From positions 1 to 53,099 of the IMG/VR virus record IMGVR_UViG_3300028361_000502: a stretch of 53,099 nt of DNA, one strand, 5' to 3'. A program made the position numbers and the translations under genes. This DNA is from a virus. The notes beneath the pieces are model-generated. The model was not told the DNA's origin, searched no databases, and saw only the letters and a list, made by a program, of their open reading frames with translations. Positions 1 to 53,099 of this stretch are shown here, one piece after another (positions within the stretch are counted from its first letter, which is position 1; every line of letters begins with the position of its first letter).

Positions 1-161
1 TAATCAGGATCGTTCGCACGGAAGTATTGATACCAATTGGTGAAGCCGCTCTTTCTAAGAACACGGTCCCACTGCCATTCAAGATAGCGATACTTAATCC
101 AAGTCAGCGGATTTTTTGGCTTCACGTTGTTGTCTCGCTCGTTCAAGGTAGATTTTGTCAA
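1..161 (-). CDS. Conserved small T4-like phage protein, 3' end outside window
   Basis: The frame is open from a TTG codon at 161-159 to the window edge, giving at least 53 residues (begins MTKSTLNERD; then a K-P-K-N-P stretch and a W/Y-rich segment WIKYRYLEWQW). Short proteins with this KPKNP..W.KYRY pattern are familiar to me from T4-like cyanophages, where their function is unknown. The TTG start shares bases with the TGA of the upstream gene (TTGA overlap), which argues for translational coupling; no ATG exists in this frame. The stop codon is not in the window, so the length is unknown. The start codon is inferred. Confidence 0.6.
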   Translation of the reverse strand, partial: MTKSTLNERDNNVKPKNPLTWIKYRYLEWQWDRVLRKSGFTNWYQYFRANDPD

Positions 162-379
162 ATGTCAACATCCTTCTCGCACCATTCACGCCACTTCAAG
201 ATTTCTGTGTCTTTGCCGCGAACCTGTGTTTTGAGATAGCCATCTTTGATGAGACTATCAACAGTAGCAGTAACTGTCTCAACGATCTGACTTTTCTTGC
301 CAATGTACCAACCAAACACTGTGAACAGCACAGCAGTACCAAACAGCCACAATACCATTTCGTTGTAAAAAATATCCAT
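158..379 (-). CDS. Small single-pass membrane protein, 73 aa
   Basis: One hydrophobic helix at about residues 8-26 (VLWLFGTAVLFTVFGWYIG) is followed by a charged C-terminal half ending KDVDI. The form is typical of small T4-like marine phage membrane proteins whose tail contains a GYLKT motif (here at about residues 47-51). It sits in a tight run with the 37-aa gene upstream (its ATG shares the A of that gene's TAA) and the partial gene downstream. It is probably an inner-membrane protein; the function is unknown. Confidence 0.75.
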   Translation of the reverse strand: MDIFYNEMVLWLFGTAVLFTVFGWYIGKKSQIVETVTATVDSLIKDGYLKTQVRGKDTEILKWREWCEKDVDI

Positions 380-492
380 TATGCTTTTACCGCCTTGTAT
401 TTCTCGATTGAGTTATATTTAGAAGAGACTCCGAATTTTTTTTCGATAATTAAAATTGCCTCTTCTTCATCCTTAGCATATAAAAGGTCCAT
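379..492 (-). CDS. Very small hypothetical protein, 37 aa
   Basis: An ATG at 492-490 with an AGGAAA ribosome-binding site about 9 bases upstream opens a 37-codon frame. It begins MDLLYAKDEEEAI and ends YKAVKA, and its TAA overlaps the ATG of the next gene (TAATG). The overlap, ribosome site and acidic/amphipathic composition support a real gene. Phage proteins with a similar LLYAK.. start exist in marine T4-like phages. Function unknown. Confidence 0.55.
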   Translation of the reverse strand: MDLLYAKDEEEAILIIEKKFGVSSKYNSIEKYKAVKA

Positions 493-527
493 ATGCTTTT
501 TTCCTAGTATTATATGATAATAGGGCA

Positions 528-776
528 TTACTTGCCTTTCAGTGTTCGCATCATATCTCGATTTTCTTGTTCTACCTTTTCCTTAGCGTCACGCCACATA
601 TCACGCACAAGATACGCAAGCATGGGCAGGCATACAAACGTAATTACAACTGCAAGCCCACTACCTTCAAACAGTGATTCTAGATATGTTGCTCCTATAA
701 TGACTGCGATAAGATATACAGCAAAGCCCGTGGGCCACGCAAGATTTTTAAAAAAGTGTTTCCATACTCTGTTCAT
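528..776 (-). CDS. Two-helix membrane protein, 82 aa
   Basis: I place the start at the ATG at 776 (MNRVWKHFFKNL), four bases after the upstream stop and preceded by AAGGTATAAT. The same frame extends upstream to 830, but that part lies inside the neighbour and looks random. Hydrophobic segments at about residues 14-30 and 40-60 are followed by a charged, coiled C-terminus (KEKVEQENRDMMR). The N-terminal VWKHFFKNL pattern is conserved in T4-like marine phages. It is probably inner-membrane; no function is known. Confidence 0.75.
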   Translation of the reverse strand: MNRVWKHFFKNLAWPTGFAVYLIAVIIGATYLESLFEGSGLAVVITFVCLPMLAYLVRDMWRDAKEKVEQENRDMMRTLKGK

Positions 777-780
777 AGTA

Positions 781-1503
781 TTATACCTTATAAAGTTTGA
801 CATAGTGTAACTGTGTTTCATCCACAGCAAACATTCGATTTTTGGTGTGACCCTTGACTTTGGCTTTGAGTCGTTTCATAGATCCTGCACTGTGTTCGTG
901 TGCGTTAGAGAAGCTAAAAACGTTGCCGCCAATAGCCACAGTGTAGTACCAGCGTTCCCACTGAGCACTGTAGAAACTGCGCAGGATTTTAGCAACACCT
1001 TCTACACCATCTCCCACCGTGCCCACATGAACACTGTCACGATACTCTGTGCGCAATAGTTTTTTGAACGCAATATCATCCAGTTCACGATCTACCAGTT
1101 TAGGTAGGTAACTGATAATGCCAGCAGCATTTACAGGAATAGTGTCAAGGCAGTATGTTTCGTATACACTTTTTTGGAAGTTAGTGAGACTGTCACCGAG
1201 AATCTCCATAGTGTAACGCTTGAAGTGACTGCGAGCACGTTCTACGCTGGCATAGTCTTCTTCTGTGATACTAAACGGAACATAATCGTTAGGAACGTAA
1301 ACACTGGGCATATGTCCTTTGCTGTTAAGGAAATAGCGCATTAGATTTTTGTTGGCGTGTTCTGTGGGTTGCCCTTCACTGAACCTGCGACCATCCTTTA
1401 CATAACGATAGCCGTTGATGCGATACGCAGCATATGCTAATGCCAGCATTTCTTGATTGGGAAGCGTTTTCAGTTGAACTACATCTGCGCTGTACTGTGC
1501 CAT
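781..1503 (-). CDS. Conserved phage hypothetical protein, 240 aa
   Basis: A soluble-looking protein starting MAQYSADVVQLKT. It is rich in aromatic residues, with a basic C-terminal part (MKRLKAKVKGHTKNRM at about 208-223). I do not recognise a catalytic motif. It is the first gene after a clear sigma70-type promoter (1534-1562), so it probably starts the early transcript that runs into the small membrane proteins downstream. Function unknown. Confidence 0.8.
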   Translation of the reverse strand: MAQYSADVVQLKTLPNQEMLALAYAAYRINGYRYVKDGRRFSEGQPTEHANKNLMRYFLNSKGHMPSVYVPNDYVPFSITEEDYASVERARSHFKRYTMEILGDSLTNFQKSVYETYCLDTIPVNAAGIISYLPKLVDRELDDIAFKKLLRTEYRDSVHVGTVGDGVEGVAKILRSFYSAQWERWYYTVAIGGNVFSFSNAHEHSAGSMKRLKAKVKGHTKNRMFAVDETQLHYVKLYKV

Positions 1504-1533
1504 TGTGTGCCTCTAGTGGTTACTTCCATATGT

Positions 1534-1562
1534 AATGTAGCATGACTCTAGGACTTTGTCAA
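1534..1562 (-). promoter_or_regulatory. Sigma70-type promoter, extended -10
   Basis: TTGACA, a 17-base spacer, then TACATT preceded by TGC (extended -10). It points into the 240-aa gene starting at 1503 and leaves a leader of about 25 bases. The element is the only obvious signal in the gap between 1504 and 1602. Confidence 0.75.
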
Positions 1563-1602
1563 CACAAACTAGGTTCTTATTCTTTGATAGTTTGTTTAAT
1601 CA

Positions 1603-2499
1603 TTATAAACCTTCAAATAGTGGATTGCCCTCATTAGATATTTCGGCGAAAAAATCTTTAATTCTATTCTCTGAAATATCACAATATTCTTGTGATAGGT
1701 CCATTCCAATATATTCATGTCCTAGATCAATAGCAGCAATTCCAGTGGATCCACTTCCATTAAATGGGTCTAGTACTAATGAATTTGCGCCCGGAGCGTA
1801 AACGTTTATAAGCCAACGCATTAAGTCAATTGGTTTAGGACTAGGGTGAGTATTGTACTCGCCGCGCTCTTTTCTTGTTACTCTGGGGGCATAGAAATAT
1901 TTTTGATGATCAGATACATCAAACATTCCTACAATATTTGAAGGATATCGACCATTAGGGTTAGCATCTACCTTTTCAGTGTGTTGATCCGTCGACTTTG
2001 TAACTTCTCCGCCAAACGCTCTGCGTTTTGCGCCACCGCTGGTCCATCCTGTAGGAGGTTTTTTATCCCAAGGAATTCGAGTATCCTCGATATTGATAGT
2101 ACCAGTACCCCATTTTTTAATATTTGCCTTTATCGTTTTTTCACTAATTGGCTTTTGAGCTACAGCGATTGGTTCGTGAGCAGGTTTAAGTTTGTTCGCT
2201 TTTGCCATTTTTGTAGTAATCATCCAGATTACTTGATCTTTAATTTCGAAGCCGCCGTCTTCCATTTTCGTAGCCATTCGATGATACATTTCTGGACTAC
2301 AAAAGCTTAGGCACCAGCCGCCGGGTTTTAAAACACGAAGTACTTCCTTCCAAGTTTCGACCGGCGGCACATCTTTATCCCAACCTACTCCTGCGATTTC
2401 CATACCATATGGTGGATCTGTTACTACTAAATCTACGGAATTTTCATCTATTTTTTTTAAAAGATCAATGTTATTTCCACATAATAATTGGTATTCCAT
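1603..2499 (-). CDS. DNA N6-adenine/N4-cytosine methyltransferase (beta type)
   Basis: Transfers a methyl group from S-adenosylmethionine to an exocyclic amino group in DNA. The catalytic DPPY motif is at residues 28-31, and the SAM-binding region lies near the C-terminus (DPFNGSGSTG at about 245-255, then GHEYIGMDL). This is the order of a beta-class enzyme. HPSPKPIDLM precedes the SAM motif, as is usual in this family. The 298-aa length is normal. It lies directly downstream (8-bp gap) of a 284-aa gene that could be the cognate restriction enzyme. Alternatively it could act alone to protect phage DNA. Specificity cannot be read from the sequence. Confidence 0.93.
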   Translation of the reverse strand: MEYQLLCGNNIDLLKKIDENSVDLVVTDPPYGMEIAGVGWDKDVPPVETWKEVLRVLKPGGWCLSFCSPEMYHRMATKMEDGGFEIKDQVIWMITTKMAKANKLKPAHEPIAVAQKPISEKTIKANIKKWGTGTINIEDTRIPWDKKPPTGWTSGGAKRRAFGGEVTKSTDQHTEKVDANPNGRYPSNIVGMFDVSDHQKYFYAPRVTRKERGEYNTHPSPKPIDLMRWLINVYAPGANSLVLDPFNGSGSTGIAAIDLGHEYIGMDLSQEYCDISENRIKDFFAEISNEGNPLFEGL

Positions 2500-2507
2500 A
2501 ATTTATC

Positions 2508-3362
2508 CTATGCTTTAAAGGCATTGCCAACGAAAATATTAAAACAAGGAGTCTGTCCACCTTGACAAATATTTTTCCAAGTTACACTTAATCTAAGAAC
2601 GTCTTTGCCACTTTTATTTTGAAGTTTTATACTTTTTCCAGAAGCTACTACTTTTGTAATATTACTATCCATATCGGTAAAATCGTAAAACTCAACAGTT
2701 TGTTTTTTGCTTTGAAAATTCTTAACAACACAATACACTAGATCACTGTTATTCGCAGCAGTTTTTGTAGTATTATTACCAGATAATAACATATTTACCC
2801 ATCTATTAACTTCAGACAAATATTTATTCATACATGTAGCAGCGTATTCGGCATATTTTTCCTGTCCGGGCGATGTAATTTTTGAAATAATATCAAGAAA
2901 TACTTCGTCTTCCGAGTCACGAATGTTTCGTAAAGTTTTAGCATAATCAGAATTATTTTTAAGAGTCCTTCCAATTCGTTCTTCGACAAGAGCAAATCGT
3001 TCTTTTTTTAACCCCAATTCTTCGTCAAATTGTGGATAAGTTTTAATATCTTTATTGATGTATTTTTTTAAGATAGCTGTACTTGTATTAGCCTTAGTGC
3101 CACTTCCGTTTTCAAAACTAAATTTAGTTTCGACTGCAAGTTCAATATCGTTAATAAGAATAACTTTAATATCACCTTTATCAGCATAGGAATTGCCGCC
3201 GGTCCATTTGGCAGATTCTACCTTAGAATTATACACAGTATTGATATGCTGTTTGATATCATCTGCAATTAAATAAAAATAATCATCTACCTCAGCATTA
3301 TTTAACGCTTTAGTAACAGCAATTTCGGCCTCTTCTGCCCAACTACGTTCATTTTCCCCCAT
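2508..3362 (-). CDS. Candidate restriction endonuclease paired with methyltransferase
   Basis: The 284-aa protein has an acidic/E-x-K pattern at about residues 68-84 (DIKVILINDIELAVETK), which could be a PD-(D/E)XK nuclease core. Upstream W-T-G-G-N and Y-A-D-K-G-D residues and a hydrophobic C-terminal strand (CFNIFVGNAF) complete the picture. No known specificity family is recognised. Gene order supports a restriction-modification pair: it lies immediately upstream of the DPPY methyltransferase on the same strand. It uses more AT-rich codons than its flanks, suggesting recent acquisition. The nuclease role is inference; it could also be an unrelated modification partner. Confidence 0.5.
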   Translation of the reverse strand: MGENERSWAEEAEIAVTKALNNAEVDDYFYLIADDIKQHINTVYNSKVESAKWTGGNSYADKGDIKVILINDIELAVETKFSFENGSGTKANTSTAILKKYINKDIKTYPQFDEELGLKKERFALVEERIGRTLKNNSDYAKTLRNIRDSEDEVFLDIISKITSPGQEKYAEYAATCMNKYLSEVNRWVNMLLSGNNTTKTAANNSDLVYCVVKNFQSKKQTVEFYDFTDMDSNITKVVASGKSIKLQNKSGKDVLRLSVTWKNICQGGQTPCFNIFVGNAFKA

Positions 3363-3366
3363 ATGG

Positions 3367-3768
3367 TTACTCCCTTGTCCATTTAAGATGACCTAGCCGT
3401 TCTTGTTCGCACCAGCGGATAAACAGACCTGTTTCTCTACCGTGTGCTTCGATCTCACTGGGTCTGTCCCAGTAGTCTATGCCCTGTTCGTTGTCTTGTG
3501 TAAGTTCGCCCTGTTGATACTGTTTTACGTGAATCAGTTCGTGTGCCAATGTAGTAAGCATTGTACGCATATCAAGGGTGCGTTTTACGTCGATCTCATA
3601 TTCGTTGCCTTCAAGTTGGCAAGCATATCCATAATTAGGATCGTTCGTCATCCTGCGGAAACTGATTTCAATGCTGGGTGAGATGCCGAACTTTTCGCAC
3701 ACAAAGATAGCCATGCTGTGTGCATACCTGCGCTGGTTGGCCGTGCCGCCATAGACGGTGATATCCAT
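3367..3768 (-). CDS. HExxH zinc metallopeptidase-like protein
   Basis: A short 133-aa protein carrying the zinc-binding motif HELIH at residues 76-80. A downstream glutamate-rich segment (SEIEAHGRE, about 108-116) could supply the third ligand, as in SprT-like/minimal gluzincin folds. It probably hydrolyses peptides, or it is a degenerate zinc protein. Similar short HExxH proteins occur widely in T4-like phages with unknown substrates. It ends four bases before the restriction candidate's start. A possible promoter lies just upstream (3803-3832). Confidence 0.7.
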   Translation of the reverse strand: MDITVYGGTANQRRYAHSMAIFVCEKFGISPSIEISFRRMTNDPNYGYACQLEGNEYEIDVKRTLDMRTMLTTLAHELIHVKQYQQGELTQDNEQGIDYWDRPSEIEAHGRETGLFIRWCEQERLGHLKWTRE

Positions 3769-3802
3769 AAGGAACCTTTATTTGTTTTCTACATTAATAT
3801 TA

Positions 3803-3832
3803 AATTAACACACTAATGTGGTATTGTCAATC
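3803..3832 (-). promoter_or_regulatory. Probable sigma70-type promoter
   Basis: TTGACA followed by an 18-base spacer and TTAATT; the bases before the -10 read AGTGTG, similar to other promoters in this window. It faces the metallopeptidase gene and lies between that gene and infA. The -10 is weak. Confidence 0.5.
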
Positions 3833-3833
3833 A

Positions 3834-4052
3834 TTATATTCTATAAGTGATGCGGCCTTTGGTAAGATCATATGGTGTCATTTCTAACTTGACTCGATCA
3901 CCCTGTACTAGTCTAATTCTAAACTTGCGCATCTTGCCGCCTGTGTAGCATACTACTTGGTGGCCATTTTCTAGTTCTACTTTAAAAGTTTGATTAGGAA
4001 GTACATCTGTTATTGTACCTTCTAATTCAATTGTATCATCATTCTTTGACAT
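3834..4052 (-). CDS. infA: Translation initiation factor IF-1
   Basis: A 72-aa S1/OB-fold protein of exactly bacterial IF-1 length. It contains the family hallmarks in order: D-T-I-E-L-E-G-T at 6-13, F-K-V-E-L-E-N-G-H at 23-31, the [10 protein letters not shown] block at 38-47, and the C-terminal [10 protein letters not shown] at 59-68. IF-1 binds the 30S A site during initiation. In a phage it presumably biases host ribosomes toward phage messages or compensates for a failing host supply; that is inference. Its start overlaps the AbrB-like gene by 14 bases, so the two are co-translated. Confidence 0.95.
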
Positions 4053-4236
4053 TAATGTCCTTTTCGACTTTTGTTATCACGATGTTGCCATCCTCCACGG
4101 CTATTCTAAGAACATCGCCTGGTTGCCAACCCATACGTTCAGCAATCTCAGGTGGAATGTTCATCAATACGTTATCTTTGTCACCTTCGATGTCTTTGAA
4201 GATGTCTTCTACTTTGTAAGTTATAATTTTTGTCAT
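4039..4236 (-). CDS. AbrB/MazE-like SpoVT-fold DNA-binding protein
   Basis: A 65-aa protein with the swapped-hairpin AbrB signature: [11 protein letters not shown] at 28-38, Q-P-G-D-V-L-R-I at 39-46, and a final G-N-I-V-I-T-K strand. Phage versions with the same DIFKDIEGD-type N-terminus are common in marine T4-like phages. It probably binds DNA as a transcription regulator. No toxin partner is seen, so an antitoxin role is unlikely. Its 3' end overlaps infA. Confidence 0.8.
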
Positions 4237-4244
4237 CTTGATAT

Positions 4245-4997
4245 TTAGTCCGCTAATGAGATTGAAACAGGATGATATAGATTCAAAACAGCAAAATCAT
4301 ATCCTTGAATTCTTGCTGCTTGTCCGTGTTGTGTTTTGACTTTGATCTTGCCTGCGTGAGCTAGACATGCCCATGCACTGTTTCCTATGTCATGAGTGTT
4401 GCTCACAGTTCTGAGCAGTGTACCGTCGAGCCTGCGCCAGAAGTAGTGTGTTACACTGCCTCTCTTACGACTTATATCAATGCTCTTAACAAATTCTACA
4501 GTTTCGTCTAGTTCAATGCTGTGGGACACTTCGGTAACCAACGGCTTGCTTGCCTTCATTAGAGATTCTAGTTCTTGATTTTCTCTGTAGAACTTGGGCA
4601 GAGTGACAAGGATACCAAGGTGTTCTGCGTCCATGCGAGTTCGATTCTCGCACAGTTCTTCCACAGCCATCATGTATTCGCTAATGTGTTCATTCTTCAG
4701 CCTACGCAGAGTGTATTTTTTAGCAAAGTACTCGTAGATTTTTGCTGCTGTTTTTTGATGCTGTCTTGTAACTGCTGGGTCAGTAATTATGTCAGGACGC
4801 ATACCTAGTGATTTGATAGTTTCGACGATCTGCCATTGTTCTTTGCCCGCTTCTAACATAGACACTAATATTGCTAGAGGAGGTGTGTTAAACTCAAGAT
4901 ATTCTTTGGGTTTTTCTTCTACAGCCACAGCGTTGACACATGCTGCTCCCCAGTCATCAAAGATTGATACAGGTTTTGCGTATATTGTGTTTGTCAT
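4245..4997 (-). CDS. Conserved phage hypothetical protein, 250 aa
   Basis: The chosen start is the ATG at 4997 (MTNTIYAKPVSIFDDW), two bases after the upstream stop; a GTG 12 bases earlier is less likely. It has no recognised domain. A central Arg/Lys-rich region (RKRGSVTHYFWRRLDG) and a C-terminal segment with many hydrophobic residues are visible. The long co-directional run of conserved T4-like marine phage genes suggests an early-infection role. Function unknown. Confidence 0.75.
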   Translation of the reverse strand: MTNTIYAKPVSIFDDWGAACVNAVAVEEKPKEYLEFNTPPLAILVSMLEAGKEQWQIVETIKSLGMRPDIITDPAVTRQHQKTAAKIYEYFAKKYTLRRLKNEHISEYMMAVEELCENRTRMDAEHLGILVTLPKFYRENQELESLMKASKPLVTEVSHSIELDETVEFVKSIDISRKRGSVTHYFWRRLDGTLLRTVSNTHDIGNSAWACLAHAGKIKVKTQHGQAARIQGYDFAVLNLYHPVSISLAD

Positions 4998-4999
4998 AA

Positions 5000-5728
5000 T
5001 TAATCCCACAATGATTCATAGAATTTTCCAAATAGTCTAAAACCATTGGAAATTCTTGCTTGATATGCTTTCATACCATCCCAGTCAGTTTCGCTGGTAT
5101 CTTTTTCACCTCGAATCATTTCGCTCATACCGTTTTCCAGCTTTTTCATTTTGAACTCAATTTCGCCTTTGCGGAACTGATCTTGCCAACTGTCGTCAAG
5201 TTTGTTTTCAAACGCAAAGATCATTTCATCCAACACCCAATCCCAACGAAGATGATGATTGCTGTCAATGCCGCCCCAGTCTTTTTCTTCTTGAGTAAGT
5301 TCAAGAGCCGCAGTGCTGCGAAGGTGCTCAGGAACATCTTCGTCATCTACCAAAGGTGATCCGTGCTTGGTTGCTTGAAGCTGACGCAGCATGGGCAGGA
5401 TGATATAAGCAAGAGTGTCATCCATACTCCAAGTATCCCATGGATCAATACGAACTAAGATCTTGCGATCTTTCTTGCTGTGTACCCAAGTAAGAAAACG
5501 ATTCAACCAAGTAGGCTTGCGATCGTCATCAATGAAGCTGTATACTTCGCCTACACCAGGTTCAGGCTCTACGCTGCCATAAGCAAGCAGTTCTCCAAAC
5601 TTGTGTACCCAATCAGGCTTACTGAGAATGCCATATTCACCAGGCTGTTTCTTGACCCAGAAACACAGCATTTCGGCCAATTGATATGGTCCGATCCTGT
5701 TCTTGTAAGGTCCAATTTTCACTTTCAT
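5000..5728 (-). CDS. Widespread marine phage protein of unknown function, 242 aa
   Basis: Begins MKVKIGPYKNRIGPYQ and contains the blocks D-P-W-D-T-W-S-M-D at about 95-103, ILPMLRQLQATKHGSP, and WDWVLDEMIFAFE. These are the hallmarks of a family found throughout marine phages and their metagenomic relatives. Trp/Asp-rich motifs hint at a nucleic-acid or protein-binding role, but no function is established. Its ATG overlaps the stop of the next upstream gene by four bases. Confidence 0.85.
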   Translation of the reverse strand: MKVKIGPYKNRIGPYQLAEMLCFWVKKQPGEYGILSKPDWVHKFGELLAYGSVEPEPGVGEVYSFIDDDRKPTWLNRFLTWVHSKKDRKILVRIDPWDTWSMDDTLAYIILPMLRQLQATKHGSPLVDDEDVPEHLRSTAALELTQEEKDWGGIDSNHHLRWDWVLDEMIFAFENKLDDSWQDQFRKGEIEFKMKKLENGMSEMIRGEKDTSETDWDGMKAYQARISNGFRLFGKFYESLWD

Positions 5729-6081
5729 TTTTTACTCCTAGCCGCAGCTTGTTTTGCTTTAAACAGTTTAACATCGTTTACAGCACTTGTCAACGCCGCA
5801 GCATAATTCAATGCCTGCTGTTCTTTTAGAATAGTACTGGCTTCGTATTCTACATAGCCACGAGTTAACAGACTCCAAATATCACGCCAACGACGGCGTC
5901 CCCAAAACCGTGTCTTCACAGTGGTATAGATGGTAACAGTTACACTATGGTCGTCTGCTTCTATGTCAACCGTATGAGCGTGATCAGGATCAGTACAGTC
6001 ACAAGGTACTTGATACCAAACGCTTTCGCCCCAATCATTTAGTTTGAGTATACCTTCTGCTGGTTTTTCAGGCTTCATCAT
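5725..6081 (-). CDS. Conserved marine phage protein, 118 aa
   Basis: An N-terminal C-D-C-T-D-P-D-H motif (about 28-35) could bind a metal. A beta-rich middle (EADDHSVTVTIYTTV), a W-x-D-I-W-x-L-L-T-R-G-Y-V-E-Y core and an alpha-helical basic tail follow. The W..IW.LLTKGY core is shared by many marine phage homologues of unknown function. It is in the same overlapping gene string as its neighbours (ATGA at the downstream end; 14-base overlap upstream). Confidence 0.75.
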   Translation of the reverse strand: MMKPEKPAEGILKLNDWGESVWYQVPCDCTDPDHAHTVDIEADDHSVTVTIYTTVKTRFWGRRRWRDIWSLLTRGYVEYEASTILKEQQALNYAAALTSAVNDVKLFKAKQAAARSKK

Positions 6082-6253
6082 TGTTCTCCTCGTATACTAC
6101 TATTTGCGCACTCTGCCCCCAAATAGCCGCTGCTTCTTGTGCTGCTTCGTGGGTGTCGTGTAGTACAGGTTCTACTTCATACATAGCACCTGTCGGGCGA
6201 GTTACATAGATATAATCGTCGCTTCCAAAAGGTACCATTACAGCATATTTCAT
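6068..6253 (-). CDS. Small hypothetical protein, 61 aa
   Basis: An acidic protein starting MKYAVMVPFGSDDYIYVT. Its pattern of alternating strands followed by a helix (THEAAQEAAAIW) suggests a compact alpha/beta fold resembling small phage proteins that handle display-type values. The start shares a base with the upstream stop, and its end overlaps the next gene. Function unknown. Confidence 0.7.
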   Translation of the reverse strand: MKYAVMVPFGSDDYIYVTRPTGAMYEVEPVLHDTHEAAQEAAAIWGQSAQIVVYEENNDEA

Positions 6254-6657
6254 TAACTTAGTCCTGCGATCAGTTTGTAATTATCCCAAGCTTTCTTAGC
6301 TGCTGGGTTTGAATCAACAACATCATCACTCAGCACTACATCATACCAATAGTGGTCTAACCTTTGAGGGTGAGCACCATACTGTCGTGGCTGGTGTAGT
6401 TTTCCCTGCTTTTTAAGATAAACACAGATGTTGCGCACTGTCTGTTCATCCGCAGCAGGAATGCTGCTCCACTCAGGAGCACTGTGTAAACTACCAGCAC
6501 CGGCGCCGCCAGCATACCCTTTCCAAATTGACCCCCATTGTGCGTCGTTTTCTGGATCAAAATCTGTACGGGCAACAATCACCAACACATCGTTGATACC
6601 AACTGTACCTTCGTAAATGTCTCTAACACAACGAGACAGCGAGCTTCCTACTTTCAT
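6253..6657 (-). CDS. Conserved phage hypothetical protein, 134 aa
   Basis: First gene after a strong promoter (6688-6715). It starts MKVGSSLSRCVRDIYEG and contains conserved-looking blocks W-x-x-I-W-K-G-Y-A-G-G and H-P-Q-R-L-D-H-Y-W-Y-D. I know similar sequences from marine phages but no function. It heads an overlapping early-type gene string running down to about 3.8 kb. Confidence 0.75.
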   Translation of the reverse strand: MKVGSSLSRCVRDIYEGTVGINDVLVIVARTDFDPENDAQWGSIWKGYAGGAGAGSLHSAPEWSSIPAADEQTVRNICVYLKKQGKLHQPRQYGAHPQRLDHYWYDVVLSDDVVDSNPAAKKAWDNYKLIAGLS

Positions 6658-6687
6658 TATATCCTCTTTTGATTATATGTTTCTTAA

Positions 6688-6715
6688 ACTATAACATAGA
6701 CTAACGTTATGTCAA
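6688..6715 (-). promoter_or_regulatory. Sigma70-type promoter, extended -10
   Basis: TTGACA, a 16-base spacer ending TGT, then TATAGT. It drives the minus-strand gene string starting at 6657 and lies back-to-back with a plus-strand late-type promoter (6718-6726), so this 85-base gap is a divergent early/late control point. Confidence 0.8.
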
Positions 6716-6717
6716 CC

Positions 6718-6726
6718 GATAAATAC
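6718..6726 (+). promoter_or_regulatory. T4-type late promoter
   Basis: GATAAATAC, close to the T4 late consensus TATAAATA, 16 bases before the ATG of the Cys-rich protein with a GGAGGT ribosome site in between. Confidence 0.55.
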
Positions 6727-6742
6727 CATATGGAGGTATAAC

Positions 6743-6877
6743 ATGGAAAAATGTACTAAATGCGGACACGATTGCCACTGCGATAAGGGCGTATGTGAAC
6801 AATGCCACAATGATGTGTGTAGCGATTGTGAACACAACGATGAATTAGATCATGCTCCTACGGATACCCAGGGCTAA
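6743..6877 (+). CDS. Cys-rich zinc-knuckle-like peptide, 44 aa
   Basis: Starts at an ATG with a strong GGAGGT site. The first 31 residues hold eight cysteines in CxxC-type spacings (C-T-K-C, C-H-C, C-E-Q-C, C-S-D-C) plus several histidines, followed by an acidic tail. It probably binds zinc. Similar minimal Cys-rich peptides occur in T4-like cyanophages with no known function. It runs opposite to its neighbours and overlaps the lipoprotein gene's 3' end by 33 bases in convergent orientation. Confidence 0.7.
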   Translation: MEKCTKCGHDCHCDKGVCEQCHNDVCSDCEHNDELDHAPTDTQG

Positions 6878-7363
6878 TCTAGCAGGGTACAGTTCGATAC
6901 TCACACTGTTGTTTTGATTGCCGCCCAGAATCTGATAGTAGTCTACACTGTCTATGGTCACTGTGCTGATGTAAAACCCAACGTGTCCCTGCCAACCCTG
7001 GTTGCCTCTTGGAAAAATCACAAGGTCACCGGCCAACGGAGCGTCTACTGATTTGCCCCAATTTAAAAAGCTTCTGGCCAGCAGTGGATGCTGGCTTACG
7101 CTTTCTGACCCAGCAATACCGCTATCGTTGAGAACAGCATTGATAAACGCTGCGCACCATTCTGTTCTTACAGGATCTACTCCGATAAATTCTCTCAGTT
7201 CTGCTCTGTGATCTTGTTCGGTATAGTCTACGTATTGTACCGCAGTTATCAGCTTGGTTTCTGTTACAGTAGGTATTCTATCAACAGTCTCAGGTATAAC
7301 GTCTCCGAGAGATATAGCACATCCACTCAGAAGTACTGCTGATAGAATTATAATTTTTTTCAT
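6845..7363 (-). CDS. Secreted lipoprotein CHAP/NlpC-like amidase
   Basis: The start at 7363 gives a lipoprotein signal (MKKIIILSAVLLSGC, lipobox LSGC). The mature part carries a Cys in EWCAAFINAVL, then G-D-L-V-I-F-P-R-G, a His in G-H-V-G-F-Y-I, and an Asn near ILGGNQNN. This is the Cys-His-Asn layout of TIGR02594/CHAP peptidoglycan hydrolases. It would cut cell-wall peptides from the periplasmic side. A lipid-anchored hydrolase is unusual for a phage lysin and might act on the envelope before lysis; this is inference. The ribosome site is AGAGGGC-like, and a late promoter lies at 7381-7388. Confidence 0.75.
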   Translation of the reverse strand: MKKIIILSAVLLSGCAISLGDVIPETVDRIPTVTETKLITAVQYVDYTEQDHRAELREFIGVDPVRTEWCAAFINAVLNDSGIAGSESVSQHPLLARSFLNWGKSVDAPLAGDLVIFPRGNQGWQGHVGFYISTVTIDSVDYYQILGGNQNNSVSIELYPARLALGIRRSMI

Positions 7364-7380
7364 TGCCCTTGCCCTCACAT

Positions 7381-7388
7381 GTATTTAT
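7381..7388 (-). promoter_or_regulatory. T4-type late promoter
   Basis: ATAAATAC on the minus strand, 18 bases before the lipoprotein hydrolase start. It is divergent from a second late motif at 7392-7399. Confidence 0.5.
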
Positions 7389-7391
7389 TTT

Positions 7392-7399
7392 GATAAATA
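7392..7399 (+). promoter_or_regulatory. T4-type late promoter
   Basis: GATAAATA on the plus strand, 28 bases before the first holin-like gene, with a GAGGGC ribosome site between. Confidence 0.5.
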
Positions 7400-7426
7400 T
7401 TATTATAAAGTTAGAGGGCACACTTT

Positions 7427-7705
7427 ATGGATTTTTTAACACTAGTTGGCGAAGTAGGTTTTCCCATTGCTGGAGCGTTAGCAGCCGGCGTGTTTGTTTT
7501 CATTACGCTGAAGTTTATACTTGCCAGTGTTACTGATTCAGTTCACACACTTAAAAACATCATGGGATCACTGGACAATCGTGTACAGACCATGAACAAC
7601 GATCTAGTCAAGATAGACGCACTGCTGAGTTATGTACTACATATCAAACCCAATGTAGAACGTATAGCTGCCAATGAGGGCAAAGATGATGCTCGTAGAG
7701 ATTAA
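7427..7705 (+). CDS. Holin-like membrane/coiled-coil protein 1
   Basis: A 92-aa protein with one or two N-terminal membrane segments (residues 6-32) and a polar coiled-coil tail. It resembles the small holin-like proteins of T4-like marine phages. It has a paralogous neighbour three bases downstream with the same layout (shared G-F-P-V/I-A-A motif, then a helix with D-N-D-L). Together with the adjacent wall hydrolase this looks like a lysis cassette, although a structural or signalling role is equally possible. Confidence 0.65.
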   Translation: MDFLTLVGEVGFPIAGALAAGVFVFITLKFILASVTDSVHTLKNIMGSLDNRVQTMNNDLVKIDALLSYVLHIKPNVERIAANEGKDDARRD

Positions 7706-7707
7706 CT

Positions 7708-8076
7708 ATGGAATTTGATATAGCAACTGCAATTAAAGATTTTGGTTTCCCAGTTGTGGCAGCAATGGGTCTCGGATATTTCATATATTATATATGGAAA
7801 TGGGTAACTGAAACTATCGATCCCATACTGGGCGAAACACAGTTTACGCTGATCAAACTGGTGGATCGTGTTAGAATGTTAGACAACGATCTTATACGTC
7901 TCAACATGAAACTCAGCATGGTGCTGGAATATAGAGGCATGTTGGAACAGTCTGGTATGCCTAAAAAAGACATAGAAGAACTGGACGATATCATAAACAA
8001 ATATCAATCAAAGAGTGCTGTGTTCAACAGTACTGGTAAAGCAGCGCCTAAGCCTGCAGAACCAAAAAAAAACTAA
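7708..8076 (+). CDS. Holin-like membrane/coiled-coil protein 2
   Basis: A 122-aa paralogue of the preceding gene. Residues 12-32 form a membrane helix after the motif K-D-F-G-F-P-V-V-A-A-M-G, followed by a long helical region (RVRMLDNDLIRLNMKLSMVL) and a Lys/Pro/Ala-rich tail. A duplicated pair of membrane proteins in tandem fits a holin and antiholin, but this is inference from form and neighbourhood only. It converges on the alpha/beta hydrolase gene. Confidence 0.65.
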   Translation: MEFDIATAIKDFGFPVVAAMGLGYFIYYIWKWVTETIDPILGETQFTLIKLVDRVRMLDNDLIRLNMKLSMVLEYRGMLEQSGMPKKDIEELDDIINKYQSKSAVFNSTGKAAPKPAEPKKN

Positions 8077-8120
8077 CAGTACCTAAATTAAAATTTGCTT
8101 GGTTCCAAAGCACACGAAAT

Positions 8121-8792
8121 TTATTGATTAGTTTTTTGTTGTTGCTGATACTTAACGTTACAGTCTTTGTATTTTTCTATTAAAATATCAGCCACAGTGT
8201 CACTACACACAGTTTCATAATGAGTGTGTGGAACTTCAACATGCGCCATGTCCGATCTGCTTTTCATACTTTCAATAGTAACAACACCATCGTTGGGCCC
8301 ACCGTGATATGGTACTTGACCAGTTGTGCTTACAACCTGTGTCCAAGGCACTGTTAATTTTATTTCCTGTGCTAGGCGTATAGGATCTGCGTTGCGTCCA
8401 ATATCTCTAAACAGCGGATAGTTTGGCACAATATATTTGGCCCAATCTGCTGTGCTGCTGCCAGCGAACGGTGTGCTGATGCTTACGCCGCCTAGTACTC
8501 TAATGTACTTGGTAAGGTGCAGAGCATACAGCCCGCCTAGACTGTGTCCTATAACAAAGTGTGGACCACGCCCTTGCACTTCTTCAGTGATCATATCTAA
8601 ATTATCACTGAAGCGATTCATACTGCTGTAGTTTACAAATATTTCTTTTGAAAAGTTTGTTTGACTTCTAAGATATTTAAAACTTAAATCAGTTTGATTG
8701 GCACCGTGTATCCAGATAACATTAACATTATCTGTTTCTTGTCCGTTGTACTCTGTGTCTTTGTTGAATATATTTTTAAAATAATTTATCAT
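8121..8792 (-). CDS. Alpha/beta hydrolase (lipase/esterase-like)
   Basis: The 223-aa protein has the nucleophile elbow G-H-S-L-G-G at about residues 82-87. A candidate acid lies in G-P-N-D-G-V-V (about 166-172) and a candidate base in H-T-H-Y-E (about 190-194), giving a Ser-Asp-His triad. An early I-H-G-A-N strand marks the oxyanion region. There is no signal peptide. It would hydrolyse an ester, perhaps of membrane lipid. Its ATG overlaps the stop of the CHASE2 cyclase (ATGA), so the two are translated together. Confidence 0.8.
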   Translation of the reverse strand: MINYFKNIFNKDTEYNGQETDNVNVIWIHGANQTDLSFKYLRSQTNFSKEIFVNYSSMNRFSDNLDMITEEVQGRGPHFVIGHSLGGLYALHLTKYIRVLGGVSISTPFAGSSTADWAKYIVPNYPLFRDIGRNADPIRLAQEIKLTVPWTQVVSTTGQVPYHGGPNDGVVTIESMKSRSDMAHVEVPHTHYETVCSDTVADILIEKYKDCNVKYQQQQKTNQ

Positions 8793-10828
8793 TTGCTTGT
8801 GGCCACAAATACGCCTGACCAGTTGTCTGGCAGGTCTTGTGTGTTCATATACTCACAACGTTCTATCCACATATCATAATATAGATCCATCTTACCTTCA
8901 AACTGTCCTTTTAATCTACGACATTCTTCTACAGCTTCAAGAAAACGTTTCTGTCTGTACAAGCCGTGCATAACAGCATGTCGTTTCCTGCTGCTATTAT
9001 AATGATTTTTAACATTGTCCAGCACTGTGTATATGCCCAGTCCAACACTCTTGCCTTTGACCTGTAGATCATCTATTTTGAGGAAGAACCAGTCTTGTGA
9101 GCATTGCTTGACTGTTGCTTCTCCGATCAGCAACAAGCATCCGTACTCTTTACATTTTGATTCGACTCTGGCTGCGGTGCTGACTGCGTCTCCCAGCACG
9201 TCGTAGCTGTGTCTTTTGGTTGATCCCATTTCCCCCAAATAGCCCAATCCAGTATTAATTCCAGCGCCCATCCCGACTGGCGGTCTTCCTTGAGGTATGA
9301 TAACCGTTTCATTAAATCTCTCCACAGCTCGTAGCATTTTTAGCCCTGTTGCTACGGCTGTGTCAGGGTGGTTTGCATCGTCTATAGGTGCGTTGTGAAT
9401 GTGCATACTAGCATCGCCAATATACTTGATAATCATACCATCAGCATCAAGCACAGGCTCTGTGATAGCATCCATATAGCCATTCATTATTTTAGTAAGT
9501 CCTTGTACGTCATCACCAAAGCTTTCACCCAATGGTGTAAATCCACGCAGGTCTGAGAATACAATGCTGACTTCTCTCTTGGTACCTTTTTTAATAAGAT
9601 CTGGATTGGTCTGTAACAGTTTAACCACAGTTGGGCTTGCGTATCCTTCAAACTGTTTCTTAATTGCCTGCTTCTGCAAGAATTCATCTACAAACTTGAT
9701 CACATATCTAATCACACCTACCAACAGTAGAAATGCTGCTGGAGTGAATCCGTCTACCAACCAGTTGTATTCTGTAAACACCCATATGCTGTAACCAATA
9801 CTCCCGCCCACGGACAACACAAAGAAGGCTATGCCCACGTATGTCCAACGAGCGAGAGCGATTAACAATATGCCAGCGAATATAAACGCTGCCAGTTCAG
9901 CACTGCTTGCCCACGCAGGGCGCTGTATGTTGGTCTCATTAAACACTGTGCCCAGCATAGCCGCTTGTAGTTCATGTGGGTACACGCCGCCTGCTGCTGT
10001 TGCTATAGGCTGGCTTAGTCCTGCTGCTGTGGGTGTAACAAACACAATACCGCCAGCAAAGTCTGTGGGTAAATCCGCAGCACTTACACTGATGCTTTTC
10101 TGACTCCAGTCAATCCATACACGGCCCAGTTCATCTGTGGGTATAACACCAAACTGTGGAATACGCAGTCTGTCAACACCCAGTGGGCTCAGTTTGATTT
10201 GAAAGCTAGGGTCGCCTGCCAATACTCTCAGCACTTCCATAGTCACGTTTGGATACAGTGTGTCTCCGCTGTAGAACACAAGCGGCACACGACGAGTAAC
10301 ACCATCTATTTCAGGAAAGGTGTTAACTATTCCACTGCCCACTGCATTTTGTTCAACCCAAGGCACGTTGGCTATAATACCAGGAACCTCTGGTATCAAA
10401 TACATATAGTCGCTGTTGATAATACTAGCACCAGGATTGATGGGTTCATTTCTGCCCTGCTCTGCGCCCAGCATGTTGACTATAACGGGATATTGCTGCA
10501 TAGCTTGTGCCAGTATTTCATCTTCGCCGGCTCTGTCAGACTCTGCCATAAACACCATGAACACTACTAGCCCAGCGCCTCTGTCATATATATCCTCTAT
10601 GAGGCTAGCATAATCACCTCTGGGCCAGGGCCATTGACCCTGTGCCTCTAAGCTAGCTTCGTCTATGTTCACAGTGTAAATGTTGTTGTTTACTGGCTCT
10701 TGATTAATTATCAATGTATCAAAATAACGCAGTTTCAAACTTTCTAAAAAGTTTGGATTTGCGTTCATCACATAGGCTAAAACAGCCAAAACCAATATAC
10801 TCCACAGAGGCGATAACAACTTTTTCAT
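8789..10828 (-). CDS. CHASE2-domain class III adenylate/guanylate cyclase
   Basis: A 679-aa membrane receptor. An N-terminal helix anchors a CHASE2 sensor domain (about 30-300, with R-Y-F-D at 34-37 and N-I-D-E-A-S-L), followed by two or three membrane helices (about 305-375). The C-terminal class III cyclase domain (about 415-600) has F-S-D-L-R-G-F-T (first metal Asp), G-D-A-S-M (second metal Asp), and N-T-G-L-G and L-G-D-A-V-S-T-A-A-R blocks. It should make cAMP or cGMP from NTP inside the host in response to a periplasmic signal. It follows the curli operon after a terminator and a late-type promoter motif four bases from its ATG. Phage-encoded receptor cyclases are very rare to my knowledge. 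Confidence 0.92.
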   Translation of the reverse strand: MKKLLSPLWSILVLAVLAYVMNANPNFLESLKLRYFDTLIINQEPVNNNIYTVNIDEASLEAQGQWPWPRGDYASLIEDIYDRGAGLVVFMVFMAESDRAGEDEILAQAMQQYPVIVNMLGAEQGRNEPINPGASIINSDYMYLIPEVPGIIANVPWVEQNAVGSGIVNTFPEIDGVTRRVPLVFYSGDTLYPNVTMEVLRVLAGDPSFQIKLSPLGVDRLRIPQFGVIPTDELGRVWIDWSQKSISVSAADLPTDFAGGIVFVTPTAAGLSQPIATAAGGVYPHELQAAMLGTVFNETNIQRPAWASSAELAAFIFAGILLIALARWTYVGIAFFVLSVGGSIGYSIWVFTEYNWLVDGFTPAAFLLLVGVIRYVIKFVDEFLQKQAIKKQFEGYASPTVVKLLQTNPDLIKKGTKREVSIVFSDLRGFTPLGESFGDDVQGLTKIMNGYMDAITEPVLDADGMIIKYIGDASMHIHNAPIDDANHPDTAVATGLKMLRAVERFNETVIIPQGRPPVGMGAGINTGLGYLGEMGSTKRHSYDVLGDAVSTAARVESKCKEYGCLLLIGEATVKQCSQDWFFLKIDDLQVKGKSVGLGIYTVLDNVKNHYNSSRKRHAVMHGLYRQKRFLEAVEECRRLKGQFEGKMDLYYDMWIERCEYMNTQDLPDNWSGVFVATSK

Positions 10829-10831
10829 TCA

Positions 10832-10839
10832 GTATTTAT
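10832..10839 (-). promoter_or_regulatory. T4-type late promoter close to start codon
   Basis: ATAAATAC on the minus strand, only four bases before the cyclase ATG. If used, transcription would begin at or inside the start codon and give a leaderless message; otherwise it is part of the terminator tail. Confidence 0.35.
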
Positions 10840-10841
10840 TC

Positions 10842-10869
10842 AAAAATATAGGGCCAAGGGCCCTATATT
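10842..10869 (-). terminator. Intrinsic terminator after curli operon
   Basis: A perfect 11-bp stem (AATATAGGGCC / GGCCCTATATT) with a 3-base loop is followed on the minus strand by TTTTT. It separates the curli operon from the cyclase gene. Confidence 0.85.
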
Positions 10870-10887
10870 GAAATGGTACAATGATGA

Positions 10888-12033
10888 TTACTGTTGGTCA
10901 ACAGTTAGGTTACAGGTTCCAGTAGTACAAACACCGTTTACCACTGTGTTGTCACTTAGGTCATGTGGTAGACTGTACAGTTGGTTCGTGTCGCCGCTCT
11001 GTGTTAGGCTAAAGTTCCAGTTGCCGCCTGAGTTGGTCAATTCAACTGTTGCTGCGTGATTGCCCAAGCCTTCTTGTAGCACTGTGACTGTGGCATTGTC
11101 GCCTAAACTTATAAGATCCAAGTAGTGTTCGCCTGATCCTTGTTGTGTGATTGTGTATGTGCCAAAACTACCATCGATGTCTAAGAACGCTTGCTTTTCG
11201 CTGTCACCCTGCTGTAAGAATGTAAGAGTGTTTGAATCGCCTACTATGTTGATGTCAGCAAAGTTTCTGTCAGTGTTGGTACCGCTCTGTGTGATGTCAG
11301 TTATGTTTGAATTACCCTGTAAGTACATTAACAAATAGTTACCATTGCTTAGTTGTGTGATGTCAACATCGTTGCTGTCGCCTATGATGGTCAAGTCAAT
11401 GTTGTTGCCTGTGGTTATGGCATTTGCGGCGTCTACCTGTGCCTGTTGTACACTGGTGATAGCACTTCTAAACACTGGTGTTGGTGCAGGAGCAGGTGCT
11501 GGCGCTGATGCAGTTTCGCCTGCTGCTAGAGGAGTTGTTGAATCAGGGACCCAAGTGCTCATAGTAGCGTTTGATGGATTTTCTTCTTCAACTGTAAATG
11601 AAGCACTATCACCTATGCTGTAGCCTTGAGCGGTTGTGATAAGTGTTCCCCAAAACCCGTCGCCCAAGTAGAATATAGCGCCGTCTGCTAGAGCTCGAAA
11701 TGTACCTGTGTTGTGGATTACTTCAGCAACTGTTCCGTCACTGTTGTATAGTGCCATACCATAAGTACCTGGATTGGTTGTTGAATCAAAAAACGCAAAG
11801 TATTGACTTGCGCTGTTGATATTTGCATAGTCTGTTGAGGTCATTCTAGATGAACTTGGTACACTTCTGTACAGATAGCTGTAGCCGCTTGTATTAAGTG
11901 TTCCGCCGCTTATACCCCATTGTACATCAAATATCTGTGCTGTACTAAATTTACCTGTTGTGATATCAGCCCATGCTGCTGAGGAAAATGTTAGTACAAA
12001 AAATACTGTTATTATTCTTATTAAATTTTTCAT
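10888..12033 (-). CDS. Large curlin-like secreted protein
   Basis: The start at 12033 gives a classical signal peptide (cleavage after about residue 24, AAWA). The upstream extension of the frame is shadow sequence over the FecR gene. Residues about 25-200 form a polar beta-rich domain. Residues about 215-370 carry curlin-type repeats with N-x-x-x-I/V-x-Q-x-G-x-x-N spacing (for example ITDITQSGTN, LTFLQQGDS, YTITQQGSGE, VTVLQEGLGN, FSLTQSGDTN). This is the amyloid-repeat pattern of CsgA/CsgB. It is probably exported through the adjacent CsgG. The ATG overlaps the FecR stop by four bases. Its N-terminal domain is not found in CsgA. Confidence 0.75.
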   Translation of the reverse strand: MKNLIRIITVFFVLTFSSAAWADITTGKFSTAQIFDVQWGISGGTLNTSGYSYLYRSVPSSSRMTSTDYANINSASQYFAFFDSTTNPGTYGMALYNSDGTVAEVIHNTGTFRALADGAIFYLGDGFWGTLITTAQGYSIGDSASFTVEEENPSNATMSTWVPDSTTPLAAGETASAPAPAPAPTPVFRSAITSVQQAQVDAANAITTGNNIDLTIIGDSNDVDITQLSNGNYLLMYLQGNSNITDITQSGTNTDRNFADINIVGDSNTLTFLQQGDSEKQAFLDIDGSFGTYTITQQGSGEHYLDLISLGDNATVTVLQEGLGNHAATVELTNSGGNWNFSLTQSGDTNQLYSLPHDLSDNTVVNGVCTTGTCNLTVDQQ

Positions 12034-13124
12034 TGTGTTTGTACCACCTTTATGTTTACGTTTGTGCCACCGTCTTGTATTTGTATAGTTGCGGCATATT
12101 CGTCTTGTATGAGACTGTAGGTCCCGTGTGTGTCTGCGCTGGTTGTGATCACACTTATATGAGGCTGTCTGTCGCTTTCTATATAGATGTAACTTTCGTT
12201 TGCTGCCCATTGTATCCAAGGATATTTGTTTATACCTGGTAGAATAGCATTTTCGTCTTCAGACAATTCATCTTCGTCTAGGCCTGTGCTGAGGTTCAAC
12301 AGGTTATCCAAGTAATCATTGTTCAGTCTGTTTATATTAAGTTCTGAAAAATTCAATAGATCCTCGTCAAGTAGGTTTGCACTGAGTTGTTCGTATTCCA
12401 ATAAGTCGAAATCCAATGCTGTTGTCTGTTCTTCTTCCTCTTCTTCAGTGCCAAAGCCATTGACAAACTCTGAAGGAGGAACAATGATTAGATTGTTGTT
12501 GATATCGTTTGGACCTAACAGTAGACGCTTGGGGTCACTTGGCATCATAGCCAAACTGCTTACCATAGTGCCTTGATATGCTTCTGTAAGCAGCACTGAT
12601 CCTGCTGCGTTGCTCACTGTGATAGCGCCAACTGGACATTCATCTTCGTCGAATGTAGCGTCAGGACAGCTGGGCAATAGAATCACTAGACTGCGACCCA
12701 GTTCATCCACAGTCATACTAAAGTCTGTGCCTCTAACTGTGATGCTGGCAGTGGGTGTAGTAATGCTTACACGATCTCTGCTGTTCTTTGCTATTCTGCC
12801 TGATGCCATCTGTACAGTGCCAAGTGCCACACGCATACTCACACTGCCAGTGCCGGTGTTGGCGTCATACACAAAGTCGTCAATCACCAATTCACTCTGT
12901 TCAGTAATTCGCACTTTTGAATCGTCTTCGAATGTGATTTCTAGATTGGTTCTAGCAGTGATAAGTTTGTCCAGCATTTCCACACCAAAGCCTGTTTGTT
13001 CGAAAACAAGTTCTTCTTGACTGCGCACAGCGCCAGCAGGATTTCCATCAAACTCTGTGATGCTGCCTACTTCAGCAAGACCTATGCAGGGCGTTAATAT
13101 CATTATACCAATCCAACGCCACAT
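12030..13124 (-). CDS. FecR-domain secreted protein with curlin-like C-terminus
   Basis: A signal peptide (about residues 1-17) is followed by a FecR-type beta domain (about 70-160: VRITEQSELVIDDF, R-V-S-I-T-T-P-T-A-S-I-T-V-R-G-T-D-F). That V-R-G-T-D/E-F signature is diagnostic of the FecR family. An acidic, Leu/Asn-rich middle follows, then a C-terminal strand with curlin-like spacing (ATIQIQDGGTNVNI). It lies between two curlin-like genes, so it is likely a periplasmic or surface accessory of the fibre system. The role is inference. Confidence 0.75.
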   Translation of the reverse strand: MWRWIGIMILTPCIGLAEVGSITEFDGNPAGAVRSQEELVFEQTGFGVEMLDKLITARTNLEITFEDDSKVRITEQSELVIDDFVYDANTGTGSVSMRVALGTVQMASGRIAKNSRDRVSITTPTASITVRGTDFSMTVDELGRSLVILLPSCPDATFDEDECPVGAITVSNAAGSVLLTEAYQGTMVSSLAMMPSDPKRLLLGPNDINNNLIIVPPSEFVNGFGTEEEEEEQTTALDFDLLEYEQLSANLLDEDLLNFSELNINRLNNDYLDNLLNLSTGLDEDELSEDENAILPGINKYPWIQWAANESYIYIESDRQPHISVITTSADTHGTYSLIQDEYAATIQIQDGGTNVNIKVVQTQ

Positions 13125-13125
13125 C

Positions 13126-13815
13126 TTAGTTTTGCAATATGTCTACTGTGTTGCTGCTGCCTGTCACAGTCATATTCACATAGGTGTAGCCCATTGCAGT
13201 TTGTTGATCAACACTGATAGTATTGCTGTCACCGTCCACAGTCATACTGACTTGATTGAACCCGCCTGCACTGGTTTGAAACAGATTGATTTCGTTGAAG
13301 TTGCTGCTGGTGCTTTGTCCAACATCAACTATGTTAACAGCATCAGCACTGTCCAGTGCATAATTGATGATGTTGTCGCTACCAATAATGTTTGTGGTTG
13401 TGTCAGTGTTGTTTACAATTATACCATTACACACACTGTTGGTGTAGGTCTGGCAATAGGTCATTACGTTGTCACTGCCCACTATGTTTGTGGTAAATGT
13501 ATTGTTCATACCGCCAAAGATTTCTCCAGTGATGATGTTCATATCGCCTGTGGCAGTGTAGTTAAATGTAGTAGTACTAGCGCCTGATTCAAACTCTAGG
13601 TCTGCTTGGTTGGCATCGCCACTCTGTGTAATATTAACAGTGATGTCATCACCTTCAAGGTTCATTGGATCAGATTCTGTGTTGATTCTGTTGTTGCCGT
13701 TTTCCTGTAGTACGTTTACAGTTAGGTCGCCACCAGCTTGATCAATGTAAACTTCGCTGGCCATTGCTGTGCTTGCCAGCAGTGAGAACACGAGTGTGGT
13801 TATAATTTTTTTCAT
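13126..13815 (-). CDS. Curlin-like fibre subunit (CsgA/CsgB-like)
   Basis: 229 aa with an N-terminal signal peptide ending A-M-A-S. Most of the mature chain is Asn/Ser/Thr/Gln-rich with repeating strands such as VNVLQENGNN, VNITQSGDAN, NIVGSDNVM, NIIGSDNII, TISVDQQT and VDILQN, matching curlin Q/N-ladder spacing. It would be the secreted amyloid subunit or nucleator exported by CsgG. Two cysteines near the middle are unusual for curlins. Its AAGAGGGC ribosome site is shared with csgF and others. Confidence 0.78.
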   Translation of the reverse strand: MKKIITTLVFSLLASTAMASEVYIDQAGGDLTVNVLQENGNNRINTESDPMNLEGDDITVNITQSGDANQADLEFESGASTTTFNYTATGDMNIITGEIFGGMNNTFTTNIVGSDNVMTYCQTYTNSVCNGIIVNNTDTTTNIIGSDNIINYALDSADAVNIVDVGQSTSSNFNEINLFQTSAGGFNQVSMTVDGDSNTISVDQQTAMGYTYVNMTVTGSSNTVDILQN

Positions 13816-13840
13816 TTTTTGCCCTCTTGATAAGTTAATC

Positions 13841-14620
13841 TTATTCTTGTTGTTGGATGGACCAGATACCGTTGTCTGCTCCCTCCTTTATCATTTCTAC
13901 TATAGCTGCTTGTATAGCCAATCTCACAGCGTGATTCACGCTTTCGTTTTGACTGTTGCCTATTTCCAGTTCAACTGCTTCTGTGCCCAGTTCAATAAAG
14001 CGGAATATACCCATGTTTGTGCTGGTGCTTACCACTGTCTTTGTCACAGCCGTTGATGTAAGTATCTCACCAGTTTGTACACTCACACATCTCATACTGA
14101 TAGTGATCACATCTTCTCTGTATTGAGTATATGGTCCTATGCCTAGGTAACGTGCTCCAGCGCCACCTGTTAGTGTGTTGCTGTCATAGCCAACTATAGC
14201 GCCCTCTATAATCAGTCCAGCAAACATCAGTGGTGCTAGTTGTGTTTCGTCGCCCACGCTTTCACGTGTTTGTCTAATAATCTGTCTTTCACGTGATAGG
14301 TTTTCAAGTCCCACACGCTCTACTACTTTGAACCAAGTGCCATCGCCTACATCACGCAGTGCTTTGATAACGTATTCACTTGCGCCCTGTGTTACTGCTG
14401 TTGATATGTTGGCCAGTCTGTCACTGGGCATACGTTGTCCAGTCTTGTCTTGAAATTCATACACTGCTGCCACCATAGGTCCTGCTAGTGGAGGTAGTGC
14501 GTTCAAGTATTCTGCGTCAGTGATTACAACCTGTGCTGGTTCGCTCTCTATTCTGTTCACAGTACTGGCACAGCCTGCGAGCAGTGCGGTGGATAATAAT
14601 ACAGCCAATAGTATTTTCAT
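13841..14620 (-). CDS. csgG: Curli secretion channel lipoprotein CsgG
   Basis: A 259-aa outer-membrane lipoprotein: lipobox LLAGC at residues 12-16, then P-L-A-G-P-M-V-A-A-V-Y-E-F-x-D-x-T-G-Q, which is the conserved CsgG start. Later blocks include W-F-K-V-V-E-R, L-I-x-E-G-A-I-V-G-Y-D-S-N and G-A-G-A-R-Y-L-G-I-G, the recognised CsgG core. Length is close to E. coli CsgG. It should form the nonameric export pore for curlin subunits. Its ATG is fused to the csgF stop (TAATG). In a phage it might also act as an envelope pore. Confidence 0.93.
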   Translation of the reverse strand: MKILLAVLLSTALLAGCASTVNRIESEPAQVVITDAEYLNALPPLAGPMVAAVYEFQDKTGQRMPSDRLANISTAVTQGASEYVIKALRDVGDGTWFKVVERVGLENLSRERQIIRQTRESVGDETQLAPLMFAGLIIEGAIVGYDSNTLTGGAGARYLGIGPYTQYREDVITISMRCVSVQTGEILTSTAVTKTVVSTSTNMGIFRFIELGTEAVELEIGNSQNESVNHAVRLAIQAAIVEMIKEGADNGIWSIQQQE

Positions 14621-15081
14621 TAGAACGCAAACTCCCCAGTTGGCACGTCAAAGCTGCTGGTCAGTTCACCGCTTGAATTGTACACTTCTACGTAGATTCT
14701 ATCGTCTATATCTCGCTTCCAGCGTATGTTGTCACCAAACGGAGTAGTTGCTTCTGCCCATTCGCCCACAACGGTTGTGCCGCCTTCGCCAAACAATGCG
14801 TCTGCTATCTGTCTACTCAATTGAGCATAGATTCTACTTTCTAGATTGTTTTGAAACTTGTAAGCGTTGGTGTTTCTATCGTCACGCTCTGCTCTGTCTA
14901 TTTCAGCCTGTGCATCTGCACGAATCTTATCTCTGCGTTGCTGTTCCAACTGTTCGATTGTGAGAACATGTGTGCTGTATCCGTTGCCGCTGAACGCAGG
15001 CGAGTTGAAGCCAAACGTAAGTTCGCTTGCGTTTACAGAAGTAGCCAGAAATAGTGGCACAATCCAAAATAGTTTTTTCAT
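14620..15081 (-). CDS. csgF: Curli assembly protein CsgF
   Basis: 153 aa with a signal peptide (cleavage near VNA-S). The mature N-terminus has the CsgF signature F-x-F-N-S-P-A-F-S-G-N-G that docks into the CsgG constriction, followed by the E-Q-L-E-Q-Q-R-R helix and a C-terminal domain with F-x-N-N-L-E-S-R-I-Y-A-Q-L-S. CsgF extends the CsgG channel and links secretion to nucleation. It is the first gene of the operon csgF-csgG-curlin-fecR-curlin; a late-type promoter lies about 45 bases upstream. Confidence 0.92.
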   Translation of the reverse strand: MKKLFWIVPLFLATSVNASELTFGFNSPAFSGNGYSTHVLTIEQLEQQRRDKIRADAQAEIDRAERDDRNTNAYKFQNNLESRIYAQLSRQIADALFGEGGTTVVGEWAEATTPFGDNIRWKRDIDDRIYVEVYNSSGELTSSFDVPTGEFAF

Positions 15082-15125
15082 TCTCGAGCCCTCAAAGAAT
15101 CAGTGAGCCCTCACGCTCTACTGTA

Positions 15126-15134
15126 CTATTTATC
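15126..15134 (-). promoter_or_regulatory. T4-type late promoter of curli operon
   Basis: GATAAATAG on the minus strand about 45 bases before csgF. It is the only promoter-like element in the gap between 15082 and 15170, and it suggests late expression of the curli operon. Confidence 0.5.
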
Positions 15135-15170
15135 GGATCTGGCGGAAATGATTAACTGTGCTGTTTGTGT

Positions 15171-16682
15171 TTAAACAGTTGCGTTAGGATTATTAGGCTG
15201 TGTTTTGGTTTGATCTACTGGTGCAGGTTCAGCAGCAGGTGTAGAATCAGCAACTATGTCATCTTCGACTGCTGCAATTGCTTTTAATAAGCCGCCCATT
15301 TCAATAAGGCTACGAATATAACCCTTTCCACTCTCGCCCTTCAAGTTTGTACGCACTTGTATTAACATTGAATTACCTGCAAGGTTTGTTTCTTCAACTG
15401 CATCAGAGCCGATTGGTCTTCCATATATTAATATTTTAGGTGGATCTGCTTGATATTTAACTTGTAAGTCAAATTGCTCCATTGCTGCTTTAAGTTCTTT
15501 ACCGAAGTTTAGTTCTTTAAAACCCGGAGCATTTGGTGATGTTTTTAATATCACCATACTAACTTTGGGATCATTTAGTGATGCATGGTGTGCAATGCCG
15601 TTATACATGCGTTCTATAAACTTAACTTCTGCATTTGTATTTCCTGCAAGTTCTTGTTGCAGTGCTTGTGCTACGTCTTTGTATACTTCTTTAAAAATAG
15701 GATAGTTATGATTAGCATCGCTGCCATTCATTTGTTCAACGTATTTGTTGCTGATATTGATGCCAAATATACTTTTAAACAGCGTTTGCACTTTTTCATA
15801 ACTGTTGCCGGGCACTTGTCCAAACTGTTTTACATCTCCTGCTTTAGCACTAATTAAGTTAATTGAGTTGTCATCAAAATCTAAAAATAAATCTGCTTTA
15901 GTTCCTTTTTGATCAGACACTCCATCGGAGTTTACAACAATAACATTTTTATTTGGATCGTCTATTGCTTGTTTTACTGCTTGTTTTACAGCGGCGCTGC
16001 GGTTTGCCCATAGCACAGCAGACCTATTTAATCCTGTCATTTCGGGCGGAAATTCTCCTTCGCCTACTGATGTAATTACTGCGCCGAAACTAGTTTGGTT
16101 TAATACTAATACATATTTTATACTATCTTTGCCAGCAGTTGTCTGTAAGGTGCCTCTTTTATTTTTCCCTTCGTCAACAATAGTCAATCGTTTAATAACA
16201 CTTAAAACATCGTCTTCGGTAATTTCTTCACCTAATTTTTCAAATTTTGCAGTACACGCTGCTCCTAAGAACGCTTCGCCTACATCGCCAGAATTAAACG
16301 GTTTCTTAGAACCTTTCATTTCTGATGTTTTAAAAATGTCTCCTGTAGGAACTGTTTCTATTCTGCCTTTTAATTTTACTCTTACAGAACTTGGAACTTG
16401 TCCTGCTGGAATTAAAAAACCTCGGTCGTTAGCGTTTACTTCATCTTTGTCTTCGATTGGAGAGTTTTCACCGTAGAACATTTTTGCAAGACGTTCGGCC
16501 TCAGATGGTTCAAATTTTACAGTTTTACCATATGCAATTTTTGATTTACCTTCTAATTCAACATCTTTACCAGCGGCAATCATGTTGATTAGTACATCAA
16601 GGTATTGCCCTCTGTGCTTTTGTAAGTAAGCTTTACTTAGGCCTGATTCTGTTAATACTGTTTTAAACTCGTTCCAACGCAT
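15171..16682 (-). CDS. Nuclease-like conserved T4-like phage protein, 503 aa
   Basis: The central region (about 255-280: S-D-G-V-S-D-Q-K-G-T-K-A-D-L, then I-N-L-I-S-A-K-A-G) has the D...(S/E)xK spacing of restriction-like PD-(D/E)XK enzymes. The chain is otherwise Lys-rich, with a Pro/Ala/Thr-rich tail. Its N-terminus (MRWNEFKTVL) resembles proteins found in T4-like cyanophages near structural genes. It could be a DNA-processing nuclease or a virion-associated protein. A perfect TATAAATA promoter precedes it, so it is probably late. The nuclease assignment is inference. Confidence 0.55.
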   Translation of the reverse strand: MRWNEFKTVLTESGLSKAYLQKHRGQYLDVLINMIAAGKDVELEGKSKIAYGKTVKFEPSEAERLAKMFYGENSPIEDKDEVNANDRGFLIPAGQVPSSVRVKLKGRIETVPTGDIFKTSEMKGSKKPFNSGDVGEAFLGAACTAKFEKLGEEITEDDVLSVIKRLTIVDEGKNKRGTLQTTAGKDSIKYVLVLNQTSFGAVITSVGEGEFPPEMTGLNRSAVLWANRSAAVKQAVKQAIDDPNKNVIVVNSDGVSDQKGTKADLFLDFDDNSINLISAKAGDVKQFGQVPGNSYEKVQTLFKSIFGINISNKYVEQMNGSDANHNYPIFKEVYKDVAQALQQELAGNTNAEVKFIERMYNGIAHHASLNDPKVSMVILKTSPNAPGFKELNFGKELKAAMEQFDLQVKYQADPPKILIYGRPIGSDAVEETNLAGNSMLIQVRTNLKGESGKGYIRSLIEMGGLLKAIAAVEDDIVADSTPAAEPAPVDQTKTQPNNPNATV

Positions 16683-16700
16683 TGTTATTTCCTATTTAGA

Positions 16701-16709
16701 GTATTTATA
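16701..16709 (-). promoter_or_regulatory. T4-type late promoter (perfect consensus)
   Basis: TATAAATAC on the minus strand, 19 bases before the 503-aa gene, matching the T4 late consensus exactly. Confidence 0.75.
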
Positions 16710-17397
16710 CTATTTTAGGGAACAACATGTCACGACAGAATACATCAACAGACGCTTCATCTAAGCCTAGGCTCTTCATAGTTTTAGCTGTATGGGGATT
16801 CTGCTGTTGATTTTCGCAGTACCAGTTTTGTGCTTTTATACTCTCGTCACGATCCGCAGTGTGATCGAAAATTCTTATTTCTTCAACGTAAGCATGAAGA
16901 TTGTTTACAGCTATGTTGATGATTGCTTCTGCTTCTTCTAGAGTGTTTACATTGCCCGCGGCCAACATACGTTCAGTAAAGATGTTACGAGCCCACTCCG
17001 GTAGTTCACGCTGCTTCTTGGGTACGAAGTTGTCTACACTATCATAGTAGCCGTGTACCATAGGATGATCAGGGTCTGTTGTGATGCTGAAATCGTGGAA
17101 GGCACCTGTGATTTTGTTCTTGCCTGCGATTACGTCAAAACCATAGATTGGTGCGTTGTTGTGTAGTTGTGGGAAAATGCACACATGCATCATCCAAAGA
17201 CCTTTTGTGTCTCTAGCATCCACAACGTCAATGTGGGCACGACGAATACTGTGATTGGCCCACACACGATTGATCCATCCGTTTTGGGGTTGATTAAAGT
17301 CTTCCAGTCCCTGCTCTGATATTTCTTCAGCAAAAGTATCAAACACTGCGATAATATCGTTTTGACATTCTATCAGTCGATCCCAAATAGCACTCAT
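16705..17397 (-). CDS. pcyX: Ferredoxin-dependent bilin reductase, PcyX type
   Basis: A 230-aa enzyme of the FDBR family (PcyA, PebS, PcyX), which reduces biliverdin IXalpha to a coloured bilin with electrons from ferredoxin. Comparison with PcyA by eye shows R-A-H-I-D at the position of H74/E76 (Glu replaced by Asp), M-H-V-C-I-F-P at H88, and G-F-D-V-I-A-G carrying the catalytic Asp105 equivalent. The C-terminal W-Y-C-E-N-Q-Q-Q-N-x-x-T block is also characteristic. It overlaps the heme oxygenase gene by four bases, so substrate and enzyme are made together. The PcyX assignment (versus PcyA/PebS) rests on the non-cyanophage setting and resemblance to the enzymes known from uncultured oceanic viruses. 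Confidence 0.85.
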   Translation of the reverse strand: MSAIWDRLIECQNDIIAVFDTFAEEISEQGLEDFNQPQNGWINRVWANHSIRRAHIDVVDARDTKGLWMMHVCIFPQLHNNAPIYGFDVIAGKNKITGAFHDFSITTDPDHPMVHGYYDSVDNFVPKKQRELPEWARNIFTERMLAAGNVNTLEEAEAIINIAVNNLHAYVEEIRIFDHTADRDESIKAQNWYCENQQQNPHTAKTMKSLGLDEASVDVFCRDMLFPKIV

Positions 17398-17972
17398 TCT
17401 GGCAACTCCGACATCTGTTCAAATAAACGTGCTGCAAAGTCAAAACAGAGATTTGCTTCTTCTGCCATTGAATCGTCACACCTGGCTCTGATTTGTTCTT
17501 TTAATTCTTTAGCGTTGTCGTGCTGGTACATAGTAGCACTGCCCGGAACTTTCTTAGCAATCATTTGTCCGCCGCTGAGATCACCCATGTGTCTAACATA
17601 GACATGTGCCATAACCCGATGCGGATCGTCTTTGATAGTCATTAGGTGATCCATGTATTCCTTTACCGCAGGCAACAGTGGAGGCTGATTGGGCTGAAAC
17701 TCTGCCCATAGTTCTTGATAGTCTTCGTGTATTTTAGGAGCAATTCTTAGATCCGACAGCCCATGCATCATGGCAAACATTTCTAATAGATTGTATTGAG
17801 GATGTTGATTAAACAAGTAGGTAGCATAGCGTTTCTTACTGACTGTGCCGTTCAACAGTTCTTGAGCAAACGGTTGTGTCTCTGCTGTTTCGTGCATACG
17901 CTGTGTAAGAGATCTTAGATTGTTGCCCGCTGTGTCTGCGTGTTTTTCGCTGTGCTTTCTTACACTATCCAT
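17394..17972 (-). CDS. ho1: Heme oxygenase, HO1 family
   Basis: A 192-aa all-helical enzyme that opens heme to biliverdin, Fe2+ and CO. The proximal-His helix (Q-R-M-H-E-T-A-E, His near residue 30) and the distal-helix signature G-D-L-S-G-G-Q-M (about 130-137) are both present, and A-H-V-Y-V-R-H-M precedes the latter as in the family. It overlaps the bilin reductase downstream (ATGA) and shares its start with the clpS stop (TAATG). It supplies biliverdin to the reductase and could also release iron for phage use. Confidence 0.93.
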   Translation of the reverse strand: MDSVRKHSEKHADTAGNNLRSLTQRMHETAETQPFAQELLNGTVSKKRYATYLFNQHPQYNLLEMFAMMHGLSDLRIAPKIHEDYQELWAEFQPNQPPLLPAVKEYMDHLMTIKDDPHRVMAHVYVRHMGDLSGGQMIAKKVPGSATMYQHDNAKELKEQIRARCDDSMAEEANLCFDFAARLFEQMSELPE

Positions 17973-18277
17973 TACGATTCTTCAATCTTTAACTGTAGGA
18001 GGAAACCGTGATTGCGACTAGCGTTGATCGCTTCAACAGTTTTCTGTTCTGCTATCTCGTACTTGTAAGTGCCGATCACAGCAGATCCTTCGTTGTGAAT
18101 GTTCATAGTAAGAGTTTCAGCACTAGCATCGCTGTGGCGGAACACCTGTTTTAGAATTTCAATTACCCAATCCATAGGTGTTTGGTCGTCGTTGAGCATA
18201 ATCACATTGTACTTGCCGGGCTCTTTGACTACGTGTTTGATTGTTTCGTCTATCTTAATATCTACATCTGAGTTCAT
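17972..18277 (-). CDS. clpS: ClpS N-end-rule protease adaptor
   Basis: A 101-aa protein with the ClpS core: K-Y-N-V-I-M-L-N-D-D-x-T-P-M-D-W-V (about 22-38, with the N-degron pocket residues Asn-Asp-Asp), V-F-R-H-S-D-A-S-A and H-N-E-G-S-A-V-I-G-T-Y. It hands substrates with destabilising N-termini to host ClpAP. It is the first gene of the clpS-ho1-pcyX overlapping operon, so the phage couples proteolysis control with heme breakdown. The ribosome site is TAGGAGAA. Confidence 0.93.
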   Translation of the reverse strand: MNSDVDIKIDETIKHVVKEPGKYNVIMLNDDQTPMDWVIEILKQVFRHSDASAETLTMNIHNEGSAVIGTYKYEIAEQKTVEAINASRNHGFLLQLKIEES

Positions 18278-18297
18278 GCTTTTCTCCTAGGTTATGT

Positions 18298-18319
18298 GGG
18301 GGAGATATTTCACTCCCCC
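18298..18319. other. Hairpin between hsp20 and clpS
   Basis: A perfect 7-bp GC-rich stem (GGGGGAG / CTCCCCC) with an 8-base loop in the 51-base gap. There is no T-run on either side, so it may stabilise the 3' end of the hsp20 message or attenuate transcription rather than terminate it fully. Confidence 0.6.
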
Positions 18320-18328
18320 TAGACTTGT

Positions 18329-18790
18329 TTAGCCTTCAATTGTGTCTTGTACAGTACCGTTAAAGTCTGTAATTGCAATCTTCTTTGGTTGTAGTTCTTC
18401 TGGAACATTACGCTTCAAATGAATATTAAGCATACCTAGTTCAAGACCTGCTTGGCGAACTTCGATATGATCTGCTAGTGTAAAGGTTCTACGGAAACTG
18501 CGACCACCGATTCCTTTGTGTAGATAGTTTACTGTTTCATCACCCTTGGGTGCAACACCTTCTACTGTGAGGATATTCTTTTCCAGTGTGATATCTAGAT
18601 TGTCCATACCAAAGCCTGCAACGGCAACACTGATCATGTATTCGTCTTCGTTGATCTGTACAATGTTGTATGGAGGATATCCGTTAGACTTTGTGTTTTC
18701 AAACACACGATCCATATCACGGAACAGTTGATCGAACCCTATAGTAGCACGATGTAGTGAGGGTAGGTCTAGAGTTTGTAATCTTGTCAT
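18329..18790 (-). CDS. hsp20: Small heat-shock protein, Hsp20/IbpA family
   Basis: 153 aa from the ATG at 18790, which has a GGGAGAA ribosome site; the frame continues upstream but without support. The alpha-crystallin domain has the strand G-F-G-M-D-N-L-D-I-T-L, L-T-V-E-G, G-I-G-G-R-S-F-R-R-T-F-T-L and the groove-forming A-G-L-E-L-G-M-L-N-I-H-L. The C-terminal K-K-I-A-I replaces the usual I-x-I/V. It acts as an ATP-independent holdase. Hsp20 is common in T4-like cyanophages. A late-type promoter lies about 55 bases upstream. Confidence 0.92.
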   Translation of the reverse strand: MTRLQTLDLPSLHRATIGFDQLFRDMDRVFENTKSNGYPPYNIVQINEDEYMISVAVAGFGMDNLDITLEKNILTVEGVAPKGDETVNYLHKGIGGRSFRRTFTLADHIEVRQAGLELGMLNIHLKRNVPEELQPKKIAITDFNGTVQDTIEG

Positions 18791-18844
18791 TTTATTTCTC
18801 CCGTTAAAGCAAGATATAATCGGACCCATTATGGCGTCCAAGTT

Positions 18845-18852
18845 TATTTATC
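18845..18852 (-). promoter_or_regulatory. T4-type late promoter
   Basis: GATAAATA on the minus strand upstream of hsp20. Confidence 0.5.
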
Positions 18853-18858
18853 ACAGTG

Positions 18859-19533
18859 TTATCTACCTATTGTTGTTTTTTCATATACACTATTATGTGT
18901 CTGAGTACAACGCACAAAAGTAGTACACTTTGATAACTGCTTGAGCTTAGAAGCCCCAGCATAGGTGCAGGTTGATCTGATGCCGCCAAGGATATCCTGT
19001 ACTGTATCAGCTACACTACCTCGGTAAGGTACCAAGACCGTCCTGCCTTCTGACGAACGATAGTTTTTCAATCCGCCAAAATGCTTGTCGTTTGCACTTT
19101 CACTGCTCATACCGTAGAATTGTACAAACTGTTTTGCTTCTACTAATTCTTCGCCGTTGTCATAGTGTATTTCGCCAGTCTTAAATGCTCTGTTGATAAC
19201 TTCGCCGCCGCCTTCATCGTGTCCAGCCAGCATACCACCCAGCATCACAAAGTCAGCACCCGCAGCAAATGCTTTGGCTACATCACCAGGAGTAGTACAT
19301 CCCCCGTCAGCAATGATATGACCACCAAGGCCGTGAGCAGCATCGGCACATTCGATAACTGCGGAAAGTTGCGGATATCCAACCCCGGTCTGCAATCTCG
19401 TCGTGCATACGCTATTATGTACCACTACACCCTCGATATTGTATGAATGATCTTCTTCGACTTCAAGATCATATGTGTATCCATCATATGGTTCAATTTC
19501 GAGTATATCTATTTCAACTAATTCAAATTTCAT
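18859..19533 (-). CDS. guaC: GMP reductase C-terminal part with split intein C-half
   Basis: Residues 1-40 are a split-intein C-fragment ([22 protein letters not shown], ending V-V-H-N), which is the standard intein end. The extein resumes with [15 protein letters not shown], the catalytic-Cys loop of GMP reductase, and continues through [13 protein letters not shown] and G-G-M-L-A-G-H to the family end G-G-I-R-S-T-C-T-Y. Protein trans-splicing with the preceding gene should rebuild the enzyme (GMP + NADPH to IMP + NH3). Its ATG follows the upstream TAG with no gap. Confidence 0.93.
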
Positions 19534-20481
19534 CTAAAATACTCCAGTCATTTTCTTTAATTTGTGATTCCCATATAACGAGATATCTATATCCGTTATC
19601 TTCTGCTTTAGAAGTAAATAATCCTTTGTTAAATCTTTTGCTTCGACCCATTCTGCATATTGATGAATATTATCATCTGTTACTGTTTCTCGATGTTTTT
19701 TATGTAAAACATAAAACTCGTGATTAGGAGTTGCTTTAATACCATTAATATTAACTATTGATTTTTTATCGTCAAATTTAAATGTATTAGTAACAGTTTT
19801 ATAAGATCCAGTGTGAGTTAAAACTTTTTCACCTTGTTTAATATCTTCGATATTCTTTAAACATTTATCAGTCTTAACTTTTTGCCCAGGAGCAAAACAT
19901 CCAGGTCCAATGCCAACTTTAACAATATCTGCTCCAGCAAGAATAAGTTCCTCCGTCATTTCACCTGTGACCACATTGCCTGCTATAATAACAAGATGTG
20001 GGAAACGTTTGCGTACTTCACGTACATGTGTTGTAAAGTGTTCTGAATATCCATTTGCAATGTCAATGCAAACATATTTTAGATTGTCTTCACACTTAGC
20101 ATACACGGCGCACAGCTTTTCAAAATCTGCTGTGCTGGTGCCTATGCTCATAGCCACATAGTCTGTGCGATTGAGTCCGTCACCATAATAGAACTCGATC
20201 AGTTCTTCCGCAGTGTAGGTTTTGACAAGGCAAGTAAAGATGCCTTGTGCGCCCAATGCATCTGCCATAGCAAATGTGCCAACACCGTCCATGTTAGCAG
20301 CCATGATAGGAATGCCTCGATAGTGTGGATCCTCTGTACAGTTGTCGGGGAAGTCTGGCACATAGTTTCTAAATATAAAACTACGTTCCAAGTCAACTTC
20401 TGAACGACTCTTAAGTGTGCTGCGCTTTGGGCGGATCAGCACATCCTTATAGTCTAGTCGTACTTCGTTGTCGATGCGCAT
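19534..20481 (-). CDS. guaC: GMP reductase N-terminal part with split intein N-half
   Basis: Residues 1-194 are the N-extein: L-D-Y-K-D-V-L-I-R-P-K-R, M-A-A-N-M-D-G-V-G-T-F and I-A-G-N-V-V-T-G, ending K-V-G-I-G-P-G. The intein N-half starts with Cys195 (C-F-A-P-G-Q-K-V) and includes the block-B motif A-T-P-N-H-E-F-Y-V at about 252-260; it runs to the stop at 19534 (121 aa). It resembles the split inteins described for IMPDH-like genes in environmental sequences. Here the two halves abut with no endonuclease gene between, and the split falls beside the catalytic Cys. Splicing must restore GPG/SVCTTR. Confidence 0.93.
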   Translation of the reverse strand: MRIDNEVRLDYKDVLIRPKRSTLKSRSEVDLERSFIFRNYVPDFPDNCTEDPHYRGIPIMAANMDGVGTFAMADALGAQGIFTCLVKTYTAEELIEFYYGDGLNRTDYVAMSIGTSTADFEKLCAVYAKCEDNLKYVCIDIANGYSEHFTTHVREVRKRFPHLVIIAGNVVTGEMTEELILAGADIVKVGIGPGCFAPGQKVKTDKCLKNIEDIKQGEKVLTHTGSYKTVTNTFKFDDKKSIVNINGIKATPNHEFYVLHKKHRETVTDDNIHQYAEWVEAKDLTKDYLLLKQKITDIDISLYGNHKLKKMTGVF

Positions 20482-20490
20482 GTTTACCTC

Positions 20491-20730
20491 TTACTGACCT
20501 AGACGGTCTTTGGCCAGCTTCTTAAGCCAACGAGATCTGCCAGCAGCTTTTGCTTTCTTACGCTTCAAACTGGGCTTTTCAAAAAACTCACGTCCACGCA
20601 GTTCTTGCATGATTCCGTCTTCTTGAATTTTCTTTTTAAACTTGCGCAGGGCAAATCCTACATCATTATTGCGAACTTCTACTTTAAGTCCTCTAACAAC
20701 CTGTTCTTGTCTTTTATCGTGTTTGGACAC
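20491..20730 (-). CDS. rpsU: Ribosomal protein bS21
   Basis: 79 aa with the S21 core: L-K-V-E-V-R-N-N-D-V-G-F-A-L-R-K-F-K, then L-R-G-R-E-F-F-E-K-P-S-L-K-R-K-K-A-K-A, and a basic tail. S21 binds near the anti-Shine-Dalgarno region of the 30S subunit. Phage copies are known from marine phages and may steer ribosomes toward phage messages. It lies 9 bases upstream of guaC and has its own internal promoter (20789-20818). Confidence 0.93.
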   Translation of the reverse strand: MSKHDKRQEQVVRGLKVEVRNNDVGFALRKFKKKIQEDGIMQELRGREFFEKPSLKRKKAKAAGRSRWLKKLAKDRLGQ

Positions 20731-21115
20731 TGTGTTCTCCTATATTGACCAAAAAATCTAAATTATAAATGTGCTGCTTACTAATATGATTATACACGCT
20801 TTTTTCGGCATTTGTCAACCAGTAAGTTTTGCTTTTGCCTATCATATAAGCCAAAAGATCTCTAAAAAAGTGAGCAGTGTTGTCAACGTCAACAATCACT
20901 AAATCAACGCTTTTAAATATTCTCAACACCCATTCCATCTCAGATTCGTCATAGCGATCTCGGTCGTAGAGATAGATGTTAACATCACCTTCGAAGTGTG
21001 TGAGAAATTTATTTTGTAATTCGTTCTGTAAATCTTTGCTGGGGTACAACAACAGTATTTCAAAACTATCGTTATACAGCTGGTCGGGCGCTGTAACTAT
21101 GTTAATTTTATTCAA
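20714..21115 (-). CDS. Conserved T4-like phage protein, 133 aa
   Basis: Starts MNKINIVTAPDQLYNDSFEILLLYPS and contains D-L-V-I-V-D-V-D-N and K-T-Y-W-L-T-N-A-E, which look like an alternating alpha/beta (Rossmann-like) fold. Close relatives exist in T4-like cyanophages with no function assigned. Its 3' end overlaps rpsU by 17 bases and holds the rpsU promoter. Confidence 0.8.
   Translation of the reverse strand: MNKINIVTAPDQLYNDSFEILLLYPSKDLQNELQNKFLTHFEGDVNIYLYDRDRYDESEMEWVLRIFKSVDLVIVDVDNTAHFFRDLLAYMIGKSKTYWLTNAEKSVYNHISKQHIYNLDFLVNIGEHSVQTR
20789..20818 (-). promoter_or_regulatory. Sigma70-type promoter for rpsU-guaC
   Basis: TTGACA, an 18-base spacer and a perfect TATAAT, lying inside the 3' part of the 133-aa gene and about 60 bases before the rpsU start. 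Confidence 0.8.
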
Positions 21116-21118
21116 AGC

Positions 21119-22825
21119 TTACCTATTTTTTAATCTATTGAATAGAGTACGTTCGTTTTGTTCGCCGTTCTGACGATAACCTTCTTCTATGTAGTTATCT
21201 TCTTGGGCGGGCTCTTCCCACGGTAAATGGTCTATAAGACCTTTGATATAAAGATTCTTGTAGTGTTTAAGCGTTGTGTCAGGGTTCGCGTCTTTCCATT
21301 GTGTTTTGTTAAGAACAAAAGCAGCGTCCTGTTCTTTGGTTTCATAAGCAATTCTGCGCTCACGCTCTTGGCTTGATTCTTCCTGTGATTCTAAATTTTG
21401 TTCTTTTTTTTCGACAAAACTTTCTGCTACTTCTAGAACAAGATCTGTAGATGAATCATCTGGTGTATGAATCGGCTCAGCATCTAGGTCTTCTTCTCCG
21501 GCCACAGCCATTCGCTCGGAAGTGTCTCGTCCTTCTTGTCCGCCTCCAACTTCGGTACTAGTGGTATCGGTGTTAGGCTCTTGCTCTGTTTTTCTGTCAA
21601 CTTGATCTTCCTTGTGTGCTACGTCAGCATCTGCCCTTGCCTGATCATAGTCTTTTTTCTCCTGCCTCAGTTTACGATGATGCTCAAATGTAAATTGACT
21701 GGCTATTAGTAGGAGAACTGCCAGTGGGTCAAACACAAATATGATTATAACTATGACCCAACGAACTGCTTCTTCGAGAATATCTTTGTCAGCGTCAGTG
21801 CCATAGACAAACTCTGCAATATATTTTACTGGACCTACTTCTGCTTCTAGCTTGCGGTATTCTGCTTCTAGTTCAAACTTGCGATCCATCATCTGATCTG
21901 TTTCAGCTTGCGTAGTGAGTATGCGTTGATTCTGTTCTTCTAACAGGGTCTGTAGACTGTTGGTGTCATTGGCTTGCAGTTGTTGTCGCAGATTGTTTAT
22001 AAGACTGTTTGAGGCTCTGACCTGTTGATCAGCGTCTGATCGTAGCCTACTTACTTCTTCTCGTGCTGCTAGAACAACTGCGTTCTGCTGTGCCTGTTGT
22101 ATTCTAGTTAACCATTGTTCACGTTCTTGTGCTTTGGCATCTTGGTACTGTTGAAATGCTCTGGCAGTAGCAGGGCCATAGTCTCCGTCTACTGCTGTGC
22201 CTACCATTGCTTGAGCACGTTCAATTTCGTCGTTGTTGATAAAGTTGCGTAGTCGTTCTAGTTCTTGATCTATTTTGGCTAACTCTTGTTCAAACAGTGC
22301 AGTCTGTTGCGCAATGATTTGATTCTGCTCGTCGATAGCAGGTTGTATACGATCATATGCACTTTCAACACGCTGTTGTTCTAGATCAATCTGCAGTTGT
22401 AGTTGATTGGTAACACTGGATCCTGTGGTTTCTAGTTCTACTATACGCTGTTCGGCTCTTAGTATGGTGTTTTGATTGCGATCAATTTCTGCATCAATAC
22501 GCTCAATCTGTGCAACGCCGTCAGCAGCGCCAGCAGTTTGTTCGATATGAGCTCTGCTGAGAAATCCGAAGATGCCCATGCTGGTGATGAACATCAGCAC
22601 CACCACTGCTAGTACTAGATAAGATTTCAGCCACCATGCTGCTTCACGCCAGTAGCGATGCAACCATACTGCTGTGACCAATTTGCCTACTTCTAGCACA
22701 CCGCCCATGATCATAATGGGAATAGCAGCCGCAGCGAAGATGGTCATAAGACCTGCTACACTGTAGTAAATTGCAACAGCACTAATTGAAAGTGCTGTGA
22801 GTAGTGTTAGTATACCTATAAACAT
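21119..22825 (-). CDS. Large coiled-coil membrane protein with peptidoglycan-binding-like motif
   Basis: 568 aa. Membrane segments lie at about 5-45 and 62-90, a long coiled coil at about 96-340 (Glu/Gln/Arg heptads), a third membrane block at about 355-385 (V-I-V-I-I-I-F-V-F-D-P-L-A-V), and a charged cytoplasmic tail. Inside the coil, G-T-A-V-D-G-D-Y-G-P-A-T-A-R-A-F-Q-Q-Y matches the D-G-x-x-G-P-x-T core of peptidoglycan-binding-1 domains. The layout resembles an envelope-spanning protein and is seen in some marine T4-like phages. Function unknown. Confidence 0.75.
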   Translation of the reverse strand: MFIGILTLLTALSISAVAIYYSVAGLMTIFAAAAIPIMIMGGVLEVGKLVTAVWLHRYWREAAWWLKSYLVLAVVVLMFITSMGIFGFLSRAHIEQTAGAADGVAQIERIDAEIDRNQNTILRAEQRIVELETTGSSVTNQLQLQIDLEQQRVESAYDRIQPAIDEQNQIIAQQTALFEQELAKIDQELERLRNFINNDEIERAQAMVGTAVDGDYGPATARAFQQYQDAKAQEREQWLTRIQQAQQNAVVLAAREEVSRLRSDADQQVRASNSLINNLRQQLQANDTNSLQTLLEEQNQRILTTQAETDQMMDRKFELEAEYRKLEAEVGPVKYIAEFVYGTDADKDILEEAVRWVIVIIIFVFDPLAVLLLIASQFTFEHHRKLRQEKKDYDQARADADVAHKEDQVDRKTEQEPNTDTTSTEVGGGQEGRDTSERMAVAGEEDLDAEPIHTPDDSSTDLVLEVAESFVEKKEQNLESQEESSQERERRIAYETKEQDAAFVLNKTQWKDANPDTTLKHYKNLYIKGLIDHLPWEEPAQEDNYIEEGYRQNGEQNERTLFNRLKNR

Positions 22826-22869
22826 TGTTAGTTATTTACGCCTGTGTGATGTAGTGATAATATAGGTGT

Positions 22870-23376
22870 TTATTCCCACCGATAAAAAATGTGTGCGCCG
22901 ATTCTGCCTACCAGTTGAAGCTCACTGGCCCAATTAGGACTAACATACGTAGCGTGATAGTGTGTAGCACCTTCTGTAAGTCCGCGATATTTGTTGTCTT
23001 CGATTACGTTCCATGCCAGCATCTGTGATTGTACCCACATGTCTGTATCAGTAGGAACATCATCCTTGCCATCACAATACCAACTGAACTGGCACTTGTG
23101 AAGCACCATATTGCCTGCACTGTCTTGAACGCCTTGTTGTACTACTGCACAAACAGTATCAGGATAGCGTCGGTCATTGGTACGATTCATTACTACATTG
23201 GCTACACCTGCACGATCAGCTAGGTTACTGCCACGTGCTTCATGATAGATGTTCAATGATAGACAATAGTGCTGAGGATATTCTTCTTGAGTGAAAAGCT
23301 GAATGCTGGGTTCTCTAGCATTAGCACTGAGTGTTGATGTCAGCCCCAACAGGATTACTGCGATAAATTTTTTCAT
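22870..23376 (-). CDS. SleB-type cell-wall hydrolase with signal peptide
   Basis: 168 aa. The signal peptide is at about 1-20 (cleavage after A-N-A). The catalytic region (Hydrolase_2) has I-Y-H-E-A-R-G with the conserved Glu, then V-A-N-V-V-M-N-R and a C-H-K-C-Q-F-S-W-Y-C-D-G block typical of the SleB/CwlJ family. It should cleave peptidoglycan as a lytic transglycosylase-like enzyme. Export by Sec suggests an endolysin that does not need a holin pore. Confidence 0.85.
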   Translation of the reverse strand: MKKFIAVILLGLTSTLSANAREPSIQLFTQEEYPQHYCLSLNIYHEARGSNLADRAGVANVVMNRTNDRRYPDTVCAVVQQGVQDSAGNMVLHKCQFSWYCDGKDDVPTDTDMWVQSQMLAWNVIEDNKYRGLTEGATHYHATYVSPNWASELQLVGRIGAHIFYRWE

Positions 23377-23428
23377 TCTTTTCCTTGTTTTGTATTTAAG
23401 TTAGATTTCTATGCTTAAACTGTGTGTT

Positions 23429-23809
23429 TTAGTTTCTACGCATTTCCGCAATGTCTTTTGCGTCTTGTTTTTTATCTGCGAACACAGGAACCATATTGCT
23501 TTTGTGCATCGTGGCAATTCCCAGCAATTGCCGCTCGCCACTGTAGGTCAGTGACTCTTTAGCTGTGCCGTGACCAGCTACATTATTACTCAGCTTTACT
23601 GACGACTTTGTTTTGTAATCTGGGATCTCATTAATGCCTACACGCTCTCCTTTGGCGTTGGTAGGCAGTGTTGTTTTACCTACACCCATTGACTTGAGCC
23701 AAGCTTCATGTTCTGCCTGTGCTTGAGAAAGACGCTTGTTTTTGCTGGCTTTTTGCTTGCGATTGTATTTGGTTGTGGTCAGATACGGTCCCACCATGGA
23801 CATTGTCAT
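23429..23809 (-). CDS. Conserved T4-like phage protein, 126 aa
   Basis: I use the ATG at 23809, which follows AGGAGTTTTTCT; the longer frame to 23857 runs through promoter sequence. The chain begins MTMSMVGPYLTTTKYNRKQ, is Lys/Arg-rich and ends with AEMRRN. Similar proteins (Y...T..YNRKQ..SK..RLS.A...HE.WLKS) occur across marine T4-like phages; the function is unknown. Its ribosome site is embedded in a hairpin (23814-23851). Confidence 0.8.
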   Translation of the reverse strand: MTMSMVGPYLTTTKYNRKQKASKNKRLSQAQAEHEAWLKSMGVGKTTLPTNAKGERVGINEIPDYKTKSSVKLSNNVAGHGTAKESLTYSGERQLLGIATMHKSNMVPVFADKKQDAKDIAEMRRN

Positions 23810-23813
23810 AGAA

Positions 23814-23851
23814 AAACTCCTGCTGTTATTTTTATATAATAGCAGGAGTTT
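23814..23851 (-). promoter_or_regulatory. SD-sequestering hairpin/terminator
   Basis: An 11-bp perfect inverted repeat (AAACTCCTGCT / AGCAGGAGTTT) with a second 4-bp stem after one mismatch, then TTTTT. Its 3' arm contains the AGGAG ribosome site of the gene at 23809, and the promoter -10 (23836-23841) lies in the loop. Read-through messages would hide the ribosome site; messages from the internal promoter lack the 5' arm and would expose it. Confidence 0.8.
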
Positions 23852-23864
23852 GATCACTTGTCAA
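23836..23864 (-). promoter_or_regulatory. Sigma70-type promoter inside hairpin
   Basis: TTGACA, a 17-base spacer ending TGC, then TATTAT. The -10 is inside the loop of the inverted repeat 23814-23851. Confidence 0.75.
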
Positions 23865-23994
23865 GCTTATTTTTGATCCATAGGAACGCTGCATACACAG
23901 ACAGCGCCCACGCAGTTGCGACTGCTATATCAACTGCGTGAGATCGCATGTTGTAGATAAATTCTATTCCTACTTTTGCTGTTTCCGGATCCAT
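23854..23994 (-). CDS. Small membrane protein, 46 aa
   Basis: An ATG at 23994 opens MDPETAKVGIEFIYNMRSH, then a hydrophobic helix (about 19-40, VDIAVATAWALSVYAAFLW) and a charged end IKNKLDK. It is probably a single-pass membrane peptide. It follows the Ala-rich gene by four bases and ends inside the promoter region of the next gene. No function is known. Confidence 0.6.
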   Translation of the reverse strand: MDPETAKVGIEFIYNMRSHAVDIAVATAWALSVYAAFLWIKNKLDK

Positions 23995-23998
23995 GTTG

Positions 23999-25057
23999 TT
24001 ACCAGAACTTTAGTTTCTTAGCTGCTTTTTTAGCTGCATCTGCTGTGGCTTTGGCTGCATCTTCTGTTGCTTTGGCGGCTGCGTCTGCTGCTCGTTTTGT
24101 TTCTGCTGCGGCTGCGTCTGCTGCTCGTTTTACTTCTTCTGCTTTGCGCTTTGTTTCAGCTGCGGCTGCTTCAGTTGCTCGTTTTGCTGCTTCTGCTTGA
24201 CGTCTTGCTTCTGCTTCGGCTGCGTCTGCCTGTCGTAGTGCTTCTGCTGCGGCTTTGGCTGTTGCTTCTGCTGCGTCTTTGGCTGCTTCTTGCGCTGGCC
24301 TTGTATCTACGCTGACACTCAGGTCAACATCAACCCCAGCTAATAGTGCAACTTCACCACTTATACCTACAGTAGCAACACCATCATCTATAGTTGCTCC
24401 GCCGCCAACTTCAGCACCTGCCTGAACACCGATACTTGCACCACCAGTTGCAGCGCCTCCATTGCCACTGCTGTCATAAGCACTGGTAGTATTGTCAACT
24501 CCTACACTTACCCCAGCGGTTGCACCAGCATGACCTGATGCGCCATCTTTACCGATTTGAGCACTTGCACCAGCACTTGCTCCTGCTTCTGCGTGAACTG
24601 CGGTTTCGTTCTTAACTGTCACATCACCAACTTGCTGACTTATGGCCACGCTTGCTTCTGCACTGGCACCAACTTCTGCGCCCACTTCAGCATAAGCGTT
24701 ATCACCACTTACACCTGCTTGTGCTCCTGCACTTGCATGTGCTTCTGCACTGGCGCTTGCTTCAACAGTAGTATCACCGTAGGCTGCACTTGTGCCTGCT
24801 TCTGCACCAATGCTTGCTTCAGCACTTGCTGCGGCGGTTGTGTCGGTTACTTCTGTACCTGCACTTGCATGTGCTTCTGCGCTGGCATGTGCTTCTAAGT
24901 CAACGCCGCCTATAGTTGTTTCTGCGCTGGCGCTGGATGAACCGCCTATGCTTGCCTGTGGATTGTCAATGTCAGACCCTGCGGTGAAATCATTGCTAAC
25001 GCTTGTAGTAGGACCGTTGTCCTCTTCTTCGTCTTTTTTCTCTACTTGATCTGACAT
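23999..25057 (-). CDS. Ala/Gly-rich low-complexity protein with amphipathic helical tail
   Basis: 352 aa in three parts. An acidic N-terminus (about 1-40) comes first. Then about 220 residues of repeating Ala-Ser-Ala-Glu-Ala / Gly-Ala-x-A-G units (SAEAHASAG, ASAEASIGAEAG) suggest stacked beta or polyproline-like turns. An Ala/Glu/Arg/Lys helical tail (about 258-345, A-A-E-A-x-R-R-A-E/A-A-A-K-x-A-E) with coiled-coil character ends in K-K-L-K-F-W. No signal peptide is present. Its glycine/alanine composition differs strongly from neighbours. Pore-forming, envelope-binding and structural-fibre roles are all possible; function unknown. Confidence 0.65.
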   Translation of the reverse strand: MSDQVEKKDEEEDNGPTTSVSNDFTAGSDIDNPQASIGGSSSASAETTIGGVDLEAHASAEAHASAGTEVTDTTAAASAEASIGAEAGTSAAYGDTTVEASASAEAHASAGAQAGVSGDNAYAEVGAEVGASAEASVAISQQVGDVTVKNETAVHAEAGASAGASAQIGKDGASGHAGATAGVSVGVDNTTSAYDSSGNGGAATGGASIGVQAGAEVGGGATIDDGVATVGISGEVALLAGVDVDLSVSVDTRPAQEAAKDAAEATAKAAAEALRQADAAEAEARRQAEAAKRATEAAAAETKRKAEEVKRAADAAAAETKRAADAAAKATEDAAKATADAAKKAAKKLKFW

Positions 25058-25067
25058 GAATTCTCCT

Positions 25068-25532
25068 TTACTTGTGTTCTATCAGTTTTGCTGCTTCGTA
25101 TTCATCTTTATTTACCACACCCTCTTCGAGCAAACGCTCGCGGTTCTTTTGATGCTGCGCTTCAGTTAATTCTTTTGCTCCACCGTAGTAGGGAACACAG
25201 TGTCCTTCTTCCATCATAATTTTGGTTATGAATCTGCCACCGTCGTCTATAAAGTCACCCAGCACACGGCCAAACTTACCCTTCATGTCAGTGCCATCTT
25301 TAGCAACCTGTGTGCGCAGTACGGAATACTCGCCCAGCAGTTCTTCTAGTCTCTTTTTTGCTGCTAGTCCAAACAGTTTTTCCACCGCATCTTTGGTTCT
25401 TGATTCTGGTGTGTCAATGCCCATGATACGAACACGTTCGTTGTGTATCCATATGCCAAAGCCTAGATCGATATCTACATCTACTGTGTCGCCATCTACA
25501 ACTCGTAGTACTTTTACTCTATATTCATACAT
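25068..25532 (-). CDS. Staphylococcal-nuclease-like (SNase) protein
   Basis: 154 aa of the SNase OB-fold: V-L-R-V-V-D-G-D-T-V-D-V at 9-20 (catalytic Asp and Ca2+ site), R-V-R-I-M-G-I-D-T-P-E-S at 33-44 (Arg and Glu), and K-G-K-F-G-R-V-L-G at about 83-91 (second catalytic Arg). All catalytic residues are in place. It should degrade DNA or RNA. Such nucleases are common in marine phages. The ribosome site is AAGAGGGC. Confidence 0.9.
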   Translation of the reverse strand: MYEYRVKVLRVVDGDTVDVDIDLGFGIWIHNERVRIMGIDTPESRTKDAVEKLFGLAAKKRLEELLGEYSVLRTQVAKDGTDMKGKFGRVLGDFIDDGGRFITKIMMEEGHCVPYYGGAKELTEAQHQKNRERLLEEGVVNKDEYEAAKLIEHK

Positions 25533-25554
25533 TTATTTTGCCCTCTTGAGTAGT

Positions 25555-25574
25555 GTAGGGCCCGCAGGCCCTAC
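25555..25574. other. Strong hairpin between two minus-strand genes
   Basis: A perfect 8-bp stem (GTAGGGCC / GGCCCTAC) with loop CGCA between the 84-aa gene and the nuclease gene. No U-run follows on the minus strand, so it is a weak terminator or a processing/stability signal. Confidence 0.6.
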
Positions 25575-25580
25575 TGTATG

Positions 25581-25835
25581 TTATCTATTGTATTTGGGTG
25601 ATCCCCAAAGGTCTTTAGCGTTTACTCGTATAAAACGCTTGTCGGGTTCGTTAGGATTAGGATTTGATATAGTAAGAACTACATTCTTACCTTTTGCCCA
25701 AGCAGCACGTTGATTAAACATACGTTCACCGCTGGCCAAATAGTCTTTACGCATTGCTTTTTTCACGCCATTGCTGACATTACTGTGTTTTCCTTGGCTT
25801 ATAAAGCCTTTGCTGTTGCCGCCTTTTTTACCCAT
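25581..25835 (-). CDS. Conserved basic T4-like phage protein, 84 aa
   Basis: Begins M-G-K-K-G-G-N-S-K-G-F-I-S and ends I-R-V-N-A-K-D-L-W-G. Nearly identical frameworks (MGKKGGNSKGF..., KGKNVxLTIxNPN, KRFIRVNxRDxWG) occur across cyanophages, so it is an established but uncharacterised family. It is strongly basic and may bind nucleic acid. A late-type promoter lies about 45 bases upstream. Confidence 0.88.
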   Translation of the reverse strand: MGKKGGNSKGFISQGKHSNVSNGVKKAMRKDYLASGERMFNQRAAWAKGKNVVLTISNPNPNEPDKRFIRVNAKDLWGSPKYNR

Positions 25836-25879
25836 TGAGGTTCTCCTTTGTTAAAAATATGCCCTCACTTATTATAGTA

Positions 25880-25887
25880 GTATTTAT
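25880..25887 (-). promoter_or_regulatory. T4-type late promoter
   Basis: ATAAATAC on the minus strand, about 45 bases before the 84-aa basic protein and just after the porin terminator. Confidence 0.55.
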
Positions 25888-25896
25888 TGATTTCAA

Positions 25897-25919
25897 TAAA
25901 AAAGGGCCCGAAGGCCCTT
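25897..25919 (-). terminator. Intrinsic terminator of porin gene
   Basis: A 7-bp stem AAGGGCC/GGCCCTT with a TTCG tetraloop, followed on the minus strand by TTTTTT. Confidence 0.9.
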
Positions 25920-25950
25920 GATTGTAGTATGGTTTACTGAGTTCAGTAAA

Positions 25951-26742
25951 TTAGAAGCTGAAGCTTACACCAGCGCCTACGCTGTTTGTTTCAGCGTCAA
26001 CGTTGTATGTGCCTTCTGCGTATACATTTAGACCATTGAAGTCATATGCTACACCAGCACCAACATTTTGAAATGCGTCCGCATCGTCACCGTTTACAAA
26101 CGCTGTAACGATCTTATAGCCTGCACTTGCTTCATAAGCAACTACTTCAGTAGCAGTTGCGTAGGTCACAATGCCACCAACCGCAACGTCAGCAGTTACA
26201 CTATAATCTGCTCGTACACCCACTGTGTAGTCTTCGCTGTCGACGTTGTAGTCTGCTACACCAGTAACAGCACCTGCACCAATGTCAAGTGTATAAGCAG
26301 CCTGTAGATTTTCAATGTCACCAATGTCAGTAGTGATGTCAGTGAATCCAACCAGCACTGCGGCTGCGCCAAATTCCACAATCAACGACTCGTGGTCGCT
26401 TGCAGGGTTTGCAATAGTATCGCCGCCTACGATTTCAAAATCATTACCGATAAAAATGTCACCCTGATCTCCAAAAGACACAGTAACAGCATCAGTTGCT
26501 ATGCCAAGTTGCCATTCGTCAACAGTCAAATTGCCAGCATCAACTGATTCAAGATTGAATCCGCTAAAAGCAAGGCCCGCGCCAGTATCAGCAGTTACAC
26601 CAAAACCCAGTGTGGTTTCAGCTACATAGTTGCCAGCTGTGTTTTCAGTAATTTCAACGCCAACTGAACCACCAAGTTCTGCTGCGGTGGTTGTGCCTGC
26701 TACGAATAGTGTGGCTACAGTTGCCATAAATAGATTGCGCAT
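25951..26742 (-). CDS. Outer-membrane porin-like beta-barrel protein
   Basis: 263 aa. The signal peptide is at 1-20 (A-G-T-T-T-A-A-E). The mature chain is alternating Val/Ala/Gly/Asp strands (for example Y-T-V-G-V-R-A-D-Y-S-V, V-A-V-G-G-I-V-T-Y-A-T-A) and ends in the barrel signature V-G-A-G-V-S-F-S-F with a terminal Phe. It should insert in the host outer membrane, perhaps to change permeability or block further infection (superinfection exclusion). Its own terminators on both sides (25897 and 26775) show a single-gene unit. It could derive from a host porin. Confidence 0.8.
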   Translation of the reverse strand: MRNLFMATVATLFVAGTTTAAELGGSVGVEITENTAGNYVAETTLGFGVTADTGAGLAFSGFNLESVDAGNLTVDEWQLGIATDAVTVSFGDQGDIFIGNDFEIVGGDTIANPASDHESLIVEFGAAAVLVGFTDITTDIGDIENLQAAYTLDIGAGAVTGVADYNVDSEDYTVGVRADYSVTADVAVGGIVTYATATEVVAYEASAGYKIVTAFVNGDDADAFQNVGAGVAYDFNGLNVYAEGTYNVDAETNSVGAGVSFSF

Positions 26743-26774
26743 GTTTTATTTCCTTTTTACATGTGTTAAACAGT

Positions 26775-26801
26775 AAAGGGCAAGTTCGATGCTTGCCCTT
26801 T
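26775..26801 (-). terminator. Hairpin terminator upstream of porin
   Basis: A perfect 10-bp stem (AAAGGGCAAG / CTTGCCCTTT) with a 7-base loop, ending the gene string above it. Only a short T-run follows. Confidence 0.75.
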
Positions 26802-26821
26802 CACTATTATAGTTATAACAG

Positions 26822-27034
26822 TTATCTGCGTTTAGTCAATCGTTTTGATTGTTTACTGGGCTTTTCAGCAACAATGTCGGTTAAAGTGTTGCGTTCCAGC
26901 AACGGTAACACTGCTGCTTCTGATTGACTGCGGTTCCATTTGAACTGCTTTTCTGCTTCTTTAAGCATGTCCTCTACGGCATCGTGTCTTGCTATAATGC
27001 CGTAGAGCATTCGATCTATTTCAATCCAATTCAC
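26822..27034 (-). CDS. Small basic hypothetical protein, 70 aa
   Basis: I place the start at the GTG at 27034, which overlaps the TGA of the gene before it (GTGA); a longer frame to 27076 overlaps that gene. It reads MNWIEIDRMLYGIIARHDAVEDMLKEAEKQF and ends in a Lys/Arg-rich tail SKRLTKRR. Helical throughout; possibly nucleic-acid-binding. Function unknown. Confidence 0.6.
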   Translation of the reverse strand: MNWIEIDRMLYGIIARHDAVEDMLKEAEKQFKWNRSQSEAAVLPLLERNTLTDIVAEKPSKQSKRLTKRR

Positions 27035-27207
27035 TTTTTGGATTCTTTTTCCGCCTTGGTTAATTTGTTGTTCCAAGTGCTGTTGCTGATACCCAGTTCG
27101 CTGGGCATGGGCTTGGTTTTTCCTACAGTAACTTCGCCGCCTTTTTTGAGAAACTGCTGAATCAATTCTTCATCTGTGTTCTTTTTTGGTTGATGATTCA
27201 TTGCCAT
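27031..27207 (-). CDS. Small hypothetical protein, 58 aa
   Basis: An ATG at 27207 gives MAMNHQPKKNTDEELIQQF, then L-K-K-G-G-E-V-T-V-G-K-T-K and a Ser/Lys-rich tail. The L-x-K-G-G-x-V-T motif is shared by small T4-like phage proteins. Its stop overlaps the next start (GTGA) and it lies 3 bases after the 35-aa gene. Function unknown. Confidence 0.55.
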   Translation of the reverse strand: MAMNHQPKKNTDEELIQQFLKKGGEVTVGKTKPMPSELGISNSTWNNKLTKAEKESKK

Positions 27208-27210
27208 AGT

Positions 27211-27318
27211 TTATAGGCCGCCTAGTAACTCTTCTAGTTTCTTTTTACTCTGTCCACGAACCTTTGCAGCTATAATGTTCATCAATACGTCAATTGCGTC
27301 TTTAAGTGAATCAGTCAT
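27211..27318 (-). CDS. Very small hypothetical protein, 35 aa
   Basis: Its ATG shares the last bases of the alternative oxidase stop (TAATG), which gives strong coupling. The peptide MTDSLKDAIDVLMNIIAAKVRG ... ELLGGL is an amphipathic helix with a KKKLEELL end. The overlap supports translation. Confidence 0.5.
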   Translation of the reverse strand: MTDSLKDAIDVLMNIIAAKVRGQSKKKLEELLGGL

Positions 27319-27929
27319 TATATATTCCTTTTCATTCCTTTGATTAAGGTATCTGCCATGCTGTGGTTAACATCTGCGTGGCCTTGCTCGTCTGCTCTCA
27401 CTGCTATTACAACATCACGCAATGTTGCGTCATCTGCTAGATTATAATAGTCACGAGCAATGTTGGGTGCAGCGATATTCTCTACTCTGCCAGCGTCAAT
27501 TTCTTCCAGATAGTGAGTATAACTTACCACTGCTTGATCTTCAAAGTAGCCTACCATTCTGTGTGCTGTGGTTGGGAAGAATACGTAAAGAATAAAATAA
27601 AAGTGCCAAAACACAAACTGTGCAAATAGAATCAACAGTCTTTCAAAGCGACTTGGCTTTGCGATCTCAACAAAGATCATAAGATGCATACGCTCGTTTT
27701 CTGCTTCTTCTAGCAGCGTTTTGATCCAGCCACGTTCGTCTGGTGCTATGTTGCGCAGGCTGCGTAGGTGCTGCCACATACCTGCTACCATGCCTGGAAC
27801 ACCTGCCACAGTCTCTAGAACAACTGCACGATGTCCATAGCGTTTGGCGAAGAATGTGTCCGCGAACCAACGAAAAGTCATTGTTAAAAAATAAGCAACT
27901 CTATCACTGAAGTCTTTGGGCTGTCTCAT
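27318..27929 (-). CDS. aox: Alternative (ubiquinol) oxidase
   Basis: A 203-aa diiron membrane-bound oxidase that passes electrons from quinol to O2 without proton pumping. Iron ligands are visible: V-V-L-E-T-V-A-G at about 36-43 (Glu), E-N-E-R-M-H-L at about 77-83 (Glu, His), G-Y-F-E-D-Q-A at about 128-134, and R-A-D-E-Q-G-H at about 178-184 (Glu, His). The R-Y-G-H-R-A-V-V-L-E-T block is like proteobacterial enzymes. Cyanophages carry the related plastid-type PTOX; here the setting is not cyanobacterial. Its ATG overlaps the upstream membrane-protein gene by four bases. Confidence 0.93.
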   Translation of the reverse strand: MRQPKDFSDRVAYFLTMTFRWFADTFFAKRYGHRAVVLETVAGVPGMVAGMWQHLRSLRNIAPDERGWIKTLLEEAENERMHLMIFVEIAKPSRFERLLILFAQFVFWHFYFILYVFFPTTAHRMVGYFEDQAVVSYTHYLEEIDAGRVENIAAPNIARDYYNLADDATLRDVVIAVRADEQGHADVNHSMADTLIKGMKRNI

Positions 27930-28288
27930 ACATGTTCACCGTTGTTTGCGCGGCCGTTGTACTTTGCGCCTGCTGTTACTAATTTGTTTACGGAAGTTGG
28001 GTTGCGATTTGCTTCACGGAATGTGATAGCAGTGATTGCAACTCCGCTGATCAGCAGTATGTGAAACACTGCACTGATGCCAAACGCAACAAAGCTGCCC
28101 AGCATAGCAGCAAAGAGGCCGCTCCATACAAATGCTAGACTTTGAAATACCATATGGGCCGCCATAGGGTCTAGATTCTTTAGTAGTGAGTTTTCGATAG
28201 TCATTACGCTATCCCACATCTCTCTAGGCATAGCAATTACAGTCTTCACTGTGGTAACTATGCCTACTGGCTTTGCTTTTCTGTTCAT
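27926..28288 (-). CDS. Membrane protein coupled to alternative oxidase, 120 aa
   Basis: Two hydrophobic helices (about 52-73 and 75-90: V-F-Q-S-L-A-F-V-W-S-G-L-F-A-A-M-L and F-H-I-L-L-I-S-G-V-A) follow a polar N-terminus. A Asn/Gly-rich tail ends NNGEHV. It overlaps the oxidase start (ATGA), so equal synthesis is likely; it could anchor or assist the oxidase. No family is recognised. Confidence 0.7.
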   Translation of the reverse strand: MNRKAKPVGIVTTVKTVIAMPREMWDSVMTIENSLLKNLDPMAAHMVFQSLAFVWSGLFAAMLGSFVAFGISAVFHILLISGVAITAITFREANRNPTSVNKLVTAGAKYNGRANNGEHV

Positions 28289-28339
28289 TGTGTGTTCCTC
28301 TGTATGTTGTATGTATAATATATAGCATACAAATAGACC

Positions 28340-28775
28340 AAAGTCTACTTATATAGGTGCGTTAAAGTGTAGCAGATACTTACAGTTTCAGAGTGGTGCG
28401 TTTTGTATCCCACTATTTGTAACCCAATGTCCTAATCCTAGTTTAACGGGCACATTCTCTTACCCAGCTGATAAAACTATGTTAAACCTTTTTGCCGTCT
28501 GTAAGTGTAAGTTGATTCTGTTACTAGGTTCAACTTACAAAACCCTCACATACCCTTAGGCTGCTATTGCCATCTCTGGCGCTCTATTTGCGTTTGCATT
28601 TAGAATGTTTGACTGAATAACGTAGGTCAACACGAATACCTAAAAATAAGTTTTTAACGCCCGTCGATCCCTTTCGCCCCCGGAGTAAAACACACATTTA
28701 TATATGTGCTTTATGGTGGAGGCGTTGGCCTTCGAAAGCCAAGTCCGGTACATCAATCACCTATTCGTGATTAAA
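28340..28775 (-). ncRNA. ssrA: Two-piece (circularly permuted) tmRNA
   Basis: On the minus strand the acceptor piece comes first (about 28775-28714) and ends CGCCTCC-A-CCA with an encoded CCA. A short intervening hairpin loop (CACAT/ATGTG) follows, and then the coding piece starts at 28681 with GGGGGCG, which pairs over 7 bp with CGCCTCC and keeps the G3-U70 alanine identity pair. It continues AAAGGGATCGACGGG as in tmRNA. Helix H2 joins the two pieces: TATTCGTG (28631-28638) is perfectly complementary to CACGAATA (28762-28769). The tag frame is at 28597-28556 (tag ANANRAPEMAIAA, then TAA), followed by a 7-bp hairpin. The T arm (28725-28742) has a TTCGAA loop. Ends are approximate. Confidence 0.93.
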
Positions 28776-28788
28776 CTATAAGACAGTA

Positions 28789-29541
28789 TTATTTCCTATA
28801 GTATTCCATTCTACGACCTTTATACCAACCGTTTGGTATCTCGCCGCTCGTGTATTTATTTTCTTTTGTTGTTGGATTATAGATCCAAAAATTTCCATAA
28901 ACTCCAGACTTTCTCTTTAGCCTATCTCTTGCTTCTGTAATCCTTATCCATCCTTCTTGTATATTATATACGGAAAAAACTCGTTTGTCAAGATTGAATC
29001 TCGAAGTATCTGTAAGATTTTCTGGAACACACCAGCATTTGTCTTTCATACTATTATTTTCTTTTTGATATTTAGAAACTTTTTTGTATGATTCCTTATA
29101 GACATCAGGGTTGTCTCTAATCTTCCTTTCTTTAGATTCGTTAGCTTTTTTACTAAGATTTACAACTTCAGGGTCGCCCTTCTTAAATGAAGTTGATCGA
29201 AGTCCACCTCCTTTTTTAGCACCTTTTAATCTTGCTGCTTGGGCAGCAGGCGCCTTATTCCAAGTACTCCATCCTCCGTCGCCTTCTTCTATTTTAAGAT
29301 TAGCCCATTCGTTAGATTCGACAATATTAAAACGGTTGCTGTATTCTATGCCCTTTTCTTTAATAACATCTTTACTGTCTGTTATTATTAATATTTCTGT
29401 AGAGATATCAGCACCGTGTTTTTTAAGATGATTTGTCCATCGTGTACCACTGCCTTTATAAGTATATGGGTCAGCAGATGTCTGACCTAGGTATTTTAAT
29501 CCTGTTTGATTGTGTGTTTTTACATATAAATAATATGTCAT
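28789..29541 (-). CDS. GIY-YIG-like putative homing endonuclease
   Basis: 250 aa. The N-terminus M-T-Y-Y-L-Y-V-K-T-H-N-Q-T-G-L-K-Y-L-G-Q-T is the GIY-YIG-type strand pair seen in many free-standing phage endonucleases, followed by Y-K-G-S-G and N-H-L-K-K-H-G. A basic linker rich in Lys/Gly and a C-terminal DNA-contact region (S-G-V-Y-G-N-F-W-I-Y-N) follow. It sits directly upstream of the tmRNA acceptor piece. It may drive spread of this locus. It could alternatively be degenerate, because I cannot test all catalytic residues. Confidence 0.72.
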   Translation of the reverse strand: MTYYLYVKTHNQTGLKYLGQTSADPYTYKGSGTRWTNHLKKHGADISTEILIITDSKDVIKEKGIEYSNRFNIVESNEWANLKIEEGDGGWSTWNKAPAAQAARLKGAKKGGGLRSTSFKKGDPEVVNLSKKANESKERKIRDNPDVYKESYKKVSKYQKENNSMKDKCWCVPENLTDTSRFNLDKRVFSVYNIQEGWIRITEARDRLKRKSGVYGNFWIYNPTTKENKYTSGEIPNGWYKGRRMEYYRK

Positions 29542-29559
29542 TGCTGGAAATCTCCTTTA

Positions 29560-29680
29560 GTATTTTTAGAGTAGTTGGGACTGCCATCCGCGAACTACAT
29601 TATTATTTATCTAAAAGAGTTATTTTTGCCCGGTACCGCCCCCAGGTCCAGAATGTGTCCACGTTGTTTCAACGTTTACA
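29560..29680 (-). other. Structured leader upstream of homing-endonuclease gene, no coding sequence
   Basis: About 120 bases between a strong promoter (29687-29714) and the gene at 29541. It holds a small stem (ACGTT/AACGT near 29670), a GC-rich stretch (CTGGACCTGGGGGCGGTACC near 29640), a further late-type motif near 29600, and a 6-bp stem GTAGTT/AACTAC at 29571-29598. The GC-rich part has a slight resemblance to tmRNA acceptor sequence, but no complete RNA class can be assigned. Confidence 0.5.
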
Positions 29681-29686
29681 AGTTTA

Positions 29687-29714
29687 TTTATACACTCTTT
29701 TTATGATTTGTCAA
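29687..29714 (-). promoter_or_regulatory. Combined sigma70/late-type promoter
   Basis: TTGACA with a 16-base spacer and TATAAA, overlapping a perfect late motif TATAAATA (29685-29692). It could drive the leader, the homing-endonuclease gene and the tmRNA. Confidence 0.7.
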
Positions 29715-29740
29715 CTATTTCGATCTGCTCTGGTTTGTCC

Positions 29741-29920
29741 TCAGCCTAGATACCACGGATCTAAATTCAACTGTCGAGCAACTTCTGCCGCTTGTTCTAC
29801 ACTGTTACAGCTGGTGACCATATCACCTTTGCGGCCTCCTATGCGGATTCGCCACAGTGTCTTGCCCAGTGTGGTAACTTCTTCATATACTCGAAAGTCT
29901 GTTCGTGTTTTGGTAACCAT
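29741..29920 (-). CDS. Small hypothetical protein, 59 aa
   Basis: Starts MVTKTRTDFRVYEEVTTLGK, then a basic strand (W-R-I-R-I-G-G-R-K-G) and an alpha helix with a conserved-looking S-V-E-Q-A-A-E-V-A-R-Q-L end. This beta-beta-alpha form resembles small phage proteins that bind nucleic acid. No function is known. It ends close to the strong promoter at 29687-29714. Confidence 0.65.
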   Translation of the reverse strand: MVTKTRTDFRVYEEVTTLGKTLWRIRIGGRKGDMVTSCNSVEQAAEVARQLNLDPWYLG

Positions 29921-29950
29921 TGTATTTTCCTACTCTATGGTTGGTTGATA

Positions 29951-30166
29951 TTATTCAAATCGTTCTACTACGCTGATAGAATGTTTACAACGACCGTGAA
30001 ATTGAAATCCAGTACAGTCGCAGGTAAAACCTTGTTCAGTAAGGGCAACTGTGTAGAAACTGTCCTTTTTGCTGCCAGCAACACTCCATTCAGTGCCTAG
30101 CAACAGATTGCCTTTGAAGTTCCAGTCTGTGGGTTTCAAGTAGCGTTTGGAGTATTTCTTAGACAC
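29951..30166 (-). CDS. SWIM zinc-finger protein, 71 aa
   Basis: Contains the SWIM motif C-x-C-(7)-C-x-H (C-D-C-T-G-F-Q-F-H-G-R-C-K-H at about 48-61), a zinc module that binds DNA or proteins. A basic N-terminus precedes it. Stand-alone SWIM proteins occur in marine phages. A strong promoter at 30203-30230 sits immediately upstream. Confidence 0.8.
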   Translation of the reverse strand: MSKKYSKRYLKPTDWNFKGNLLLGTEWSVAGSKKDSFYTVALTEQGFTCDCTGFQFHGRCKHSISVVERFE

Positions 30167-30202
30167 AGTTGCCCTCGCTTGCTTCGTTCACATCGTGCTA
30201 TC

Positions 30203-30230
30203 AATATAACAGATGTTTAGAATTTGTCAA
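30203..30230 (-). promoter_or_regulatory. Sigma70-type promoter, extended -10
   Basis: TTGACA, a 16-base spacer ending TGT, then TATATT; drives the SWIM gene. Confidence 0.8.
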
Positions 30231-30234
30231 GCAA

Positions 30235-30426
30235 TTATTTGTGTTTTTTGTTCCATGCTGCTTCAAAGCCTTCTAAATGAATCTGCGCTTCGTGGTTTCC
30301 CCAGACACGATTGAAGTAACTGTTTTCCATTTTGCGTATTTCTTGTTCTGGCCAGCTGTCAGGTACAAGATGTCCCTTTACCATCCAGAACAGTTGATTG
30401 GCCCATTTGCGCTCGTTTTGTGTCAT
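30235..30426 (-). CDS. Small hypothetical protein, 63 aa
   Basis: I chose the ATG at 30426 (MTQNERKWANQLFWMVKG). The same frame stays open upstream over the preceding gene (with a C-C-K-Y-C pair) but without a good start. No clear ribosome site is seen. Trp-rich (W-A-N-Q-L-F-W, W-G-N-H) and helical. Function unknown; the start is uncertain. Confidence 0.5.
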   Translation of the reverse strand: MTQNERKWANQLFWMVKGHLVPDSWPEQEIRKMENSYFNRVWGNHEAQIHLEGFEAAWNKKHK

Positions 30427-30463
30427 ACAGTATTTACAACACAACTGTTTTATTGCGCTAACA

Positions 30464-30646
30464 TTACATTTCGTTCTTGCGTTCTTGGATTTCTTTGCGG
30501 CGATCTTTTGTAAGTTTGTGTAGATCTCCCAGTGCCTTGCGGGCTCTGGAAGCTGCGGCCTTGACACCCTTTTCTTCAAAAGACTGTGCTTCTTTTAGAT
30601 AGTTGTTGAAAGCGAAAATGATCTCATCGTGTGTGTTTGTTGTCAT
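30464..30646 (-). CDS. Conserved small helical phage protein, 60 aa
   Basis: From the ATG at 30646, which overlaps the HAD gene's TGA (ATGA). The core S-F-E-E-K-G-V-K-A-A-A-S-R-A-R-K-A-L followed by K-L-T-K-x-R-R-K-E-I-Q-E is a widely conserved motif of marine T4-like phages (a Lys/Arg-rich helix pair). It might bind nucleic acid in a histone-like way; that is speculation. The 16-codon upstream extension lies inside the neighbour and is rejected. Confidence 0.8.
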   Translation of the reverse strand: MTTNTHDEIIFAFNNYLKEAQSFEEKGVKAAASRARKALGDLHKLTKDRRKEIQERKNEM

Positions 30647-31242
30647 GCTGGTTCTCCTGTGATGTGTTCGTAGATTTCTTTCCAGTTCAAGCACTTGACC
30701 ATGCCGTCCAGTACAGGTTCATTCATGTTAAATCCATGCTCAACCAGTATAGGCTTCAAGCCAAACTTCAAACCAGCAACTGCGTTTTCATACTTGTCTT
30801 CGATCCAATAGCGTCCTGTGCCTTGATACAGTTCCAATGCTTCATCCTTGTCAGCACCAGTGTCCAAACACATCAGGTGAGTAAATGCTGTGGGTCCGAA
30901 CAGTTTCTCTAAATTCATTTTACGCAGTTTGTAAGCACTGTCATCAAGGCTAAGACTGGTAATACAATGAAACACATAACCATGTTCTTCATGCAGTCGC
31001 TTTACATAATACATAGCATCACGCAGTGCAGGTAGAAAGCCAATCGCAGCACTCTCGTTGAAGATTTTTACTTTGGTCTTTGCTTCTGACTTGGAGATAT
31101 CAAACCGTTCTGATAGATCATAGTAGTGATTACCGTTTAGAATTTGATTGTAACCGTGCTGTTCCATCCATGTGCAGAACGCATACTCCCAGTTGAAAAG
31201 TACGCCATCCGCGTCTGTCAAGATTACTTTGTCGTTTGTCAT
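30643..31242 (-). CDS. HAD-superfamily phosphatase (5'-nucleotidase-like)
   Basis: 199 aa with the HAD motif I block T-D-A-D-G-V-L-F at 8-15 (two Asp, one nucleophile), motif II at C-I-T-S-L-S-L, and motif IV acids in W-I-E-D-K-Y-E-N-A. This is the NT5C-like layout found in T4-like phages, where it removes phosphate from nucleotides. It fits next to the nucleotide-reduction genes. A strong promoter (31275-31303) precedes it. Confidence 0.85.
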   Translation of the reverse strand: MTNDKVILTDADGVLFNWEYAFCTWMEQHGYNQILNGNHYYDLSERFDISKSEAKTKVKIFNESAAIGFLPALRDAMYYVKRLHEEHGYVFHCITSLSLDDSAYKLRKMNLEKLFGPTAFTHLMCLDTGADKDEALELYQGTGRYWIEDKYENAVAGLKFGLKPILVEHGFNMNEPVLDGMVKCLNWKEIYEHITGEPA

Positions 31243-31274
31243 ATTGAGCCTTTCTAATGCCTTATTGTGTTACT

Positions 31275-31303
31275 ATAATAACATAGACATTAGAGTTTGT
31301 CAA
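31275..31303 (-). promoter_or_regulatory. Sigma70-type promoter, extended -10
   Basis: TTGACA, a 17-base spacer ending TGT, then TATTAT; drives the HAD phosphatase gene and overlaps the stop region of the spike gene. Confidence 0.8.
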
Positions 31304-32259
31304 CCTCTACCTACCTGCTGAAGTGCAGTCACTGCCCATGGAAACTGTGGCAGGCTGGTTCTACTGCCGTTTGGTCCCCATGCTCTAGCACCTTCAACAT
31401 CTATATGAGTAAAGGTGTTGTACAGTCCTATACCGCCTATACCCTGTCGCACAGCCTCTTGTATGAACTGCGATCGCTGTGCTTGTGTAAAACTGCTTTG
31501 TACAATATCTAAAGCGTTGCCTCTTATGTGAGCACTGCTTTTAACGCCGCCTACTCTTTGGTTGTATTCCGGGCTACGATAGGCGCTGGTCACAGTGAGT
31601 TGAATGTTCATAGCCTGCGCAACTGCTATTGCTTTTTCTGCAAGTTGTGAATTGACTCTACTGTCTGTATGGGGAAGGAATACTAGCCATTCGCCGCCTT
31701 CTGCAGGCGGCCCTGCGCCTGGACCTTCTTGTGGTTCTCCGCCAGCCGCTGCTTGACCTGAGGGCAATGCGCCTGACTCACCTGTGACAGGACTTATTCC
31801 GCCTATACCGCCATCACCATATTCAAATGGGTCATTTCTCGTAGACGAGCCGCCCGCGGCTGCTTCATCTGCTGCGCCTTGAATTACCGCAGCGGCTTGT
31901 TCGTCGCTGACAAAAGGCATAGGAGCACCTACAAAGATATTACCTGCTATGCTTTGAACATTGGCAACATCTCCGGCCCAGACAGTGGATTGGTTTTGAA
32001 CAATTGTTTTGGCACCGCATATTCTTAAATCGTTGTTTCTATGAACTGGATTTCCATAAACAAATACAGATGCTGAACCTTCTGCTGAAGCAGGATTACA
32101 ATGCGGGGCTGCTGGACACAGTGCATCAGGAAAAGCAGGATCGCTGTATTCGATTACATTATTACCTTCAATGTATACTGTACGAGGGTTTTGTGGAATT
32201 AAGGCGCCGCCAGCATGTGTGTTAGGATCGTTTTTAACTGCCCATAACTCTTCAGACAT
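31300..32259 (-). CDS. PAAR-type spike tip fused to M15 peptidase
   Basis: 319 aa. The N-terminal ~115 residues have the PAAR/DUF4150 layout (repeat strands with H-x-G-G, P-H-C-N-P and G-N-P-V-H-R-N-N). This is a Pro/Ala/Gly-rich domain that caps a tail spike. A Gly/Pro/Ala linker follows. The C-terminal ~130 residues have the peptidase M15 site: S-A-Y-R-S-P-E-Y-N, then S-S-A-H-I-R-G-N-A-L-D and T-F-T-H-I-D-V (zinc His/Asp/His). It should cut peptidoglycan cross-links during DNA injection. Confidence 0.82.
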   Translation of the reverse strand: MSEELWAVKNDPNTHAGGALIPQNPRTVYIEGNNVIEYSDPAFPDALCPAAPHCNPASAEGSASVFVYGNPVHRNNDLRICGAKTIVQNQSTVWAGDVANVQSIAGNIFVGAPMPFVSDEQAAAVIQGAADEAAAGGSSTRNDPFEYGDGGIGGISPVTGESGALPSGQAAAGGEPQEGPGAGPPAEGGEWLVFLPHTDSRVNSQLAEKAIAVAQAMNIQLTVTSAYRSPEYNQRVGGVKSSAHIRGNALDIVQSSFTQAQRSQFIQEAVRQGIGGIGLYNTFTHIDVEGARAWGPNGSRTSLPQFPWAVTALQQVGRG

Positions 32260-32733
32260 TTAATCTACCGAGGGTTCCGCAGGACCTGCAGACGGAACAC
32301 TAAAAGTAACAGCAATAGTATCAAAGGAACTTACCTCAAAGTCATCTTGGCTACCTCCAGTCACGTTACTAATTGAGGAGACAGTTCCAGGAGGTGTTGT
32401 AGGAACAGTTCTGATTGCAGGAGTAAGTTCTCGTTGAATTGCTTCTTTGGTTAAATTGGTGCGTGTTCCGTTGGGTGCTACTTCAATTTTTTCTGTACCA
32501 AATTGTATTGTTACAACACGGGGCGTCCCGTCGGCGGCGGGGCGGATTTCTGCTGTTTTTAAATTTATCTCATCTTGCAGTCCTTGTTTAGAATAGTTTG
32601 TACCCATTCTATGCGAAGACACAATTTCTCCTGTCTCAGTGTCTCTAACAGTAAGTACTAGACTATACATATCATTACCAGTTGCTGGATGCGATTTTGT
32701 AGACCGCGATGATGTTAGAAACTCAAGCGCCAT
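32260..32733 (-). CDS. Putative baseplate-associated protein, 157 aa
   Basis: Starts MALEFLTSSRSTKSHPATGNDMYSLVLTVRDTETGE. A beta-rich chain with a Thr/Pro-rich middle (T-V-P-T-T-P-P-G-T) and acidic end. It ends next to the spike gene, so it may be a spike partner. No domain is recognised. Confidence 0.7.
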   Translation of the reverse strand: MALEFLTSSRSTKSHPATGNDMYSLVLTVRDTETGEIVSSHRMGTNYSKQGLQDEINLKTAEIRPAADGTPRVVTIQFGTEKIEVAPNGTRTNLTKEAIQRELTPAIRTVPTTPPGTVSSISNVTGGSQDDFEVSSFDTIAVTFSVPSAGPAEPSVD

Positions 32734-32816
32734 TAATAAAATCCTAAATATGTAGTAGGCAAAACGTTAACAAAAAGTTTAAAAGACCTTTCGTTTACTC
32801 TAAATGCTTTTGGCAT
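32733..32816 (-). CDS. Very small hypothetical protein, 27 aa
   Basis: An ATG with AAGGAG about 8 bases upstream and a stop overlapping the next ATG (TAATG). The peptide is MPKAFRVNERSFKLFVNVLP plus TTYLGFY. The signals are good, but such a short frame cannot be proven from sequence alone. Confidence 0.5.
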   Translation of the reverse strand: MPKAFRVNERSFKLFVNVLPTTYLGFY

Positions 32817-32825
32817 TGACGCTCC

Positions 32826-33113
32826 TTAGACTAATATTCCTGTTGTGCTGCTAACATACTGTTTTGCCATTTCTGAATCAGTCTTGGCAACAAAAAGTGT
32901 AGCACTTTTATTTATACTGATTTTAGCGTCAGGATTTACAGTGAACGCTAGGGGTCCTAGACCAATGCCTTGAGCTGTGGCCATAATAGCCATTGGCTTT
33001 TGAACTGTGATGGATGCTGTAGATTCTTCTACCATTCGTGCTACAATTTCTTCGCCTGCTGTGGTTTTGATAGTGACTGTGTCGCCTGCTCTGTATGGTG
33101 TTTCGATAATCAT
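32826..33113 (-). CDS. Conserved T4-like phage protein, 95 aa
   Basis: Starts M-I-I-E-T-P-Y-R-A-G-D-T-V-T-I-K and contains G-E-E-I-V-A-R-M-V-E-E, then K-P-M-A-I-M-A-T-A-Q-G-I-G-L-G-P. The strand pattern resembles Lsm/Sm-like folds, and the family is broadly conserved in cyanophages. It could act in RNA binding. Its start overlaps the glutaredoxin gene by four bases. Confidence 0.8.
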   Translation of the reverse strand: MIIETPYRAGDTVTIKTTAGEEIVARMVEESTASITVQKPMAIMATAQGIGLGPLAFTVNPDAKISINKSATLFVAKTDSEMAKQYVSSTTGILV

Positions 33114-33361
33114 AATGTGTGTCCTGTTCCTGTATAACCTGTTTCTTCGATATATTTTGCTAGTTCTGTATAGCCGCCCACTTTGAACCCGTTTACTACA
33201 ATCTGAGGTACTGTCTTGGCTAGGGGAAATGTTTCTAAAAGCTGTTCACGTGTGTAGTCCACGTCCAGTGTTTTGTATTCGTAGACATAGCCCCGTGAGT
33301 CACATAGTTCTTTGGCTGCTTTACAATAGCCGCAGCCTGGCTTTCCGTATATTAGTATCAT
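33110..33361 (-). CDS. Glutaredoxin
   Basis: 83 aa with the active site C-G-Y-C (residues 10-13) and the later cis-Pro motif T-V-P-Q-I-V-V-N-G. It supplies electrons for ribonucleotide reductase, whose genes are next door. The chain has the usual thioredoxin fold length. Confidence 0.95.
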   Translation of the reverse strand: MILIYGKPGCGYCKAAKELCDSRGYVYEYKTLDVDYTREQLLETFPLAKTVPQIVVNGFKVGGYTELAKYIEETGYTGTGHTL

Positions 33362-34491
33362 AGACTGAATCTTTTTTGAATTATTTCTAATTTCCAGCCC
33401 GTTGTTTTTCCTTTTTTAGGAATAGGCCAGTTTTTTTGTATTTGCATTTTTAGTGTACTCCAACTTAGATTGTTTTTCTTACAAAATTCTACTGCTTCGC
33501 CGCCGCATAAAATATGTTCAACGCTTTGAGGTGATGTTAATTTATATGTGTAACTGTTTTTGTTACCTTTGCCAACTCGTAATTTTGCCTTGGCTCCTAT
33601 TAAGTCCTTTGTACTTTGCTTCTGTGTTTTGCCGTACATAGGGTTTCCAGAACCAGTATTTAATTTACTAAACTTCTTGCGTGTTTCGTCGCTGTGACGT
33701 TTAGGCCCATAGCCTCCACGTTCTTTCTGCAGGCGCGATCGCAATTCTCGTTGTTGCTGTGCTTTTTCAATACCATAAATTTCTTCGTATGTTTTGCCTC
33801 TGTGATTAGGAGGACGTGCATCTATACAGATATTAGATAATATTCCGTCTTTTTCATATCCCTTTCTGTCATAACGCTTAATCAACTCTGATTCTATATT
33901 ATACGCTAAATCTTCATCAATGATATTTTCAGCAATATACTCAATTAATGGTTCATTACCAGATGCACGTATGCTAGCAATCTTATTTTCTTTATAAACA
34001 TTCCTAGTTTCAGGAACGTCCCATAAGTGTGTTTTGGCTCGTCTACCTTTGCCTTTTCCGATATAAAAGGGTTGACTGTTTCTTGGGTCTACTAATTGAT
34101 ATACATAATACACGCTATTTTTCTCCTGCTGTATATATTTAGCAAGAGACTGAGAATAACAGTTAGGTATTGAATAATCCTCGGTTTGATTAGAACTAGC
34201 AGCAAAGATAATGTGTTCTCTGTGATCTTTATATGGGGTTATGTCTACTAGTTTGTCGTCTTTCCATATACTGTGCCGTATGGCTTGTATAACGCCAAAC
34301 CCTTTTAAAAAATAATAGCCAATTACTTTCTTTCCGCCATAGATAGTGGTATGTGTTTTAACATTATTATGACAGTTGTTGTAATCGTATGCCGAGTGTG
34401 CGTTAACAACTACAGCGCCAATCCAGTTGCAATCAAGAGACTTTGCCATAGAACGCATGTCATCTTCAACTGCAACTGGATTGTTCCACAT
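33358..34491 (-). CDS. Fusion of conserved phage protein and GIY-YIG/NUMOD endonuclease
   Basis: 377 aa. Residues 1-115 resemble a conserved T4-like phage protein of unknown function (W-N-N-P-V-A-V-E-D-D, V-V-V-N-A-H-S-A-Y-D-Y-N-N-C-H-N-N-V). Residues ~125-235 form a GIY-YIG domain (V-Y-Y-V-Y-Q-L-V-D-P, F-Y-I-G-K-G-K-G-R-R, with Glu in I-E-S-E-L-I-K-R-Y). Then come NUMOD3-like modules (H-R-G-K-T, R-H-S-D-E-T-R-K-K, N-P-M-Y-G-K-T) and a DNA-contact tail. The endonuclease seems to have joined the 3' end of a host gene in frame. It lies between nrdB and glutaredoxin. Confidence 0.8.
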   Translation of the reverse strand: MWNNPVAVEDDMRSMAKSLDCNWIGAVVVNAHSAYDYNNCHNNVKTHTTIYGGKKVIGYYFLKGFGVIQAIRHSIWKDDKLVDITPYKDHREHIIFAASSNQTEDYSIPNCYSQSLAKYIQQEKNSVYYVYQLVDPRNSQPFYIGKGKGRRAKTHLWDVPETRNVYKENKIASIRASGNEPLIEYIAENIIDEDLAYNIESELIKRYDRKGYEKDGILSNICIDARPPNHRGKTYEEIYGIEKAQQQRELRSRLQKERGGYGPKRHSDETRKKFSKLNTGSGNPMYGKTQKQSTKDLIGAKAKLRVGKGNKNSYTYKLTSPQSVEHILCGGEAVEFCKKNNLSWSTLKMQIQKNWPIPKKGKTTGWKLEIIQKRFSL

Positions 34492-35621
34492 TAGAGGCTG
34501 AATCCTTTGAATGTGTCACTGCTAACGTCCTGTTTAGTGCCGCCAGAAACGTAAGAACTTATCTGTGTTTGCTGAGGTGCCACTTGTACTTCGCTTCCGC
34601 TAATCCATTTCTGTGTCCAAGGCAGCGGATTGTTCTTGATAGTGTAGGGGCTTTTAAGATTTACATTGGTCATGCGTCGTGTACAGATCCATTCAATGTA
34701 TTCACTCAACAGTTGTGTGTTTAGGCCGATCATGCTTCCGTCTTTGAACAAATATTCTGCCCAAGCTTTTTCTTGATCTACTGCGTCGATAAACATTTGA
34801 ACGCAGGCTGCTTCTGTTTCAGATGCAATCTTTTCAAAGTCTGGATCATCCTTCTTCAGTATCTTGAGCAGCATCTGAGTTGAAGCTAGGTGCAGGTTCT
34901 CATCACGAGCAATCAACTTGATGATCTTAGCATTGCCTTCCATCTTCTTAAGTTCAGCAAACGCCCAACTACATGCAAAGCTTACATAGAAGCGAACACC
35001 TTCGAGAATGTTCACACTCATCAATGCTAGCCACAACAGTTTCTTTAATTCATAAAGATCAACCACCACAGTGTTACCGTTCACAGTGTGTACGCCTTCA
35101 CCTAGTAGATTGTAGTAACTGGCCAGTTCAATTAGGTCGTCGTAGTACTTTGAAATGTCTCCTGCACAGTCTACAATTTCTGTAATGTTCATCATCTCGT
35201 CAAAGATCTTGCTGGGGTTGGAATAGATGTTGCGGATGATGTGTGTATAGCTTCTGCTGTGGATGGTCTCAGAGAACGTCCAAGTGATGATCCAGTTCTC
35301 TAGTTCAGGTAGGCTTACAATAGTACCAAAGCTTTCTGCTGGTGCTCGACCCTGTACTGAGTCCAACAGTATTTGACGCTTGAGGTTTGAAGTAAAGATA
35401 TGTCGCTCATGGTCTGTGAGAGCCTTAAAGTCTTTGGCATCTTGATAGATGTCTATTTCCTCAGGACGCCAAAAGAATCCCAACTGCTTGTCTGTTAGTT
35501 GATCAAACTGTTTGTACTTCAGTGTATCATAACGCTGAATTGTTGGGCCACCACTTGGATCAAGGAACGCCTTTACTGTAGTATGGTCTACTGTGTTGGT
35601 GGTGTCAAATACACTGCTCAT
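34491..35621 (-). CDS. nrdB: Ribonucleotide reductase class I beta subunit
   Basis: 376 aa, the diiron tyrosyl-radical subunit. Ligand motifs seen: T-F-S-E-T-I-H-S-R-S-Y (about 117-127; Glu, His), L-E-G-V-R-F-Y-V, and A-R-D-E-N-L-H-L (about 238-245; Glu, His). It forms the holoenzyme with the NrdA pieces encoded just upstream. A good promoter (35650-35678) lies between it and nrdA-C. It shares one base with the GIY-YIG fusion gene. Confidence 0.95.
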   Translation of the reverse strand: MSSVFDTTNTVDHTTVKAFLDPSGGPTIQRYDTLKYKQFDQLTDKQLGFFWRPEEIDIYQDAKDFKALTDHERHIFTSNLKRQILLDSVQGRAPAESFGTIVSLPELENWIITWTFSETIHSRSYTHIIRNIYSNPSKIFDEMMNITEIVDCAGDISKYYDDLIELASYYNLLGEGVHTVNGNTVVVDLYELKKLLWLALMSVNILEGVRFYVSFACSWAFAELKKMEGNAKIIKLIARDENLHLASTQMLLKILKKDDPDFEKIASETEAACVQMFIDAVDQEKAWAEYLFKDGSMIGLNTQLLSEYIEWICTRRMTNVNLKSPYTIKNNPLPWTQKWISGSEVQVAPQQTQISSYVSGGTKQDVSSDTFKGFSL

Positions 35622-35649
35622 TATAATAATCCTTTGATTTTAATTGTTA

Positions 35650-35678
35650 ATTTTAACACACTGCTCACAGTGTGTCAA
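35650..35678 (-). promoter_or_regulatory. Sigma70-type promoter, extended -10
   Basis: TTGACA, a 17-base spacer ending GTGTGT, then TAAAAT; drives nrdB. Confidence 0.8.
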
Positions 35679-35681
35679 CAT

Positions 35682-36233
35682 TTATATAGTGCAACTTTCA
35701 CATTCGCCGCCTGCATCCGCTGGGACAGCGGGCAATTCCTGTACGCTGTTATCAGATATCATTTTGTCTGTGTCCAACTCGCCTTGGCCATCGTTTGTTT
35801 GGAAATAATAAAGCTGTTTTCCGCCTAGCTTGTAGAACAACAGTAGGTGCTGTAGCATAGTGCTGAGAGGTATTTTCTCATCTTCGTAGTACTGTGGATT
35901 GTAACTGGTGTTTACACTGATGCCTTGATCAATGTATTTCTGCAACACTGCCACGATCTTTAAATAGCCTTCTGGGCTACGCTGATCCCACAGTAGATCA
36001 TATTTGTTCTTGAGCTTTTTAAACTCTGGCACTACCTGCTTGAGTACGCCATGCTTGCTCTGCTTGATTGAGATTAGACTGCGCGGTGGTTCAATACCGT
36101 TGGTAGCATTTGCAATTTGCGCACTAGTGTTATGACTAATGCATCCATTTGACAAGGTATAAGTTTCGTTGTCAGTTGAAACATCCCAAGTGTGTTCTGT
36201 TCCTGCGTCTCTTGTAATACGTTTAATTTTCAT
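35682..36233 (-). CDS. nrdA: Split-intein C-half plus NrdA C-terminal part
   Basis: From the ATG at 36233, which overlaps the HNH gene's TGA. Residues 1-35 are the intein C-fragment (ends C-I-S-H-N). The extein begins T-S-A-Q-I-A-N-A-T-N-G-I-E-P-P-R, the canonical NrdA block. It then carries the radical-transfer pair Y-Y (K-Q-L-Y-Y-F-Q-T) and the C-terminal redox pair C-E-S-C. After trans-splicing with the previous piece it completes the NrdA chain. Thr as the +1 residue is an accepted splice residue. Confidence 0.93.
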   Translation of the reverse strand: MKIKRITRDAGTEHTWDVSTDNETYTLSNGCISHNTSAQIANATNGIEPPRSLISIKQSKHGVLKQVVPEFKKLKNKYDLLWDQRSPEGYLKIVAVLQKYIDQGISVNTSYNPQYYEDEKIPLSTMLQHLLLFYKLGGKQLYYFQTNDGQGELDTDKMISDNSVQELPAVPADAGGECESCTI

Positions 36234-36487
36234 TTTAATAATTCCTCTTTTGTAATTGAACATTTTCCTTGTTTTGACACGTTATCTTCCCAGGGAATAA
36301 ATTCTAAATTTTGCAAGCTTCCTAATAGCGCAGGATCAATTCCTTCAATAAATCCTCGAGATATTGAGAATTTATGATCTAGATGATAGGCGTTGTTGAT
36401 ACCTGCTCGGCCTCTTTTTTCATAATTCACTAATAAATTTAGGTCATGTTGATTAGTATATTCCCAGTCATACGGGTTTGCTTTCAT
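36230..36487 (-). CDS. HNH-like homing endonuclease between intein halves
   Basis: 85 aa with H-L-D-H-K-F-S-I, then G-I-D-P-x-L-L-G-S-L-Q-N-L-E-F-I-P-W and N-V-S-K-Q-G-K, typical of the HNH beta-beta-alpha-metal family. It lies between the intein N-half (stop 36505) and C-half (start 36233), the layout described for fractured intein genes. It has its own AGGAGA ribosome site. It might promote copying of the split-intein locus into nrdA genes that lack it. Confidence 0.8.
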   Translation of the reverse strand: MKANPYDWEYTNQHDLNLLVNYEKRGRAGINNAYHLDHKFSISRGFIEGIDPALLGSLQNLEFIPWEDNVSKQGKCSITKEELLK

Positions 36488-36504
36488 ATTATCTCCTGTT
36501 AGCG

Positions 36505-37461
36505 TTAATGCTTATAATTAACGCTAACAATATCGTCATCTTCTAATAAATCTTTAACTTCGATCCATTCTTTTATGTTATTTCGTAATACAAGAAGTTT
36601 GTGATTATTAGTAAATTTATATACCGATCCGTCTTCTAATTCAATTTCTGTAACAGATTGAGGGCCATTATAATAACATTCATATGCTATACTATCTGAC
36701 AATTCAACTGGTTTAAGGAATGGAAATCTCTGACCTATCATGAATTTTTCGTGAACAGTGTTAATATCAATTTTTCCGTAATCTTGAATAACTTCGGCGA
36801 GCGTTACAACTGTTCCATCTTTTAGCCTCATTTCATTTGCCAAGCTTTGACATTCACTAGGCATCAGTGCCATCAGTGTTGAGTTGCGGATGCCAGTTGT
36901 CTTAAGCTGTTCACGCAGACCTTGCCAATCCATGCGTTCTTGATGTGGTACTAGTTCGTCCAGTGCTGACGCATAGGTTTGATTAGGTGTGATGCCTAGG
37001 CCGTACTTGGTTTCAGGTGTTCCAGGGCAAGCACCAAATTCTACTGCAAGATCAGCACTGGCTTTGATCAAATAGTAACTCCAAGCTTCTGCCCATTCGT
37101 CAATCAGTGCTAGCCCTTGTGCGTCAATGTTTTGATAGCTGAGACTGTTCTTGGCCATCCAGTAAGCAAAATTGATAATGCCAATGCCCAAAGGTCTACG
37201 CTTTTCTGTACTAAGTTGGGCAGCTAGGATAGGATAGTTTTGATAGCTCAACAGTGCATCTAGTCCACGTACTGCTAAACGACATACACGCTCAAAGTCT
37301 GCTGGTGTACGAATGTTGCCCCAATTTATTGCTGACAAGGTACAAAGGCTGATAGCGGCGCCGTCGTAATCTTCTACCATTTCGTCTACATAGTAATATT
37401 CTTCGTCTTCGTGTATATCAATCTTGTCCTCAACAATTTCATATAGCCAATCATCTTTCAT
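36505..37461 (-). CDS. nrdA: NrdA middle part with acidic N-extension and intein N-half
   Basis: 318 aa in three segments. Residues 1-33 are a strongly acidic extension (15 Asp/Glu, 2 Lys) absent from normal NrdA. Residues 34-203 are NrdA (A-A-I-S-L-C-T-L-S-A-I-N, holding the second active-site Cys, to L-M-A-L-M-P-S-E). The intein N-half starts at Cys204 and has F-T-N-N-H-K-L-L-V (TxxH block B). The start overlaps the GIY-YIG gene's stop (ATGA). It should splice to the C-terminal piece in trans. Confidence 0.9.
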   Translation of the reverse strand: MKDDWLYEIVEDKIDIHEDEEYYYVDEMVEDYDGAAISLCTLSAINWGNIRTPADFERVCRLAVRGLDALLSYQNYPILAAQLSTEKRRPLGIGIINFAYWMAKNSLSYQNIDAQGLALIDEWAEAWSYYLIKASADLAVEFGACPGTPETKYGLGITPNQTYASALDELVPHQERMDWQGLREQLKTTGIRNSTLMALMPSECQSLANEMRLKDGTVVTLAEVIQDYGKIDINTVHEKFMIGQRFPFLKPVELSDSIAYECYYNGPQSVTEIELEDGSVYKFTNNHKLLVLRNNIKEWIEVKDLLEDDDIVSVNYKH

Positions 37462-38219
37462 TTTTTATATCCTTTTAATTTTCTAAGTTTGAACATTGAC
37501 AGTCCTGTTGCGTTTGATGCTTCTGTCATTGAACCGTATTCCACATTATCGACTACAATAGACTTTGAGAACGAATTATCGGAACCGTACATTGCTTTGC
37601 CGGGCTTGCCCTTGCTTTTCCATTCTTTACAATCATATTCTACATTTCGATTATTCGTTATTTTTTTGCACTTATAGCCTTTGTAATGCTGTTTATTTCC
37701 TCTTGCAACAGCACTCATTGCTGAAGGATTTAGATTATTTTCTTTACAATACTCTAGCATATTTTCTCGAACTATTGTTGTACCGTCAGGAGTTGTGATT
37801 TCCCACGTGTCAATTTTTAATTTATGTCTGTTATGATCGCCCCATAACTGCTTTCCTTTGTGAGGACTAGGTTTTCCTTTTTTTGCTTTAGATATCCTAT
37901 CATAATATATTTTAGCTAGCTCTGGATTATCGTGATGGCTCCAGCCTTTTCCAGAATAGTTATGCAGATTATAATACTCGCTACTATTTGCAGCATCAAC
38001 ATTGCATAAAATTTCTTGTTCTTTTGAAACTGCTTCCTCTCCAGTCATATTAGAATGTAAAATTTTTCTAGTATAATTATGAGGATTTTTATCATAAATC
38101 TCGTTAAAATAATTACTAGATGAAATATAGCCGTCACACATTGTTCCGTAATGCGACCCGATATATTTCATCTTGTCTATTTTTGATTCCCACATATAAA
38201 TAAAACCTTGCTTTTCCAT
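37458..38219 (-). CDS. GIY-YIG homing endonuclease inserted in nrdA
   Basis: 253 aa. The N-terminus K-Q-G-F-I-Y-M-W-E-S-K and K-M-K-Y-I-G-S-H-Y-G is the GIY-YIG strand pair. Downstream are E-Q-E-I-L (catalytic Glu region), NUMOD-like K-A-K-K-G-K-P-S-P-H-K-G-K and a helix-turn-helix tail (M-T-E-A-S-N-A-T-G-L-S-M-F-K-L-R). It has 24 bases before it and overlaps the nrdA middle start, leaving no space for an intron. It is probably free-standing and responsible for splitting nrdA, as mobE is in phage Aeh1. Confidence 0.87.
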   Translation of the reverse strand: MEKQGFIYMWESKIDKMKYIGSHYGTMCDGYISSSNYFNEIYDKNPHNYTRKILHSNMTGEEAVSKEQEILCNVDAANSSEYYNLHNYSGKGWSHHDNPELAKIYYDRISKAKKGKPSPHKGKQLWGDHNRHKLKIDTWEITTPDGTTIVRENMLEYCKENNLNPSAMSAVARGNKQHYKGYKCKKITNNRNVEYDCKEWKSKGKPGKAMYGSDNSFSKSIVVDNVEYGSMTEASNATGLSMFKLRKLKGYKK

Positions 38220-38243
38220 AATATTATACCTTTCTGTATAATA

Positions 38244-39731
38244 TTATTTATCCTTATGTACTTTTTTGCCGTTAAGTTTTTCTTTATCAAGTCTAAGGAT
38301 ATTGCTAACTGATTTTTTATATTCTAAGTATTCCTGATACTTTTCTTTTGGTACACGAACTTTTCTCCTATGGGCTCCGTCGTTTAGATCGTTCAACGGC
38401 TTGGTAGGCAGGTCAATTTCTGCGCAAAGATTTGATTGTCTAATAGGAGCAATTGACGGAATAAAGCTGCCGTGACTGTTGGCATTGTCTACATTCTGTA
38501 GATAGATACGACCTGTGTTCTTGCGCTCTTCCATAAAGCTGCTGAACAAGTCAATAGCTTTAATAGTCTTTTTGCGCAGTTTGGTGTTGCGTTCAGCAGT
38601 TTCATACAGTTCACGGAACAGATCTTGATCCGCAAAGAAAGCATCATACAGCCCAGGAACATCTGCAGGGGAAAACAGTGTGATGTCAGCGCCCTGTATC
38701 AGTCTTTCATAAAACAGTTTGTTAAACTGTACGCCATAATCCATATGACGCACTCGATTTTCTTCTGTGCCTTTGTTGTTCTTCAGCACCAACATATCTT
38801 CTATCTCATAGTGCCATATAGGGTAGTAGATAGTGGCTGCACCGCCTCTTACTCCGCCTTGACTACAGCTTTTAACAGCTGATTGAAAGTGCTTGTAGAA
38901 AGGAATAATACCTGTATGGTAAGCATCACCTTTGCGTATAGGTGATCCGATAGCACGGATGTTGCCGCCGCCTATGCCAATGCCTGCTTTCTGACTAACA
39001 TATTTGACAATACTAGCGGCTGTGGCATTGATGCTGTCTAGGCTATCACCTGTTTCAATTAAAACACAACTTGAGAACTGACGCTGTGGTGTACGAACAC
39101 CTGCCATAACCGGTGTAGGCAAGCTGATGTCATGCTGGCTGACAGCATCGTAGTAGTCCTTGACCCAGGTTAGCCTTGACTCTTTGGGATAGTTGTGAAA
39201 CAGTGTGGCAGCGATCAGTATATAGCATACCTGCGGAGTTTCAAAGATTTCACCACTGACCCTGTTCTGTACTAGATACTTGCCGCGCAGTTGCTCCATG
39301 GCCACATAGGTTAAACTTTCATCACGCTCATGTTTTACAAAACTGTTGATGCGATCCCACTCTTCGTCTGTGTAGTATGAGATCAATTCTGGATCATAAA
39401 ATCCTAGATCAGTATTGCGTTTAACTAGGTCTTTGACAGCACAAGGTTCAAACTGTCCGTATACTTCTTTGCGCAGGGCATAGTTGATCATTCTCCCGCC
39501 TACATATTGATAGTTGGGATTTTCTTCTGAGATAAGATCCGCCGCAGCTTTGATCAGTGTTTCTTGAATCTCTTTGGTAGTAATACCGTTGTAAAACTGT
39601 ATCTGACTCTTGATTTCCACTTCGCTTGGGCTAACTCCAGTTATGTCATCACAGGCATAAAAAACAACCTTGTGTAATTTTTCAATATCTAGAGGCTCTT
39701 TGCGCCCTGCTCGCTTGGTGACTTGAATCAT
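38244..39731 (-). CDS. nrdA: NrdA N-terminal part with basic C-terminal tail
   Basis: 495 aa from the ATG at 39731; a longer frame upstream is not supported. It has the ATP-cone (M-I-Q-V-T-K-R-A-G-R-K-E-P-L), the redox Cys in Q-F-S-S-C-V-L-I-E, and S-N-L-C-A-E-I (radical Cys, catalytic Glu). The NrdA sequence ends at P-L-N-D-L-N-D. Then come 44 residues not in NrdA, rich in Lys/Arg (15 basic, 6 acidic). The remainder of the active site lies in the other two pieces, so it must assemble with them. Confidence 0.92.
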   Translation of the reverse strand: MIQVTKRAGRKEPLDIEKLHKVVFYACDDITGVSPSEVEIKSQIQFYNGITTKEIQETLIKAAADLISEENPNYQYVGGRMINYALRKEVYGQFEPCAVKDLVKRNTDLGFYDPELISYYTDEEWDRINSFVKHERDESLTYVAMEQLRGKYLVQNRVSGEIFETPQVCYILIAATLFHNYPKESRLTWVKDYYDAVSQHDISLPTPVMAGVRTPQRQFSSCVLIETGDSLDSINATAASIVKYVSQKAGIGIGGGNIRAIGSPIRKGDAYHTGIIPFYKHFQSAVKSCSQGGVRGGAATIYYPIWHYEIEDMLVLKNNKGTEENRVRHMDYGVQFNKLFYERLIQGADITLFSPADVPGLYDAFFADQDLFRELYETAERNTKLRKKTIKAIDLFSSFMEERKNTGRIYLQNVDNANSHGSFIPSIAPIRQSNLCAEIDLPTKPLNDLNDGAHRRKVRVPKEKYQEYLEYKKSVSNILRLDKEKLNGKKVHKDK

Positions 39732-39760
39732 TTTTATTTCCTTGTTCTGTTGTGTGATCT

Positions 39761-39770
39761 GATATTTATT
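39761..39770 (-). promoter_or_regulatory. T4-type late-like promoter before nrdA
   Basis: AATAAATATC on the minus strand about 30 bases before the nrdA start, inside the end of the upstream gene. A late-type motif before a nucleotide-metabolism gene is unexpected, so use is uncertain. Confidence 0.35.
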
Positions 39771-40191
39771 GGAGTGATGGCATGAGGTACTGGTATTCAG
39801 AAACGGTGGTGGTGGGAACTTGGCTTCTGTGAACATGCGTATCTCCGGCTGGGCTGACAACCCTATCATCAATGAACAGTAAGTATTCTACAGATGATCT
39901 TTGTTTGTCGTGTGTAATATGTATCTCGAATCTGGCAGGAGTAAAACGGTCAGTTAATTGTAAGGTGTAGCAGATCGCAAGGATCTTCACGAACACACAA
40001 TAATTATTTTCCTTGATTATTTCCCACGGTGCAGGCCAGGTACTTTGAGTGTAAGGGTCAGCAGCAATGCTGACCTCTGGGGCACGATTGAATAGGTCAA
40101 TTGTGTCCTGTATAGGGTCTTCAGCCGTCTCTAGTGCAGATCTGAAAGATCTCCAGAGTGCTAGACGTTGCTCATATGTTTTATCGAACAT
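39766..40191 (-). CDS. Conserved T4-like phage protein, 141 aa
   Basis: Starts M-F-D-K-T-Y-E-Q-R-L-A-L-W-R-S-F-R and contains S-T-W-P-A-P-W-E-I-I-K-E-N and F-E-I-H-I-T. Almost the same pattern occurs in cyanophage structural neighbourhoods (an uncharacterised family). It lies between the fibre gene and nrdA. Confidence 0.85.
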   Translation of the reverse strand: MFDKTYEQRLALWRSFRSALETAEDPIQDTIDLFNRAPEVSIAADPYTQSTWPAPWEIIKENNYCVFVKILAICYTLQLTDRFTPARFEIHITHDKQRSSVEYLLFIDDRVVSPAGDTHVHRSQVPTTTVSEYQYLMPSLQ

Positions 40192-40193
40192 TA

Positions 40194-41810
40194 TTATGTT
40201 TTATATTTCACTGTGTAAACTAATTCAGCTTGGTCGCTGCTCGTAAAGTTTAACACCATGATGGACACTGTGTCAACCACTGTGTCGCCATTTTCGTCAG
40301 TTATCTGTGCGAAAAATCTTAGATTTTCTTGGAACAACACATCGCCAGTGTAGTCATATTCATCTGTAATATTGTATGTGTTGTTGTTAGGATTGACTAC
40401 TAGATTTAGTGTACCGTTTCTCGCAGCGTCTACTTGACTACTGCGATAGAAGTAATCAATCACATAGCCTTTGGCTGAGCCAAGTGCTGGAAGCTTGAAC
40501 AGTCTAGTAGCTTCAGAATATTGTCCCAGTGATATTCTGTGTGAACGGTTTATCTGTGTTATCTGTGAACCTTGTACTTCTGTGGTATAAGGAACGTTGA
40601 TAATAAAATTAGCATCATAGCCCAACAGTTCTGCTCGTTGGAAATAATCGTTTGTGCTTACGCCGCCAGGGCCATTGAATTGAATAATAGGATATCTGTT
40701 GTTGCTGGGACTGCCGCCATCGTTGCCAACATTGTAATACTTGTTGCTGTCACTGACATTGTCAACACCAATGTAAACAAAGATAGCATGACTCGCAACA
40801 TCATCAAAAGTGCTGTTTGATATTTTGTTTTGATAAGGACCCGAAAGCTGACCGCTGACGCCTAATACTGTGGTTTCGCCAAACACTATGCCTGCCCACA
40901 GTGTTTTGAATTCACAGTTGTTCCACGTGTTGTTGTTGATGTCTTGATTGCTGATCACAGCATAAGCATAACCAGATACTGATACATTTTCAAATGTGTT
41001 GTTTTGTGAAGTAACTGCTGTGCTTAGTCCTGCAAGCAGTACAGCAACATTGGACCTAGCAACTGTGTTGCCAATTTGCCATGTGCCCACGATCTTTATA
41101 TTTGTAAAAGAACTGTCTTTACAGCTCTGTAATTCAAACGCTGGTGAGCTTTGTGTTTGTATTGTAAGATCTGATATTGAAATTTGTCTAGCTTGATTTA
41201 GTGTAGTGCTGACTGCATCGCTAGCATAGCTGCCTACTGTGCTGGTTTCATTCACAGTTCTAAAAGCCACATGATTGCCAGTTATAATAACAGTTCTGTC
41301 TATGCCAGCGCCGCGAATAGTTACAAACGGCGGAAGGAATACAGTGCTGCTAATTCTATATTCGCCTGGCTCAAATATCAATTCCACTCTGCTCAGTGCT
41401 TGACCTTTGTTGGCTGCGTTGAGGTACAGTTGATCAACAGCACGTTGAATAGCCACTGTCTGATCAAGTCCATCGCCTAGAGCACCAAATGCTCTTATGC
41501 TCACACGATCATCTAGTCTTTCCTGTAGTGTTCTCAGCACAGGTGTGTTTATTGTAGTACCAGTTTGAATATTGCCTGCGCCGCTCTTGTATGCGTAGGT
41601 ATCAGCAAATTGAAACAGATCGTCGTTTTCGCTTAACAGTTTGGTATTGCCTACTAGGGGAGCACCTTCTGACACTGCACCGTTACCGATGAACAGTTCC
41701 TGTGTGTCAATTGCCCATCCCAGTTCACCTGAAGCCAGTTGTGGTAGACCCGAGCCTGCTTGTTTTCTACCTCTACGAATCTGTATTCTTGAAATTGATA
41801 CGACAGCCAC
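40194..41810 (-). CDS. Tail-fibre / beta-helix adhesin
   Basis: 538 aa from a GTG at 41810 with AGGAGA upstream. The N-terminal module I-Q-I-R-R-G-x-x-x-A-G-S-G-L-P-Q-L-A-S-G-E-L matches the attachment module of marine phage fibres. The middle has a pectate-lyase-like start (F-G-A-L-G-D-G-x-x-Q-T-V-A-I-Q-R-A-V-D) and repeated Asn-rich strands of a right-handed beta-helix, then a beta-sandwich-like tail. It probably binds or degrades a surface glycan. Confidence 0.85.
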   Translation of the reverse strand: MAVVSISRIQIRRGRKQAGSGLPQLASGELGWAIDTQELFIGNGAVSEGAPLVGNTKLLSENDDLFQFADTYAYKSGAGNIQTGTTINTPVLRTLQERLDDRVSIRAFGALGDGLDQTVAIQRAVDQLYLNAANKGQALSRVELIFEPGEYRISSTVFLPPFVTIRGAGIDRTVIITGNHVAFRTVNETSTVGSYASDAVSTTLNQARQISISDLTIQTQSSPAFELQSCKDSSFTNIKIVGTWQIGNTVARSNVAVLLAGLSTAVTSQNNTFENVSVSGYAYAVISNQDINNNTWNNCEFKTLWAGIVFGETTVLGVSGQLSGPYQNKISNSTFDDVASHAIFVYIGVDNVSDSNKYYNVGNDGGSPSNNRYPIIQFNGPGGVSTNDYFQRAELLGYDANFIINVPYTTEVQGSQITQINRSHRISLGQYSEATRLFKLPALGSAKGYVIDYFYRSSQVDAARNGTLNLVVNPNNNTYNITDEYDYTGDVLFQENLRFFAQITDENGDTVVDTVSIMVLNFTSSDQAELVYTVKYKT

Positions 41811-41833
41811 GTGTCTCTCCTACGTTATTTTTA

Positions 41834-41842
41834 GTATTTATC
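41834..41842 (-). promoter_or_regulatory. T4-type late promoter of fibre gene
   Basis: GATAAATAC on the minus strand about 24 bases before the GTG start of the fibre gene. Confidence 0.65.
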
Positions 41843-41918
41843 TATTTTTGTGTCCTATCACATCTGCCAATAATTTAACTTTCGTTTGAAAATCTTCGAG
41901 ATGTAAATCGAATTTCAT
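41838..41918 (-). CDS. Possible very small protein, 26 aa
   Basis: An ATG at 41918, six bases after the preceding stop, gives MKFDLHLEDFQTKVKLLADV and ends at a TAA within the late promoter motif. The upstream stop lies in a hairpin (TAAATCGAAT/ATTCGATTTA) that spans the start. There is no good ribosome site, so this may be chance. Confidence 0.3.
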   Translation of the reverse strand: MKFDLHLEDFQTKVKLLADVIGHKNR

Positions 41919-41923
41919 TCGAT

Positions 41924-42151
41924 TTACCCACCAGCATGTTTTGGTAAATTTGAAATGTCAACCATTGCTCTAGCAGCATTTATTTTAGAAGGGCGGCCGC
42001 CGGATCCAAAATATTTCATCCACTCTTCAATTTTATGAAAATCGTCTATACTAACTGATTCTACAAACTCTCTATCTTCGTGTGGATAGTGTCTTACATC
42101 CTTTTTAGCATTTCGGCGAAATGAATTATACTCTGGAGTCTTAACAGGCAT
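41924..42151 (-). CDS. Small hypothetical protein, 75 aa
   Basis: Start at 42151 (MPVKTPEYNSFRRNAKK), overlapping the upstream stop (TAATG). A basic front and a later G-S-G-G-R-P-S-K-I-N-A-A-R-A helix are visible. Function unknown; it follows the Cas4-like gene. Confidence 0.65.
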   Translation of the reverse strand: MPVKTPEYNSFRRNAKKDVRHYPHEDREFVESVSIDDFHKIEEWMKYFGSGGRPSKINAARAMVDISNLPKHAGG

Positions 42152-42834
42152 TATGCACAATTCTTATAATAATCGTATACTCTGTCCCATGCTTTTTTTG
42201 ACCAGTATTCCCACTCGTCGGGCCATACATCAAATTGTTGATAGGTTAGATCACGACTACACATAAAGATGTGTCCTTCACGGATATCTGTACCGTGTAC
42301 TTCATTATGTGCAATACCATAAAGAACAATTTGTAATCGATAGTCTTCAACCCATTCAGGCTTCTTGGGTTTATTAGACTGCTTAAAATCCATAATACTG
42401 GCATTGCCTTTGTATTGGCCAACTAGGTCAGTGGTGCCTGCGTAGATGCCTGGAACATACAGTGGAACTTCACTGCCCCATATCTCATCAACGTGAACCA
42501 TAGCTTCGTCACGTACAACACAGGCCATTTTGTATGCCTGCTGTGCATAGGGATTGCTGCCTGCTGATTCTGTCCACACACCATTGTCTACATAATCTTC
42601 AAGATACTTGTGCATTCTAGTGCCAACACCAGCAGCTTCAGTGGTAATCTCTTGTGCTTTGGCATGGCCTACTCTGTTGCGCCACTGTATCAAATGTGTT
42701 TGATCTTTGGTAGCACTGAGAATAGTAGTAACACTGGCTACGGGCGCTCCACCAGGTGCAGCGTATCTTCTTTTGCCGTCAACTTCAACTCGTTTTAATT
42801 TCTCGTATGTATACTTGGGTTTAATTAATGTCAT
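42151..42834 (-). CDS. Cas4/RecB-like PD-(D/E)XK exonuclease
   Basis: 227 aa. Core motif: G-T-T-D-L-V-G-Q-Y (about 133-141), then S-I-M-D-F-K-Q-S (the D-x-K pair, about 147-154) and W-V-E-D-Y-R-L-Q-I-V-L-Y, matching the PD-(D/E)XK layout G-x-x-D...D-x-K...Q-x-x-x-Y used by RecB/Cas4-type exonucleases. Such genes are common in T4-like marine phages for recombination or host DNA breakdown. It has its own promoter (42841-42869). Confidence 0.85.
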   Translation of the reverse strand: MTLIKPKYTYEKLKRVEVDGKRRYAAPGGAPVASVTTILSATKDQTHLIQWRNRVGHAKAQEITTEAAGVGTRMHKYLEDYVDNGVWTESAGSNPYAQQAYKMACVVRDEAMVHVDEIWGSEVPLYVPGIYAGTTDLVGQYKGNASIMDFKQSNKPKKPEWVEDYRLQIVLYGIAHNEVHGTDIREGHIFMCSRDLTYQQFDVWPDEWEYWSKKAWDRVYDYYKNCA

Positions 42835-42840
42835 AGCACC

Positions 42841-42869
42841 ATACTAACACACTATCATACTATTGTCAA
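42841..42869 (-). promoter_or_regulatory. Sigma70-type promoter, extended -10
   Basis: TTGACA, a 17-base spacer ending GTGTGT, then TAGTAT. It drives the Cas4-like gene with a very short leader. Confidence 0.75.
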
Positions 42870-42870
42870 G

Positions 42871-43203
42871 TTAAAGTTTGTCGCCGACATCAGTAGCACT
42901 CTTTGCCATACTGCCCACAGTGTCACTGGGGCGACCAGAGTTGCCAGGCAGGCCCTCTACGTCATCTACTTCACTGGTCTTGAATTCGATCTTGTCTTGA
43001 TCAAAGTTGGTGACCAGTGCCTGTAGGCGTGGATCTGCGTCATAGGCTGCTTTGAACACTTCGTATGTGAACTGTCCGCGGCCTTGATTCTGTAGGAAAT
43101 TATCGAGTTTTTTCACAGATAAAGCGGCCACTCCGGCCGCTTTTTGTTGTCTCAGTATACCGTAGATAAAGTCTGAATCTATACCTTCAGTTACTTTTTT
43201 TTT
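42871..43203 (-). CDS. Downstream part of scaffold-like gene, probably reached by -1 frameshift
   Basis: The frame is open from 43218 to 42871 but lacks an ATG or a good start. It reads K-V-T-E-G-I-D-S-D-F-I-Y, then a segment encoded by a hairpin, then M/V-K-K-L-D-N-F-L-Q-N-Q-G-R-G-Q-F-T-Y-E-V-F-K-A-A-Y-D, which is a conserved T4-like motif. The preceding gene ends at AAAAAAAAAG (43203-43195), and a -1 slip there gives continuous reading. A separate start at GTG 43116 or 43131 is the alternative. Confidence 0.55.
   Translation of the reverse strand, partial: KKKVTEGIDSDFIYGILRQQKAAGVAALSVKKLDNFLQNQGRGQFTYEVFKAAYDADPRLQALVTNFDQDKIEFKTSEVDDVEGLPGNSGRPSDTVGSMAKSATDVGDKL
43121..43145. terminator. 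Hairpin terminator or in-frame hairpin
   Basis: A perfect 9-bp stem (AAAGCGGCC / GGCCGCTTT) with a 5-base loop; the T-run is stronger on the plus strand (TTTTTG). On the minus strand it follows the scaffold-like gene but is crossed by an open frame. Confidence 0.65.
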
Positions 43204-43937
43204 GAGTACTGAACGCTTTCACGCTTTTCACGACCCATTGGTGCTTCACCACCTGCGGCTGCGTCTGCTGCGCCAAACTCGTCGTCGCCGCCTAGATCCA
43301 CTTCCATTTCATCGCCACCTTCCATGTCAGTGGTTGGTTCCATGTCCATGTCTGCGTCGTCTGCGCCCATGGTGTCCATAGGCTCTGCTTCACCTGTGAG
43401 CATACCAACACCCTGTGTAAGTGTTTGACGTGTGGTTTCCATTACACCATACATTGCTTCAAGTGCAGGCTTGATTGATGCTGTGAACGCTTCTGACTTT
43501 TCTGAACCCATCTCATCACGGATAGCATCTGCCAGTTCCAGCATTGACTCTGTCTGCATCTCCGCAGTGTCTTCCATCCAACCAGTAACACGATCAACCA
43601 TGTCCTTAGCTGCCATAACCAGTTCAGCTGAATCTTCTGCGCCTTCGTTTACTCTGCGCACTGCTTCGTCAATAGCATCTACGATGCTGTCGTCACGCTC
43701 TGATATTGCAGCGTTCAACACATCTAGGAACATCTTGTTCTTAGCATAATCTTTGTTTTGAACTGCATCAAAGCTTTCAGTTGTTTCTACATTAAACACT
43801 CGAGTGCGCAGCTTATTACGAGCATCCATTAGTTGCTCAGTAGTAAAGCTGTCAATGTCAATCTTAGCGCCGAATCGCTGTGCTAGACTTTCGTTAAGCT
43901 TCTTGGCAGTTATTTTTGTAAATTCTCTAAGGTTCAT
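43191..43937 (-). CDS. Prohead-core/scaffold-like protein
   Basis: 248 aa. N-terminal helices (M-N-L-R-E-F-T-K-I-T-A-K-K-L), a long coiled-coil-like core (about 60-165), an acidic Met/Asp-rich region (about 185-235) and a C-terminal G-G-E-A-P-M-G-R-E-K-R-E-S. Similar proteins are encoded among T4-like cyanophage head genes and look like internal scaffold proteins. It ends at a 9-A tract that permits a -1 frameshift into the next frame. A late promoter precedes it. Confidence 0.65.
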   Translation of the reverse strand: MNLREFTKITAKKLNESLAQRFGAKIDIDSFTTEQLMDARNKLRTRVFNVETTESFDAVQNKDYAKNKMFLDVLNAAISERDDSIVDAIDEAVRRVNEGAEDSAELVMAAKDMVDRVTGWMEDTAEMQTESMLELADAIRDEMGSEKSEAFTASIKPALEAMYGVMETTRQTLTQGVGMLTGEAEPMDTMGADDADMDMEPTTDMEGGDEMEVDLGGDDEFGAADAAAGGEAPMGREKRESVQYSKKK

Positions 43938-43967
43938 GATATCTTCCTGGGTGAAATATGTTAATAT

Positions 43968-43975
43968 TATTTATC
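43968..43975 (-). promoter_or_regulatory. T4-type late promoter
   Basis: GATAAATA on the minus strand about 30 bases before the scaffold-like gene. Confidence 0.55.
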
Positions 43976-44396
43976 AATTGTCAAATATAAAACTGTCAAT
44001 TCTATTGCGTATTCTAGTAGTTTCTTCTAGAGCTAGTTCTAGTCTGACTTTTCTAACTTCTCTACTAGATTTGTCACTTGAATTTTTGATCACGTTGCGA
44101 TAAAATATTGCGTCGTTGTGGTGCTTGTTTAGATCTCTATCGTATAGCATAACCTGTTTAGTTACATTCTTGCCCTGTGCTAGACTCTTAGCTATGGCCA
44201 CTGCGCTGCTTTTGAACTGTGTCTTTGCTACTTGACTGTTGGCTTCGATGTCATAAATCAAATAGCCTTTTGAACTTTCGCGAATCACATGATTCTTAAT
44301 TCTTACGCTGCGTCCTTTGACCCAAGGCATAGCACCATCTTCGAGTCCGCGATTAACTATATCTTCTAGTTCTTTTATTAGAGTATTAGTAATCAT
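43974..44396 (-). CDS. Conserved T4-like phage protein, 140 aa
   Basis: Helical with a positively charged centre (G-R-S-V-R-I-K-N-H-V-I-R) and a C-terminal E-x-x-R-I-R-N-R-I-D-S-F-I-F helix. Belongs with the small conserved neighbours of the head genes. Function unknown. The stop region overlaps the late promoter motif of the scaffold-like gene. Confidence 0.75.
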   Translation of the reverse strand: MITNTLIKELEDIVNRGLEDGAMPWVKGRSVRIKNHVIRESSKGYLIYDIEANSQVAKTQFKSSAVAIAKSLAQGKNVTKQVMLYDRDLNKHHNDAIFYRNVIKNSSDKSSREVRKVRLELALEETTRIRNRIDSFIFDN

Positions 44397-44589
44397 TTGT
44401 CATCACCATAATTTGATTGTTGTACATCACTTTAGTTAGCACGCTTTTACGAATTAGATTATCAATAATGACTTGTTCCCTTTCTTGGAATTTATTTAGA
44501 GGGGTAAGCCCATTAACTGTTTCTAAAAGAGATTTTTCCTCGTTGGTAAGGTAAATCGTAAAATCTGTTATGAGCTCATTTAGTTTCAT
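44386..44589 (-). CDS. Conserved small phage protein, 67 aa
   Basis: Starts M-K-L-N-E-L-I-T-D-F-T-I-Y-L-T-N-E-E and reads F-Q-E-R-E-Q-V-I-I-D-N-L-I-R-K-S. The pattern is known from cyanophages (a winged-helix-like small protein of the head region). It overlaps both neighbours by 4-11 bases. Confidence 0.75.
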   Translation of the reverse strand: MKLNELITDFTIYLTNEEKSLLETVNGLTPLNKFQEREQVIIDNLIRKSVLTKVMYNNQIMVMTNDY

Positions 44590-44822
44590 TGTTGCTTGAC
44601 CATTACCTTGTCGCCGGGCTTGATGCCTCGATCAACAGTGCCTTTAGTAGTTTGGTCAAGTGTTAGGTTGCCACGATCATCTTTGCTGATCGCTCCTGGC
44701 TTGGTTGGATCTTTGGGAACTATGGTTTTAACTTTGGACTTGGGATCCACCAGTACAGTTTCCTGGTCATCGTCCTTTTCAATCTGTAGAACCTGCTGGC
44801 CCATTACTTCATATATTTTCAT
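44586..44822 (-). CDS. Small hypothetical protein, 78 aa
   Basis: Alternating charged beta strands (I-Y-E-V-M-G-Q-Q-V-L-Q-I) and a Lys-Pro-Gly loop followed by G-D-K-V-M-V-K. Overlaps both neighbours (ATGA at each end). It may be a small beta-barrel. Function unknown. Confidence 0.7.
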   Translation of the reverse strand: MKIYEVMGQQVLQIEKDDDQETVLVDPKSKVKTIVPKDPTKPGAISKDDRGNLTLDQTTKGTVDRGIKPGDKVMVKQQ

Positions 44823-45151
44823 ATTCTTTTTCCTGTACCTTTGCGCTTTGTTGGTCTAATTGATCTGCGGCCCACGTTTAATCTTTTTAGTTTTTGTGTT
44901 GTAGGTGATGTTCTCACAGTTCTTGAACGCTTGATGTCTGTGGTTTTTCCTTTTGCCCTGCGTGTCCTTTTTAGTGTGTTGCTGGCCTTCATGTTCTTGG
45001 GTGCGTTACAGGTAGCAGCTTTGGCAACTACACGTCCTTTTCTCGGGCCAGTGGTACAGCGATACTTGCGCACTGTGTGACCTTTGGTACCTCCGCCTTT
45101 GCCATGTCCAAATACAGTTGTAACACCTTCTATCAGTTCACGCAACCACAT
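44819..45151 (-). CDS. Basic Cys-containing protein, paralogue 2
   Basis: 110 aa, extremely Lys/Arg-rich. Contains V-R-K-Y-R-C-T-T-G-P-R-K-G-R-V-V-A-K-A-A-T-C-N-A-P and then L-K-R-T-R-R-A-K. The next gene upstream has the same C-S-S-G-P-R-S-G-R block, so the pair arose by duplication. The composition suggests DNA binding, for example packaged with the genome. Its start shares a base with the paralogue's stop. Confidence 0.8.
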   Translation of the reverse strand: MWLRELIEGVTTVFGHGKGGGTKGHTVRKYRCTTGPRKGRVVAKAATCNAPKNMKASNTLKRTRRAKGKTTDIKRSRTVRTSPTTQKLKRLNVGRRSIRPTKRKGTGKRI

Positions 45152-45441
45152 TATCGTTTCCTCGCAGCACGGTTCATTGATTGAACACGACGACTGGCTG
45201 GATTTAATCTTTTGGTACGCTTGGCTTTCTTTGCCAATCGTTTGCCCAGTCTAGATTTAGTTCGTTTCAGTGTGACACGTTTTTTAATATCAGGCGCTGC
45301 GAAGCACTGTGCTATTTTAGCCACTATGCGTCCGCTTCTAGGGCCTGAAGAGCAGCGATACTTGCGCACCACCTTCTTGCCTGAGCGAGCCCAGGTCTGG
45401 CCTTCTTGTATAGGTTCAATAAAAAGATCACGTAATAACAT
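45151..45441 (-). CDS. Basic Cys-containing protein, paralogue 1
   Basis: 96 aa from the ATG at 45441 (M-L-L-R-D-L-F), which aligns with the start of its paralogue (M-W-L-R-E-L-I). A TTG at 45465 overlapping the previous stop is possible. It has V-R-K-Y-R-C-S-S-G-P-R-S-G-R-I-V-A-K and a strongly basic tail. A late motif (45447-45454) lies just upstream. Confidence 0.8.
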   Translation of the reverse strand: MLLRDLFIEPIQEGQTWARSGKKVVRKYRCSSGPRSGRIVAKIAQCFAAPDIKKRVTLKRTKSRLGKRLAKKAKRTKRLNPASRRVQSMNRAARKR

Positions 45442-45446
45442 AAAGT

Positions 45447-45454
45447 TATTTATC
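45447..45454 (-). promoter_or_regulatory. T4-type late promoter
   Basis: GATAAATA on the minus strand six bases before the ATG at 45441; the short gap would leave almost no leader. Confidence 0.4.
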
Positions 45455-45461
45455 GTGATTG

Positions 45462-45707
45462 TCAACTCATTAGTATTACTACGATTGTTGATAGTAGGCC
45501 AGCTATTACTGTGCCTGCTGTGCCTATCAGCACTTTGGTCATTGAGTTTTGACCAACTTTGATATCAGTATGTATTTCTTTAAGCGTAGTTTCTACGTTT
45601 GTAAGGCGATTGTCGAGGTTTACGTAGCGTAGAGCGCAGAGGTCTACGTGTGCTTCTAGGCTTTCTTTTTCTAAAGAAGTTATAGTTCTAAGTTCTGACA
45701 TCGACAT
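45462..45707 (-). CDS. Coiled-coil protein with C-terminal membrane anchor, 81 aa
   Basis: N-terminal T-S-L-E-K-E-S-L-E-A-H-V-D-L-C-A-L-R-Y and L-D-N-R-L-T-N-V-E form a coiled coil; residues about 57-80 form one membrane helix (V-L-I-G-T-A-G-T-V-I-A-G-L-L-S). The same composition recurs in marine T4-like phages; it is a holin-like or assembly protein. Function unknown. Confidence 0.75.
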   Translation of the reverse strand: MSMSELRTITSLEKESLEAHVDLCALRYVNLDNRLTNVETTLKEIHTDIKVGQNSMTKVLIGTAGTVIAGLLSTIVVILMS

Positions 45708-45783
45708 CCTCTCTCGATTAAAGTAAACTCTGAGTTGGCCTTTAATAGTGTGTTAATCAATGCCTTGGATGCCTAATACAATT

Positions 45784-46179
45784 TTATTTATCATCTATTT
45801 CAAATTTTATGTTGGATTTATGTGGATTTTGGGTAAGAAAAACTGAATTATCAAACTGTACAGTTTCGTCAAGTTGGTCTATTATGGGTATGAGATTGAA
45901 GTCGCTGTTTAGTAGGTCAAGGTCCAGTGCAGATTCATATTCTATTTCAAAATCAAACTGCCAAACACGCTGTTTGTTTTTGTAGTCTTTGCCCAGTCCA
46001 AATTTCGCGGGTGAGTCTGTTGTGATCCGTGGTGACCTGTTGTAGGTTGGGTTTACTCTTAGACCTATGGTCTGTAGAACTGTTAGGAAGTTCTGTTGCT
46101 GTCTAGCAGCTTTGGGGTCGTCTCCACGACGAGCTCTTGTTTCTGTTATGTCAACCAGTGTGTATAATCTAAATCTCAT
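45784..46179 (-). CDS. Conserved T4-like structural-region protein, 131 aa
   Basis: Starts M-R-F-R-L-Y-T-L-V-D-I-T-E-T-R-A-R and contains Q-Q-N-F-L-T-V-L-Q-T-I-G-L-R and V-W-Q-F-D-F-E-I-E. Short conserved proteins of this type accompany cyanophage head/tail genes. Function unknown. A weak late-type motif (TTTAAATAC) lies just before the start. Confidence 0.8.
   Translation of the reverse strand: MRFRLYTLVDITETRARRGDDPKAARQQQNFLTVLQTIGLRVNPTYNRSPRITTDSPAKFGLGKDYKNKQRVWQFDFEIEYESALDLDLLNSDFNLIPIIDQLDETVQFDNSVFLTQNPHKSNIKFEIDDK
45785..45792 (-). promoter_or_regulatory. T4-type late promoter
   Basis: GATAAATA on the minus strand, about 78 bases before the 81-aa coiled-coil gene. It lies at the end of the upstream gene. 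Confidence 0.5.
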
Positions 46180-46196
46180 ACAGTATTTAAAGTCAT

Positions 46197-46230
46197 AAAA
46201 AAAGCGCCACTTGAAAAGTGACGCTTTTTC
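46197..46230. terminator. Bidirectional intrinsic terminator
   Basis: A stem of AAAAAGCG + CACTT with one mismatch against AAGTG + CGCTTTTT; A- and T-runs flank both sides, so it can work on both strands. It ends the virion-protein gene at 46248 on the minus strand. Confidence 0.85.
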
Positions 46231-46247
46231 TTAACTTATCTAAAAAA

Positions 46248-46628
46248 TTATAGACCTTCGAAAGTTGTTGGTTCTGTAACAGTTACAGTTCCGCCGCCAC
46301 CACAAGTATAAACACCTGTAGCAGTTAGCGAACCAGCTGCTGTATCTAGCTGACGACCTAAACGGATTGCGATAGTATCTAGTGACAGCGCATGGCTTTC
46401 ACCAACGATGAATACTTCTAGACCAGTGCTGATAACCTGAATCATCATACCAGTTGTACCGATTTCTTCAATAAACTGTTGTGCTGTTGCTGCTGTTAGT
46501 GCAACTGTATCATTTGCACCACTTAATACAACTTTGAATAGTGAAACTGCAAAGTTTCTTTGAATAGTTCCTAATGCTACTGGTGTTGGGTTTACACGAG
46601 CAAAATCTCTTGTTATTGCTGTTGCCAT
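46248..46628 (-). CDS. Putative virion surface protein, 126 aa
   Basis: Thr/Ala/Val-rich beta protein (V-L-S-G-A-N-D-T-V-A-L-T-A-A-T-A) with a Gly-rich C-terminus (C-G-G-G-G-T-V-T-V-T-E). It is a single-gene unit between a late promoter (46687-46694) and a terminator (46197-46230). This layout is typical of abundant structural proteins such as head decoration. The assignment is inference. Confidence 0.6.
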   Translation of the reverse strand: MATAITRDFARVNPTPVALGTIQRNFAVSLFKVVLSGANDTVALTAATAQQFIEEIGTTGMMIQVISTGLEVFIVGESHALSLDTIAIRLGRQLDTAAGSLTATGVYTCGGGGTVTVTEPTTFEGL

Positions 46629-46686
46629 TTTATTTCTCCTTGATCTCTAAATGACCAGCCCATTACTCTATGGACTTTTATGTAAT

Positions 46687-46694
46687 TATTTATC
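46687..46694 (-). promoter_or_regulatory. T4-type late promoter
   Basis: GATAAATA on the minus strand about 58 bases before the 126-aa structural gene. Confidence 0.6.
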
Positions 46695-46716
46695 ATCTAG
46701 ACAAAAAAGTTTATTG

Positions 46717-47583
46717 TTATCGCTTTTTTTTGGCTCTATCGTGTACTGCTCTGAGATTCTGTACATAAGCAGGGCCTGCCTGTACAATATCATCTATCAT
46801 TTCAATCACTGGCATATAGGCTTTGAGCATCTCAGCACTGACTGCGTTGCCGGCCTTGGCTTGATCTAGAAAGCGTTTGGTCAGTGCCATGTTCTTAGCA
46901 CCCACTAGATATCTATACAGTGCTATGTCTGCAGGCGAGGCTCTTATGTCAGGTGTTGAGATCTGTGGTTCTGGATCAAACACATCTGTCTTCTCTAGGT
47001 TCTTTACCGCAGCGAATTGTTCAAAGTCAGTGATAATATCACTTGATCTCAGTTTGGCACGAACTGCGAATATCAAACGTGTGACCAACAGCTTGCGTTC
47101 TTGTAGGTTAAGACCTGCAAAGTCGTTTAGGCCACGACGAATGTTTTTGTAGTCTGAGTTGGTAATTTTAAGACTGCTTTCAATTTCTACAAACAGTTTG
47201 GTAATCAGTGCAGGCTCTTTGTTCTGTGCTACACTGTTGATGTATCTGTTGATAGAGGCCACAGGCAGTCTTGTTTTCTTTTTAAGTTCTATCGCACTGT
47301 CAGGATCTTTGAGTTTGCGCTGCGCACTGTCGTTGCCCACGAGGAAGTAAACAAAATTGTAAAGGTCAGTGCCCATGATGCGGTAATATTTGTAAGATTC
47401 AAACCCAGCAGTCTTTTTACAGTATCTTTGTACTGGTAATCTAAACTGCGAGAACTGACGCATTGTTTCAAGAGCCAACAGAATCAAGTACATCCTTTCG
47501 CCGCAGTCAGTATAGGTCAAACGCTGACTGCTACCATTGTCCTTGGTCATTCTTGATTCATGTAGGTCTTTGATAAAGTCCAT
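46717..47583 (-). CDS. Conserved T4-like phage protein, 288 aa
   Basis: Mostly helical: M-D-F-I-K-D-L-H-E-S-R-M-T, then R-L-T-Y-T-D-C-G-E-R-M-Y-L-I-L-L-A-L-E, and a basic C-terminus A-V-H-D-R-A-K-K-K-R. Cyanophage relatives lie near the head gene cluster. No catalytic motif is evident. Its start shares a base with the next gene's stop. Confidence 0.8.
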   Translation of the reverse strand: MDFIKDLHESRMTKDNGSSQRLTYTDCGERMYLILLALETMRQFSQFRLPVQRYCKKTAGFESYKYYRIMGTDLYNFVYFLVGNDSAQRKLKDPDSAIELKKKTRLPVASINRYINSVAQNKEPALITKLFVEIESSLKITNSDYKNIRRGLNDFAGLNLQERKLLVTRLIFAVRAKLRSSDIITDFEQFAAVKNLEKTDVFDPEPQISTPDIRASPADIALYRYLVGAKNMALTKRFLDQAKAGNAVSAEMLKAYMPVIEMIDDIVQAGPAYVQNLRAVHDRAKKKR

Positions 47584-47951
47584 TATTTTGCCAGTGCTAA
47601 CAGCTCTTTGAACCGATCCGGGGTCATTTCTGGCTCGTGATCTTTTGATTTTTTGTTAAAAGGAATTCCATCATCGTCAACACCTTTGTTTCTGATTCTA
47701 GTGTTGTGAACCATTTCGTCGTACACAGCTTTGATTGTTGAAAACTCGTTTGCACCCGAGCCCATTTTGTTTAGCAGCTCTGCTAGTCTTGATAGTTGAA
47801 CATAGTCTACATCGTTTAGCATTCCGCCGCCGCTGTCTGACATATCAATTCTACGCTTCAGTTTACGAGCCATATTACTTGCTGCTTTTTGCTGCTGTGT
47901 TAACTCGAAGTTGCTGCCAATATCTTTTTCTGTAATTTCATTTATTTTCAT
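47583..47951 (-). CDS. Conserved small phage protein, 122 aa
   Basis: Helical. Contains Q-Q-K-A-A-S-N-M-A-R-K-L-K-R-R-I-D-M-S and D-Y-V-Q-L-S-R-L-A-E-L-L. Part of an overlapping gene string (shared stop/start bases with both neighbours). Function unknown. Confidence 0.75.
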   Translation of the reverse strand: MKINEITEKDIGSNFELTQQQKAASNMARKLKRRIDMSDSGGGMLNDVDYVQLSRLAELLNKMGSGANEFSTIKAVYDEMVHNTRIRNKGVDDDGIPFNKKSKDHEPEMTPDRFKELLALAK

Positions 47952-48703
47952 CGCATATTTCCTAACAATTGTTTAATTCTATTTAGATGTTTATCAGCTA
48001 GACTTTCTGTTTTTACTAATTTAGTTTGAAACGTCTTGTCTTGTTCTAGATCCTGTAACAGTTCTTTACCACCATCGGGCAGTTTCGCTAGAATAGTTTC
48101 TACGCTGGCTAGGTCTTTACCTGTAGCGCCTTTGCCCAAAAGTGTTTGCGCTATCTTGTCCATGTCGTCTGTGTAGAACTTGCTCTTCTTGCCATCAGGG
48201 CCACGTGTCCATAGTCCTTCATAGGGGCTCCACAACAGGCCCTGCTTTTTGGCTAGGTTGGCCAGTGCTATCTGTTTGTGTACACCTTTGTAGGGCGATC
48301 CTTTGGGTATGTCGTGTATGTGAAACTTCTGTGCTATTTCTGCTTTGGGCACAGTCATGATGTCTACTTGTTGAGCACTGTCGCCTGCTGTGGTTCTAAC
48401 GTGTACGCTTACACCACTCTGCCCAGTTTGAAATCCTGCTTGATCAAACAGCGCTCTCAACTGTTTGCGCACTTCCTTAGCGTCAGGTGATTTAAAATGA
48501 TTTGCCAGTGCGTCAGCATCCACGATCATGTCAAGGTCGCCGCTCTGTTTGCCTGCTATTGGTGTAGCACCTGATCCTATGGGCAGAGCCTTGGCACCTA
48601 CCTTGGTCAACACACTGTTGACCTGTTTCATGATCTCAGGGATCTGACTGTGATCAAAAGGTTCCGCGTCAGAAAATACATTGCCGCCTTCACTTAGTAT
48701 CAT
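47948..48703 (-). CDS. Nucleotidyltransferase-fold protein, 251 aa
   Basis: The nucleotidyltransferase core is visible: P-I-G-S-G-A-T-P-I-A-G-K-Q-S-G-D-L-D-M-I-V-D (two metal Asp at about residues 56 and 58), then Q-Q-V-D-I-M (third Asp). It belongs to the polymerase-beta superfamily. In T4-like phages such proteins occur in the structural region with no assigned substrate. The C-terminal half is helical. Confidence 0.75.
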   Translation of the reverse strand: MILSEGGNVFSDAEPFDHSQIPEIMKQVNSVLTKVGAKALPIGSGATPIAGKQSGDLDMIVDADALANHFKSPDAKEVRKQLRALFDQAGFQTGQSGVSVHVRTTAGDSAQQVDIMTVPKAEIAQKFHIHDIPKGSPYKGVHKQIALANLAKKQGLLWSPYEGLWTRGPDGKKSKFYTDDMDKIAQTLLGKGATGKDLASVETILAKLPDGGKELLQDLEQDKTFQTKLVKTESLADKHLNRIKQLLGNMR

Positions 48704-48953
48704 TTTTCTTAGCCTCGATTATCTTGCTAATTGAACGGCGAAACTTTCTAGGATCGCCACTCTTTATGCTGTTGAAAAAACGTCTTTCCAGTTCTGATGC
48801 TGTTTCTATGTCATACAAACTGTGTATTCTAGTTAGAAGGTTGATACTGCTTTCGATAATATTATTGGCAGTAGTATCTACAAAATGATCACTGTCACGC
48901 TTGCCGTGTACTGTGTTCAGTTCTTCTAAGATACTTCGAGTTTGTTTTTTCAT
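48690..48953 (-). CDS. Conserved small phage protein, 87 aa
   Basis: Helical and basic: Q-T-R-S-I-L-E-E-L-N, N-N-I-I-E-S-S-I-N-L-L and G-D-P-R-K-F-R-R-S-I. Overlaps the nucleotidyltransferase start by 14 bases. A likely late promoter sits about 20 bases upstream. Function unknown. Confidence 0.75.
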   Translation of the reverse strand: MKKQTRSILEELNTVHGKRDSDHFVDTTANNIIESSINLLTRIHSLYDIETASELERRFFNSIKSGDPRKFRRSISKIIEAKKNDTK

Positions 48954-48971
48954 ATCTATTATTCCTCAAAA

Positions 48972-48980
48972 GTATTTAGC
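48972..48980 (-). promoter_or_regulatory. T4-type late promoter (CTAAATA form)
   Basis: GCTAAATAC on the minus strand 18 bases before the 87-aa gene. Confidence 0.45.
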
Positions 48981-48996
48981 GCAGCACAGTTGTAGA

Positions 48997-49749
48997 TTAT
49001 TCTTTTCGTATCTTGTGATTATAGTCGGCAGCTTGTTTGATTAGACTTAGATCCACTCCTGCCAGGTCACCAGTGTGAACTATGGCTGCGGTGTCTTTGG
49101 GAAAGCAGTGTCCGCCGTAGCCTCTTGCCTCAGTGACTTCTGTGTGGCTGTGACCTATCCTAGAGTCCTCAGCAATCATATGTTTGACCGCGGCATAGTC
49201 AACACCAGTGCTCTCACATAGATCATACACTTGATTGAAGAACGCAACTTTGGTTGCTAGGAAACTGTTGCGAAAGTATTTGGCCAGTATCAGTTCTTCT
49301 GGCTCTGCTATCTGTGTAATAAAATTAGGGTCATTGAATGCTACACGGAATACACTGTGCCAGAAGCCTACCTCATCGCCGCCCATGTACACATGTCTAG
49401 TAGATAGAAAGTCTTCAACAGCACTGGCTGCTCTTAAAAATTCTGGACTAAAGGCCAGACGATGCTGGGGGTACTGTTTTTGTATAGCACGCCAACCTTC
49501 TACGCTAACAGTGCTTTTAATTAAGATAGGAACGTGGTCTGACACTAGCCCTATTACTTCTGCTATGTTATCAAAGTTACATGAACCATTTTGGTGTGCT
49601 GGAGTACTTACACAGATAATTATGCCCTGTGGCGTACCAAAGTCTGTGTGGCCTTTTGCAGGATCATACACAGTTACATCAAACGTGTCTTTGAGTGCTG
49701 CTTGGTGTGCTTGTCCTACAAATCCGTAGCCGGCTATGAGTATGTTCAT
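48997..49749 (-). CDS. UDP-glucose/GDP-mannose dehydrogenase family
   Basis: 250 aa. Rossmann start I-A-G-Y-G-F-V-G-Q (5-13), then K-S-T-V-S-V-E-G, S-P-E-F-L-R-A-A-S-A, and the catalytic Cys block Y-G-G-H-C-F-P-K-D. It oxidises a nucleotide sugar to a uronic acid, probably for surface polysaccharide or DNA modification. It is shorter than bacterial enzymes (usually over 380 aa) because the C-terminal domain is missing. Confidence 0.88.
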   Translation of the reverse strand: MNILIAGYGFVGQAHQAALKDTFDVTVYDPAKGHTDFGTPQGIIICVSTPAHQNGSCNFDNIAEVIGLVSDHVPILIKSTVSVEGWRAIQKQYPQHRLAFSPEFLRAASAVEDFLSTRHVYMGGDEVGFWHSVFRVAFNDPNFITQIAEPEELILAKYFRNSFLATKVAFFNQVYDLCESTGVDYAAVKHMIAEDSRIGHSHTEVTEARGYGGHCFPKDTAAIVHTGDLAGVDLSLIKQAADYNHKIRKE

Positions 49750-49964
49750 TGTTTACCTTTTAGAAAATAATGTGTTATTATAGCAATAACTAAGATGCCT
49801 GTCAACACTAACCATATACTGATAGCACTGTCATTCAGTGTGTCTCTTATCCACGTCTTGCCCATTACAGTCTGAACTATAATTATTGCAGGAAATGTCA
49901 GCATATAAGCCACAAGAGGTGCTGTGAGTATTTTTATAATCATACTGTACTTATGCTTAACCAT
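49746..49964 (-). CDS. Small membrane protein, 72 aa
   Basis: From the ATG at 49964 (M-V-K-H-K-Y-S-M); a shorter start exists at 49943. Two hydrophobic segments (L-V-A-Y-M-L-T-F-P-A-I-I-I-V, W-L-V-L-T-G-I-L-V-I-A-I-I) end in F-L-K-G-K-Q. Its stop overlaps the dehydrogenase start (ATGA). Inner-membrane; function unknown. Confidence 0.65.
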   Translation of the reverse strand: MVKHKYSMIIKILTAPLVAYMLTFPAIIIVQTVMGKTWIRDTLNDSAISIWLVLTGILVIAIITHYFLKGKQ

Positions 49965-50019
49965 TGGTAGGTATGCACAAATCCGCACGGTGGTATGCAC
50001 TAAAAACGGACAATTTTTG

Positions 50020-50048
50020 TTGATTTTGCATCTGCATTGTGTTAAATA
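50020..50048 (+). promoter_or_regulatory. Probable sigma70-type promoter of the plus-strand island
   Basis: TTGATT, a 17-base spacer ending TGT, then TAAATA. A 9-bp hairpin (TAATGCTGC / GCAGCGTTA, 50055-50075) sits in the leader of the first DUF1127 gene. Confidence 0.5.
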
Positions 50049-50103
50049 TATAGGTAATGCTGCGGTGCAGCGTTATCACACATATATAGATAGGATAAGA
50101 AAG

Positions 50104-50319
50104 ATGACAACTATGGTTGTAAATGCGTTTAACTGGGACGGCTTTTCCAGTTGGTTTAAGAATTACAGACAAAAGCTAGCTCAGAAGAGAACCTACAGAA
50201 ATACACTAAAAGAACTTAGTCAACTGTCAGACAGAGAACTGTGGGATATTGGTATCAACCGCGGCATGATTCACAGCGTTGCTATGGAAACTTATTTTGA
50301 CAACAGAGGTACAGCATGA
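50104..50319 (+). CDS. DUF1127 protein, 71 aa
   Basis: Contains the DUF1127 core R-T-Y-R-N-T-L-K-E-L-S-Q-L-S-D-R-E-L-W-D-I-G-I (about 28-50) and R-G-M-I-H-S-V-A. Small Arg-rich proteins of this family occur mainly in alphaproteobacteria and have been linked to RNA-level regulation. Reading direction is opposite to its flanks. Ribosome site AGGATAAG. Its stop overlaps the next start (ATGA). Confidence 0.85.
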   Translation: MTTMVVNAFNWDGFSSWFKNYRQKLAQKRTYRNTLKELSQLSDRELWDIGINRGMIHSVAMETYFDNRGTA

Positions 50320-50441
50320 TGTGGAATCGTATCGTAAAGTTTTTCGAACGCATGGGTCGTGCTAGAGCGGCTGCGGAATTTGCTAGAATGGGTCGTCATG
50401 ACCTTGCGAAAAAAATCATGCTGGAAGATAGAACTGCGTAA
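50316..50441 (+). CDS. DUF1127-like small protein, 41 aa
   Basis: Starts M-M-W-N-R-I-V-K-F-F-E-R-M-G-R-A-R-A-A-A-E-F-A-R-M-G and ends H-D-L-A-K-K-I-M-L-E-D. The R-A-x-A-A-E-x-A-R-x-G pattern occurs in the C-terminal part of DUF1127-type proteins. Coupled to the gene before. Function unknown, perhaps a partner. Confidence 0.6.
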   Translation: MMWNRIVKFFERMGRARAAAEFARMGRHDLAKKIMLEDRTA

Positions 50442-50448
50442 TAAACAG

Positions 50449-50477
50449 TTGACAACACTAAATAATTTTGTTACAAT
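50449..50477 (+). promoter_or_regulatory. Sigma70-type promoter, extended -10
   Basis: TTGACA, a 17-base spacer ending TGT, then TACAAT, facing the 97-aa gene. A CTAAATA late-like motif lies within the spacer. Confidence 0.85.
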
Positions 50478-50510
50478 AGTAACACATTCACACACACAAG
50501 GAGACACACA

Positions 50511-50804
50511 ATGAATGACATGACCAAACAATTTGAACAGTTTGCAGAAATGATGAAGGCATCTATGCCACAGGTAAAGCCAAACAAGAACGGCTATGAG
50601 ATTAGAACCAAGGTTCTTGAAATGGCCAAAGACAATGTATGGCAGGATTACTTTGCCAAGTGGAATGCTTTTGAAACTTCAATTACCAAAGATGGCGACG
50701 AAGTTGTTACTACAGTAACAATGCCCGAAGTACCAGGTGCCGAAGCTGTACTAGAAGCCGCAGAGAAGTTTTATGCGTTCGTAAACGTGAACAAGTCTAA
50801 ATAA
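50511..50804 (+). CDS. Phasin-like conserved phage protein, 97 aa
   Basis: Has an AAGGAG ribosome site. The core N-G-Y-E-I-R-T-K-V-L-E-M-A-K-D-N-V and V-T-T-V-T-M-P-E-V-P-G is very widely conserved in marine T4-like phages, where it resembles phasin-type amphipathic helices. It may coat membranes or granules; function unknown. It is expressed from its own strong promoter. Confidence 0.85.
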   Translation: MNDMTKQFEQFAEMMKASMPQVKPNKNGYEIRTKVLEMAKDNVWQDYFAKWNAFETSITKDGDEVVTTVTMPEVPGAEAVLEAAEKFYAFVNVNKSK

Positions 50805-50865
50805 ATTATATAATTATTATTTTACTATGTCCAGGCATAGCCTGTTATTAATTAATCAAAAGAAG

Positions 50866-50901
50866 CCCCTCTAGTTAACGCTAGGGGGGTTAATCGTTTT
50901 T
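50866..50901 (+). terminator. Intrinsic terminator of plus-strand island
   Basis: A 9-bp stem (CCCCTCTAG / CTAGGGGGG, one wobble) with a 6-base loop, and a TTTTT run 7 bases later. It may also stop minus-strand transcripts of the fibre gene. Confidence 0.75.
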
Positions 50902-50925
50902 ACACTTATCTTTCTTGAAGATTGC

Positions 50926-52776
50926 TTATTTCTTAAAATGCACATAGAGATCATTTACGGTGGTGCCAAGACTGGTAATACGAATCTGACTGGTTCCGCC
51001 ACGCTTGGTATTTTCAACTGCCTTGGCATCGGCGGCATTCTGATCTGATACACCGCTGTTAACTGCTAAGTCGTCGCCGGTAGCGTTGGTAAAGAATATA
51101 TAAATTTCCTTACCGGGAGTGATGTTTGTGTATGCAACGGTAACTGTTTCGCCTGTGATATTAGCGTGAACATACTTGTCTGTTGCCATATCAATTGTGA
51201 GGGTCTGTCCACTGCCAAACGATCCTGCTTGGCGTGTTGCCAATGTAGTATTGGTTGCCGCAATAGTACCATTGCTGTCACGAGCCACTACCTTGCTGGC
51301 TGTGTTGTTAGTGGTAGCATCAACTGCGAATGTGCGAGCAGTTGCTCCTGTGTAGGCTCCGGTAGCAGTAATATAACTGCCCGCACTCAGCGCCTCACTC
51401 ATAGCACCGTGTATGATTCCGCCTACCCACAAGTCTTTTGCTACGCCAGCGCCGCCTGATGTTTTAAAACTGCCTGTGATAGTTGATGTAGCATCAGTGT
51501 CGTTGGTAATCTGTGTAGGCGCCGCACTGGTGATCAACTGTGTGTCTTTGTCAATGGTGAATACAACTGCCTCGCCACTGTAGATTTTAACGCCACCGCC
51601 ACTGAGTTCAAAGTAATTGCTTACGTTGCTGAGTTCTAAGTCACCTAAGTAGATAGTAGACGCATCCATATATAAATTGTTAAACGGAGCCTCGGCACTG
51701 CCCAAGTTGCTGTTAGCATCTGCTGGTAATAGGTGATTAACCACTACACCATCGCTGGTAAACTCTGCGGCTGTGACTACATTGCCAAATGCTGCTGTGC
51801 CATTGGCTGTGACATCAACTACGATCTTACCGCCTTGATTAGTAGGACCTTGATCTTCGGTTGCTACAAATGATATCTTTGCTGGTCCAAATGTTTCAAA
51901 GGTTGAATCGGTCGCTGCTTGTCCAGCGATGCGGAAGAACACTTCACCGTCTAATACCTTCGTAGGACTAGCCACTGTGCCATTGTACCTACGCCCTACG
52001 ATAATAGGATAGTTGTTGTTGGCATCATGATACACTCTGTTGACCGTGCCGTTATTGCCAGTGGTGTGCAGGATAACCCCTGTTTGATCTGGTGGAAATG
52101 TGTCGCCTGACTCGTTGCCTATAATCTCAAACGCACCTGCTGCTGTATCTGCGTCAGGCACCAACATGCGAATCTTTCCTGTTGACAACACTGAGAACAC
52201 TGGCTCAACAGCCAATGCTCCCTCAACGTCTGTGATACCATCGGCCACAGCGTGAACATGCAATTCTCCCACAATCTTAACTGTGCCTGTACCGTTACTG
52301 GCAATAACCACGCTCTCATTCTCATTAACTGACGATAACACTGCCACTGTGCTGCTGTCTACATCAGACGCTGTGGTGGCAAAGAAATCTCCGAAACTGA
52401 AACTTAATCCTGCCGAATCAATAGTCAGTGTTCCGTCTGAAGCAATAACTATGCCCGGTCCAGCTTTGATGCCACCGATGGTTGTACTGGTACCTGGCAA
52501 CAAGCGTAGAGCATTGTCAGTTACAGTTAGAGATGGGCCGGTGTTGAGTCTTAAAAACTCTCCGTCCATATTAAATGCCTGCCCGGGACGTATGCTTCCT
52601 GCTGTGGCATCTGTGGCCACTGTGACTGGAATTGGGTTGCCACCTGGAGTAACACCGTCGCTGATCTTGATTTCTCTTGTAGCATCGTCGTAGAACAATC
52701 TACCTGTGTGTCCTACATAGTTTTCACCAGTTACAGGAGCACCGTTTCTGCTGAGAAAGAAGTCGTAAATGGCCAT
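50926..52776 (-). CDS. Large tail-fibre-like protein, 616 aa
   Basis: N-terminal G-H-T-G-R-L-F-Y-D-D-A-T-R-E-I-K-I-S-D-G-V-T-P-G-G is the common attachment module of marine phage fibres. The remaining chain is Thr/Ala/Asn/Gly-rich with repeats of V-T-V-x-x-N-x-L type, and about 85 C-terminal residues (T-V-A-Y-T-N-I-T-P-G-K-E-I-Y-I-F-F) form a tip domain. It probably binds the host receptor. Late gene. Confidence 0.8.
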   Translation of the reverse strand: MAIYDFFLSRNGAPVTGENYVGHTGRLFYDDATREIKISDGVTPGGNPIPVTVATDATAGSIRPGQAFNMDGEFLRLNTGPSLTVTDNALRLLPGTSTTIGGIKAGPGIVIASDGTLTIDSAGLSFSFGDFFATTASDVDSSTVAVLSSVNENESVVIASNGTGTVKIVGELHVHAVADGITDVEGALAVEPVFSVLSTGKIRMLVPDADTAAGAFEIIGNESGDTFPPDQTGVILHTTGNNGTVNRVYHDANNNYPIIVGRRYNGTVASPTKVLDGEVFFRIAGQAATDSTFETFGPAKISFVATEDQGPTNQGGKIVVDVTANGTAAFGNVVTAAEFTSDGVVVNHLLPADANSNLGSAEAPFNNLYMDASTIYLGDLELSNVSNYFELSGGGVKIYSGEAVVFTIDKDTQLITSAAPTQITNDTDATSTITGSFKTSGGAGVAKDLWVGGIIHGAMSEALSAGSYITATGAYTGATARTFAVDATTNNTASKVVARDSNGTIAATNTTLATRQAGSFGSGQTLTIDMATDKYVHANITGETVTVAYTNITPGKEIYIFFTNATGDDLAVNSGVSDQNAADAKAVENTKRGGTSQIRITSLGTTVNDLYVHFKK

Positions 52777-52785
52777 TTTTAATCC

Positions 52786-53064
52786 TTAGTTGTCCAACGG
52801 TTCGTCGTCTGACATTTCTTGTTGCATAACACCAGCATTTTTCTTGATAGCATTCAACTGTTGATCATCATCGTCATATGCATTAGGCATACCTTCTGAT
52901 CGTTTCATCAGTTCTAGTTTAGCCTGTAGTGGCGGGATCATAACTTCGCCTTCGCCGTCTGGACCGGGGTCAACATCAACTGGCTTCATTTGTTGTGTTG
53001 AAGAACCAGACTCAATACTGTCTAGTTTGTCTGCCAATTGTCTTAATATGTCTGCCATTTTCAT
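52786..53064 (-). CDS. Conserved T4-like structural-region protein, 92 aa
   Basis: From the ATG at 53064 (M-K-M-A-D-I-L-R-Q-L-A-D-K-L-D). Then V-M-I-P-P-L-Q-A-K-L-E-L-M-K-R and an acidic end. The P-P-L-Q-A-K-L-E-L-(L/M)-K-(K/R) block is a marker of a cyanophage tail/head-region family of unknown function. The adjoining fibre suggests a virion-assembly role. Confidence 0.8.
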   Translation of the reverse strand: MKMADILRQLADKLDSIESGSSTQQMKPVDVDPGPDGEGEVMIPPLQAKLELMKRSEGMPNAYDDDDQQLNAIKKNAGVMQQEMSDDEPLDN

Positions 53065-53099
53065 AATAGTTCTCTCTTTATAATCCAAATCTTGTTTTT

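Follow-up and report, generated by a model that had tools for sequence, protein, structure and literature searches.

We consider it reasonably probable, from sequence and from structural models, that a six-gene module in the stretch of DNA analysed here (the window, an IMG/VR virus record of 53,099 bases with a GC content of 42%) encodes a phage curli (type VIII) system. Such a system would act late and give infected cells an adhesive surface fibre of curlin type, with export and amyloid formation both being predictions. On the minus strand, the genes run in the order csgF, csgG, curlin-like subunit 1, FecR-domain protein, curlin-like subunit 2 and CHASE2-adenylate cyclase (Table 1). When the window's first 25 kb were compared with known phages at the nucleotide level, no match was returned. 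Elsewhere the window has genes of the kind found in T4-like marine myophages, among them those for a heme oxygenase, a bilin reductase and ribonucleotide reductase subunits that retain intein remnants.

Linked csgF and csgG genes, together with adjoining genes of unknown function, have been described in pelagimyophages, where "sibling capture" was proposed (Zaragoza-Solas et al. 2020, PMC7029224). The csgGF pair of phage Melnitz was taken as an incomplete system with a suggested role in lysis, and infected Melnitz cultures showed no clumping (Buchholz et al. 2022, PMC9004378). The deposited Melnitz genome annotates two curlin repeat proteins, a FecR protein and the cyclase; the linked curlin genes went unrecognised in that paper. 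Wittmers et al. (2022, PMC9599517) reported csgF, csgG, csgA/B, FecR, a second csgA/B and the cyclase in both pelagiphage families and found them expressed in metatranscriptomes. An earlier, sequence-only reading of the window had treated the subunits and FecR as new, which they are not. Since the module is published for pelagiphages, the operon in the window adds one more example to a kind already on record. Four features were not found in these three papers: the secretion and curlin-like tail of FecR, the modular nature of curlin 2, the retained CsgF motif and a cellular counterpart. A word search of Wittmers et al. showed that neither adhesin nor carbohydrate is mentioned.

Operon layout and expression signals

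The first five genes are co-directional and separated by overlaps or tiny gaps, as the sequence-only reading had said without giving the strand. The identities that it gave to CsgF, CsgG and FecR are borne out by Pfam (Table 1). csgF and csgG overlap by 1 nt, 25 nt separate csgG from curlin 1, a single nucleotide lies between curlin 1 and FecR, and FecR and curlin 2 overlap by 4 nt (curlin 2 ATG at 12033, stop at 10888). The distance from curlin 2 to the cyclase is 59 nt. Across loci, the median spacing among the first four genes is -1, 9.5 and -1 nt, and FecR and curlin 2, with gene starts as called, overlap by 44 nt in the median.

Table 1. Features of the curli operon and its surroundings in the window.
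Feature	Coordinates	Strand	Description
csgF	14620..15081	-	secreted CsgG partner, 153 aa; Pfam CsgF 4.5e-10
csgG	13841..14620	-	outer-membrane pore lipoprotein, 259 aa; Pfam CsgG 4.3e-51
curlin-like subunit 1	13126..13815	-	229 aa, signal peptide; Curlin_rpt E 0.0021, below cut-off
FecR-domain protein	12030..13124	-	secreted, 364 aa; Pfam FecR 5.5e-10; disordered linker and C-terminal curlin-like beta segment ~304-362
curlin-like subunit 2	10888..12033	-	381 aa: signal peptide, N-terminal domain ~20-176, curlin solenoid ~210-345; Curlin_rpt 0.0013
CHASE2-class III adenylate cyclase	8789..10828	-	679 aa; Pfam CHASE2 7e-38, Guanylate_cyc 9e-15
alpha/beta hydrolase-like gene	8121..8792	-	Abhydrolase_6 5.6e-6; overlaps cyclase by 4 nt
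late-promoter-like GATAAATA	15127..15134	-	46 nt upstream of csgF
intrinsic terminator-like hairpin	10845..10869	-	downstream of curlin 2; 11-bp stem, then T run

The late-type promoter proposed ahead of csgF corresponds to the late-promoter-like GATAAATA. Among relatives, NATAAATA occurs upstream of csgF in 34/79 (9.5 in shuffles) and TATAAATA in 23/79 (3.0 in shuffles); NATAAATA was never found upstream of csgG or fecR in these relatives. To judge from such motifs, the operon is probably expressed late in infection. The terminator expected past the last curlin gene is present as a hairpin of -15.8 kcal/mol (z -3.5). Immediately beyond it, at 10840 and ahead of the cyclase gene, lies AATAAATA. 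Together, the hairpin and this second motif suggest that the cyclase is possibly a separate transcript in the phage from which the window comes. The alpha/beta hydrolase-like gene is possibly co-transcribed with the cyclase. It is outside the conserved module, with a homologue adjoining the operon solely in two near-identical loci (L003 and L004).

Curlin-like subunits and the FecR-domain protein

The identification of the repeat proteins as curlins stands, on the evidence of profile matches in close relatives and of a solenoid model for curlin 2. The search with curlin-repeat profiles that had been suggested as a check gave a split outcome. Both window curlins fall just under the Pfam cut-off for Curlin_rpt (2e-3 and 1e-3), and several close relatives of curlin 2 lie above it (L005, 33 bits; L016, 32 bits; HTVC008M, 33 bits; L040, 47 bits). 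Iterated profiles built from the window curlins recover curlin genes adjoining csgFG in 165 loci. Signal peptides are predicted in 69/72 copies of curlin 1 and 51/55 of curlin 2.

Structure prediction, the other check suggested for the repeat proteins, supports the assignment; the solenoid evidence concerns curlin 2 alone. An AlphaFold model of this protein, built from 24 sequences, contains a solenoid of 12 regular strands of about 8 residues each (residues 210-345, mostly pLDDT 77-93). The N-terminal domain is modelled with low confidence, pLDDT being below 50 across much of 17-61 and 111-208. In the PDB, both aligners, Foldseek and VIA-align, rank the E. coli CsgA fibril first. VIA-align places the model on CsgA fibril 8enq with Z 15.5 over 110/111 residues at an rmsd of 8.7 A, and we suspect that this high rmsd probably comes from differences in twist. 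The Foldseek match to CsgA is non-significant (E 0.096), and no Foldseek match of this model reached significance. For the predicted CsgA likeness of curlin 2, the VIA-align score is the stronger support of the two.

Enlargement is confined to curlin 2, which reaches at least 320 aa in 31/55 copies, compared with 0/72 for curlin 1. The extra N-terminal part varies among phages. PA14 domains exceed the Pfam cut-off in HTVC008M (L001), L040 and L042, and F5/8 type C domains do so in L008, L009 and L015 and fall just under it in L005 and L006. Some copies match no recognised domain. In the window, curlin 2 has an N-terminal domain that recurs in nine other ORFs, a small clade, and it lacks the F5/8 insert. 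Judging by domain type, curlin 2 would be a modular adhesin-like subunit bearing exchangeable, often carbohydrate-binding-type domains.

The phage FecR proteins do not have the build of a FecR regulator: full-length copies have a signal-peptide-like start (66/66) and no transmembrane helix past residue 60 by a crude hydropathy rule, and Pfam finds neither an anti-sigma domain nor any further domain besides FecR in them. A curlin-like C-terminal strand (hxhxQ) is present in 66/70 phage FecR proteins, compared with 64/80 curlin 1 proteins and 22/597 other ORFs. When profiles were compared, the last 60 residues of FecR matched curlin 1 C-termini with Prob 91.7 and E 8e-7; the same profile gave Prob 70 with curlin 2 and at most 6 with non-curlin controls. 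The claim of a curlin-like tail rests on counting this motif and on comparing the profiles. A profile of one repeat, built from cellular curlins, was rejected as a test: individual FecR proteins scored at noise level with it (10% of them above the shuffles' 99th percentile), although 86% of its best matches were C-terminal.

In the structural model, the FecR domain is followed by a disordered linker (about 205-290) and by six evenly spaced strands (304-362). The FecR domain resembles that of PupR (6ovk; Z 14.2 over 135 residues). Residues 16-112 also match the cell-surface anchoring domain of an RTX adhesin (5ix9; Z 6.2, 74/76 aligned, Foldseek E 0.04, profile E 0.041), which we treat as a lead only. 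Other alphaproteobacteria encode secreted FecR proteins with RTX, VWA and Calx-beta domains, and several of those genes have a CHASE2 or cyclase gene no more than a few kb away, and no curli genes. Together, these features suggest that the phage "FecR" may be a surface or periplasmic fibre-binding anchor rather than an iron regulator.

If the operon does build a fibre, curlin 1 would be its main subunit and curlin 2 a decorated one, whose exchangeable N-terminal domain may bind a surface or glycan. The FecR protein would serve as the anchor and join the fibre through its curlin-like C-terminal segment. The CHASE2 cyclase may read the state of FecR or of the pore and raise cAMP inside the cell. 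The phage could benefit if infected cells clump with uninfected cells or particles at lysis, or if the fibre shields against competing phages. An improbable elaboration is that FecR is both a threaded anchor and a sensor, with its FecR domain in the periplasm, the linker of about 90 residues passing through or near CsgG, and the C-terminus seeding the fibre outside; the cyclase would then turn fibre export into a cAMP signal.

Curli modules occur widely among ocean phages, and an operon of this kind would let a lytic virus turn streamlined planktonic hosts adhesive. A modular curlin 2 and a secreted, fibre-associated FecR would replace the vague picture of a regulator plus partial curli with specific questions about the stickiness of infected cells, its target and cAMP signalling.

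Pore, cyclase and alternative functions

The window's CsgG matches solved CsgG structures at 5e-49, and a lipobox is present in 85/88 phage CsgG proteins. The constriction differs from that of bacteria. At the position of E. coli Phe56, 42/47 phage CsgG proteins scored have Ile or Leu, whereas 23/26 cellular ones are aromatic. CsgF keeps the motif FxxxPxFxGxG, with P28, F30 and G32 invariant from the phages through Citrobacter. Within it, FxxxPxFxG is presumably the CsgG-binding part, as in the E. coli CsgG-CsgF complex, and its retention argues against the idea that phage CsgF stopped pairing with CsgG.

CsgE (PF10627) had no match in the window, which is a fragment, in the complete phage genomes HTVC008M and Melnitz or in four other records, while the E. 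coli control was positive. CsgE is not essential for curli and only raises the yield (PMC7029224). The sequence-only reading had called the set a complete export-and-fibre system. An export-and-fibre set is supported by the pore with its CsgF partner and by both secreted curlin-repeat proteins; "complete" needs qualifying, given the lack of a CsgE match, and the module also takes in the cyclase.

The cyclase, a sixth gene which that reading missed, is conserved downstream in phage loci and is a member of the module. It keeps the metal-binding Asp426 and Asp472 as well as the substrate residues Lys468 and Arg554. Its activity is uncertain because the transition-state Asn is replaced by Ser550 in this branch (6/13 aligned).

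We counted this Ser against the fibre reading, along with the missing CsgE match, the altered pore constriction, the rmsd of 8.7 A, the sub-cut-off scores of the window curlins and the lack of clumping in Melnitz cultures. The same gene set would serve a surface coat for superinfection exclusion, as proposed in PMC9599517, in which receptors of the infected cell are hidden beneath the fibre and no new hosts are gathered. We regard this as unlikely, since the glycan-binding-type domains of curlin 2 point to an external partner.

It is quite unlikely, in our assessment, that CsgG and CsgF are a repurposed outer-membrane pore for lysis timing (pinholin or secretin-like, after Buchholz et al.) with the other genes as passengers. 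The changed constriction residue and the absence of clumping would fit such a pore, as would the predicted narrowing of phage CsgG at its neck (PMC9004378). Against this, curlin 1 and FecR follow csgG in 42/42 sufficiently long loci, both curlins are secreted, curlin 2 is fold-compatible with CsgA and carries adhesin-like domains, and CsgF keeps its CsgG-binding motif. The lysis pore had been among the options of the sequence-only reading, and the subunits, the motif and the adhesin-like domains weaken it. An open CsgG pore through which the infected cell takes up large nutrients or cofactors, FecR being an iron-responsive regulator, has been suggested (uptake in PMC7029224 and PMC9599517) and would suit the lack of a CsgE gate, but it is very unlikely, as uptake needs no curlin subunits and FecR, with its signal peptide and neither a later transmembrane helix nor an anti-sigma match, is not regulator-like.

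Conservation and a cellular counterpart

An alignment search of IMG/VR with phage-type CsgG gave 588 or more related stretches, and 80 loci were retained from these. In 42 viral loci the sequence extends 7 kb or more past csgG; local profiles show that 37 of them maintain the order csgF-csgG-curlin-fecR-curlin-cyclase, so the search for the same operon in other phages, also suggested as a check, was positive. None of the 42 lacks curlin 1 or FecR. FecR and the cyclase are found in 0/58 ordinary cellular curli loci.

The closest known system is the pelagiphage T8SS/curli module (HTVC008M, Melnitz and HTVC023P-type), which agrees with the window in gene content and gene order, down to FecR, the second curlin and the cyclase. 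The window's CsgG is about 47-50% identical to those of HTVC008M and Melnitz. The window differs in its small-clade curlin 2 N-terminal domain and in having a terminator and a separate late-like motif before the cyclase. It also lacks the histidine kinase that lies directly beside the module in a podophage form. Bacterial curli operons (csgBAC-csgDEFG and alphaproteobacterial forms) share CsgG, CsgF and curlin-repeat subunits with the window. Compared with them, the window adds FecR and the cyclase, has no CsgE that we could find, and encodes a phage-type CsgG that forms its own clade and has an aliphatic constriction residue.

Wittmers et al. (2022, PMC9599517) stated that the FecR and cyclase parts do not occur within bacterial curli operons. 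Several GTDB loci that carry the whole module (L091, L093, L106, L108, L110 and L112) were left out of account, since operon type and tree position mark them as probable phage contigs that ended up in bins. One exception to the statement is a chromosomal csgF-csgG-curlin-fecR-CHASE2 cyclase operon in the Hyphomonas sp. TMED17 MAG (L097/L201), which sits between cellular genes on a 705-kb contig. When its class and order were searched for further full-length FecR relatives in cells, this MAG was the sole hit, 1/398 genomes of the order. As the case rests on one MAG with a long branch, its operon could be either donor or recipient. The operon falls within the phage-type CsgG clade (SH-aLRT 98). 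Compared with the window, it has one curlin, of 504 aa, and a FecR protein without the curlin-like C-terminus.

FecR and CHASE2 genes in cellular genomes

Large secreted FecR-domain proteins are encoded near CHASE2-domain genes in four alphaproteobacterial loci (L203, L216, L219 and L220), with a cyclase domain accompanying CHASE2 in two of them, L216 and L219. Since curli genes are absent beside the FecR and CHASE2 genes of all four, the FecR–CHASE2 pairing is suggested to be older.

Coordinates of the cellular operon and of other window genes
Feature	Location	Strand	Remarks
csgF-csgG-curlin-fecR-CHASE2 cyclase operon	L201 6976-12999		Hyphomonas sp. TMED17 MAG
Ferredoxin-dependent bilin reductase and adjoining heme oxygenase	window 16705-17972	-	PcyX-like pair
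IMP dehydrogenase/GMP reductase, two neighbouring ORFs	window 18859-20481	-	Hint and intein splicing domains
Secreted beta-rich protein	window 25951-26742	-	Porin likeness judged by eye
Alternative oxidase	window 27318-27929	-	Pfam AOX, 1.5e-78

Other genes in the window

An intein-like region interrupts the IMP dehydrogenase/GMP reductase, leaving two ORFs side by side. The secreted beta-rich protein, which by eye resembles an outer-membrane porin, gave zero matches in a Pfam search at a threshold of 0.01. The phage carrying the alternative oxidase is not clearly a cyanophage. The bilin reductase/heme oxygenase pair lies just past the gene upstream of csgF.
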